Virus record (IMG/VR): IMGVR_UViG_3300046777_001266 | Location: 1-36,477 of that record | DNA from: a virus | DNA length: 36,477 nucleotides | Reading direction: 5' to 3' (one strand) | Shown here: in pieces, positions 1 to 36,477 of the stretch | Layout of the letters: the number at the start of each line of letters is the position of its first letter | Numbering within the stretch: the first letter of the stretch is position 1 | Position numbers and translations under genes: made by a program | The notes under the pieces: generated by a model | Seen by the model: the letters and a program-made list of their open reading frames with translations, nothing else | Database searches by the model: none | What the model was told of the DNA's origin: nothing

Positions 1-9
1 CTATAATTC

Positions 10-135
10 TTAACTTTACAAAAACCTAAAAAAATGGCTTACGAACTAAAAGAAATGCAAGGCTCGTTGTTCAAGAACAACAAAAAGACAACAGAACTCC
101 ATCCTGATTACACAGGCAAAATCAAGGTAAATGGC
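10..135. repeat. Terminal direct repeat, left copy
   Basis: These 126 bases recur without a mismatch at 36352-36477, the other end of the window. The repeat contains the leader and first 34 codons of the gene at 34-282. The simplest reading is that the sequence is circular, or circularly permuted, with a unit of about 36,342 bp. Bases 1-9 do not match the bases before the right copy. They can be aligned to them only with small homopolymer-length gaps, which suggests poor sequence at the extreme end. Confidence 0.9.
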
Positions 136-282
136 GTCGAACTCCAGCTTAGTGCTTGGGTTGCTAAAACAAAGGCAGGCGAAACATACCTGAACATTAA
201 GGCAAAGGAACTTACTCCCACCTTTAATACAAGCTCTCAGGATAACTTTGGAGCACAAGGTGGCACTGACCTACCTTTTTAA
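34..282 (+). CDS. Small phage protein with SSB-like acidic C-terminal tip
   Basis: An 82-residue protein. Residues 1-60 look like a compact beta-rich domain: an N-terminal segment with LFKN, then DYTGKIKVNGVE and a tryptophan-containing strand (SAWVAKTKAG). Residues 61-82 form a flexible tail ending in DLPF. That ending resembles the C-terminal peptide by which bacterial single-stranded DNA-binding proteins recruit partners. Small phage proteins of this general form are common and usually listed as hypothetical. An ssDNA-binding role is my inference, from the tail and from the position: on the circle it lies just downstream of the primase-helicase and the repeat-rich possible origin. The ATG follows an A-rich leader (AAAAACCTAAAAAAATG), typical of Bacteroidota starts. 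The first part of the gene is repeated at the right end of the window. Confidence 0.7.
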   Translation: MAYELKEMQGSLFKNNKKTTELHPDYTGKIKVNGVELQLSAWVAKTKAGETYLNIKAKELTPTFNTSSQDNFGAQGGTDLPF

Positions 283-309
283 TAAGTTAATCGCTTAAAA
301 CGCTTTAAA

Positions 310-957
310 ATGCTTATTTCACTAATTCATCCGAGCTTGGGCAGGCCTGTTCAGGCTCGGAAGTGTTACGACCACTGGATGGCAACGGCCTCAGGAGAAC
401 ATGAGTATGAGTGGATAGTGAGCCTATCGATAAAGGATGTATCGCATGAATTGTATCATCAAGCATTCACTGATTCTGATGCTGTGCTGATTACTACACG
501 AAGTACTAACATGGTTGAGGCAACGAATGAAGCTGCTAAGGTTAGTGCTGGGCAGATACTGATCCTGGTATCTGATGATATGTTCAGTCCTCAACTTTGG
601 GATGAAAGAATCCTCCAGAAATTCGAGATGATTGATGGACCAGGAATACTGCAGGTTTATGATGGGATAACTTCCAAGAAGATGACTATTCCAATTATGA
701 ATCGAGAAGCTTATGCGAAGTTAGGTTATGTCTATCATCCTGCTTACATTAGCTTGTTTGCTGATGATGATTTGCGAGCAACAGCCTTAACTCATGGCAT
801 GTATTACAACGGTACGGATATCCTGATTGAGCATCGGCATTATTCAGTAAGTAAATCGAAATACGATAAGACCTATCATATTGAAAATAGTCCCAAGGCA
901 TGGAAGATAGGCGAGCAAACATTCTTTGAACGAGCTAAACTAAAGTTCCCAATATGA
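310..957 (+). CDS. Glycosyltransferase, GT-A fold (GT2-like)
   Basis: A 215-residue protein that probably transfers a sugar from a nucleotide-sugar donor. It starts with a GT2-type segment, HPSLGRPVQA (residues 7-16), containing the SxGRPxxA pattern. An acidic VSDD (87-90) follows the strand QILIL, in the place of the DxD metal/nucleotide-binding motif. A second acidic cluster, ADDD (151-154), and EHRHY (174-178) lie further along. It is short, a single catalytic domain without membrane segments. It overlaps the next gene, also a glycosyltransferase, by four bases (ATGA), so the pair is probably translated together. The acceptor cannot be read from the sequence: virion proteins, host surface glycans or modified DNA are all possible. 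The family call is fairly firm; substrate and role are unknown. Confidence 0.75.
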   Translation: MLISLIHPSLGRPVQARKCYDHWMATASGEHEYEWIVSLSIKDVSHELYHQAFTDSDAVLITTRSTNMVEATNEAAKVSAGQILILVSDDMFSPQLWDERILQKFEMIDGPGILQVYDGITSKKMTIPIMNREAYAKLGYVYHPAYISLFADDDLRATALTHGMYYNGTDILIEHRHYSVSKSKYDKTYHIENSPKAWKIGEQTFFERAKLKFPI

Positions 958-1526
958 AGAAACTATGGACCATTGCAGTGCTAACTATTCCAGAACGCAA
1001 GCAGTTACTTGAAAGATTGATGGCTCGATTGAAGCCTCAGCTCAATGATCAGGTGGAGTTAAAGATTTATCCTGATACAGTTGCAACGGTTGGAGCTAAA
1101 CGGCAGAAGGCACTTGATGAATGCAAGACTTCATATATCAACTTCATCGATGATGATGATCTCGTGCCATCGTACTATGTGAGCAAATTACTTGACAAGC
1201 TCAAGTACTTTCCTGATGGAGTTGGCTTTCGTGGAATCATTACGAGCAATAACATCAAACCTGTTGAGTTCGTGCATCGTGCTGGCTTAAGGTATATTGA
1301 TAAGGCTTTCAGATCATCGGACTGCTACATCTTCCATCGGCCATTGAATCACTTGAATCCTGTAAGAACTGATATTGCACAGCAGATAGGTTTCAAGGAT
1401 TGGTGGACTTATAGCGATAAGGATTACTCGGTAAGATTAGCTGAGAGTGGTTTGATTACTGATGATATATTCGTAGATGAATTCCTATACTTCTATCAGT
1501 ATCGCACTAAAAATGTAAAAGTGTAG
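954..1526 (+). CDS. Glycosyltransferase, GT2-like
   Basis: A 190-residue protein with the layout of a family 2 glycosyltransferase. An N-terminal strand is followed by TIPERKQLLERL (11-22). GAKRQKAL (47-54) matches the GxKRN-type segment that contacts the donor. The strand YINFIDDDD (61-69) carries the acidic DxD-type motif for metal and nucleotide-sugar. There are no membrane segments, so it should act in the cytoplasm. Its ATG overlaps the stop of the preceding glycosyltransferase. The two differ enough in sequence to suggest consecutive or alternative sugar transfers instead of a recent duplication. The gene ends just before a Bacteroidota-type -7 element that seems to drive the next gene. 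Target unknown. Confidence 0.75.
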   Translation: MKKLWTIAVLTIPERKQLLERLMARLKPQLNDQVELKIYPDTVATVGAKRQKALDECKTSYINFIDDDDLVPSYYVSKLLDKLKYFPDGVGFRGIITSNNIKPVEFVHRAGLRYIDKAFRSSDCYIFHRPLNHLNPVRTDIAQQIGFKDWWTYSDKDYSVRLAESGLITDDIFVDEFLYFYQYRTKNVKV

Positions 1527-1534
1527 TATCTTTG
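1527..1534 (+). promoter_or_regulatory. Bacteroidota -7 element (TATCTTTG) for a possibly leaderless gene
   Basis: TATCTTTG fits the TAnnTTTG consensus. Its last G lies exactly five bases before the A of the ATG at 1539, so the expected transcription start would coincide with the start codon. I see no good upstream TTG element, so support is moderate. The 3717 gene has the same -7 to ATG spacing. Confidence 0.4.
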
Positions 1535-1538
1535 TGAT

Positions 1539-2132
1539 ATGAGGCTATTAGCTATATTCATATTCCTTACATCATTCGCTACTGCTCAGTGCTTGAAGGC
1601 TCCGACATTTATCTTCTCAACTCCTAAAGGATTGAGTACGGTAATCGGATGGCAGAAGAACATCTGTGCTAATGGTTACTCGATTATGATCAGGCCTGTT
1701 GGCACTTCATGGTGGAGGACCATATCAGTAGCTGATACGAATCGTAAGGAAGTTTATGGATTGAACTATAGCACTGACTATGAGTATCAGATTGCATCAA
1801 AAGATAGCACGACCTTGAGTAGTTACTCAACCATTCGAAAGTTCAGCACATTATGTGAATGCTTAGTTCCTACGATTGTGATTGATAGTGTTGGCTATAA
1901 TGGATTGCTGTTCTATATTGATGATGATAGTTGCGGAGTGAAGTATCAGGTTAAGATTAAGAAGCCAAGTGATACCTATTGGTACACAGTGATACAGCCT
2001 GACTCAGTTCAGACTTTCGTTATTGATGGCTTGGATAGTAATACTGGCTATGTGTGGAAGTATTTACGATATTGTAACAATACAGGATATAAGTCTGATT
2101 ATGGTCCGACATGGTACGTTAAAACATTATAA
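1539..2132 (+). CDS. Secreted protein with two fibronectin type III domains
   Basis: A 197-residue protein with a signal peptide at residues 1-16 (MRLL, hydrophobic core IFIFLTSF, then ATAQ), typical of Bacteroidota exported proteins. Two FN3-type beta domains follow, at roughly 18-107 and 108-197. Each has a tryptophan or aromatic early, a GYSIMIRPVG- or YQVKIKKPSD-like strand, and the hallmark L-x-x-x-T-x-Y segment (GLNYSTDYEYQI; GLDSNTGYVWKY). Four or more cysteines (C18, C43, C106, C108 and others) could form disulfides outside the cytoplasm. A signal peptide on a phage protein implies action in the envelope of the infected cell, not in the virion. Surface remodelling or exclusion of other phages is possible, but that is inference. 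It follows two glycosyltransferase genes and may have its own promoter. Confidence 0.7.
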   Translation: MRLLAIFIFLTSFATAQCLKAPTFIFSTPKGLSTVIGWQKNICANGYSIMIRPVGTSWWRTISVADTNRKEVYGLNYSTDYEYQIASKDSTTLSSYSTIRKFSTLCECLVPTIVIDSVGYNGLLFYIDDDSCGVKYQVKIKKPSDTYWYTVIQPDSVQTFVIDGLDSNTGYVWKYLRYCNNTGYKSDYGPTWYVKTL

Positions 2133-2144
2133 CACATAAAGCAT

Positions 2145-2276
2145 ATGCCATTCAAAAGCAAAGCACAAGCACGATTATTGTACGCTACTAATCCCAAGGT
2201 AGCTAAGGAGTTTGCAAAGAAAACAAGTAAGGCAGCCTGGAAGAAGATGCCATCTAAACTAAAGAAAAAGAAATGA
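2145..2276 (+). CDS. Small basic protein upstream of terminase
   Basis: A 43-residue, lysine/arginine-rich protein. It begins MPFKSKAQARLLYATNP and ends in a lysine run. The opening resembles a family of very small phage proteins that start MPFKSKxQxRxM/LxA, which I know as conserved but of unknown function. Its stop overlaps the ATG of the next gene (ATGA at 2273-2276), which supports it as a real translated gene despite its size. The charge suggests nucleic acid or ribosome contact. Its position beside the terminase genes may be a clue, but no function can be assigned. Confidence 0.65.
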   Translation: MPFKSKAQARLLYATNPKVAKEFAKKTSKAAWKKMPSKLKKKK

Positions 2277-2485
2277 TAGGAGATAAGAACTGGATTAAGG
2301 ATGTGTTCAATGATTACTTGAATGAGTACGACTTATACAAGTTCGCTGCTGATATGAATGCTTTGCAGCCTAAGGATAGGTTGAAGGCTATTACTGATAT
2401 CTTGCCTTACTTGCATCCGAAGATGAGCAGTCAAGAGATTAAGACCGATGATAATAATATTACAATCAGAGTAGTGCGTGAGTGA
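2273..2485 (+). CDS. Probable terminase small subunit
   Basis: A 70-residue, mostly helical, acidic protein. The segment LQPKDRLKAITDILPYLHPK (residues 31-50) resembles the PKxRxxxxxxxLPYxxPK region found in short terminase small subunits of Bacteroidota phages. The C-terminus (NITIRVVRE) is beta-like. It directly precedes the large subunit and overlaps it by eight bases, the usual arrangement. It would bind the packaging site and load the large subunit. It is shorter than classic small subunits and has no obvious helix-turn-helix, so the assignment rests mainly on context and that one motif. Confidence 0.55.
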   Translation: MIGDKNWIKDVFNDYLNEYDLYKFAADMNALQPKDRLKAITDILPYLHPKMSSQEIKTDDNNITIRVVRE

Positions 2486-3704
2486 GATAACAGTAACTCT
2501 TAAGGAGCTTCATTCAGGACAGACTAAAGTGCTTACTGATAAGTCAAGGTACAATGTATTGAAGATTGGTAGAAGGTGGGGCAAGACTACGCTAGCAGTA
2601 AACGAACTACTTCCGCAGGTTGCTCTTGATGGATTGCCATGTGCTTACTATGCTCCGACTTACAAGGACTTGAATGATGTTTGGATTGAATTAAAGACAG
2701 CACTCAAGAATGTAATCGAGTCCAAGAATGAGCAGACTAAGCAGATGCGTTTGATAACAGGCGGAGTGATTGACTTTTGGTCAATGGATGAGCCTGATAG
2801 TGGGAGAGGTCGGAAGTATGCGAGAGTAGTGATTGATGAGGCAGAGAAGGCTAAGAAGTTTCGTGAGGCATGGAATCAAACTATCATGGCAACACTGATA
2901 GACTACAAAGGAGATGCGTGGATTCTATCTACTCCCAAGTTTGGGCAGACATACTTTAAAGAACTATTCAAACGAGATGATGATGCAAGCTGGTCCTCAT
3001 TCAACCTTAGCACTTATGATAATCCTCACATTGATCCTGTGGAAGTGGATCACTTGCGTGAGCAATTGGATGAGCTTACTTTCCGATGTGAGATACTTGC
3101 AGAAGATGTCGATGTTACGAATAATCCTTTTGCTTATGCCTTTGATACTAAACATATCCATCCTGTGGAGTATGACTCAAGTCAGCATCTATACTTATCT
3201 TTCGACTTCAATGTGGATCCTATCACATGCATAGCGGTCCAACAGATTAACGGTTGCATCCATGTGGTTAAGGAGTTCTATCTAAAGAACTCTGACATCT
3301 ATCAGCTATGTGATCAGATAATAGTGGCCTTTCCTAAAGCATCCTTCATTATCACTGGCGATAGCACAGGAGCGAATAGGTCGGCATTGACTCAAGGTAA
3401 CTTAGGATATTACGATGTAGTTGCTACGAAGCTGAGGTTAGGCAGAGCACAGATGAAACAGCCATCAGTGAATCCATCCATCCGAGATACGAGAGTACTT
3501 GTTAATAGCTTACTTCAGAACTATTGCATCAAGATTGATCCTTCATGTGAATGGTTGATTAAGGACTTGAAGTATGTGGAGGTTGATGGAGATGGAGATA
3601 TCATAAAGGATAGGCAGAGTGATTTGAGGAAAGCGGATTTGCTTGACTGCTTTAGATATTATTGTAATTCATTCCATCGCGATTGGATTCGCTTCTTTAA
3701 TTAG
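2478..3704 (+). CDS. terL: Terminase large subunit
   Basis: A 408-residue packaging motor and headful/cos nuclease. The N-terminal ATPase has Walker A GRRWGKTT (31-38), Walker B VVIDEAE (117-123, E121 as the likely catalytic carboxylate) and a coupling motif STPKFG (151-156). The C-terminal RNase H-like nuclease has SFDFN (241-245, D243), TGDSTG (293-298, D295) and KADLLDCFRYY (386-396), giving the expected acidic triad. All key residues are present, and the length is typical for a compact TerL. The start is GTG at 2478, inside the end of the preceding gene, because the first ATG in frame would remove much of the ATPase. The gene ends just before a promoter that serves 3717. Confidence 0.95.
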   Translation: MSEITVTLKELHSGQTKVLTDKSRYNVLKIGRRWGKTTLAVNELLPQVALDGLPCAYYAPTYKDLNDVWIELKTALKNVIESKNEQTKQMRLITGGVIDFWSMDEPDSGRGRKYARVVIDEAEKAKKFREAWNQTIMATLIDYKGDAWILSTPKFGQTYFKELFKRDDDASWSSFNLSTYDNPHIDPVEVDHLREQLDELTFRCEILAEDVDVTNNPFAYAFDTKHIHPVEYDSSQHLYLSFDFNVDPITCIAVQQINGCIHVVKEFYLKNSDIYQLCDQIIVAFPKASFIITGDSTGANRSALTQGNLGYYDVVATKLRLGRAQMKQPSVNPSIRDTRVLVNSLLQNYCIKIDPSCEWLIKDLKYVEVDGDGDIIKDRQSDLRKADLLDCFRYYCNSFHRDWIRFFN

Positions 3705-3712
3705 TATATTTG
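3683..3712 (+). promoter_or_regulatory. Bacteroidota promoter, TTG-N19-TATATTTG
   Basis: TTG at 3683-3685, a 19-base spacer and a perfect TATATTTG at 3705-3712 match the Bacteroidota sigma factor consensus. The final G is five bases before the A of ATG 3717, so the transcript would be leaderless or nearly so. It would start a new transcript for the tail region. Confidence 0.65.
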
Positions 3713-3716
3713 TAAC

Positions 3717-4412
3717 ATGGCAACACAAACAGGAACATTCACACTGAAAGGCAACGACTTAGGTAACTTACCTTCGTATGCTAATTCATTAATATTTGCA
3801 TCGAATAACTCTTGGGCAGGAGAAGGCACTGGCACTCTTGGCACATCTTTCACTGATTGCTTAGATGGCTATGCAGCTTATATTGCTGGGAATGGAGGTA
3901 CAATGACCTACACTTTAGATGGTCCAGGTACATGGAATGCAGGAACGGATACACTTGTAACGATTACCATTAGTAACTTTCAATCTGAAAGTGGAGAGTT
4001 GCTTCATTATTCTTTGTTCTTCATAACTGAAGATTATAATTATCCTGTAGTGTGGAGGTCTGCAGAGCCTGTTGTACCCACAGTCTGCAACACTTGTCAA
4101 TTTATTCAGCTTACTCAGTGCGGCACTGATAGCTTTATGCTCGATCTTGGGTTGGCTGATGGTAATTATACAGCTTACTATACTGATAACACATCAGGAG
4201 TAGTGTGGGAGCAAGGCACTTATTCAAGTACTGCTCAAGGTGGCCTATCGGTATATCAGTGGAGTGAAACGGTAGGAATGTTCAATCCTTATAGCTTCTA
4301 CACAATGACTCTTGTCGATTCAAACGGAGATGCTGTAAGCTGGACAGTTAATGATGTAGAATATACTTGTGCAACGCTAACATTCAAAACAACTGTTAAT
4401 GTAACTGACTAA
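3717..4412 (+). CDS. Probable virion structural protein (unrecognised)
   Basis: A 231-residue protein with no signal peptide, rich in threonine, serine, glycine and aromatic residues, as expected of a beta-sandwich. It may hold two domains: about 1-120, and about 121-231, where a CxxC (C124-N-T-C127) opens a Gly/Tyr-rich beta domain that reads like an Ig-like repeat. I do not recognise the family. Its place between terminase and the tail chaperone, and its low charge, suggest a decoration or tail-associated protein. It has the best promoter in the late region, which would suit a product made in quantity. Its stop overlaps the next ATG (TAATG). Confidence 0.6.
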   Translation: MATQTGTFTLKGNDLGNLPSYANSLIFASNNSWAGEGTGTLGTSFTDCLDGYAAYIAGNGGTMTYTLDGPGTWNAGTDTLVTITISNFQSESGELLHYSLFFITEDYNYPVVWRSAEPVVPTVCNTCQFIQLTQCGTDSFMLDLGLADGNYTAYYTDNTSGVVWEQGTYSSTAQGGLSVYQWSETVGMFNPYSFYTMTLVDSNGDAVSWTVNDVEYTCATLTFKTTVNVTD

Positions 4413-4717
4413 TGATGGAAACAATTATATTCTTAATTCTCAACTCACTTTATATTAACGGATTTAGGTTAGCCTTTGAAGATGGAATGATCTTCGAAAG
4501 CTTGAATGATAAAGGCGAGGAGTTGCTTGGTAAAATGTGGATGCCTATTGCAGGTTGTGTAACTTGCATGGCTTCGATTCACTCATGGCCATACCTGGTT
4601 AGTTGCATTGATTGGACTGACATTGGTCCAGCATTAGTTCATGCAGTTTTATATATTTGTGCATTGGCAGCAGTGAACACAATTATCTATAAGAAGCTAA
4701 TCGATGAAGGCTATTGA
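4412..4717 (+). CDS. Small membrane protein, CxxC motif
   Basis: A 101-residue protein with likely membrane segments at about 2-18 and 76-94, and a weaker hydrophobic stretch around 45-60. The middle contains AGCVTCMASIHSWPY, where CxxCxAS-HS recalls small conserved membrane proteins of Bacteroidota phages (CPxCMASVHS) that remain uncharacterised. Translation is coupled to 3717 by TAATG and the C-terminus overlaps the next gene. The function is unknown. The CxxC could bind a metal or form a disulfide. Confidence 0.55.
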   Translation: MMETIIFLILNSLYINGFRLAFEDGMIFESLNDKGEELLGKMWMPIAGCVTCMASIHSWPYLVSCIDWTDIGPALVHAVLYICALAAVNTIIYKKLIDEGY

Positions 4718-4925
4718 TGAGTATTTACAAAGCATAGGATTCAAGCCAAGAGGCCGATGTTCATGCATGAGCAGAGCTTACCGATGGAAGCGTGCTGATG
4801 GCTATGAGTTCAAGTTGGATAAGTGGGATAGGTGGGAGTTAATAAAAAACGGAATAAAACGATATGGCAAAGCTGAAACAGCTATTGAAGAAGTCAAAGA
4901 TTACTTTGAAAAACAGTTGGCTTAG
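4704..4925 (+). CDS. Hypothetical small protein
   Basis: A 73-residue basic protein. It has an N-terminal helix (AIDEYLQSIGF), a cysteine-containing turn (RGRCSCMSRAYRW), two short aromatic strands and a C-terminal helix (ETAIEEVKDYFEKQLA). I do not recognise it. It overlaps the preceding membrane protein by 14 bases and the tail assembly chaperone by 62 bases in different frames, so the three are probably translated as a chain. The composition looks coding (balanced, soluble), and I regard it as real. Confidence 0.5.
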   Translation: MKAIDEYLQSIGFKPRGRCSCMSRAYRWKRADGYEFKLDKWDRWELIKNGIKRYGKAETAIEEVKDYFEKQLA

Positions 4926-5487
4926 GTTATCTACAAAGGTAACAGGCAAGACAGTATGGCAACTTGAAGAAGGGCATGTAATAGAGCCTGCCTTCATTAG
5001 TAACGGAGTACAATACTATCGATTGAAGGATTACTTTAATACCTTCTCAAGTCGAGGACTGACAGCACTCCAGGTGTATGAAGAGTGGAACATGAGGCTT
5101 CAGAAGGAACACTTACAAACATTCATTGAGCGATTCGATGAGATTGTGAATGATCCAAAGCAGATAAAAGTGAGTGAATTGTGGAAGATAGTATCGATGC
5201 TTAAAGAGAGATTGGATTTCGTAGTGCCTACTACTGACTTGATTTATAAGTTTGCATCTGTTGCATTCTTCGATAAGAATGAGAGTCCATATAGTTATGA
5301 TCCTGAATATGCGAAGGATAAAATCAAACGCTGGAAGGAGGCAGGAGATGTCAATGATTTTTTTATCGTAATGCAGCTCAAGGATATAGTGCCCTTGCCA
5401 ACGCTATCAGAGCAAGATTTAGCGATATGTTTGTCAGTGATAGACAAGGTAGCAGGGCATCAATTGATGAAGCTTCAGGATATGTGA
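4864..5487 (+). CDS. Tail assembly chaperone, short form
   Basis: A 207-residue, mainly helical protein with a basic N-terminus. I did not recognise it by sequence. It is called from architecture: upstream of the tape measure, it carries a textbook -1 slippery heptamer (T TTT TTT at 5358-5364) inside codons 165-167. The reading frame entered by slipping continues to 5618. Lambda G/GT and many siphovirus pairs use this arrangement to make a short chaperone and a longer fusion in a fixed ratio; these coat the tape measure and recruit tail tube subunits. In normal decoding the protein ends at 5487. Four genes lie between it and the tape measure, more than usual. Confidence 0.65.
   Translation: MAKLKQLLKKSKITLKNSWLRLSTKVTGKTVWQLEEGHVIEPAFISNGVQYYRLKDYFNTFSSRGLTALQVYEEWNMRLQKEHLQTFIERFDEIVNDPKQIKVSELWKIVSMLKERLDFVVPTTDLIYKFASVAFFDKNESPYSYDPEYAKDKIKRWKEAGDVNDFFIVMQLKDIVPLPTLSEQDLAICLSVIDKVAGHQLMKLQDM
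5358..5364 (+). promoter_or_regulatory. -1 ribosomal frameshift site (T TTT TTT)
   Basis: Seven T in the exact X XXY YYZ phase relative to the frame of 4864-5487 (codons GAT TTT TTT ATC). In the -1 frame a TGA stands at 5355-5357, just upstream. The overlap usable by the -1 product therefore begins at the slippery run itself and stays open to 5618. Confidence 0.65.
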
Positions 5488-5618
5488 TGGCTAAGAATGC
5501 GGAGAGTGGATTCATCCAAAGGACCATACTGAATCAGAGGTATGGAGTAAATTGTAATAAATTAACGCTGTGGGAGTACATGCTCCTTCTAGAACACACA
5601 TACAAGCAAGACAAATAA
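5364..5618 (+). CDS. Frameshift extension of tail assembly chaperone
   Basis: Reached by slipping back one base at 5358-5364. It adds 84 residues (starting YRNAAQGYSALANAIRARFS) to the first 167 residues of the chaperone, giving a fusion of about 251 residues. An internal ATG at 5427 could in principle start a 63-residue protein. However, the open frame continues upstream exactly to the slippery site with protein-like sequence, so the fusion is more likely. The segment is rich in Ala, Arg, Asn and Tyr and ends KQDK. By analogy with T domains of G-T proteins it would bind tail tube subunits. Confidence 0.6.
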   Translation, partial: YRNAAQGYSALANAIRARFSDMFVSDRQGSRASIDEASGYVMAKNAESGFIQRTILNQRYGVNCNKLTLWEYMLLLEHTYKQDK

Positions 5619-5636
5619 AAATAAAAACACAATACA

Positions 5637-5975
5637 ATGGGGAAAGTTTATCCACAAGCATTAGATCCACAATGGACTATAATAGTTGCAAGTGCAACAG
5701 GAGGAGATTATTTATCATTAGGATTTACAGTTTATTATAATTTTGATATTGATAATAGTACATGGAGTAATATAACTTATGAAACATATACTTTTAATAC
5801 TAGTAATTTGAATTTTTATACTGAAATTGATGAAACTGGTAAATATATTTTATTTGAAATTAGTGCAGGTAATATGCAATATTCAATAAGTATTGGTGAA
5901 TATGTAGATTTGAATGGTAGTCCAATTGATCCACAATCATTATATACTCAAATTATTTCAGCATTAGGAATCTAA
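5637..5975 (+). CDS. Hypothetical tail-region protein, very AT-rich gene
   Basis: A 112-residue, acidic, aromatic-rich protein with alternating beta-type sequence (YETYTFNTSNLNFYTEI, YILFEISAGNMQYSISIGEY). I do not recognise it. Between the tail chaperone and a fibre-like protein it could be a small structural or chaperone protein. Its third codon positions are almost all A or T (TAT, AAT, AGT, TTA), clearly more AT-rich than the genes on either side. This suggests more recent arrival or a different selective history. The ATG follows an A-rich leader with no Shine-Dalgarno site. Confidence 0.55.
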   Translation: MGKVYPQALDPQWTIIVASATGGDYLSLGFTVYYNFDIDNSTWSNITYETYTFNTSNLNFYTEIDETGKYILFEISAGNMQYSISIGEYVDLNGSPIDPQSLYTQIISALGI

Positions 5976-5976
5976 T

Positions 5977-7722
5977 ATGAGCTACTCACTAACTGACTAT
6001 AGTGCTACGGAAGTAGAATTAAATGATGGCATCAATAGCTATTATTACAAGAAATGCTATTGCTCAGTAGAGTTGCAAGGTGAGTACATTGTATTCACAT
6101 CTCACAAGGTTGAGAACAATGCTTATCGCCAATCATGGACAGTAGCATATACTGACTTCACTACTCCAACAGGATCAGCGGCTACAGTACTTGCAGCCAT
6201 TAAGACTATCATTGAGAACTATGCAGGAGGAGGCACAGGTGGAGGAGGTATTCAACACGCTACAGCTTCAGGAACTGATACATATACTGCATCGATTACT
6301 GGTGTAACAAGTTATGCTGATGGAGATTCTTATTTGATTAGATTTACTAATGGTAACACAACAGGTGCAACGCTAAACATTAACTCACTTGGAGCGATTG
6401 ACTTATATCGTAACAATGATGGAGCAGTGATAGGCGGAGATATAGAAGATGGCTCTGAGATGTTAGTAGTGTACAACTCAAGTGTGCCATCCTTCCAATG
6501 CATCGGAACAAGTCCGAATACTATCTTAGCATATGTTACTAATGCAGACTCAGTAAGCATAACGAAAGGAATGCCTGTTTATGCATTTGGAGGAACAGGC
6601 GATAGAATGACTGTTAAGCGTGCTTATAATACTGGAGATAGCACATCAGCACAGACAGTAGGATTAGTAATGTCTACATCTATTGCAGCAGGGCAGAAAG
6701 GATTTATTATGCTTCAAGGATTGCTTGATGGATTGAGCACTTTACCAACTTCAACTTGGGCGGATGGAGATGCAGTTTATTTAGGTGCAACAGCTGGAAG
6801 CATCACTAAGACTAAGCCTTATGCTCCTAATCATTTAGTGTATTTAGGTTTCGTAACAACTGCAAGTCCAGGTGCTGCAGGTCGTATGTATGTAAGAATT
6901 CAGAATGGCTATGAGTTAGATGAATTGCATAATGTACAAGCACAGAGTCCAAACAACAAGGACACTATCTACTTTGATTCCGCAGATAGCCAATGGAAGA
7001 CAGCATCACTTACAACTATATTAGGCTACACTCCTGCTAATGCATCGACAGCAGTTACATCTGTAACAGGTACGAGTCCTGTAGTATCGAGTGGTGGAAC
7101 TACTCCTGCGATTAGCATTCCAGTAGCTACATCAAGTGCTGATGGATATTTGTCCTCCACTAATTGGTCAACATTTAATAGTAAGATGACTGGCTTTATG
7201 CAGTATCGAAAAGCTGGTAGATGGTTTACTAATGGTATCTTCAATCCGCAAGGCTCTGCATTCACTAATGTGGCTAACACTATTCGATATGTACCTTTTT
7301 ATATTGATCAGGATATTACAGTTACAAGAATGGGCATAAATGTAGTTACTGCTGGAGCTGCATCATCTACATGCAGACTAGGTATTTATACGAATGACTC
7401 AACTACTACTCAACCTTCAACAAGGTTAGTAGATACTGGAACTATTGACTTAGTGGCAACAGGTCCAAAGTCAGTAACAGGATTATCAGTGGCATTGACT
7501 AAAGGTTTATATTGGATGGCTTACTTTGGGAATTCAGCATCAGGATCAATCACAGCAGTAGGTGCTAACTTTGTCTTTGATGTTAAAGGCCAAGCTAATA
7601 TAGCTGCGATAGGATTTGTTGGATTCAACCAATCCTTAGCATATACAACTTTGCCTGCAAGTGCAGGAACAATTACTGAAGTGAACGGAACTTCAACAGT
7701 TGGAATTTTCTATTACTATTAA
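5977..7722 (+). CDS. Tail fibre / receptor-binding protein (probable)
   Basis: A 581-residue protein. Residues 1-85 form an N-terminal domain, followed by a glycine-rich hinge (GGGTGGGG). A long Thr/Ser/Gly/Ala-rich beta region includes ITKGMPVYAFGGTGDRMTV, LQGLLDGLSTLP and WADGDAVYLGATAG, segments often seen in phage tail fibres. LGYTPAN and SADGYLSSTNWSTFNSK (about 350-406) resemble the repeat linkers before receptor-binding tips. The last ~170 residues are probably the globular tip that contacts the host. No catalytic motif is visible. Trimeric assembly is likely for such proteins but cannot be seen here. It is followed by a small protein that may be a partner. Confidence 0.7.
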   Translation: MSYSLTDYSATEVELNDGINSYYYKKCYCSVELQGEYIVFTSHKVENNAYRQSWTVAYTDFTTPTGSAATVLAAIKTIIENYAGGGTGGGGIQHATASGTDTYTASITGVTSYADGDSYLIRFTNGNTTGATLNINSLGAIDLYRNNDGAVIGGDIEDGSEMLVVYNSSVPSFQCIGTSPNTILAYVTNADSVSITKGMPVYAFGGTGDRMTVKRAYNTGDSTSAQTVGLVMSTSIAAGQKGFIMLQGLLDGLSTLPTSTWADGDAVYLGATAGSITKTKPYAPNHLVYLGFVTTASPGAAGRMYVRIQNGYELDELHNVQAQSPNNKDTIYFDSADSQWKTASLTTILGYTPANASTAVTSVTGTSPVVSSGGTTPAISIPVATSSADGYLSSTNWSTFNSKMTGFMQYRKAGRWFTNGIFNPQGSAFTNVANTIRYVPFYIDQDITVTRMGINVVTAGAASSTCRLGIYTNDSTTTQPSTRLVDTGTIDLVATGPKSVTGLSVALTKGLYWMAYFGNSASGSITAVGANFVFDVKGQANIAAIGFVGFNQSLAYTTLPASAGTITEVNGTSTVGIFYYY

Positions 7723-7723
7723 C

Positions 7724-8023
7724 ATGGGAAAAGAGATAGAATACGAATGGATTAGCGATGGAGTGAATCAAGAGATATCATCCATCTTAGTACCTGATAT
7801 CGGACTTGAGTTATCAGGATTTGCAGACTTAACTAATGGCAAAGTAACAGTAAATTGTTATCATGCCGGTAAGGCTGTTATCTTAACGAGAAATCAGGAT
7901 AATACTTCTGCAATAGGTAACTTATACATCTATGCTCCAGCAACTATTGATCAAGTTAGTTTCGAGATACGCAGTACGAATGCTTCCGATAATGGAACAG
8001 TATTTTGGCAAATTGTAGAATAA
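7724..8023 (+). CDS. Small beta protein beside the fibre gene
   Basis: A 99-residue protein starting MGKEIEYEW. I prefer the ATG at 7724 over a TTG at 7700 because it follows the fibre stop directly (TAACATG). The sequence is beta-rich and acidic, with patterns such as GLELSGFADLTNGKVTV and ATIDQVSFEIRST, and has one cysteine. It could be a fibre-associated or decoration protein. I do not recognise the family. Confidence 0.5.
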   Translation: MGKEIEYEWISDGVNQEISSILVPDIGLELSGFADLTNGKVTVNCYHAGKAVILTRNQDNTSAIGNLYIYAPATIDQVSFEIRSTNASDNGTVFWQIVE

Positions 8024-8027
8024 GATA

Positions 8028-8165
8028 ATGGCAAAGGCAATTAAGGTTGTATCTTTATACAGGAAGAAAGCAAAGGTCCAAAGACCAGGAAAGCATTCTA
8101 AAAAAAGGAGCAGTAAGCTCAAAACAAGTAAGCATTATGTGAAACTCTCAAGAGGTCAAGGTTAA
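8028..8165 (+). CDS. Small highly basic protein before tape measure
   Basis: A 45-residue protein (starts MAKAIKVVSLYRKKAKVQRP, ends KLSRGQG) rich in Lys, Arg and Ser. The stop overlaps the tape measure start (TAATG at 8163-8167), so the two are translationally coupled. I have seen similar short basic proteins, with a YRKKxKVxRPGxHxK core, in Bacteroidota phages, always without a known role. DNA or RNA binding is a guess from charge. The tight coupling and regular codon pattern make it a credible gene. Confidence 0.55.
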   Translation: MAKAIKVVSLYRKKAKVQRPGKHSKKRSSKLKTSKHYVKLSRGQG

Positions 8166-10615
8166 TGGAAACAGTCAAGATAGTATTTGACATTGATAGT
8201 AAGGATGTCAAAACTACAACCGATGAGTTAAAAGCTCTGAATAAAGTTACTAATGAAGAAGTAGCTTCACTCGACAAGCTATCTCAATCAGCAGAAGATG
8301 CTGGAGATGGCTTTGTTAGTTTACGAACACAAGTCAAGCAAGCCAAAGAAGAGGCTCAGAAGGCAGCGGAGAAGTATGGAGAATTCAGTAAGGAAGCCAA
8401 TGCAGCGAGAGTTAAAGCTGGAGCACTTGCTGATCAGATGGGCGATTTGAATCGCCAGGTTAACTTATTGAATCCTGAAGCAAAGGCTAAAGCGTTTAGC
8501 AATCTTGCACAAGGAGTAGTAGGTGCGTTTAGTATTGCTACTGGTGCATTACAAGCCTTTGGAGTGAAGAATAAGGAAGTTGAGGAGCTTGCTATGAAAT
8601 TGCAAGCAGCCTTGAATATTACGCAAGGTATTGCTTCTATTGGTAATCTTAAAGAAGCTTTACAAGATGTAAAAGTAGTTCTTGGATTTACTACAGTAGC
8701 ACAGGAAGGATTAACTACTGCAAAAGAAGTAGATATTGCTGTAACTAATGCTGGTACTGCAGCAAATAAAACATTTATTGCATCCTTAGCAACCAATCCA
8801 ATCTTTTTAGTTGTGGCTGCTATTGGAGCACTTGCTGCAGCTTATATTACTTTGAATGATCAAACTAAATCTGCTATCTTAAATGAGCAGGAATTAGCTG
8901 ATTTAAAAAAGAAAACTGTCCAATTAAAAGATAAAGAAAAGCAAACTGAAATTGATTTATTAGTTGCAAGAGGTAAAGCTAATGGAGGTATAACTAAACA
9001 AGAAGGTGAACGAAGAAAAATTGAATTAAAAAGAATTGAAGATACTAAAACTTTAAGAGAAGAAATTGCAAAATTAGATGCACAAGAAAAAAAGGCTTTT
9101 GATGATGCAAAAAAGAAAGCTGATTTAGATCCTATAATTGCAAAAGAACAATTAAAAAATGCTCAAGAATTAAGCAAAAAAATAGCTAAAACTCGTCAAG
9201 CATATCAAGAACAAATAACTACAATTGATAAAACTGCTGCTAATGAAAGAAAGCAACAAGATATTGATGAGTTAAATGAAAAAAATGCTAATCAAGAGAA
9301 ATCTGATAATGAAGCAGATGCAAAAAGAAAAGCAGCATTAGCAAAACAAAAACAATTAAATGACCAGCAGAAAGCAGAGCGTGAAAAGCAATATAATGAA
9401 GAACTTGCTTTAAGAAAATTAGAGCAACAAGGAGTTATTGATGGTTTAAAAACGGAAGAAGAAAAGATTGCTAAGCAAAGAGAATTTAATGAATCTAATT
9501 TAAAATTCAGTAAAGATTATTATGAAGAAGTAGGAAGGTCAGCAACTGAAGTTAAAATATTAGAGCAAAACTTTGCTAATGATCAAGCTGCTTTACTTGA
9601 TAAAGAAGTTAAATTAAGAGAACAAAAAAATGCTAAAGTACTTGAAGCTGAAAAGAATCTACAAAAAGCTTTATTAGATTTAGCATTAGCACAAGAAACT
9701 GATCCTTTGAAGCGTGCTCAAATCATCAATGATGCAAAGGAAAAAGAAATAGATAATCAATTATCATTAGTTGAGAAAGGAAGTAAAGAAGAGCAAGCAT
9801 TAATAGCTGATAAAGCAAGGTTTGAAATTGAAGCACAAAAAAGAATAGCAGATGCTCAAGTTGAAGCTAATAAAAATGCTAATGATCAAATAAAAAAGGA
9901 TGATGCAAAAACAGCAGAAGAAAGAAAAGCAATTATTGCAGGAGCTCTTGAAGTTGCAGCTTTTGCTGGTCAGACTTTATTAGAAGAATCTAATAGACAA
10001 TCACAAGAAGAACTTGCTACTTTAGAAGATCAAAAGAATAAGAAGATTGTTAGTGAGAAGGAATACCAGCGTAGATTAAAAGAGATTAAAAATAAACAAG
10101 CACAGGATGCTAAAAAAGCTGCTATTTATCAAGCAACACTTGACTTAAGTGCAGCGTTAATTAATGCTTTAACATTCAAACCTGCTGAAGCTATTCCTGC
10201 AGCCTTAATCTTTGCATCAGTTTTAGCTGCTGCTAATCTTGCTAAAATCATTGCTACTCCTATTCCTAAATTCCAAAAAGGAACTTTATCAGTACCTGGT
10301 ATTGATATGGGCAGAGATAGCGTACATGCAATGTTACAACCTGGAGAGGCAGTTATTCCAGTATCTACTAATCGTGCATATCATCCGACTATCAAAGCCA
10401 TCTACGAGAAGAAGATTAGTCCATCAGAAATCAATAACTTTGTGATGAGCAGAACTTCATCAGGTGGCCGACAATCATTAACTGCTTCCGTAGATACATA
10501 CGCATTGAGCAGAGCATTAGGAAAGAATAAGACAGTCGAAGTAGGTAATGCTGGGATGATAGGTAGAGCGATGGCAAAAGAATTATTAAGAGGTCAAAAC
10601 CTTAGAAGATCATGA
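8165..10615 (+). CDS. Tail tape measure protein
   Basis: An 816-residue protein that should set tail length and be ejected ahead of the DNA. Residues 1-110 are helical. A hydrophobic segment lies at about 210-230 (NPIFLVVAAIGALAAAYITL) and another Ala-rich one at about 655-690. Between them is a long charged coiled coil (about 240-640), full of Lys, Glu, Gln and Ala. Near 700-735 is the typical C-terminal motif KFQKGTLSVPG...LQPGEAVIP. From the size, the tail would be short to medium. The middle of the gene (about 8870-9990) is strongly A-rich compared with both ends. The ATG is coupled to the preceding small gene. Confidence 0.85.
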   Translation: METVKIVFDIDSKDVKTTTDELKALNKVTNEEVASLDKLSQSAEDAGDGFVSLRTQVKQAKEEAQKAAEKYGEFSKEANAARVKAGALADQMGDLNRQVNLLNPEAKAKAFSNLAQGVVGAFSIATGALQAFGVKNKEVEELAMKLQAALNITQGIASIGNLKEALQDVKVVLGFTTVAQEGLTTAKEVDIAVTNAGTAANKTFIASLATNPIFLVVAAIGALAAAYITLNDQTKSAILNEQELADLKKKTVQLKDKEKQTEIDLLVARGKANGGITKQEGERRKIELKRIEDTKTLREEIAKLDAQEKKAFDDAKKKADLDPIIAKEQLKNAQELSKKIAKTRQAYQEQITTIDKTAANERKQQDIDELNEKNANQEKSDNEADAKRKAALAKQKQLNDQQKAEREKQYNEELALRKLEQQGVIDGLKTEEEKIAKQREFNESNLKFSKDYYEEVGRSATEVKILEQNFANDQAALLDKEVKLREQKNAKVLEAEKNLQKALLDLALAQETDPLKRAQIINDAKEKEIDNQLSLVEKGSKEEQALIADKARFEIEAQKRIADAQVEANKNANDQIKKDDAKTAEERKAIIAGALEVAAFAGQTLLEESNRQSQEELATLEDQKNKKIVSEKEYQRRLKEIKNKQAQDAKKAAIYQATLDLSAALINALTFKPAEAIPAALIFASVLAAANLAKIIATPIPKFQKGTLSVPGIDMGRDSVHAMLQPGEAVIPVSTNRAYHPTIKAIYEKKISPSEINNFVMSRTSSGGRQSLTASVDTYALSRALGKNKTVEVGNAGMIGRAMAKELLRGQNLRRS

Positions 10616-12546
10616 TGCAGTTTCTTTTAGATGATATAATATTTGATGCTCCCAAAGGTTGGGAAGATATTGAAACAACTATCAAGCGAGATTTTGAATA
10701 TAACTCAGTACTTGCGAATCAAGATACTGATGTCGATTTCACTGGAGAAGCTTATGATTATTTATACACAAAGCTCCGCACTGATGGCTATTGCACTAAG
10801 ATTAAGTTTGAAGTAAGAATAAGTACTGATGGAATCACTTACCGTACATTATTGCGTGGTAACTTATTTATGTCAGACATCCAATTTAATGAGAGGACTT
10901 GCACTGCTACAGTAAAGATTGAGGACAACTCTTATTATGCGATGATCAATAATAATAAGAGCATCAGCACTGCATTAGATACTGGCAGAAGTAAGAATGG
11001 AGTAGCTATTACAGTACCTCCAGTGTATGAAGTTGACTTTAGAAATATTTTAAGTTTAGCAGTTGCTCAAACAGTAAATTGTTATCGAGTATATGATGTC
11101 TTTGAATATATTATTAAGTTCATGAGTGATGGAAGGCTTCAATTTACATCTGATTACTTACAGACAACTTCCTTTACTGATGAGATGGAAGGCTCACTAT
11201 TGGGTTATGGATGGAAAGGTCTATGCATTACTACTGGTATAAATATTAGAATAGGTACAACGGTAAATGACTTTAGTCAATCGCAGTTCAGCTTTGATGA
11301 TTTATTCAAAGAGATTAATCGCAGGATTCCATTAGTGATGATTGTTGAAAATCCTTATGGAGAATATCCTACTATTAGAATTGAGAATAGAGATTATCAA
11401 TATACTAATGCGAATATCTTTACTGCATCGGATGTTTATGAAGTAATCAGCAAAGTAGATACTAAAAGTATATACGCTAAAGTCAATGTAGGAAGTAGTG
11501 TAGTAACTGATCAAGGATTATTTCCAGAGCAGATTCACTTCTTTGGATTTGGTACTGAAGAATATATTGTACAAGGAGAATGTAATATTGATACAACACT
11601 TGAGTTAGGCACTGATTGGGCCACATCCAGCAATGTAATTTGTCAACAGCTAAATGGATTCCAAGATTATGATAGTAATCTATTTTTGGTTGAAACGGAA
11701 TATTTCTCTCCTACATCAGGCCAAACATGGAACTATAATAATTTAGGTTTAATAGTGCCTCCTGTGCCTCAGTATTACAATACTAACCTTACTAATAGCT
11801 ATATTCTTAACCGATATCGTGGAGGACTTCCAGGCGATTTAGTTCAATACACAGGAGTGAAAGGAGATGGAGAATTTCAAGCTACTGAGCTTACATCATA
11901 TCCAATGAATATTCCTTTTTTTACTGCAATGAACTTTTCTAATGTAATTTTTAATAATGGAGGTTATTATAATGGATTAAATACATTTACTGCTCCAATA
12001 TCAGGAGTTTATACTTTTGAAATTAAACATTCAATTACAAGTACTGGATATACATCTGCATTGCAAAGTATTACTTATACAATAAGAGCCTTCATATATG
12101 ATGCAGGTGGAACAGTTCAAAGTAATAATATATTTGGGAATGTTCATACATTAAATCAAGCAAATCCAAATAGAACTCATATTGATACAGGATCTTTGAT
12201 TTTAAATGATGGCTGGTATGTAAAATTCTTTCTTTTTGCTACTGCTTCAATACCTGCAATTACTGCTCAAATTGAAACTAATTCATCATTAGAATGCGTG
12301 GATAATTCAATTGGTGGAGGTATCTTTGTAAAAGTAGATAATGCTGATATTCCGTTATATCTTTATGAGATGGAGTATCCAATGTGTCAAGATGATTTCG
12401 ATATCATTATGGCAAACACAGTCGGAACAGTGCAATTTAACATGAATGGTCAGCCTTATCGCAGAGGATGGATATCGGAACTAACCTATAACCATACAAG
12501 AGGAATGGCTACTATTAAATTAATAAGTAAGAATAATGGCAATTAG
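10612..12546 (+). CDS. Distal tail / baseplate protein (probable)
   Basis: A 644-residue protein following the tape measure with ATGA overlap, the usual place of distal tail or tail-associated proteins. The N-terminus (MMQFLLDDIIFDAPKGWEDI) and the repeated beta pattern suggest a hub-like protein. Around residues 440-560 there is a probable TNF/C1q-like beta domain (FTAPISGVYTFEIKHSIT and later strands), a motif seen in receptor-binding or collar proteins. The C-terminus is beta-rich. I see no lytic motif. Position supports a tail-tip role well; the exact type of protein does not follow from sequence alone. Confidence 0.65.
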   Translation: MMQFLLDDIIFDAPKGWEDIETTIKRDFEYNSVLANQDTDVDFTGEAYDYLYTKLRTDGYCTKIKFEVRISTDGITYRTLLRGNLFMSDIQFNERTCTATVKIEDNSYYAMINNNKSISTALDTGRSKNGVAITVPPVYEVDFRNILSLAVAQTVNCYRVYDVFEYIIKFMSDGRLQFTSDYLQTTSFTDEMEGSLLGYGWKGLCITTGINIRIGTTVNDFSQSQFSFDDLFKEINRRIPLVMIVENPYGEYPTIRIENRDYQYTNANIFTASDVYEVISKVDTKSIYAKVNVGSSVVTDQGLFPEQIHFFGFGTEEYIVQGECNIDTTLELGTDWATSSNVICQQLNGFQDYDSNLFLVETEYFSPTSGQTWNYNNLGLIVPPVPQYYNTNLTNSYILNRYRGGLPGDLVQYTGVKGDGEFQATELTSYPMNIPFFTAMNFSNVIFNNGGYYNGLNTFTAPISGVYTFEIKHSITSTGYTSALQSITYTIRAFIYDAGGTVQSNNIFGNVHTLNQANPNRTHIDTGSLILNDGWYVKFFLFATASIPAITAQIETNSSLECVDNSIGGGIFVKVDNADIPLYLYEMEYPMCQDDFDIIMANTVGTVQFNMNGQPYRRGWISELTYNHTRGMATIKLISKNNGN

Positions 12547-14167
12547 TTTTATACCTAACCAACCAATATTATTTGAAGATCCTTTATTTGCAGGTCAGCC
12601 TTGTTTAAATAATGATACGAGAGCCTATGCACAGCTTGCACAAACTGGAGATACTACTTGCATTCAGTTTATGAATGATCCTGTAGGAACAACTTATGCT
12701 TGTGATATGACTACATTTAGTGATGTAGCTACTAATGGAAGTTTTGCATCTGATTTAACTAGTTGGACTGAATATGATTTTTCAACAGGACTGCCAACAG
12801 GTGGAGGTACATGGTCTTGGACAGTAGATGGAGCTACATCAGATCCTCTTTCATCTAATATTGGATTATATCAAACTATACCTGGCGGAATTGGCAACAT
12901 ATTTCTAGTTAGTTTTGAATTTACTTATGATAATGGCGGAGATTTTAAAATAGGATTTGGCAACTCTACAACTAATTCATGGAACTGGGTTAACTTATTA
13001 AACAACTTTGAAACTAATATTGATGGAAGAAGATGTTTAATAATTAGTTCTTATATTAATTTAGATTTTGCTTTTTATTGTGATAATTCAACAGTTACAA
13101 TAAAAAATATAGTCATTAGAGATATTACACCAGCACAATGTATAGTTCCTAATAATAACTATAATTATCATTGGACTTATGTAGAATCAATAAATGGATG
13201 GCAAAAGATAGATGGATCAGCAGCTACTGCATATCCATTAACAATTTTTAGTAATCTACCTACTGCAACGGATTATAAATTAAGTTACAAGGTAACTAAT
13301 ATGCCTGAAGATACGGTTGCATATATGGAGATTCAAGATAGCACGAATGCAACATTAGCAAAGACTTATTTGAATGGAGAATTTGCAGAGTACTTTACAT
13401 ATACAGGACCAACAGCACAACCTTTTATCTTGGCTAATCCTGAAGCACAGAACGGAGTTATTTATGACATTAAGTTTGAAGAGATGTGCTATGATCAGCG
13501 TATATCAGTCACTTATCCTGATGGCTCTCCAGCTTCAATTTGGTATGATTCAAGTAGTGCTCAAAATCCAATCACATACTATAAAGATAGAATGATATGG
13601 TGCTTTGATTGGAATCTTTTAGAGAGTGCTGAATCACCAGGTCAGCCATTAAGCAGTGATTGCTACACTATCAGTATTGATGATCAATGTGCAAGCACTA
13701 CTACGCAATCTTATACTATTGTGAACTATAAAGCAACTGGAACACATGATTGCTCAGTAGTAGTGGAAGGCGATAATCAAGGTTATGCTTTTGATTTCTT
13801 CTTCAATGATCCAAGTACTTCCGTAGCATTTACTTTAAGACAGCGTTTAAGATTGCTTCAGTTCAATCCGATGTATCCTGTGAAAACAGAGCAGTATTTG
13901 TATTCTGATGGAACAATGAGCAGACCATTTGCTCAAAGTGGCAAAGTAAGAACTGCATGGTTTGACTATGTAGATGAGCCTACACACGATGTTATACGAC
14001 TTCAATTGTTATCAGATACATTGACTATAAGTGGAACTGAGTTCTTCTGCATTGCAGAGGATTATGAGCCTGAATGGGGCGAGAATGGTAAGTACAACCT
14101 TGCTCAATCGAAAGTGGCTCTAATGTCACAGAATGAGCCTACATTATACAATAAGAATTGCATATGA
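12536..14167 (+). CDS. Tail protein, carbohydrate-binding-like domain (probable)
   Basis: A 543-residue protein overlapping the preceding gene by 11 bases. Residues about 45-195 contain the pattern NGSFASDLTSWTEYDF...GLYQTIPGG...VSFEFTY, resembling carbohydrate-binding modules of the CBM4/9 or discoidin type. A second, related module may follow. The C-terminal part (about 330-543) has several cysteines and beta segments ending in QNEPTLYNKNCI. It probably belongs to the tail tip or adsorption apparatus and might bind host glycans. The CBM resemblance is by eye only. It is followed by a glycosyltransferase gene with a four-base overlap. Confidence 0.6.
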   Translation: MAISFIPNQPILFEDPLFAGQPCLNNDTRAYAQLAQTGDTTCIQFMNDPVGTTYACDMTTFSDVATNGSFASDLTSWTEYDFSTGLPTGGGTWSWTVDGATSDPLSSNIGLYQTIPGGIGNIFLVSFEFTYDNGGDFKIGFGNSTTNSWNWVNLLNNFETNIDGRRCLIISSYINLDFAFYCDNSTVTIKNIVIRDITPAQCIVPNNNYNYHWTYVESINGWQKIDGSAATAYPLTIFSNLPTATDYKLSYKVTNMPEDTVAYMEIQDSTNATLAKTYLNGEFAEYFTYTGPTAQPFILANPEAQNGVIYDIKFEEMCYDQRISVTYPDGSPASIWYDSSSAQNPITYYKDRMIWCFDWNLLESAESPGQPLSSDCYTISIDDQCASTTTQSYTIVNYKATGTHDCSVVVEGDNQGYAFDFFFNDPSTSVAFTLRQRLRLLQFNPMYPVKTEQYLYSDGTMSRPFAQSGKVRTAWFDYVDEPTHDVIRLQLLSDTLTISGTEFFCIAEDYEPEWGENGKYNLAQSKVALMSQNEPTLYNKNCI

Positions 14168-14991
14168 GAGGAATAGTAACAATAGCAATGAAGCATCCAT
14201 TGTATGGCAAGTATGCCTACAATCTTGCTTTATCAGCTAAGTCAGCAGATATGAATGTTCAGGTAGCAGTGATTGCTGATGAAGAAGGATTAAGACAATT
14301 GCATCCTGGACAAAGGATGATATTTGATCACATCATTGAGCCTAAGTCAGAGAAGCCATTAGTGAATAAGTTCTACCTTGCGGAATTAAGTCCATTTGAA
14401 GAAACCTTATTTGTAGATGCAGATATGATCTTCAGTCCGCTTGCAGACTTCAATGAGTTTTGGAACTCAATGAGTACGGTCCAATGGACTATGGCTAATC
14501 GTGGCAAGGATGATTTAGTTAAAGGAATCAGCGAATGGACCACAAAAGAAGATATTGCAGAGGCTTATGGAGAAGCAGAGCAATGGTATGATTTATCATC
14601 TGAATGGATTTACTTCAAGAAAAATGACTTAACTTATACTATCTTTGCTAATGCTGAGATGTACTACGATGATAATAAGTTAAAGGTGAGAGAATTTGCT
14701 GGAGATAGACCTGATGAGCCTTACTTTAATTTATCACTGATTAGCGTGAATCATCAGCCACATTTAGCACCATATCAGCCAACCTATTGGCAGCCTGCGA
14801 TGAAAGGATTCCCTGGACTCATGGCTATTAAGAAAGGTTGGATGGCTTTCAGTGTAGGAGGTAAAGTGATTCCTCAACAACAAATGCAAGTTTATGATGA
14901 GCTTGCGAAAAACGCATCCTTCAGGATGAACATGCCGAGCATGAAAATTGCTCAAAAGATAAACCAACTAAGTGAAAGAAAAGTAATTTAA
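14164..14991 (+). CDS. Glycosyltransferase, GT8-like GT-A fold
   Basis: A 275-residue protein. The chosen ATG at 14164 forms an ATGA with the preceding stop. A TTG two codons earlier is less likely. The segment LVNKFYLAELSPFEETLFVDADMIF (residues 66-90; the D85-A-D87 pair) matches the K...lfxDaD region of GT8-like transferases, where DxD holds metal and nucleotide-sugar. HQPHL and the C-terminal GKVIPQQ are less diagnostic. No membrane segment is present. It sits inside the structural operon between tail and portal genes, which suggests that a virion protein may be the acceptor; that is inference. It is a third glycosyltransferase in this phage and unlike the two at 310-1526. Confidence 0.7.
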   Translation: MRGIVTIAMKHPLYGKYAYNLALSAKSADMNVQVAVIADEEGLRQLHPGQRMIFDHIIEPKSEKPLVNKFYLAELSPFEETLFVDADMIFSPLADFNEFWNSMSTVQWTMANRGKDDLVKGISEWTTKEDIAEAYGEAEQWYDLSSEWIYFKKNDLTYTIFANAEMYYDDNKLKVREFAGDRPDEPYFNLSLISVNHQPHLAPYQPTYWQPAMKGFPGLMAIKKGWMAFSVGGKVIPQQQMQVYDELAKNASFRMNMPSMKIAQKINQLSERKVI

Positions 14992-16697
14992 TGGCAGCAG
15001 TAACACCAGCATTCCTTGAGCCGTATTTAAGTTCTAAATACAGACATTCATACTACCATGATGCAGTAGAATTAGCTGAAGAGTTAGCTATCCATGCTGA
15101 TGGACAATTTCCTGATGATCTGATATCAGAACGCAGACCAGCGGAGAGTGAAGAAATTAAAAACTATCGTAAAAAGATATTCACTCCAATCACTAAGCCA
15201 GTGTTCACGAAAGTGTACAATAGCTTGATGAAGATCCGTAAGTCTTCTGATTGGATGATAAGCTTCCCAACTAATATTCCTGCATTCATTTCAGAAGATG
15301 AAGCACCTGAGAAGTACTTAATGAAGGATTTGCCTCGTAATGGAAGCATCACTAATTGGATGTTTAGCGTGGCATTTAAGCCGTATTTGATAGATGCTAA
15401 TGCTGTGGTATTAACTATGCCTATCAATTATGACATCCAAGAGAATGAGTATTTTAAACCATATCCAAAAATATTTACCTCTGCACAGGTCATCGACTAT
15501 AGAATCAATGAATTCTATTTGTTGCAAGACGCTGAAATGTTCAGTTATGAAGAGGATGATTATTATTATACAAACGGCAGAAGATTCTATCTTATCCAGC
15601 CTGATATCTTTCAGATATTTGAGGAGAAGAATGGAAAAGTATCTGAAGTCTTCCAATTCCCCAATGTCTTAGGTTATATTCCTATCCGACATATGAACGG
15701 AATGGTAGTTCAACAAGGCAACCATTGCACACTATATGAATCTCGTATCAGTGGAATCGTGCCAATGCTTAACGAAGCAGTGCGTGAGTACAGTGATTTA
15801 CAAGCAGAGATTGTTCAGCACATTCACTCAACTATGTGGGCCATCCAGCCTCAGCAGTGCGGTAGATGTAAAGGAGTAGGAGAAATCCCAAGAGAGAACT
15901 CAGCACCTATATCATGTCCAAGCTGTTCAGGTAAAGGATTGCTTCCATTGAATCCATTCGAGCACATTGTTATGCCTATGCCTAAGGCTGGAGAGAATAA
16001 TGCTATCACTCCTCCTATTGGCTATGTTCAGAAGCAAACTGAGATTGCTCGATTACAAGAAGAAAGGATTAGACAGCATATTTACGATGCTTTGAGTGCT
16101 ATTAGTATGGAGTTCTTAGCTGAAACTCCAATTGCTCAATCAGGAGTAGCTAAGCAAGTAGATAGAGAAGAACTTTACAGCTTTGTTCACTCGATTGCTG
16201 AGGACATCGTAAGAATTATGGATGAAGTAACTTATGATATCCTTGCTTGGAGGCACTATGCACAGAATGTAGATGTGAATGAATTGCTTCCTTACATTCC
16301 AGTTCCTGAGCGTTATGATATGCTTAGTGGAAAGGTGTTAGTAGATGAACTTACATCTATGGTACAAGCTAAAGTTGATCCTGCGATTATCAATGCAGCA
16401 CAGATTGAGTTAGCAGATAAGAAATTTAACGAGTCAAAAGTAAAAGACCTAGTGATATTAAAGCTTAAACTTGATCCTTTCGCAGGAGTTCCAGAAGAGA
16501 ACATCAGCTTACAAAGAACATTTGGAGCAGTAGATCAGAATGATTTAGTAGTTCATGCAAACATCAGTAAATTTGTTACAAGAGCCTTATCAGAAGTGGA
16601 TGGCTTTGCAGATTTATCATATAGTGAGCAAGAGCAAATCATGCAGAAATACGCTGCTGAATTTAAGAAACCATTACCTCCAACTACATTAGCATAA
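14991..16697 (+). CDS. Portal protein with a DnaJ-like CxxC zinc-ribbon insert
   Basis: A 568-residue protein forming the dodecameric DNA channel at the head vertex. The call rests on its place before the minor head, scaffold and capsid genes, on its length and on portal-like features: an acidic helical N-terminus, a central beta wing region (YYYTNGRRFYLIQPDIFQIF), LGYIPIRHM and a long C-terminal helical stem with EFLAETPIAQSGVAKQVDREEL. Unusually, C290xxC293 and C309xxC312 each belong to a CxxCxGxG pattern, as in DnaJ zinc ribbons. They fall where the crown/stem connects. This could bind zinc. The start overlaps the stop of the glycosyltransferase (TAATG). Confidence 0.8.
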   Translation: MAAVTPAFLEPYLSSKYRHSYYHDAVELAEELAIHADGQFPDDLISERRPAESEEIKNYRKKIFTPITKPVFTKVYNSLMKIRKSSDWMISFPTNIPAFISEDEAPEKYLMKDLPRNGSITNWMFSVAFKPYLIDANAVVLTMPINYDIQENEYFKPYPKIFTSAQVIDYRINEFYLLQDAEMFSYEEDDYYYTNGRRFYLIQPDIFQIFEEKNGKVSEVFQFPNVLGYIPIRHMNGMVVQQGNHCTLYESRISGIVPMLNEAVREYSDLQAEIVQHIHSTMWAIQPQQCGRCKGVGEIPRENSAPISCPSCSGKGLLPLNPFEHIVMPMPKAGENNAITPPIGYVQKQTEIARLQEERIRQHIYDALSAISMEFLAETPIAQSGVAKQVDREELYSFVHSIAEDIVRIMDEVTYDILAWRHYAQNVDVNELLPYIPVPERYDMLSGKVLVDELTSMVQAKVDPAIINAAQIELADKKFNESKVKDLVILKLKLDPFAGVPEENISLQRTFGAVDQNDLVVHANISKFVTRALSEVDGFADLSYSEQEQIMQKYAAEFKKPLPPTTLA

Positions 16698-16700
16698 TAG

Positions 16701-17492
16701 ATGGCTAAAGCAGATGCAATAATAAGGCAGATTACAGACCTTATAGAAGCTCGAATTGATGCTTGGAATAGTAAGATGCCAAAGCTTCAAGAAGATGCCT
16801 ATAAAGTAGTATTAGAGCTATCTGCTGAATTGGAAACATCCAACGGACAAATCAAGCCTTCAGTTAAGAACATCAAAACTATTGCGAAGATTAAAGCAGA
16901 ACTTGATAAGACTATCTTCAGCAAGGAGTATCAGGATGATCTCGATGCAATCATTGAAGATTATAAAACTATCTCAGCATTACAGCGTGATTATTTTACT
17001 GCAACAGTAGGCAAGTATAAAGTGCCATCAGTGCTTGAGCAGATACAACAGCTTGCACAGGATAGCGTGATTGAGCAGTTAGGTCAGGATGCAATAGCAG
17101 CCAACTTCACAGGACCAATCAAAGACATCTTAGTTAAGAATGTAACTACAGGCGGAAGCAGAGCAGACTTCATCGAGCAAGCTCGTGAGTTTATGCTTAA
17201 TACTGATACTGGAGATGGAAGATTAGTGAGATACACTAAGCAAATTGTAACAGATAGTTTGAATCAGTTTAGTGCTAACTACAATGCAACGCTTACTGAT
17301 GATTTAGGATTAGAATGGTACAAGTATGATGGCTCACTGAAAGATACTTCAAGACCGTTTTGCGATGCACTGATAGCAGCGAAGAAGTCATGTATGCCTT
17401 ATATTCATGTGAGTCAATTGGAAGAAATTGTGAGTGGTAATATTTGCGGAGAGCAAGTTCCTATCTATGAGAAAACAGGACTTCCACATTAA
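16701..17492 (+). CDS. Minor head protein (Mu F / SPP1 gp7-like), truncated in this frame
   Basis: A 263-residue protein. The first 130 residues are helical; the region around 150-225 has TGGSRADFIEQAREFML, YNATLTDDLGLEWYKYDG and DTSRPFCDAL. The last of these is the R-x-F/Y-C signature of Mu F-like minor head proteins. Such proteins normally end with an RGGxxCxH segment. Here the frame meets TAA at 17490, and that segment is found in the +1 frame immediately downstream (17488 onward). The protein as written is therefore missing about 31 residues, either from a one-base insertion (natural or sequencing) or an unusual recoding event. It sits after the portal, as expected for a capsid-internal or vertex protein. 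Confidence 0.75.
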   Translation: MAKADAIIRQITDLIEARIDAWNSKMPKLQEDAYKVVLELSAELETSNGQIKPSVKNIKTIAKIKAELDKTIFSKEYQDDLDAIIEDYKTISALQRDYFTATVGKYKVPSVLEQIQQLAQDSVIEQLGQDAIAANFTGPIKDILVKNVTTGGSRADFIEQAREFMLNTDTGDGRLVRYTKQIVTDSLNQFSANYNATLTDDLGLEWYKYDGSLKDTSRPFCDALIAAKKSCMPYIHVSQLEEIVSGNICGEQVPIYEKTGLPH

Positions 17493-17583
17493 TCGAGGAG
17501 GTTACAATTGCAATCATCAGTTATATCCTGTGAGTGCTGCAGTAGTACCTAAAGAATTGAGAGATAAGTTTAAAAATGCTTAG
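17467..17583 (+). CDS. Out-of-frame C-terminus of the minor head protein
   Basis: In the +1 frame relative to 16701-17492, bases from about 17485 encode INRGGYNCNHQLYPVS and then a tail to the TAG at 17581-17583. R-G-G-x-x-C-x-H-x-x-x-P is the conserved end of the Mu F-like family. An ATG at 17467 could start a 38-residue protein, but the family context makes continuation of the upstream protein far more likely. The +1 frame is open only from 17434. The shift would best fit between the CCA (17484-17486) and ATT (17488-17490) codons; no homopolymer lies at that point. Confidence 0.6.
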   Translation: MRKQDFHINRGGYNCNHQLYPVSAAVVPKELRDKFKNA

Positions 17584-17599
17584 ACTTACATTATATTTG
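17569..17599 (+). promoter_or_regulatory. Bacteroidota-type promoter before the scaffold gene
   Basis: A perfect TATATTTG at 17592-17599. Twenty bases upstream is TTT (17569-17571) followed by A instead of G, so the -33 element is imperfect. The expected transcript would start near 17604 and carry a leader of about 27 nt to the ATG at 17631. It would drive scaffold, capsid and connector genes. Confidence 0.55.
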
Positions 17600-17630
17600 C
17601 ATAAACATAAAGTCCGCAAGGAAAAACACT

Positions 17631-18512
17631 ATGACATTAGCTGAATTTATTCAAGAATTATCAGACAGAGTACAAATCGATGCTGCCGATGAGCAGTTAA
17701 AGCAGTTAGTAATGAATCCTGCACTTTCAAATGTGCAAATTCCATCTAATATTGCAGCTTCAGTTCAATCAAGATTGATGACTGAGAACGAAGCAAAGAC
17801 TAACTTCAACATTAAGAAGCATTTCACTGGCACTGCTTTGAGCACAGTGGATAGTAAGATTAAAGATTTATTAGATGAATTTGGATTTGATGATGAAATC
17901 AAATCAAGCATTCTTACTGAGCAATCTACTTACAATCGCATTCCAATGTTAGCAAAGGCTATTGCTGATGCAAAGGAGAAGTCAATTAGTGCAACAGGCG
18001 GAGAGAAGAAGGCATTAGTAGATAAGATTGGAGAACTTCAAAACTTATTGAATGCAGAGAAGGAAGCACGCAAGTCTGACATTGATAGAGTGAATTCACA
18101 ATGGCAAAGTCAGTTAACTGAGAAGGAGCTTTATGCTATGTTCAGCCAATATAACTACGCACTTGATCTTGATAAAGATGTAACTATCTCAACGGCTAAA
18201 GGTCTTTGGGAGAAGAAATTAAAAGAAAAAGGAGGCAAGTACACATTCACTAATGATGGATTAAAACTTGTTAATGCAGAAGCTCCAGACCTACCTTTCA
18301 CAATTGATAATAAGACAGTAGATGTCAAATCATTTACTGAAAATGTCTTGGCTGAGGCTAAACTGCTGAAAGTGCAAGGCCAAGCTCCTGCAACTCCTAC
18401 GCAAACTCCTACTCCTGCACCTGTGCAAGTGAGTAAACAAACAGCTCCTGCTGCTAAAGGTGCAATGTCTAAAGCATTAGCAGACTTCAAAGCAGGTAGC
18501 AATCAATATTAA
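17631..18512 (+). CDS. Scaffolding protein (probable)
   Basis: A 293-residue, highly charged, largely helical protein. There is a coiled-coil stretch at about 115-165 (DAKEKSISATGGEKKALVDK onward) and a Pro/Thr/Gln linker at about 252-270 (PATPTQTPTPAPVQ). A short basic helix (KGAMSKALADFKAG) ends it. This layout, directly before the major capsid gene, fits an internal scaffold that shapes the procapsid, with the C-terminal helix touching the shell. No protease motif is seen, and I find no separate head protease nearby. The gene has its own predicted promoter. Confidence 0.65.
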   Translation: MTLAEFIQELSDRVQIDAADEQLKQLVMNPALSNVQIPSNIAASVQSRLMTENEAKTNFNIKKHFTGTALSTVDSKIKDLLDEFGFDDEIKSSILTEQSTYNRIPMLAKAIADAKEKSISATGGEKKALVDKIGELQNLLNAEKEARKSDIDRVNSQWQSQLTEKELYAMFSQYNYALDLDKDVTISTAKGLWEKKLKEKGGKYTFTNDGLKLVNAEAPDLPFTIDNKTVDVKSFTENVLAEAKLLKVQGQAPATPTQTPTPAPVQVSKQTAPAAKGAMSKALADFKAGSNQY

Positions 18513-18621
18513 CAGTCAATCTCGTGATATGTGGCGATAAGCCAAACACATTAAAACAGGGAGCAATCCAACACAAGCAAAGTAAAAAGTTTAAATTAAA
18601 ATCTAATTATCCTTAAATAAA

Positions 18622-19752
18622 ATGGCAAACGGATATTGCGAAGCCCTGTTATTGCACTTAGAGTCAATCGCAGGCACTAACTATCCTGGTAAAAAGGTAA
18701 CTGTACCAGGTTTCTTAAATATGTTGATCAGTCAATCTGATCGCCCATTCGCAGGTGCGAATCAAGGCGGACACTACAAAGATGTTCGTGTAAAATATAT
18801 GCCTCGTACTTCTGAAGCACAAGTTTCTACTTCTGATACTTGTTCAGTAGATTTCGTACCAGCATACCTTGAAACAACTGTAACAGTTGACAATGTAGCT
18901 CAAACAGGTGTTTGGGTTTCTGATGATACAGTTCGCCAATATTGCGAAGATGCTTCTCGTACAGTTGCTGTAGGTCAGCCTGCTACTCAGATGATGAATG
19001 AGCACTTGAATGGTGTTCTTCACGCTATGAACGGAATCTATCAAAAGATGGAGAATGTTTTAACATCTGCTGTAACTTGGGGAGATCATGTGGCAACAGG
19101 AAGTAACGCTGCTGTAACAGTTAACATCGAGCAAGATGGTACTTTGAATGACCTTGCAACAGGTTTAACAAAGTTATTATTAGATGCTGAAGCTAACGAG
19201 TTCTGCGGTGCTCCTTACATGGTTGGACCATTAGGCTCTAAGATGCACGCATATAGCTTACAAAACAAGTATCGTGCTTTAGCTGCTGCTGAAGGATGGG
19301 ATCCTGCAATGTTAGCTGCTAACGCTGGCTTTGCATTCTTTGCATCAGGACAGGCTGCTTCAACTTGGGGAAATGCTAACGCATTAGGTATGTTCGCTCC
19401 AGGATCTGCTCACTTAATCGAGAGATTAGATAATGTTGGTTCTTTTGCAGGACAGCGTGGTTCTTCTTTCTTTACTACAATCATTGATCCTCGCACACAG
19501 TGCTGGACTCCAAACGGTTTATCAAATGTTCAGTTTGACTTACAAGTTAAGTACATCGACTGTCCTGATGATTTAGGCCGTTTAAATGGTGGTGGAGCAA
19601 TTGATCCAACTGAATTAACTGCATCTCGTGGTTATGCATTAATCATTAAGAAGCGTTATGGCTTATTCCAAACTCCGACAAATGCATTTGATGCAACTGA
19701 TCGTTTAACTGGAAGCAATGGTGCTTTACTTTACACAATCACAAACTCTTAA
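18622..19752 (+). CDS. Major capsid protein
   Basis: A 376-residue protein. The N-terminal part (YPGKKVTVPGFLNML, SQSDRPFAG) and later segments (NEHLNGVLHAMNGIYQKMENVLTSA; LIIKKRYGLFQTP at the end) fit an HK97-fold shell protein as seen in Bacteroidota phages. The position agrees: after a scaffold, before connector genes. Codon choice is noticeably more uniform and C/T-ending for Gly, Arg and Ala (GGT, CGT, GCT) than in neighbours, as often seen for the most highly expressed phage protein. The 109-base gap before it (18513-18621) has no gene. It includes a short hairpin (TGGC, GATAA loop, GCCA at 18532-18544) and an A-rich leader. A terminator-like hairpin follows. Confidence 0.85.
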   Translation: MANGYCEALLLHLESIAGTNYPGKKVTVPGFLNMLISQSDRPFAGANQGGHYKDVRVKYMPRTSEAQVSTSDTCSVDFVPAYLETTVTVDNVAQTGVWVSDDTVRQYCEDASRTVAVGQPATQMMNEHLNGVLHAMNGIYQKMENVLTSAVTWGDHVATGSNAAVTVNIEQDGTLNDLATGLTKLLLDAEANEFCGAPYMVGPLGSKMHAYSLQNKYRALAAAEGWDPAMLAANAGFAFFASGQAASTWGNANALGMFAPGSAHLIERLDNVGSFAGQRGSSFFTTIIDPRTQCWTPNGLSNVQFDLQVKYIDCPDDLGRLNGGGAIDPTELTASRGYALIIKKRYGLFQTPTNAFDATDRLTGSNGALLYTITNS

Positions 19753-19769
19753 TTAATTTAAGTATAATC

Positions 19770-19791
19770 GGGAGGTGGGCAACTGCCTCCC
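19770..19791 (+). terminator. Hairpin after the capsid gene
   Basis: GGGAGG (19770-19775) pairs with CCTCCC (19786-19791) around a ten-base loop. Only ATTTATAAA follows, not a run of T, so termination is probably partial. It would raise capsid mRNA over downstream connector mRNA, or stabilise the capsid 3' end. Confidence 0.6.
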
Positions 19792-19807
19792 ATTTATAAA
19801 ATAAAAT

Positions 19808-20779
19808 ATGAATTGCTTAACTGACTATATAGGATTAAGAGGTTGCACAAGCACAACTCCTCCATCAGGTTTATATGTAAATGATTTGCCAGGCATCAGC
19901 CTAAAGCAAATTGTTAGCTTGACTAATGAAGAAGAAAAGACCTATCAGGAGTTATGGGATATGATTCAGCGTAGAGCACAGAATCGATTCTCACTTGATG
20001 TGCGTGAGCAGATGAGCAAGTCATATAAAATTAAGAGCATCAATCAAGGCATCAATGTCAATGGCTATTCAGCAGGCACAGGAACTATTCCTGCATTTGC
20101 TTTGTATGGCTTCACAATTGAATATGATACGATGGATACTGGCAATGTGCCAAGTCCTTTAACATATATTCATTTACAACAAATTAACTTTTATAGTCAA
20201 GTATCAGGACCATATACATTAATGTTTTTGGATATCGATGCAAAGACTCAAGTTTATTATCAAACAGTTCAATTAGCTATTGGACTTAATGTTATTGAAG
20301 TTAATCAAACATTCACTAATGTAGGAAGGCTATTTGTCGGAATATCTTTAGATACTGTTGATGATTATACATCCATCAAAGCACCTTCTGATTATTGGAC
20401 AGGATGCTGTGGTGCATTAGTAAGAGGTGCATCGTTTAACAATGTAGCATTCTCTTTTAGTAACGAGCTGTATGGCTTCTCGCCAATCTTCACAATCGGC
20501 TGTTCTTGGGATGGCTTGATATGTCAAAATAAAAATATCTTCAGCAGAGCATTATGGTACTTATTAGGTATCGAAGTGCTAACTGAAGTTATCTACTCAA
20601 CTAAGTTAAATCAGTTCACTACGGTAAACTTGCAGAAGGCTAATGATCTTCGCACTGAGTACCAGGTTGAATACATGAAGGCTCTTGATCAGATATGTGC
20701 AGGAATGAATCTTGACTGCGATTGCTGTTTAGAATGTTCAGGTAGTGTTCAATTGCGTGAAACAACACAATTCTATTAA
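19808..20779 (+). CDS. Head-region virion protein (unrecognised)
   Basis: A 323-residue protein beginning MNCLTDYIGLRGCTSTTPPS. A basic helical segment (EEEKTYQELWDMIQRRAQNRFSLDVREQM) follows, and then a beta-rich body. It ends with a cysteine-rich stretch (DCDCCLEC, about 306-313). Proteins opening with this pattern occur beside capsid genes in Bacteroidota phages and are thought to be virion components. I cannot give a more exact role. Head decoration and connector are both possible. It follows the capsid terminator and may depend on read-through. Confidence 0.6.
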   Translation: MNCLTDYIGLRGCTSTTPPSGLYVNDLPGISLKQIVSLTNEEEKTYQELWDMIQRRAQNRFSLDVREQMSKSYKIKSINQGINVNGYSAGTGTIPAFALYGFTIEYDTMDTGNVPSPLTYIHLQQINFYSQVSGPYTLMFLDIDAKTQVYYQTVQLAIGLNVIEVNQTFTNVGRLFVGISLDTVDDYTSIKAPSDYWTGCCGALVRGASFNNVAFSFSNELYGFSPIFTIGCSWDGLICQNKNIFSRALWYLLGIEVLTEVIYSTKLNQFTTVNLQKANDLRTEYQVEYMKALDQICAGMNLDCDCCLECSGSVQLRETTQFY

Positions 20780-20780
20780 T

Positions 20781-20828
20781 ATGGGATGCAACTGCGGTAA
20801 ACCAAAGCCAACAAGACCTAGAAGATAA
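20781..20828 (+). CDS. 15-residue Cys-containing micropeptide
   Basis: ATG at 20781 begins MGCNCGKPKPTRPRR and stops at a TAA whose last base is the A of the next ATG (20828). Only one base separates it from the preceding stop. Such tight coupling on both sides argues for real translation. The CxC plus basic tail has been seen by me in similarly tiny proteins of Bacteroidota phages. Function unknown; it may serve mainly to couple translation. Confidence 0.45.
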   Translation: MGCNCGKPKPTRPRR

Positions 20829-21265
20829 TGGCAAGTTCTGATACTTCAGCATTGATTAAAATAACTGCTAAGATGCAATCATTAGAGCAGTCAGATGCTT
20901 TGCTTCGTGAAGTGGCTACAACTATGCTTGCTGAAACAAGAGAGAGAATTCACGAGGAAGGAAAGAATGCAGCAGGAGCTAACATTGGAACTTATAAGAA
21001 GTCTTATCTTGAATGGAGAATGGAGAATGGTTACAAAGTAACTGGAAGCAATGTAAAGTTATTCCTTACCGGGCAGATGCAGAACGATTATAAAGTAGTG
21101 CCTCAAAGCAAAACAAAATATGGCTTAGGCTTTAGCAATTCATTCAATGCTGATAAAGCTGGATGGGCTGAAGAAAAGTACGGAAAGATTTATGGATTAA
21201 CTCCTGATGAAAAGCAGATGGTACAAGATATCTGTGATGAGTTCATCGCAAACTTATTTAAGTAA
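20828..21265 (+). CDS. Head-tail joining / tail completion protein (probable)
   Basis: A 145-residue protein with a helical N-terminus and a central segment FLTGQMQNDYKV (about 78-89) similar to the L-T-G-x-L/M-x-x-S/D of phage virion morphogenesis proteins (Mu gpG / HK97 gp10 type). Such proteins join the tail to the connector. WAEEKYGKIYGLTPDEKQMV also fits that family's C-terminal helix. The order capsid, connector, completion, terminator, tube agrees. It overlaps the next gene by one base (TAATG). Confidence 0.6.
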   Translation: MASSDTSALIKITAKMQSLEQSDALLREVATTMLAETRERIHEEGKNAAGANIGTYKKSYLEWRMENGYKVTGSNVKLFLTGQMQNDYKVVPQSKTKYGLGFSNSFNADKAGWAEEKYGKIYGLTPDEKQMVQDICDEFIANLFK

Positions 21266-21864
21266 TGCCATACATAAACGAAATAGTAACAATCATCAAT
21301 GATACTTTAGCACAAGGTAAGCTGAAGTCAAGCAAGTTTAATAAGCTATTGCATGGATTAACTGAAAAGTTACCTCGCAACTTCAATGATGAGCAAGAAA
21401 CAATACCAGCAATGGTATCACTTAATAACTCGACACAATTCTCAGGCTTTGATGATCGTTACAATCTTGTAATATATCACAGATGCTTGAGCACAAATAT
21501 TGTTGAAAGTCCAGTCCTATTTGGCGATGGCTTAAATACTGCACGAGAGGAATCAGAAATGCGTATGATAGTCTTTGCTGATAGGACTTCATTACAACTC
21601 CAACCTCAGCAGTTGAGCTTCCTGTTGAGTTCTGCTATCCAACAGCAGTTAAAGTACTCTCAAATCTCATCTTATGCAGGTTTATACGGATGTACGATAG
21701 AAGCTAATACTACGAATTACGATGGCGTCCGAATATATCAGGACGAATACAACAAACCAGCACAGACTTATCCTGTGCAACCAAATCAAATATACATGGC
21801 ACTTGATTACACTATCACGACTGACTATGACGTATCATGTATTAATGACTGTTTAACCTGTTAA
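21265..21864 (+). CDS. Tail terminator-like protein (probable)
   Basis: A 199-residue protein starting with a helix (INEIVTIINDTL). A beta-type region contains FDDRYNLVIYHRCLSTNI, and a helix (QQLSFLLSSAIQQQLKY) follows. Pairing of an alpha/beta fold of this size with a position just before the tail tube gene is typical of tail terminator proteins, which cap the tube. Sequence motifs alone do not prove this. It ends in CINDCLTC. Confidence 0.5.
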   Translation: MPYINEIVTIINDTLAQGKLKSSKFNKLLHGLTEKLPRNFNDEQETIPAMVSLNNSTQFSGFDDRYNLVIYHRCLSTNIVESPVLFGDGLNTAREESEMRMIVFADRTSLQLQPQQLSFLLSSAIQQQLKYSQISSYAGLYGCTIEANTTNYDGVRIYQDEYNKPAQTYPVQPNQIYMALDYTITTDYDVSCINDCLTC

Positions 21865-21877
21865 AACTTAAAAAAAA

Positions 21878-22435
21878 ATGTCTGTTTATTATCCAGCTAG
21901 TAATTGCGGTGGAACAGGAACAATTCCAACTTATAGTTGTAATCCTTGTCCTGAATATGAATACAGCCGTATTCGTTCCATTGCATTCGTAAAAAACACA
22001 TGGTCATTCACTGATCCATCTGACTCAACTGAGTGGGATGCTGCATTAACTGCAGGTGCTGCAATCGTTATTTGGGCAACTTCAGGAAGCTACGATGGCT
22101 CTACTATTGATGAATTAGTAGGATTCGGAGATGCTGAAACTCAAAATGGAGGTGCAACGCATGTTCTTACTTACAAAGATCCTAATTCTACATCTAACTG
22201 TGATTTCTACAATGCTATTAAGCAAAGTTCTGATTATACAGTATGGTTTAGAACTTCTTCAAAAATTTGGGGAGCAGGAGCACCTGTAACTATCACTCCT
22301 AAGTTGCCAGTATCTGATAACTTAAAGGATGTGTTAACTTATGAGGTAACAGTGAAGTGGCAGAATGCTTCTTTACCTTGTCCTTATGACACACCAGAAG
22401 GTATCTTCAACCAGTGTTATATTCCTATTGTCTAA
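21878..22435 (+). CDS. Major tail (tube) protein (probable)
   Basis: A 185-residue, beta-rich protein without signal peptide. It contains several cysteines near the N-terminus (SNCGG, SCNPCPEYEY) and segments such as SIAFVKNTWSFTDPSD, VTITPKLPVSDNLKDVLTYEVTVKW. Position after the tail terminator-like gene, size and the strong downstream terminator suit a tail tube protein expressed at high level. Most phages place the tail chaperone and tape measure immediately after this gene. Here they lie some 13-17 kb upstream. Confidence 0.6.
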   Translation: MSVYYPASNCGGTGTIPTYSCNPCPEYEYSRIRSIAFVKNTWSFTDPSDSTEWDAALTAGAAIVIWATSGSYDGSTIDELVGFGDAETQNGGATHVLTYKDPNSTSNCDFYNAIKQSSDYTVWFRTSSKIWGAGAPVTITPKLPVSDNLKDVLTYEVTVKWQNASLPCPYDTPEGIFNQCYIPIV

Positions 22436-22450
22436 TCAATAAAATTGTGA

Positions 22451-22478
22451 AAGGAGGCGGTGCAAATCGCCTCTTTTT
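22451..22478 (+). terminator. Rho-independent-like terminator after tail tube gene
   Basis: GAGGCG (22454-22459) pairs with CGCCTC (22468-22473) around an eight-base loop, and five T follow (22474-22478). Flanking A/G and T extend the stem slightly. It should end the late structural transcript. Confidence 0.85.
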
Positions 22479-22494
22479 GTATTAATTTTAGCAC

Positions 22495-22704
22495 ATGATA
22501 AAGATGGATATAGACAACAGTTCAGCAGAAGGATTTTTGCTATCTGTTACCTTAATAGGTATTGGTAAGTTTACTGAAACTATCTACAATGTAGAATTTG
22601 GCGAGGTGCTTAAGAACTCTGCTTATGCTTTATCAAGTCTTGTTGCTATTGATACTCTCTTAGGCGGTAAGATAAAAAAAGCTATTGCAAAGTTGTGGAA
22701 ATAA
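22495..22704 (+). CDS. Hypothetical small protein, weakly hydrophobic
   Basis: A 69-residue protein with moderately hydrophobic segments (about 12-26, GFLLSVTLIGIGKF, and 42-57, NSAYALSSLVAIDTLL) and a basic C-terminus (GGKIKKAIAKLWK). It could lie in or on the membrane. It is preceded by a terminator, so it probably needs its own promoter, which I could not find with confidence. Proximity to a holin-like gene suggests a lysis-associated or membrane role, but nothing decides it. Confidence 0.5.
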   Translation: MIKMDIDNSSAEGFLLSVTLIGIGKFTETIYNVEFGEVLKNSAYALSSLVAIDTLLGGKIKKAIAKLWK

Positions 22705-22705
22705 A

Positions 22706-22732
22706 AAGAGGCCGCTAACCAAACGACCTCTT
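22706..22732 (+). terminator. Weak hairpin (AAGAGG/CCTCTT)
   Basis: AAGAGG (22706-22711) can pair with CCTCTT (22727-22732) around a 15-base loop. The right arm belongs to a 15-bp direct repeat (22721-22735 and 23304-23318). The following bases are TTAAAATG, with no T run, so it may act as a weak terminator or regulatory hairpin. Confidence 0.35.
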
Positions 22733-22735
22733 AAA
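22721..22735 (+). repeat. 15-bp direct repeat, left copy
   Basis: AAACGACCTCTTAAA occurs here and again at 23304-23318. The two copies bracket the cytochrome-like lipoprotein and the holin-like gene (568 bases between them). The right copy lies in the last codons of the holin-like gene. Confidence 0.7.
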
Positions 22736-22782
22736 ATGAACTATGAAAACCTTCGAACAACCTTTTACAAATATAACAAAAA

Positions 22783-23103
22783 ATGAGATATCTTGTTTAT
22801 TCTCTCTTAATATTTTTAACAGCTTGTAGTCATACAAGTGAAGAAACTATTGAAACTGGTCCTTGTGGTACTGCTACTAAGGAAATAAATTATCCTGCTG
22901 ATGTGAAGCCGATCATTAGACAGCATTGTATTTCCTGCCACAAAGACTACATCTATTACGATAGTTTGAATGCAGATGTCAATACTGGAGATTTCTACAA
23001 GAGAGTAATCGTTAAAAGAGATATGCCACCATCATCAGGATTAGATACATGTGATTACATTATTCTAAAACGATGGATTTATAATGGCCACTCAAACAAC
23101 TAA
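22783..23103 (+). CDS. Predicted lipoprotein with c-type cytochrome haem motif
   Basis: A 106-residue protein. A signal sequence (MRYLVYSLLIFLTAC) ends in the lipobox L-T-A-C15, so C15 is likely lipidated and the protein anchored to a membrane outside the cytoplasm. The mature part has KPIIRQHCISCH, where C49xxC52H53 is the covalent haem c attachment motif. M81 in RDMPP is in the place of the distal haem ligand, and a final helix follows (DYIILKRWIYNG), the order of a small class I cytochrome c. Two further cysteines (C28, C90) may form a disulfide. Function in a phage is unknown; it could touch host electron transport or act as a surface exclusion protein. The ATG lies in an ATGA shared with a possible 16-residue leader. 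It overlaps the next gene by 20 bases. Confidence 0.75.
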   Translation: MRYLVYSLLIFLTACSHTSEETIETGPCGTATKEINYPADVKPIIRQHCISCHKDYIYYDSLNADVNTGDFYKRVIVKRDMPPSSGLDTCDYIILKRWIYNGHSNN

Positions 23104-23317
23104 AAAGTACACAATCAGATTAAAAAATTACTTCGCACCTACTCCCAAGCTTTTCAGAGTTATTGGCGATACTTTATTAAGTGTTGGTAGCTTACTTACT
23201 GGCTATCAAATACTTTGCGATGAAAAGACACTTGCATTAATTTCTTTAACACTTACTTTAATCGGTAAGTTTATGACTAACTTAGCATCATTAGATGTTA
23301 ATGAAACGACCTCTTAA
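23084..23317 (+). CDS. Holin-like membrane protein (probable)
   Basis: A 77-residue protein. A basic N-terminus is followed by PKLFRVIGDTLLSVGSLLTG (about 21-40, first membrane segment) and KTLALISLTLTLIGKFMTNL (about 48-67, second membrane segment), then a short polar tail. This two-segment layout with GKF/MTNL resembles a group of small holin-like proteins in Bacteroidota phages. Holins make lesions in the inner membrane at the end of infection. The gene overlaps the cytochrome-like gene by 20 bases in another frame. The main endolysin is far away (32287), so the role remains uncertain. Confidence 0.55.
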   Translation: MATQTTKKYTIRLKNYFAPTPKLFRVIGDTLLSVGSLLTGYQILCDEKTLALISLTLTLIGKFMTNLASLDVNETTS

Positions 23318-23393
23318 ATCATATATGCCTGAAGGATGCTTAAGTATATTATTTATACTATTAGTCTTATACTTGCTCTTATGGCAACAATGA
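23301..23393 (+). CDS. Possible 30-residue membrane peptide (alternative to 23336)
   Basis: ATG at 23301, inside the end of the holin-like gene, gives MKRPLKSYMPEGCLSILFILLVLYLLLWQQ. It has a basic start and one hydrophobic segment. It overlaps the 60-residue frame at 23336-23518 extensively, so possibly only one is real, or both as a nested pair. A Shine-Dalgarno-like GAAGG lies just before the other start but too close to it. Confidence 0.25.
   Translation: MKRPLKSYMPEGCLSILFILLVLYLLLWQQ
23304..23318 (+). repeat. 15-bp direct repeat, right copy
   Basis: Identical to 22721-22735 (AAACGACCTCTTAAA). It covers the last codons and stop of the holin-like gene. Confidence 0.7.
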
Positions 23394-23518
23394 TTTTTGT
23401 ACTCTGTGTGATACTGCTTGAGGCAGTTGTTTTAATAACAGCTAAAAGCATTAACTTATTTAAAGGTAAAAAATATGATAAGCACAGAATTTCTCAAGGT
23501 CCTAACGATTGTTTATGA
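23336..23518 (+). CDS. Hypothetical single-pass membrane protein
   Basis: A 60-residue protein with a long hydrophobic segment (about 4-38, IIYTISLILALMATMIFVLC and onward) and a basic tail (KGKKYDKHR). It overlaps the next gene by 44 bases. It could be a small lysis-associated or envelope protein. I am unsure between this frame and the shorter one at 23301-23393. Confidence 0.4.
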   Translation: MLKYIIYTISLILALMATMIFVLCVILLEAVVLITAKSINLFKGKKYDKHRISQGPNDCL

Positions 23519-23759
23519 AACTGATGATCTAGATGAGATCATTGGCGATTCTAATGCCAGGTCTTTTAAAAGACATGTGCTTATTCCTTATCAAAATATA
23601 TTTTTCTTACAGGAAGGCATAGATAAGCGAGAAACGGAGATTATACTAATAGATGGAGAAACTATCATCGCATTAGAGAAGATGGCTGTAATCGAAGAAA
23701 AATGGCATAAATGGTACGAACTAAACCATTCCTTAACATTTTATACTAAATCAAATTGA
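23475..23759 (+). CDS. Hypothetical protein
   Basis: A 94-residue, acidic protein (starts MISTEFLKVLTIVYETDDLD). It has an alpha/beta pattern and a WHKWYELNH segment near the C-terminus. I do not recognise it. It overlaps both the membrane protein before it and, by a TTGA, the metallophosphoesterase after it, so it is part of the same operon. Confidence 0.5.
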   Translation: MISTEFLKVLTIVYETDDLDEIIGDSNARSFKRHVLIPYQNIFFLQEGIDKRETEIILIDGETIIALEKMAVIEEKWHKWYELNHSLTFYTKSN

Positions 23760-24769
23760 AACAAGAACACATTGACCTATGCAAGAACTATCATAGAGCA
23801 AGAAAATTATACGATAAATACTTTAATGATGTACTCCAATGGATAATGAAAAATCCACATGCAAAGAATGGAGAATTAAGTAACTATTGGAAAATAAGCA
23901 CACAAAAAGAAGTTACTGATATGACCTATCGCATCTTTGCTGATGCTAGGACAGTTTCTAATTATTACCATCATAAGATGGATGTAAACGAGGCACCGGT
24001 AGGAATGCCTGACTTCGAAGATGGATTGACTTCTGACCTAAGATGGTTTGAAGCACCACATCAGAAGATGCTTGTGTTATCTGATATTCACTTTCCTTAC
24101 CATGATAAGCAAGCACTAATGGTTGCACTTCGCACAGGTAAACAAGAGAATGTAGATAGTATCCTGCTCAATGGAGATATCCTTGACTTTTACCAACTAA
24201 GCAAATTCACAAAAGACTATCGCAAACCATCAGTAAAGGCAGAGCTTGACATATTTAGATACTTTATTGATCAACTTAAGCAAAGATTTCCTGATGCTGC
24301 CATCTATTATAAACTTGGCAACCATGAAGTGCGATTAGATAGATGGATAAAGCACAATGCACAGATGTTTGATGGAATGCTAGACCTTGAGCACCTGATT
24401 AACTTTAAGGAGGCGAATATTATATACCTTAAGGATAACATCGGAGTGAAATTTGGAAAGCTGAATATCATTCATGGACATGAAGTCAGAGCTAACGGCT
24501 CACTTGTAAATATTGCAAGGACTTACTATATGAAAACTAACAGTAATATTATGCTAGGCCATTGGCACCAGGTACAAGAATTTACTACTAAAACATTGAA
24601 TGGAGATCTGCATGGTGCTTGGGCAACCGGTTGCTTATGTAAATTAGATGCAGACTATACTTATGGCATTAATAGCTGGAGTCATGGCTTCGCAATAGTA
24701 GAACTAACTGATGCTAAAGGCAATTTCCGAGTAAGAAACTACAAGATCATCAATGGAGAATTAGCTTAA
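23756..24769 (+). CDS. Calcineurin-like metallophosphoesterase
   Basis: A 337-residue protein. The catalytic domain (about 104-315) has all family motifs: SDIH (109-112), NGDILD (139-144), GNHE (188-191), IIHGH (238-242) and GHWH (268-271), which hold two metals. The first ~95 residues form a helical domain (NYHRARKLYDKYFNDVLQWI), perhaps DNA-binding or oligomerising. The substrate, nucleotide or nucleic acid phosphodiester or phosphate ester, is unknown; enzymes of this fold in phages are often near replication or recombination genes. Start is TTG at 23756 (TTGA overlap). The first ATG in frame (residue 31) would cut into the N-terminal domain. It is followed by the terminator array. Confidence 0.85.
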   Translation: MKQEHIDLCKNYHRARKLYDKYFNDVLQWIMKNPHAKNGELSNYWKISTQKEVTDMTYRIFADARTVSNYYHHKMDVNEAPVGMPDFEDGLTSDLRWFEAPHQKMLVLSDIHFPYHDKQALMVALRTGKQENVDSILLNGDILDFYQLSKFTKDYRKPSVKAELDIFRYFIDQLKQRFPDAAIYYKLGNHEVRLDRWIKHNAQMFDGMLDLEHLINFKEANIIYLKDNIGVKFGKLNIIHGHEVRANGSLVNIARTYYMKTNSNIMLGHWHQVQEFTTKTLNGDLHGAWATGCLCKLDADYTYGINSWSHGFAIVELTDAKGNFRVRNYKIINGELA

Positions 24770-24793
24770 AGGAGTCGAATTCGACCACTTTAA
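24766..24793. repeat. 28-bp interrupted palindrome
   Basis: Outer arms TTAAAG (24766-24771) and CTTTAA (24788-24793) flank the perfect palindrome GTCGAATTCGAC (24774-24785), with GA and CA between. It overlaps the stop of the metallophosphoesterase. Symmetric dsDNA of this sort could be an operator; as RNA it would be a hairpin with a four-base loop. Confidence 0.7.
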
Positions 24794-24845
24794 ATCCATC
24801 GAATATGATGTAATAAGATACGTTCTTTATATTGAGTTCAGCCAA

Positions 24846-24881
24846 GAGTGATATATCGGATTTGGATGTATCACTTTTTTT
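24846..24881 (+). terminator. Rho-independent-like terminator 1
   Basis: GTGATATAT (24848-24856) pairs with ATGTATCAC (24866-24874), one G-U pair, extended by C57-G65 with a seven-base loop. Seven T follow (24875-24881). It ends the transcript through the metallophosphoesterase. Confidence 0.85.
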
Positions 24882-24891
24882 ATTATGTTTG
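24861..24891 (+). promoter_or_regulatory. Candidate Bacteroidota promoter 1 (TTTG-N19-TATGTTTG)
   Basis: TTTG at 24861-24864 lies in the loop region of terminator 1; after 19 bases TATGTTTG (24884-24891) fits TAnnTTTG. A transcript would start near 24896 and reach terminator 2 at 24927-24951, giving an RNA of about 55 nt without an open frame. Confidence 0.45.
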
Positions 24892-24926
24892 TAGCTTCAT
24901 AGAAAATAGTTTATTTAGTTTTGATT

Positions 24927-24951
24927 GAGGCAAGAGAAATCTTGCCTTTTT
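24927..24951 (+). terminator. Rho-independent-like terminator 2
   Basis: AGGCAAGA (24928-24935) pairs with TCTTGCCT (24940-24947) over a GAAA tetraloop (24936-24939), a very stable hairpin. A run of T follows (24947-24951). Confidence 0.85.
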
Positions 24952-24954
24952 CAT

Positions 24955-24962
24955 TATATTTG
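24955..24962 (+). promoter_or_regulatory. Perfect -7 element TATATTTG (second in gap)
   Basis: TATATTTG directly follows terminator 2. Suitable TTG boxes are not at the best distance (10 or 27 bases), so the promoter is less certain. It would give an RNA of about 65 nt to terminator 3. Confidence 0.35.
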
Positions 24963-25002
24963 TCTTGCGATTTCGAGTTTTTTGTTAGTTTCTTTCCTTT
25001 AC

Positions 25003-25033
25003 AAAGCCTCCATCCTTTGGGGGCTTTATTTTT
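25003..25033 (+). terminator. Rho-independent-like terminator 3
   Basis: AAAGCCTCC (25003-25011) pairs with GGGGGCTTT (25019-25027), with one G-U pair and a seven-base loop. ATTTTTAT follows. The third terminator in under 200 bases. Confidence 0.8.
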
Positions 25034-25094
25034 ATATGAAAGTTTTTACCTACAATATCAATCAATTACATAAAAAAGTAAAAATATTTTAGGT

Positions 25095-25129
25095 TTTGTA
25101 CTTGTGTAATTATAAAACTACTATATTTG
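25095..25129 (+). promoter_or_regulatory. Strong Bacteroidota promoter for the early region
   Basis: TTTG at 25095-25098 (spacer 23) or TTG at 25102-25104 (spacer 17) with a perfect TATATTTG at 25122-25129. Transcription would start around 25134 and give an A-rich leader of about 28 nt to the ATG at 25162. It probably drives the replication and regulatory gene block. The stretch 24770-25161 holds no gene, only the palindrome, three terminators and candidate promoters listed here. Confidence 0.7.
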
Positions 25130-25161
25130 CAACATCAACAACAACAAAAAACGCAAATAAT

Positions 25162-25347
25162 ATGAACACATTAGCATTAATTATCGAAGGTACTTACACT
25201 TCAAACATTCAAACATTAGAATGGGAATGTCCATTTACAGGTAACAAAAAAAATGCATGGGGCGAATTTAATTATAATGGCGATTATTATTCACATGATG
25301 TATATGATGAAAATGATAATGTAGTATATACTGTACTTGCAAAGTAA
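25162..25347 (+). CDS. First gene of early operon, hypothetical
   Basis: A 61-residue acidic, aromatic protein (MNTLALIIEGTYTSNIQTLE...). I chose the ATG at 25162 because the promoter's -7 element at 25122-25129 lies inside the longer alternative, whose ATG at 25096 would precede the RNA start. Its leader (ACAACAACAAAAAACGCAAA) is A/C-rich without Shine-Dalgarno site. First-in-operon small acidic proteins are often host-takeover or anti-defence factors, but I have no direct sign of it. Confidence 0.6.
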   Translation: MNTLALIIEGTYTSNIQTLEWECPFTGNKKNAWGEFNYNGDYYSHDVYDENDNVVYTVLAK

Positions 25348-25348
25348 C

Positions 25349-25588
25349 ATGAAAGTAGAAGCAATCAATGCACTTATTGTAGCATCCAGGCAAACAGGAT
25401 GGATAAGAGGCGAGCTTGCTAAGGCAAGTTACAACAAGGATTATGCTCGTTGCAGAGAAATACTTGAATTTTTAATCAGTTGTTACACTGATAATGAATA
25501 TCACAATGCGTGTGCTCAGTGGATTTATGAATGGAAAAAAGAACTAGACAAATATGAAACATTACAACTTAAAAGAACTGCGAGATAA
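25349..25588 (+). CDS. Hypothetical early protein
   Basis: A 79-residue, helical protein. It starts MKVEAINALIVASRQTGW right after the preceding stop (TAACATG) and ends in a basic tail. The segment GWIRGELAKASYNKDYARCREILEFL reads like helices of a small DNA- or protein-binding domain. A TTG start at 25337 is possible but less likely. Its end overlaps the regulator gene. Not recognised. Confidence 0.55.
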   Translation: MKVEAINALIVASRQTGWIRGELAKASYNKDYARCREILEFLISCYTDNEYHNACAQWIYEWKKELDKYETLQLKRTAR

Positions 25589-25796
25589 TCTCAAGTTCGG
25601 GGATGCTAAGGCAATCTCAGAAGAATGCGGAGTAAGTACTACCACATTCCAGAAAGCATTAAGAGGAGAAATTGATACTCCTGCAGCTAAAATGGTTATT
25701 GCAATTACTACTAAATTAGTGGAGCAACGATTAGAAAGAATTGAATATCTAAAAAAAGTAGTAAAACCTTTATATATTAGCAACCATGAAGCATAA
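25554..25796 (+). CDS. Cro/XRE-type helix-turn-helix regulator
   Basis: An 80-residue protein. FGDAKAISEECGVSTTTFQK (15-34) followed by ALRGEIDTP is a recognisable helix-turn-helix, where AISEECGV is helix two and STTTFQKAL the recognition helix. The C-terminus is a basic helix (VEQRLERIEYLKKVVK) that could mediate dimerisation. In phages such proteins switch early or lysogenic transcription. With no integrase in sight, an early-gene regulator is likelier than a prophage repressor. Candidate operators are the palindromes at 24766-24793 and 29240-29251, but this link is only a guess. Confidence 0.65.
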   Translation: MKHYNLKELRDNLKFGDAKAISEECGVSTTTFQKALRGEIDTPAAKMVIAITTKLVEQRLERIEYLKKVVKPLYISNHEA

Positions 25797-25959
25797 ACTA
25801 TTTACTACAGATTTTTATCTATGGAGTTACTGGTGTGCTCAATTTAATAATCATCCTTCAATCTCTAAAGTATATGTTACACGAAAAGGACAGCTACTAT
25901 ATGAATTTGACAAAAAAGCAGCTAGAGCTCTTGAGTCAAGTGATACGGATAGAATTTGA
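25786..25959 (+). CDS. Hypothetical small protein
   Basis: A 57-residue protein beginning MKHKLFTTDFYLWSYWCAQF, with a strand SISKVYVTRKGQLLYEFD and a charged tail. ATG lies inside the end of the regulator gene. The frame looks coding (balanced residues, alternating beta pattern in the middle). It overlaps the frame at 25901-26065. I judge this one the likelier of the two near its start, but both may be used. Confidence 0.45.
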   Translation: MKHKLFTTDFYLWSYWCAQFNNHPSISKVYVTRKGQLLYEFDKKAARALESSDTDRI

Positions 25960-26065
25960 CTGCACTCAGTCTGATAAAAGAGCAGAGCAACTAATTGAAC
26001 TTGCACTATCTCTTGAACTCTACGAGTTAGTAATCGAAATGAAAAAAGACCTAATATTCAAATAG
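25901..26065 (+). CDS. Hypothetical small helical protein
   Basis: A 54-residue protein (MNLTKKQLELLSQVIRIEFD, then a Leu/Glu-rich helix ending KKDLIFK). The ATG at 25901 is preferred to 25835, whose added residues are read through a different gene. It would be a compact helical bundle. It ends seven bases before the ERF gene. Confidence 0.45.
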   Translation: MNLTKKQLELLSQVIRIEFDCTQSDKRAEQLIELALSLELYELVIEMKKDLIFK

Positions 26066-26072
26066 AAAAAAA

Positions 26073-26645
26073 ATGAATGAAATCGCAAACATCATTTATC
26101 ACACTGAGTCATATTGGACTAGTGTTGATCAGGACAAAATTGTCCAGGCTCTGCTCAACTTTCACAAGGCAGACATTAAAATAACTAAAGATAGAACAGT
26201 TCCTGTGGGCGGAGGTAAGACTCGAAGCTATACTACATTGGATGAAATCTTATTAAAGGTTAAGCCAGTGCTTGCAGAGAATGGCTTAGTAATTCATCAG
26301 CATTTAGCAGGTGGAGAATTAATCACAATGCTTATGCATAGCTCAGGTCAGTTCATTGCATCTAAGTTTACATTCGTAGCTATGCAAGGCAACAACACTA
26401 ACAACTTGCAGAACGCTGGTGGAGGACTTACTTACTTGAAGCGTTACACATTATCTGCTTTGCTTCAAATAAACTCTGATGAGGATGATGATGGAGCTTC
26501 TTCTGATGCAGTAGTTAAGCAGAAGTTTCCTGATAACAAGATCAACGAAACAAAGGCTTGGCTTGCCAATGGAGGCGATATTAATATCGTCAAGCAGAAG
26601 TATCAACTAACCGAAATTCAACTTAAACAACTAACTGAACTATAA
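26073..26645 (+). CDS. erf: ERF-family single-strand annealing protein
   Basis: A 190-residue recombination protein. The ERF signature is clear: SYTTLDEILLKVKPVLAENG (52-71) followed by GGGLTYLKRYTLSALLQI (116-133) and an acidic NSDEDDDG (134-141). Proteins of this kind anneal complementary ssDNA and are used for recombination-dependent replication and end joining. The C-terminal part (about 145-190) is a small helical domain. It follows the regulator genes and precedes genes that may form a recombination set with the VRR-NUC nuclease at 30521. Confidence 0.85.
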   Translation: MNEIANIIYHTESYWTSVDQDKIVQALLNFHKADIKITKDRTVPVGGGKTRSYTTLDEILLKVKPVLAENGLVIHQHLAGGELITMLMHSSGQFIASKFTFVAMQGNNTNNLQNAGGGLTYLKRYTLSALLQINSDEDDDGASSDAVVKQKFPDNKINETKAWLANGGDINIVKQKYQLTEIQLKQLTEL

Positions 26646-26664
26646 CAATTTAAAAACTAAAAAA

Positions 26665-27060
26665 ATGACAAAATTAGAAATCGCACTTAATGCATTTAAT
26701 CATTTAGAAAATGAATTTACTGGTCATGACTTTGCAAGACTATGTAAAAAATATGGATTAGAAAAATCTATAAAAAATCCAAGTACAAGAATTAATTTTA
26801 GAACTGAATTTTGTAAAAAACATGCTGAAAAAATAACTCAAAAAACTTGGAGAAAAAAAGTTTCAGGATCTATTCATTTAATTAATTATAAGGAAGCAAA
26901 AAATCCATCTATACAATTAGAAATTGAAAATATGCTAACTCCTAAAAAACAAAAAGATCCAGTTAATTATTTACTTGATATTGCAAAGGAATTAAATAAT
27001 AAAAATGATCAAGCAGTTTTAATTAAAGCAGCTTTAATGATAATCGAAAATGGAAACTAA
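26665..27060 (+). CDS. Hypothetical basic protein in recombination region
   Basis: A 131-residue, very Lys/Asn-rich protein. It has a predicted helical N-terminal half (FTGHDFARLCKKYGLEKSIK) that could be a helix-turn-helix, and a C-terminal helix. Codon use is strongly AT-rich compared with the ERF gene before it. I do not recognise it; DNA binding is inferred from charge. It overlaps the next gene by 11 bases. Confidence 0.55.
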   Translation: MTKLEIALNAFNHLENEFTGHDFARLCKKYGLEKSIKNPSTRINFRTEFCKKHAEKITQKTWRKKVSGSIHLINYKEAKNPSIQLEIENMLTPKKQKDPVNYLLDIAKELNNKNDQAVLIKAALMIIENGN

Positions 27061-27538
27061 ACCAGACATCAGAGATGTAGTTTACTACGGCAAAGAAGTA
27101 AACAAAACACACATAAAAGAGCAATCTGTTGCACTTTTGAAAGACTTAGATGAAGGCCACATAACTCCGCTACAATTAGCTGCACAATTCAAATTTGTTG
27201 AAGATGTAATCACTAATGTTAAAGAAGAACTTCGCCAAAGAGTTATTGCAGAGCAGAGTAAGTACGGCAAAGAGAGAATGACTTATCATGGAGCAACCTT
27301 CGACATCAAAGAAGCTGGAATCAAGTATGACTTCAGCCAGTGCCAGGATGATATATGGAATGACATTGATAAGCAAATCCAAGCATTAACTGACCAACGC
27401 AAAGAGCGTGAAGCATTCCTTAAGAGCCTTAAAGAGCGTTTGACTTATGTCGATGAAAGCACAGGCGAAATTGTTACAATCAATCCTCCACAAAAGAAAT
27501 CCACTACAACCTATTCAATCACATGGAGCAAAGAATGA
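27050..27538 (+). CDS. Hypothetical recombination-associated protein
   Basis: A 162-residue protein. The N-terminal region is helical (LLKDLDEGHITPLQLAAQ) and the middle a possible beta element (YHGATFDIKEAGIKYDFS). A charged coiled coil follows (IDKQIQALTDQRKEREAFLK), then a low-complexity end (INPPQKKSTTTYSITW). This arrangement, with a short beta element before a coiled coil and a Pro/Lys/Thr tail, is seen in uncharacterised phage proteins located next to ERF or nuclease genes. Exact role unknown. Confidence 0.55.
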   Translation: METKPDIRDVVYYGKEVNKTHIKEQSVALLKDLDEGHITPLQLAAQFKFVEDVITNVKEELRQRVIAEQSKYGKERMTYHGATFDIKEAGIKYDFSQCQDDIWNDIDKQIQALTDQRKEREAFLKSLKERLTYVDESTGEIVTINPPQKKSTTTYSITWSKE

Positions 27539-27942
27539 CAAAGGAGCAATGGGCATTATTCATGTTCATCTCACTAACTCAGCAAGCAGAGGCCTGGAGT
27601 TATGCTTTGAAAGGCACTCTCGAAAAGAAAACTAAAATGATGCTTAATGACTACATGGTCCAAGCAACAAGATTTAGCAAGCACATATCCAAGTACTATG
27701 ACTTGGATGAACTGCACGAGCAGTCAGTAGTGTGGAGTGATTTAATGGATTACATCCGCACTAAATCTCACACTGATCAGGAACGGTTATACTGGGGTCT
27801 TAGAGAATTCTTTCACAAGCTTGAAAACAATCACGAAGCATGGCACAAATGCGAAAAATGCGAAACTAATTATGACCTCAGAATTGATGATTACTGTCCA
27901 AACTGCAATCAAAATGAATCACCTAAAGATATCACTGATTAA
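27535..27942 (+). CDS. Hypothetical protein with C-terminal zinc-ribbon-like cysteines
   Basis: A 135-residue protein. I prefer ATG 27535, which shares ATGA with the preceding stop, to ATG 27523. Most of it is helical. C106xxC109 and C121xxC124 near the C-terminus form a small zinc-ribbon pattern (CEKC...CPNC), suggesting contact with nucleic acid or protein. It overlaps the next gene by 29 bases. Confidence 0.55.
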   Translation: MTKEQWALFMFISLTQQAEAWSYALKGTLEKKTKMMLNDYMVQATRFSKHISKYYDLDELHEQSVVWSDLMDYIRTKSHTDQERLYWGLREFFHKLENNHEAWHKCEKCETNYDLRIDDYCPNCNQNESPKDITD

Positions 27943-28186
27943 CCGTAGAGATTTGCTCTTTGAAGAATACCTCGATAATCTTACCAAGTATGAAAAGTGG
28001 AGAGCCAATGTCAAAGACATGGTAGTATGCAACGGCAAGGCAAATAAGAGTGGCGAGCAGATGCTTAAGATACTTCGAGATAATCTACGCAACACATCCA
28101 GGAAGCTCAGGATCTTAGATGCACAGATAACAGGAATCAAGAAACCTTATCCTGATAATTTACACACAATTTTAGAAATCAATTGA
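27914..28186 (+). CDS. Hypothetical helical protein
   Basis: A 90-residue basic protein (MNHLKISLINRRDLLFEEYL...). ATG 27914 overlaps the previous gene in another frame; an upstream start at 27821 would be inside it and gives less protein-like sequence. The middle and end look like a helical hairpin (EQMLKILRDNLRNTSRKLRIL). Not recognised. Confidence 0.5.
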   Translation: MNHLKISLINRRDLLFEEYLDNLTKYEKWRANVKDMVVCNGKANKSGEQMLKILRDNLRNTSRKLRILDAQITGIKKPYPDNLHTILEIN

Positions 28187-28187
28187 A

Positions 28188-28511
28188 ATGAAACTGTTAA
28201 CCGAAATAATCAAAGATAAGCTCATAGAAGAGCAAACTAACTTCGAGTGGAACAAGTACACTCATAACATGATTAATGACCTTATAGAGCTTTGTAATGA
28301 GCTTAAAGGCCAAGAACTCCGCAATATTGACCAAGCTTTTCGCTCAGGATACATGACTGAAGATAAATGGGCATTAGACCTGGAAGTATATGATCACATT
28401 CTCATCCATTACAACGAGGAAATTCTGACCTTTGATGAGTTTGAGCAGGAGAAGAAACGAGTAGCATTTTTTAAAAAGAACTTTGCAGATGAAGGAGGAA
28501 ACAATGAGTAA
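28188..28511 (+). CDS. Hypothetical acidic helical protein
   Basis: A 107-residue protein (MKLLTEIIKDKLIEEQTNFE...), rich in Glu, Leu and Lys, predicted largely helical. Its last codons contain the Shine-Dalgarno sequence of the following gene (GAAGGAGG). Start follows the previous stop by one base. Not recognised. Confidence 0.5.
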   Translation: MKLLTEIIKDKLIEEQTNFEWNKYTHNMINDLIELCNELKGQELRNIDQAFRSGYMTEDKWALDLEVYDHILIHYNEEILTFDEFEQEKKRVAFFKKNFADEGGNNE

Positions 28512-28716
28512 GATTACAGCAGTTGAATGGTTGTGGAATGAAAGCCAATCAAGAGAATTACAAGCATGTGATTTTGAAAAAGCTCTTGCAATGGAAAAAG
28601 AGCAAATGATTCATACTTTGTTAGATGTTGCTTATGGTGAAGGAAAATCTTTAATTGATTGGGATATTGCAGAACAATATTATAATAAAAAATTCAAAGG
28701 AGGTCAAAATGAGTAA
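28504..28716 (+). CDS. Small conserved phage protein, MEKEQ type
   Basis: A 70-residue protein (MSKITAVEWLWNESQSRELQ...). The motif AMEKEQ, later EQYYNKKF, marks a group of small proteins repeated in many phages and prophages of Bacteroidota, function unknown. The ATG at 28504 is fixed by an excellent GGAGG (28494-28498) five bases before it, unusual for this phage and host group. The product shares AMEKEQ and QYYN with 28962-29234, so the two are probably distant paralogues. Confidence 0.6.
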   Translation: MSKITAVEWLWNESQSRELQACDFEKALAMEKEQMIHTLLDVAYGEGKSLIDWDIAEQYYNKKFKGGQNE

Positions 28717-28969
28717 TTATATTATTCAAGCTAAAATAGAAGTAATTGACAACAATTTGTTTGAACTAACAGGCAAAGAAGATTCAATGTTGATTGATAT
28801 AGCAATTAATCTTAATGATATCACAGCAATCAGACAAAAAGTTAATGAAGAAGGTATAGTAGAAGAAGGACAATGCATAGTTTATCTGAAATGTGGAGAA
28901 AATTTTACCATCTTTTCAAGCTATGAAACAATTCTTCTTTTAATGATTAAAGGAGGTCAAGATGAGTAA
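28709..28969 (+). CDS. Hypothetical small beta protein
   Basis: An 86-residue protein starting MSNYIIQAKIEVIDNNLFEL. A beta-hairpin-like region includes GQCIVYLKCGENFTIFSSYE. ATG 28709 is chosen because AAAGGAGGTC (28696-28705) precedes it with good spacing. It overlaps the gene before it by eight bases. Not recognised. Confidence 0.55.
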   Translation: MSNYIIQAKIEVIDNNLFELTGKEDSMLIDIAINLNDITAIRQKVNEEGIVEEGQCIVYLKCGENFTIFSSYETILLLMIKGGQDE

Positions 28970-29234
28970 GCAGACAGCAATGCAACAACTTAAAGCAAAG
29001 ATACAAGTTGTTATTGGTGATATGAATGGGGAATTATCATCTTATGAAAGCGGATATAAACAATGTCTTATTAATATTCAGAATGATATAGAACTTCAAA
29101 TGATGGCAATGGAGAAAGAGCAAATAGTTGATGCTTGGAATGCAGGAAAAAAGAATCCATTTATAGTCCAACACTCTGAATGCTGTGAAAATAATGGTAA
29201 GCAATATTACAACGAAACATATAATACCAAGTAG
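28962..29234 (+). CDS. Small conserved phage protein, MEKEQ type (second)
   Basis: A 90-residue protein with a Shine-Dalgarno AAAGGAGGTC before its ATG. The motif AMEKEQIVDAWNAGK and the end GKQYYNETYNTK match the same recurrent phage family as 28504-28716, here with two adjacent cysteines (SECCEN). It ends just before a repeat/palindrome. Function unknown. Confidence 0.6.
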   Translation: MSKQTAMQQLKAKIQVVIGDMNGELSSYESGYKQCLINIQNDIELQMMAMEKEQIVDAWNAGKKNPFIVQHSECCENNGKQYYNETYNTK

Positions 29235-29251
29235 TATAATACCAATTGGTA
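29220..29251. repeat. 11-bp direct repeats and 12-bp palindrome
   Basis: TATAATACCAA occurs at 29220-29230 and 29235-29245, with start-to-start distance 15. The second copy runs into the perfect palindrome TACCAATTGGTA (29240-29251). It lies at the end of 28962-29234 and in the gap before 29293. It could be an operator. Confidence 0.6.
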
Positions 29252-29292
29252 CACATCATTCAAACATATCCCAAAAATCAAATAATTAGTAC

Positions 29293-29520
29293 ATGAAAGC
29301 ACTACTCGAATTCAACCTCACTGATCCAGATGAAGCAAGAGCACATCTGCGATGCATCAAAGCCTTAGACATGGCATTTGTGCTGTGGGAACTGAGAAAC
29401 ATCCGCAAGGAACTTGAATGGATGGAGGAGCAAGGAGAACTGTCTGCAGAACAAGTGATGCAAAAGATACTTGAACACTTCGACAATCATAATGTTAACG
29501 CTGATGAACTAATTGGTTAA
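29293..29520 (+). CDS. Small conserved phage protein
   Basis: A 75-residue acidic helical protein starting MKALLEFNLTDPDEAR. FNL-x-DPDEAxAH followed by AFVLWEL resembles a widespread family of small phage proteins that begin MKxxLEFNL and contain VLWEL. Their function is unknown. It precedes a 99-base gap (29521-29619) with an AT-rich leader. Confidence 0.55.
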   Translation: MKALLEFNLTDPDEARAHLRCIKALDMAFVLWELRNIRKELEWMEEQGELSAEQVMQKILEHFDNHNVNADELIG

Positions 29521-29619
29521 AACTAAAATTGATTGTTAAGAAATCGCATTATTTGTTCAAATCTTTGATTAATACTTTAAGTAATATTGTACCGAATTCG
29601 CAACTCAAAAACTAACAAT

Positions 29620-29850
29620 ATGTCAAAAACACTCTGGAGATTAGAATTCTCCGAAAATCAGCAATGCTTTCATCAGGATTCATATCCTTGCAGACACGAG
29701 GCAAACTCAAACGGCTATTTCACTTTATTAGAGAATGCAACGGCCCAACAGTGCCAGGACTTTATCAGGTCCATTAGAGCACATGAATTAGAATATATCT
29801 CAAAAAATGAGATACTTTTTTGGAGAGATAAGTTTATAACCAAAAATTAA
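29620..29850 (+). CDS. Hypothetical protein
   Basis: A 76-residue protein (MSKTLWRLEFSENQQCFHQD...) with four cysteines and several histidines, perhaps a small metal-binding fold, though no standard spacing is clear. I prefer ATG 29620 to ATG 29587 because a -7-like TAATATTG (29582-29589) just upstream would place transcription start between them; that promoter is weak. Not recognised. Confidence 0.5.
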   Translation: MSKTLWRLEFSENQQCFHQDSYPCRHEANSNGYFTLLENATAQQCQDFIRSIRAHELEYISKNEILFWRDKFITKN

Positions 29851-29855
29851 TCAAT

Positions 29856-30092
29856 ATGTCAAAACAACTGAAACTAATGATGCTGATTGGAAAATCAGTA
29901 TCGACTGGAGAGCCTGTGTACGAACTTGTAGGCTTTGATCCTGAAAACATCTACTCTATTGCACCTGCAATCTATGAGTATGCATCGAGAAAACTAAAAC
30001 TAATTAAGATTGAGTTTATCAATTCTGATGTAGTGTATGTCAAAGAGAAAATGCAAAAATTTCAAATCTTTAAAAAAATTAAAAATGGATAA
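29856..30092 (+). CDS. Hypothetical small protein
   Basis: A 78-residue protein (MSKQLKLMMLIGKSVSTGEP...). It has an alternating alpha/beta sequence with a basic end (MQKFQIFKKIKNG). It begins five bases after the previous stop and overlaps the next gene by eight bases. Not recognised. Confidence 0.5.
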   Translation: MSKQLKLMMLIGKSVSTGEPVYELVGFDPENIYSIAPAIYEYASRKLKLIKIEFINSDVVYVKEKMQKFQIFKKIKNG

Positions 30093-30321
30093 TAGATTTA
30101 TTCAAGTTAAGCACATGGTTGCAGTTACAAGAGATAACGCAACCTATTATGAGCCAGTGAAAATTATTATTAATCTTGATCATGTTGTATCTTTAAAGCC
30201 TGCAAATTTACAAGGCTACTATGATGTACTATTGAGCACTGATAAATACATCACTGTTGACTTTAGCATTATTAATCACTTTCCTAATTTAGGAGAAGAA
30301 AAATTGGAGGAGGTATTTTAA
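30085..30321 (+). CDS. Hypothetical small beta protein
   Basis: A 78-residue protein (MDNRFIQVKHMVAVTRDNAT...). I prefer ATG 30085 to 30037 because the earlier start lies deep in the preceding gene. The sequence is beta-rich (KIIINLDHVVSLKPANLQGYYDV) and ends in an acidic helix. Its last codons carry the GGAGG of the next gene (30306-30310), and its stop shares TAATG with it. Confidence 0.5.
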   Translation: MDNRFIQVKHMVAVTRDNATYYEPVKIIINLDHVVSLKPANLQGYYDVLLSTDKYITVDFSIINHFPNLGEEKLEEVF

Positions 30322-30509
30322 TGAAAGCAAAAGTTAAAATAAAAACAGCCAAATTAAAGGAAGATCAGTGGGGCCATCATATTGAAATTACTAAAGTAGG
30401 TCTTTATGATTTAGATGGTAAATGGATAAAATGGCTACCACTTACTGAAAGAGTAATTAGTTTATTAACTAGAGTAGAAATTAATATAGAATATCCCGAA
30501 AATCAGTAA
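30321..30509 (+). CDS. Hypothetical small basic protein
   Basis: A 62-residue protein (MKAKVKIKTAKLKEDQWGHH...). It is a likely beta-sheet protein with lysine-rich start. A Shine-Dalgarno GGAGG stands ten bases before the ATG, and the stop of the previous gene overlaps it (TAATG). Not recognised. Confidence 0.5.
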   Translation: MKAKVKIKTAKLKEDQWGHHIEITKVGLYDLDGKWIKWLPLTERVISLLTRVEINIEYPENQ

Positions 30510-30520
30510 TTTAGCAACTT

Positions 30521-30961
30521 ATGACTCTACAACAATTAACAGAAGCAATACATGAAGCAAAGTTCAAAGATATGCCTAATTGCGAGGCTCGTAAAGACCT
30601 CTTTCCAACTCGACCTTTCACAGAGAAAGGAGCTAATGAGCTTACGAGGTCTATTGAAGCTTTCATTAGATATACTGGTAACTATGCTGATCGTATTAAT
30701 AATACAGGTATTTATGATACTAAGCTGAAGAAGTTTCGTAAATCAAATACTCGTAGAGGCATAGCTGATATAATGGCAAGCAAACGAGTGGAGCATCAAG
30801 GTAAATTCTTTGCAATAACAGTGGCGATAGAGATTAAATATGGTAACGACAAGCTTAGTGAATTTCAACTTAGAATGAAGGATGATATTGAGAAAGCAGG
30901 CGGAATCTACCTTGTGGCTCGCACTTGGGATCAATTTATAAACGATTGGAATAAAATATGA
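30521..30961 (+). CDS. VRR-NUC family nuclease
   Basis: A 146-residue PD-(D/E)XK nuclease. The core motifs are RRGIAD (78-83, D83), VAIEIKYG (101-108, E104 and K106 as the ExK), KLSEFQLRMK (111-120, with Q116) and GGIYLVARTWDQFI. That is the order of the VRR-NUC domain, found in phages, in FAN1 and in restriction-like enzymes. It probably cuts branched DNA such as replication or recombination intermediates, which fits with the ERF annealing protein. The stop overlaps the ATG of 30958 (ATGA). Confidence 0.8.
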   Translation: MTLQQLTEAIHEAKFKDMPNCEARKDLFPTRPFTEKGANELTRSIEAFIRYTGNYADRINNTGIYDTKLKKFRKSNTRRGIADIMASKRVEHQGKFFAITVAIEIKYGNDKLSEFQLRMKDDIEKAGGIYLVARTWDQFINDWNKI

Positions 30962-31314
30962 AGAAACCACTTATGATTGTGCTTCTCGCTTTCGGGATGA
31001 AGGCCAGTGCACAGCAGGAGCAATCCTATGAACAGATGAGTAAAATGCAACTCACGAAAATCTATCTTGAACAAGTGCAACAGCTTGCATTGGCTGTGCC
31101 TTACTCATCATTCACGATGTCTGATACTACAGGTGTAGTGGATATGCCTAGCAGCAAGTATCTAAAAAACAAGCGTGATGCTGTTAGCAAGATAACGGCT
31201 AACTTCAACAAGACTGTTAATGTCGAGTTGTATGAAATCATACCTTATGCTGATAAGGCTCAGATTATTCAAGCAATCCAATTCCTAGAAAACATTAATT
31301 CAGTTATCAAATGA
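30958..31314 (+). CDS. Secreted protein in lysis cassette (unrecognised)
   Basis: A 118-residue protein with a signal peptide at 1-18 (MKKPLMIVLLAFGMKASA, then Q19), like many Bacteroidota exported proteins. The mature part is helical. It overlaps the previous and next genes by four bases each (ATGA). As the first of a chain leading to spanin-like and endolysin genes, it probably acts in the periplasm during lysis, but it has no known motif. Confidence 0.55.
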   Translation: MKKPLMIVLLAFGMKASAQQEQSYEQMSKMQLTKIYLEQVQQLALAVPYSSFTMSDTTGVVDMPSSKYLKNKRDAVSKITANFNKTVNVELYEIIPYADKAQIIQAIQFLENINSVIK

Positions 31315-31646
31315 GAAAGTGGATTTACATTACATTGGCTTTCGCATTCTTATTCATTGTGCTTATCATAGCAAAATGCAATAGAGATGCAGAGGTAGTT
31401 GTCAAGGATGATTACCAGCCTAAAAAAGAGCAGACTATTGAAGTGGCGAAACGCAATACACTTGATAGCATCGCACTTGAAAGAGCAAATGATTCAATTG
31501 AGATATTGAATAATATGATTGCAAACAATGTTCAAAAAGTTAAATACATAAAAGTAAAATCAAATGAAAAAGCTAATACTGTTAGTACCTGGTCTTCTGA
31601 TCAGTTCAATAGCTATCTGTCAGACCGCTACAAAGACCGCAAGTGA
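31311..31646 (+). CDS. Inner-membrane spanin-like protein
   Basis: A 111-residue protein. One N-terminal membrane segment (WIYITLAFAFLFIVLIIA, about 4-21) is followed by a periplasmic, helical coiled-coil part (about 25-90). This is the layout of inner-membrane spanins (Rz-like), which connect inner and outer membrane at the final step of lysis. It is embedded in the lysis cassette, and its end overlaps the next gene by 83 bases in a different frame, also as in Rz/Rz1 pairs. Sequence similarity is not diagnostic. Confidence 0.5.
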   Translation: MRKWIYITLAFAFLFIVLIIAKCNRDAEVVVKDDYQPKKEQTIEVAKRNTLDSIALERANDSIEILNNMIANNVQKVKYIKVKSNEKANTVSTWSSDQFNSYLSDRYKDRK

Positions 31647-32007
31647 TCAAGATAGCACCGTAGTAATGAGCAAGAAGCTTGTAGGCTACATGATTGAGGA
31701 CCTTATCAAATCCGATGCTGATAAACAAGCAATTGTTTTACTTGAGCAAAACTTGACTTTCAAGGATGGAATCATTGCACAAAAGGATGATATCATTGGC
31801 AGACATGATGCTCAGATGAAGGCAAAGAACGACCTTATCAGAGAGTACGAGAGTAACGAGAAGGATATGGTCATTGCTATGGATAAGCTGAAAGCTGACC
31901 TTAACAAAAAGAAACAAGGTAATATCTTTTGGAAGTCAGCAGCAGCAGGACTACTTGTCGGACTTGTAGTGAATCACTATGCTTGGAAGTACGGAGGTAA
32001 GCAATGA
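31564..32007 (+). CDS. Spanin-like envelope protein, N-terminal signal and C-terminal membrane segment
   Basis: A 147-residue protein. An N-terminal signal sequence (MKKLILLVPGLLISSIAIC) has a cysteine at 19; the -1 residue is Ile, so a lipobox is imperfect. The middle (about 45-118) is a charged coiled coil, and a C-terminal membrane segment lies at 121-140 (IFWKSAAAGLLVGLVVNHYA). An outer-membrane lipid anchor together with a C-terminal inner-membrane segment is the plan of unimolecular spanins (T1 gp11 type). If C19 is not lipidated, it may simply be a secreted inner-membrane protein. It overlaps 31311-31646 by 83 bases. Confidence 0.5.
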   Translation: MKKLILLVPGLLISSIAICQTATKTASDQDSTVVMSKKLVGYMIEDLIKSDADKQAIVLLEQNLTFKDGIIAQKDDIIGRHDAQMKAKNDLIREYESNEKDMVIAMDKLKADLNKKKQGNIFWKSAAAGLLVGLVVNHYAWKYGGKQ

Positions 32008-32210
32008 TAAAAATACTTATACCGCTTATTAGCTTGGCCATTGGAGGTTACTTCCAGTGGCAGGCTAAAAGGCTTCGCAAAAAACAATGGAGAGCACCTA
32101 ACAGTTATGTGCTTGGCAGAATGTATAAGCAAATTCATCGTTATGAAATAATCGCAAAAGTCATATATATTTCATCACTTATAATCACATGTGCAACCTA
32201 TTTATATTAA
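32004..32210 (+). CDS. Holin-like two-segment membrane protein (candidate)
   Basis: A 68-residue protein with membrane segments at about 3-18 (KILIPLISLAIGGYFQW) and 50-68 (IAKVIYISSLIITCATYLY) and a basic loop between (RLRKKQWR). Placement between spanin-like and endolysin genes and the size suit a holin, though no family motif is visible. Start overlaps the preceding stop (ATGA). Confidence 0.5.
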   Translation: MIKILIPLISLAIGGYFQWQAKRLRKKQWRAPNSYVLGRMYKQIHRYEIIAKVIYISSLIITCATYLY

Positions 32211-32215
32211 CCAAT

Positions 32216-32287
32216 ATGTATGTAGCATTCCTTGTACTAATATTTTTAGTGCTGGCATGGTATGAACATAAAAAACCTAAACTATAA
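32216..32287 (+). CDS. 23-residue membrane micropeptide coupled to endolysin
   Basis: MYVAFLVLIFLVLAWYEHKK and three more residues: a single membrane segment with a basic C-terminus. Its TAA shares an A with the ATG of the endolysin (TAATG at 32285-32289). It fills the gap between the holin-like gene and endolysin and could assist or regulate membrane lesion formation. Confidence 0.5.
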   Translation: MYVAFLVLIFLVLAWYEHKKPKL

Positions 32288-32754
32288 TGGTAATCGGAAA
32301 GTACCTAACACTCGAAGAATGCTGCAAGTCAGCAACAGCCATCAGGCTTGGCATCGAAAATAAGCCTAACCAACAGCAAATAATGGCACTCCAAGCATTG
32401 GCCACTAATATCTATGATAAATGCTGTGAGAAGTTCCTTGTCAAGATTCCTATTACATCAGGATTCAGAAGCAAGGCTCTTAATGATGCAATATCAGGAT
32501 CATCAGGAAGCTCTCAACACATGCGAGGCGAAGCATTCGACTTGGACCTTGATGGAACAATGAATGGAGTAACCAACGCTCAATTGTTTAACTACATTAA
32601 ATTTAATCTTAACTTTGATCAGTTAATTTGGGAATTCGGAACTGACTCCAATCCTGATTGGGTGCATGTTAGTTATGATGTAGCTGGAAAGAATCGTAAG
32701 AATGTTTTTAAAGGATTCAGAGCAAATGGTAAAGTACACTACAAGCCTTATTAA
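32287..32754 (+). CDS. Endolysin, peptidase M15 family
   Basis: A 155-residue peptidoglycan peptidase. R61 (SGFRS) and the zinc motif HMRGEAFDLD (78-87, H78 and D85) with WVH (125-127, H127) form the Zn site of M15_3 / VanY-like peptidases. They cleave D-Ala-containing peptide bonds of the cell wall. The length is that of a single-domain endolysin with no binding module. The N-terminus (LTLEECCKSATAIRLGI) matches the usual start of the family. It lacks a signal peptide, so it needs a holin. Start is coupled to the preceding micropeptide. The HNH gene begins inside its end. Confidence 0.9.
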   Translation: MVIGKYLTLEECCKSATAIRLGIENKPNQQQIMALQALATNIYDKCCEKFLVKIPITSGFRSKALNDAISGSSGSSQHMRGEAFDLDLDGTMNGVTNAQLFNYIKFNLNFDQLIWEFGTDSNPDWVHVSYDVAGKNRKNVFKGFRANGKVHYKPY

Positions 32755-33397
32755 GAAAATCATCAAAAGATATCCTACCGAAGATACCAAAGTAATAGCT
32801 GCTGATTTAAAGATACCTGTTGAAGTTGTATATCGTATAGCATCTAAATTCCAAGTTAAGAAAACTAAAGAATACCTTGACAATTGGAACTTATCAGGTA
32901 GAGGTAAGATGATTGAAGCTGGCAAAGCTCATCGATTCACGAAAGGACATCAGTCCTGGAATAAGGACAAAAGTCCAAAGGATTACATGGATGCTGAAAG
33001 TTACTTAAAAGTAACAAAGACTCAATTCAAGAAAGGTGGCCTACCTCCAAACACAAAACACGATGGAGCAATCACACTTCGACATGATAAGTCAAAGAAA
33101 AATTATTATTTCATTAGACTGTCTAAATCCAAGTGGATGCCTCTTCATGTGAAAATTTATCAAGATGCATATGGTCCTATTCCAAAAAATCATATTATTG
33201 TGTTTAAGGATCGCAACACATTAAATGTAACACTCGAAAATCTTGAGTGCATCTCCAGGAAAGAAAATATGCTTCGTAATACCTTGCATAGACTATCTCC
33301 TGAAATCAAACAAACCATTAGAGTACTAACCAAACTTAAAAAAACTATTAAAAATGGCAAGAAACAAGATCAACGACCTAAGGAATCATCTATTTGA
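32726..33397 (+). CDS. HNH endonuclease
   Basis: A 223-residue protein. I choose ATG 32726 (MVKYTTSLIKK); ATG 32702 is also open. Residues 15-45 (EDTKVIAADLKIPVEVVYRI) look like a helix-turn-helix. The HNH region, WMPLHVKIYQDAYGPIP (137-153) then NHIIVFKDRNTLNVTLENLE (155-174) and ISRKENMLRN, fits a common phage HNH family, with H141, H156, N164 and N172 as probable active residues. Such enzymes nick or cut dsDNA; in phages they help packaging or move as free-standing homing genes. Between lysis and replication genes it looks like an inserted, free-standing HNH gene. Confidence 0.8.
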   Translation: MVKYTTSLIKKIIKRYPTEDTKVIAADLKIPVEVVYRIASKFQVKKTKEYLDNWNLSGRGKMIEAGKAHRFTKGHQSWNKDKSPKDYMDAESYLKVTKTQFKKGGLPPNTKHDGAITLRHDKSKKNYYFIRLSKSKWMPLHVKIYQDAYGPIPKNHIIVFKDRNTLNVTLENLECISRKENMLRNTLHRLSPEIKQTIRVLTKLKKTIKNGKKQDQRPKESSI

Positions 33398-33605
33398 AGT
33401 AATCGAAATGCTCAAGGATGAAGAGCCAAACTCAATGACCATAGAGAAGGCTGAAACTATTGCTCAAGTAGCACAGGTAATCATCAATACCGGTAAGCTT
33501 GAAACCGACTACATCAGAGCCACTGATGGAGTGAGAAGAACTAACTACGAAACTCAATTCTTAAACCAAAACCTACTTGACAATGAGAATGAGAATAAAC
33601 TATAA
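33354..33605 (+). CDS. Conserved hypothetical phage protein
   Basis: An 83-residue protein starting MARNKINDLRNHLFEVIEML, mostly helical (EKAETIAQVAQVIINTGKLETDYIRAT). Small proteins with KINDLRxHLFExIExL and AQVIINxxKxExDFIRA are frequent next to replication genes of phages and prophages, with no known function. It overlaps the HNH gene by 44 bases and the next gene by 23. Confidence 0.6.
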   Translation: MARNKINDLRNHLFEVIEMLKDEEPNSMTIEKAETIAQVAQVIINTGKLETDYIRATDGVRRTNYETQFLNQNLLDNENENKL

Positions 33606-33729
33606 CCTATTCTGCGAGTTCATTCGTAGAAGAAGCATATTGGGAATACCTACCCAAATCGATATCCTGGCTTCAGTGCAAAGAACTAAAACTCGTACCT
33701 TTTATCCTGAAGGCTGGGAATGGAAGTAA
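33583..33729 (+). CDS. 48-residue protein bridging to primase gene
   Basis: MRMRINYNLFCEFIRRRSIL onward, ending EGWEWK. It is basic with an HTH-like middle (IPTQIDILASVQRTKTRTF). It overlaps the genes on both sides (ATG inside 33354-33605; stop inside the primase start), leaving no gap. The regular overlap pattern supports it as a real gene. Confidence 0.5.
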   Translation: MRMRINYNLFCEFIRRRSILGIPTQIDILASVQRTKTRTFYPEGWEWK

Positions 33730-36128
33730 GTGTTTATAAAACCCACTTCGAGGTAGAGCATGGATGGACTATGTCTGTTGAAGATATGCTTAATCGCATC
33801 AAGAATCAAGAGCAGAACAAGCACCTTGATATCATATCTAAACTGCGAAACCTACCTACTGAAGCAGAAGAGAAGGAACTAAAGAAGCACCTACCTCTTA
33901 TATGCTGGTCAGGAACATTCCTAAAGCGTACTGATAAAGACTGCATCAAGCATTCAGGACTTATCTGCCTTGACTTCGATGATGAATCATTTGATAGTAT
34001 CATGCAGAAGAAGGAATACATCTACGCTGCATTTATCTCTCCTACAGCAACAGGAGTTAAGGTACTTGTCCGCATACCTGAAAACATCAAGGATCATGGC
34101 GAATACTATCTTTCACTATCCGATTACTTCGGCTTAACTACCATTGATGAGAAGTGTAAGAACATATCTCGTGGATGCTACCTATCCTATGATCCTAACA
34201 TGTACTTCAATCCTGATGCTCCAATCTTCTACAAGCTTCTTCCAAAGAAGGAAGTCAAGTATGAGAAGCAACAGGCAAGGAATCCGTACTATGTTAATTC
34301 AGAAGATAAAATCATCGAGCGATTGCTCAAGCAACATTCAGCAGAGTTCTCTAAAGGCAACCGTAACAATGCCTGCTACATATTAGCATGTGAGTTCAAT
34401 CGATTCGGAATCGGAGAATCTCAAGCAGTATATCAAACGCTCCAGTTCGCAGATGAAGGCTTCAACGAGTCTGAAATCCGTAGAACTGTTAAGTCAGCTT
34501 ATGCAGCCAATGCTCACGAATTTAAGACCAAATCCTTTACTGATTCAACAATAGTCAACAAAGTTGAGAATCTAATTCGCCACGATTACACTCCTGAGCA
34601 AATCCTTGATGCACTCAAAGAAGAAGATAAGCTATCATCCGACATCGGAGAGGAAGCAATTAAGGCAGCTCAAGAGAAGATTAACGCTTCACTATTCTGG
34701 AAGAAGAACAAACTCGGACATGTTCTAATCGATAATGACATCCTTACTAATTGGTATAAGGACAATAAAATATTCCGTTACATGATTAACGAGAAGGATT
34801 GGATAATGATCAAGGACAACAAGTGTCAGATATCCGAAATCTCAACAGCTGAAATCAAAGGCTATGTGCGTGAGTACATGTCTGCTAATGCAAAGCACTG
34901 CGATGATGTAATCAAATCTCAGGTAATGCGTAAGCTAAACAAGGAATATCTTCGTGATGATATGCTCGAATGGCTTAAGCCTCATGATATCGATTGGTTG
35001 CGTGATAATCGCTCTACTGCATACTTCTTCTATAAGAACACTTGGATAGAGATAGATGCTCAAGGTGTGCGATGCATAGAAGCAAATGACAAGGTAGGCG
35101 GATACATATGGAAAGACCAGATCATTAACAGAGATATCAATCTCATATCTGATGTCGATATCTACGGACATTCGGAATTTGCTCTATTCATATGGAACAT
35201 CACAACAGGCATAAGCACCGAGAAGTTCCAGACTATACCTGATGAAGCTAAGACTCCACTATTGGACCGCTTCCATCATATGTGCAGAACTATCGGATAC
35301 ATCCTCCACAACTTCAAAGATCCTGCAAACCCAAGAGCAGTTATCCTAACCGATGAAGTAATCTCAGACAATCCTGAAGGCGGAGTTGGTAAAGGAGTAT
35401 TCCTTAAAGGTCTATCCAAAATCAAGAACATGGTAACTATGGATGGCAAATCATTCAACGCATCCAAATCCTTTCTTTGGCAGCGAGTAACACTGTCAAC
35501 GCAAATCATAGCACTGGAAGATGTTAGCAGATTCTTTGACTTCGAGAAGCAATTCTCAATGATCACTGAAGGTATTGAAGTTGAGAAGAAAAACAAGGAT
35601 TCCTTCTACATTCCATATGAAGAATCGCCTAAGCTTCTAATCACTTCCAACTATGTCATTCAAGGAACAGGAGCATCGCATGAACGAAGAAGAATCGAGA
35701 TAGAACTGAAGCAGTACTACAAGCCTAACTTCTCGCCTCGTGATGAATTTGGACACAACCTATACGATGATTGGTCAGAAGCTGAATGGAATCTATTTGA
35801 CAACTTTATGATGTGGTGCGTGCAACAGTACCTGGCTCATGGAGTAGCAAAGCCTGAGAACAAGAACTTGAGCCTTAAGAAGCTGAAGAACTCAGTGCCT
35901 GAAGCATTCATTGAATGGTTTAAACTTAAGGAGTTTATTCATGGCGAATATTACGAACTTGGACAGATATGCAACGAGTTTAGGACCATTGATCATGACT
36001 CTGCAAAGGTTACGAATCGCAAGATTAGTTCTTGGATTAAGGCTTATTGCGATTATTGGAATTGGGAATACTTTACTAAAACTACAAGATCAGGTGCTCA
36101 CTTCGTTATAAATCCTGGAAAAGCGTGA
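33720..36128 (+). CDS. Primase / SF3 helicase replication protein
   Basis: An 802-residue, multi-domain replication protein. The N-terminal part (about 1-175), with LICWSGTFLKR, HSGLICLDFDD (78-88) and a later PTATGVKVLVRIP (108-120), is like the VirE-type N-terminal / AEP-like domain of Bacteroidota phage and plasmid primases. A helical primase C-terminal part (about 195-325) follows. The C-terminal helicase has Walker A EGGVGKGV (553-560), Walker B IIALEDV (596-602), motif C LLITSNY (639-645) and an arginine cluster RRR (656-658), fitting a superfamily 3 helicase. It would make primers and unwind at the origin. The region of iteron-like repeats immediately follows, partly overlapping its stop codon. 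Confidence 0.9.
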   Translation: MEVSVYKTHFEVEHGWTMSVEDMLNRIKNQEQNKHLDIISKLRNLPTEAEEKELKKHLPLICWSGTFLKRTDKDCIKHSGLICLDFDDESFDSIMQKKEYIYAAFISPTATGVKVLVRIPENIKDHGEYYLSLSDYFGLTTIDEKCKNISRGCYLSYDPNMYFNPDAPIFYKLLPKKEVKYEKQQARNPYYVNSEDKIIERLLKQHSAEFSKGNRNNACYILACEFNRFGIGESQAVYQTLQFADEGFNESEIRRTVKSAYAANAHEFKTKSFTDSTIVNKVENLIRHDYTPEQILDALKEEDKLSSDIGEEAIKAAQEKINASLFWKKNKLGHVLIDNDILTNWYKDNKIFRYMINEKDWIMIKDNKCQISEISTAEIKGYVREYMSANAKHCDDVIKSQVMRKLNKEYLRDDMLEWLKPHDIDWLRDNRSTAYFFYKNTWIEIDAQGVRCIEANDKVGGYIWKDQIINRDINLISDVDIYGHSEFALFIWNITTGISTEKFQTIPDEAKTPLLDRFHHMCRTIGYILHNFKDPANPRAVILTDEVISDNPEGGVGKGVFLKGLSKIKNMVTMDGKSFNASKSFLWQRVTLSTQIIALEDVSRFFDFEKQFSMITEGIEVEKKNKDSFYIPYEESPKLLITSNYVIQGTGASHERRRIEIELKQYYKPNFSPRDEFGHNLYDDWSEAEWNLFDNFMMWCVQQYLAHGVAKPENKNLSLKKLKNSVPEAFIEWFKLKEFIHGEYYELGQICNEFRTIDHDSAKVTNRKISSWIKAYCDYWNWEYFTKTTRSGAHFVINPGKA

Positions 36129-36335
36129 TGAAGTCGAAAATATCATCACGATGTGATGAAGCATAAGTAATTGATTCTGTAGAATGTGTGATGAATTGCG
36201 AAAAAAAAACCTCAAAAAAATTAGTATTTATTCTTACCTATTTTTTTTTATATACTTTCTTTTTATATGATTCTATACTGAAATTCATCACAAAAAGAGA
36301 TAAGTAACTAATAATCAGTAAATAAATCTTCATCA
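36125..36335. other. Possible replication origin: TGATGAA iterons and AT-rich tract
   Basis: GTGATGAAG occurs at 36125-36133 and 36153-36161, GTGATGAA at 36188-36195, and in opposite orientation TTCATCAC at 36284-36291 and CTTCATCA at 36328-36335. TCATCAC and GTGATGA form an inverted repeat at 36143-36159 around GAT. Between the groups, 36200-36283 is almost entirely A and T. Repeats plus easily melted DNA next to a primase/SF3 helicase suggest the origin. The stretch 36129-36375 holds no gene. Confidence 0.5.
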
Positions 36336-36351
36336 AATTCTATTAAATTTA

Positions 36352-36477
36352 TTAACTTTACAAAAACCTAAAAAAATGGCTTACGAACTAAAAGAAATGC
36401 AAGGCTCGTTGTTCAAGAACAACAAAAAGACAACAGAACTCCATCCTGATTACACAGGCAAAATCAAGGTAAATGGC
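36352..36477. repeat. Terminal direct repeat, right copy
   Basis: Identical to 10-135. The window therefore starts and ends at the same point of a circular or permuted genome. Confidence 0.9.
36376..36477 (+). CDS. Repeated start of the SSB-tip gene (partial)
   Basis: The same first 34 codons as 34-135; the rest is cut off by the window end. Not a second gene but the closure of the circle. Its true upstream region, with the iterons and an AT-rich leader, is visible here; TAACTTTA at 36353-36360 is a near match to a Bacteroidota -7 element. Confidence 0.85.
   Translation, partial: MAYELKEMQGSLFKNNKKTTELHPDYTGKIKVNG

Follow-up and report, generated by a model that had tools for sequence, protein, structure and literature searches.

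A gene for a predicted lipid-anchored cytochrome c in phages of two unrelated lineages

In the window (the whole 36,477-nt stretch of viral DNA analysed here, IMG/VR record IMGVR_UViG_3300046777_001266), a plus-strand gene flanked by genes for two hydrophobic proteins encodes a 106-residue lipoprotein with the marks of a small cytochrome c. Cytochromes c are haem proteins that pass electrons in respiration. The features at and around the gene are listed below, where L001, L002 and L003 are IMG/VR contigs of phages of the window's group.

22783..23103, plus strand: predicted cytochrome c lipoprotein gene, 106 aa, ATG start (open reading frame, translation, homologues and cytochrome c profile matches)
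22783..22827, plus strand: lipoprotein signal to lipobox LTAC with Cys15 (motif type in five of five phage copies)
22864..22866, plus strand: Cys28, possible disulfide partner of Cys90 (in all phage copies; the disulfide is putative)
22927..22941, plus strand: haem c attachment motif C49-I-S-C52-H53 (invariant across phage copies)
23023..23031, plus strand: M81-P-P, predicted axial Met ligand segment (conserved; cytochrome c6 4gyd has its MP segment at the aligned position)
23050..23052, plus strand: Cys90 (unchanged in every one of the four full-length phage copies)
22495..22704, plus strand: upstream neighbour, a 69-aa hydrophobic protein, possibly holin-like (syntenic in L001-L003 and in distant relatives)
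22706..22732, no strand assigned: terminator-like hairpin between the 69-aa gene and the cytochrome gene (its form, not its sequence, is kept in L001, L002 and L003)
23084..23317, plus strand: 77-aa hydrophobic protein, possibly holin-like (the gene begins before the cytochrome gene ends, so that the two overlap)
32287..32754, plus strand: endolysin of the window phage, away from the cytochrome gene (phrog_894, lysis, E 1.1e-23)

Residues 1-14 of the window protein form the hydrophobic signal, the Cys15 codon occupies 22825-22827, and C28 and C90 stand on either side of the cytochrome domain. The ORF lies where an earlier note on this DNA had placed it and contains the lipobox LTAC, the CISCH motif and M81-P-P; the lipobox reads LTAC, ITAC, FIAC or LTSC among the phage copies. 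Across 22783-23103 the opposite strand carries many stops in the frame tested. When the window protein was shuffled 200,000 times, a CxxCH arose by chance in 0.66% of the shuffles and a CxxCH with MP at the correct spacing in about 0.01%, and the one other CxxCH ORF in the window (among ATG-started ORFs of at least 50 aa) encodes 57 aa and has no lipobox. ORF 22783-23103 is a real gene, and while the shuffles indicate that its motif is not due to chance, homology and conservation are the stronger argument.

The 69-aa membrane protein encoded upstream matched no family. Directly before the cytochrome start lies the leader TTTACAAATATAACAA (window:22764-22779), which is nearly identical in L001-L003 and in this respect exceeds much coding sequence; the remainder of the window shows no enrichment of it, and thus no promoter claim is made for it.

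Four viral relatives of the gene were found in IMG/VR (L001, L002, L003 and L006), three of them full length: L001 and L002 are full-length copies, as is L006, and L003 ends with its contig just past CxxCH. The first three carry the gene at the equivalent place and share with the window a gene order of major capsid protein, four further head or tail genes, the 69-aa membrane protein and the cytochrome, followed by the 77-aa membrane protein gene wherever the contigs of the group extend that far. L006 is a 69.6-kb contig both ends of which encode a nearly identical protein stretch, and it is therefore probably close to a complete circle; its terminase and portal differ from those of the window, and its cytochrome is about 60% identical to the window copy. 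Judged from these contigs, the cytochrome is present in two unrelated phage lineages.

Every phage copy, where covered, keeps Cys15, C28, CxxCH, Tyr59, M81-P-P-S, D-T-C90-D-Y and K-R-W98. The earlier note had named relatives lacking CxxCH or M81 as evidence against a cytochrome; CxxCH is present in all the phage relatives, as is MPP in those whose contigs extend to it. The ratio dN/dS is 0.21 between the window and L001 and 0.13 between the window and L002 (silent sites are saturated for the other phage pairs), values that fall within the range of the neighbouring genes and indicate that the cytochrome gene is under purifying selection. No relative turned up when 50,697 phage records were searched at the protein level with the proteins of the window and of L006 and with one bacterial homologue, nor was one found among INPHARED isolate phages, and scans of viral contigs with bacterial CX4CH members, the L006 protein and the L002 protein added no further phage copies. 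A weak match in Vibrio phage pVp-JHP1101 (E 0.2), which runs antisense to a gene annotated there, was dismissed.

Scanning of genome contigs gave 20 loci, 19 of which are Bacteroidota lipoproteins with haem motifs, at 24-40% identity over the best segment. The first such scan had returned no relative; for the second, a single typed-in row served to broaden the DNA patterns, each match was confirmed with the window protein as sole reference, and the homology test was therefore repeated with a phage-only profile built from the four full-length proteins. This profile found relatives in 17 of 296 genomes at E<=1e-6, the 296 being a sample from the phylum of a Chryseobacterium genome (Bacteroidota), and a joint profile gave one to seven matches per genome in six bacterial genomes. 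In A12, a natural alignment of 24 phage and bacterial rows from which, as from A9 and A10, the typed-in rows are absent, Cys15, C49, C52 and H53 are invariant, and Y37, P43, I44, Y59, M81, P82, L87 and W98 are kept at 90% or more. The small lipoprotein cytochromes of Bacteroidota (Chryseobacterium L066 and the MAG loci L060, L061 and L063, with several per genome) are homologous to the window protein, which they resemble in lipobox, position of the haem motif, MP segment, Y37, Y59, W98 and overall length, although they are 23-35% identical to it over the alignment and the phage copies form a separate clade. Many bacterial members have CX4CH and every phage copy has CxxCH; the replacement of CxxCH by CX4CH is seen in most of the bacterial relatives, which are presumed single-haem proteins (L060-L065, L068, L071, L077).

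The window protein is very probably a true class I monohaem cytochrome c, a reading that rests on its sequence relatives and profile matches. The protein falls below the cut-off of every Pfam and NCBIfam model (PF22297 PccH, 13.9 bits against a cut-off of 24.4; PF14376 Haem_bd, 14.3 bits against 27), so that genes of this kind escape profile libraries, and single-sequence searches with the window protein give weak scores only. When the A12 profile was compared with PDB sequences, nearly all matches were to c-type cytochromes or other proteins with haem c, among them PccH 4rlr (3.4e-5), hydrazine synthase alpha (0.0015) and cytochrome c6 4gyd (0.0017), with weaker scores for c552, c553 and others. 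The best of these matches, to PccH (PF22297, PDB 4rlr), covers the helix before and around CxxCH and stops short of the Met region, whereas the match to 4gyd runs from CxxCH through the MP segment. An axial Met is expected 25-45 residues downstream of the motif, often as MP, and the conserved M81-P fits this spacing.

An AlphaFold2 model made with A12 (and without haem) has a pLDDT of about 85-94 from residue 41 onward and a helix order like that of small cytochromes c; a model from five sequences, at pLDDT 46, was too poor for use. Foldseek with the A12-based model returned no PDB match and nothing useful in BFVD, and the fold is therefore not independently proven. The small lipidated cytochrome c that the earlier note had proposed is thus borne out by the haem motifs of the relatives and by a combined profile that matches solved c-type cytochromes almost exclusively; the final helix that it had proposed is likewise supported by the model, at residues 89-100.

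A tree of 31 proteins unites the four phage copies in a single clade (100/99), within which L006 is nested among the other three (95/60), a weakly supported placement that would fit a single capture followed by exchange between phages. The gene is flanked by phage genes in L001-L003 and L006 and its product nests with Bacteroidota proteins, as would an auxiliary gene of cellular origin, and we read it as captured from Bacteroidota. These cytochrome relatives, together with the BT4734-like domain of the replication protein encoded at 33720-36128, suggest that the window virus probably infects Bacteroidota.

On balance, the gene appears to be a captured class I monohaem cytochrome kept as an auxiliary gene, whose host-matured and membrane-tethered product would serve as an electron carrier for a host oxidase or peroxidase; of the roles floated in the earlier note (tapping of electron transport, lysis and a block of superinfection), it is electron transfer that is favoured. 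The protein would be exported during infection and tethered by its lipid to the periplasmic face of a membrane, where haem would be attached by the host cytochrome c maturation system and the chain would fold with His53 and Met81 as ligands and a C28-C90 disulfide. It could then carry single electrons between a quinol-oxidising complex and an oxidase or haem peroxidase of the host, and energy supply or peroxide removal would thereby continue in the infected cell. Against this reading, none of the remaining window ORFs, part of which were profile-searched, was recognised as respiratory.

The best-known auxiliary genes of phages concern photosynthesis, in cyanophages, and the cycling of sulfur and nitrogen. 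If Bacteroidota phages have kept under selection a cytochrome c that stands alone and retains its haem ligands, as the data above suggest, they would be intervening directly in the respiratory chain of a heterotroph. A comparable design is found in OmcF of Geobacter sulfurreducens, a lipid-anchored, c6-like monohaem cytochrome of the outer membrane, 104 aa long and with His-Met ligands (PMC6971198). It resembles the window protein in size (104 aa), in its N-terminal lipid anchor and in its one c-type haem with His-Met ligation (predicted here), and as a precedent it indicates that such a design works as a membrane-bound electron carrier; however, OmcF serves bacterial Fe(III) reduction and was not recovered as a homologue, and is a functional analogue only. 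Among phages, SoxD, a cytochrome c-domain protein of thiosulfate oxidation, is encoded on contigs as one of the sulfur auxiliary genes (PMC8190135), and of two such copies one lacks the first cytochrome c motif and both lack the second (PMC8190135). In contrast to phage SoxD, the window cytochrome has an intact haem motif, is a stand-alone gene and occurs in two phage lineages. Phage genes with cytochrome c domains were thus already known; the searchable part of the literature yielded none that describes a cytochrome c standing alone in a phage.

The surroundings of the bacterial homologues bear on whether the protein is a respiratory shuttle at all. In L060 and L063 the homologue directly precedes a gene for a di-haem oxidoreductase or putative peroxidase, with a Rieske protein in the same neighbourhood, and the phage protein could by analogy be peroxidase-linked or haem-sensing, and act in the peroxide protection of the infected cell or in redox sensing. 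This is doubtful given that the homologues in L066 and L077 adjoin YceI and DUF5777 barrel genes instead, and that no phage peroxidase gene was recognised. Small phage lipoproteins that function in superinfection exclusion are also known, for example Llp of T5, and a lipobox is present in all phage copies. By this precedent the protein might block a receptor or DNA entry from the surface or periplasm, with haem as a structural prop; the probability is low, as such a role leaves unexplained both the conservation of the full haem site and Met ligand region and the kinship with bacterial redox operons.

The position of the gene raises the further question of lysis. In six distant relatives (L022, L030, L032, L037, L047 and L051) the slot of the cytochrome holds an M15-like endolysin between two small membrane-protein genes, the L030 slot protein matching PHROGs endolysins, and in the window the cytochrome gene overlaps the membrane-protein gene downstream. 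It could be imagined that the cytochrome took the place of an endolysin between holin-like genes and now works on the cell envelope, or that it couples the triggering of holin to respiration and membrane potential. However, the window phage carries an endolysin and spanin-like genes of its own elsewhere, at 31.3-32.8 kb (lysis module, 30958-32754), and the protein lacks the C-terminal membrane segment of a one-protein spanin. The lysis module is shared with L006/G302 (endolysin 71%, a 118-aa gene 80%, a spanin-like protein 46%), as are the 77-aa membrane protein (58%) and a fibronectin-like gene, which points to gene exchange and probably to a shared host group. Linkage to lysis genes nevertheless fails in that lineage: in L006/G302 some 20 kb or more separate the cytochrome from the lysis genes common to both phages, and this distance in an unrelated phage argues against a part in lysis or its timing, which we regard as very improbable. 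The full IMG/VR records of four relatives (G303-G306) contain no cytochrome match, and this, together with the shift of the slot and the distance in L006, suggests that the gene behaves as independent cargo.

That the CxxCH is an accident in an unrelated lipoprotein (the earlier note had allowed for a spanin-like one, an alternative that homology rejects), or that a captured gene is decaying without function, is scarcely credible even with single-sequence scores as weak as these, since the motif is kept in all relatives, selection appears to be purifying, and bacterial homologues and cytochrome c profile matches exist.

To return to the electron carrier, its gene is intact in several viruses of one group and also in an unrelated one, which suggests that host energy metabolism is adjusted by these viruses. 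More tentatively, Bacteroidota phages of unrelated lineages might use a membrane-tethered respiratory carrier to keep up or redirect host respiration, perhaps with consequences that pass from membrane potential through holin triggering to the timing of the phage.

The major capsid protein (window:18622-19752) is 64-94% identical to those of 55 IMG/VR contigs (L007-L058) and has no match among the 50,697 named phage records. It is for this reason that isolates gave no indication of the host, and that the window appears to represent a sizeable uncultured phage group. Putative glycosyltransferases, judged by eye, are encoded among the structural genes at window:310-1526 and 14158-14991.
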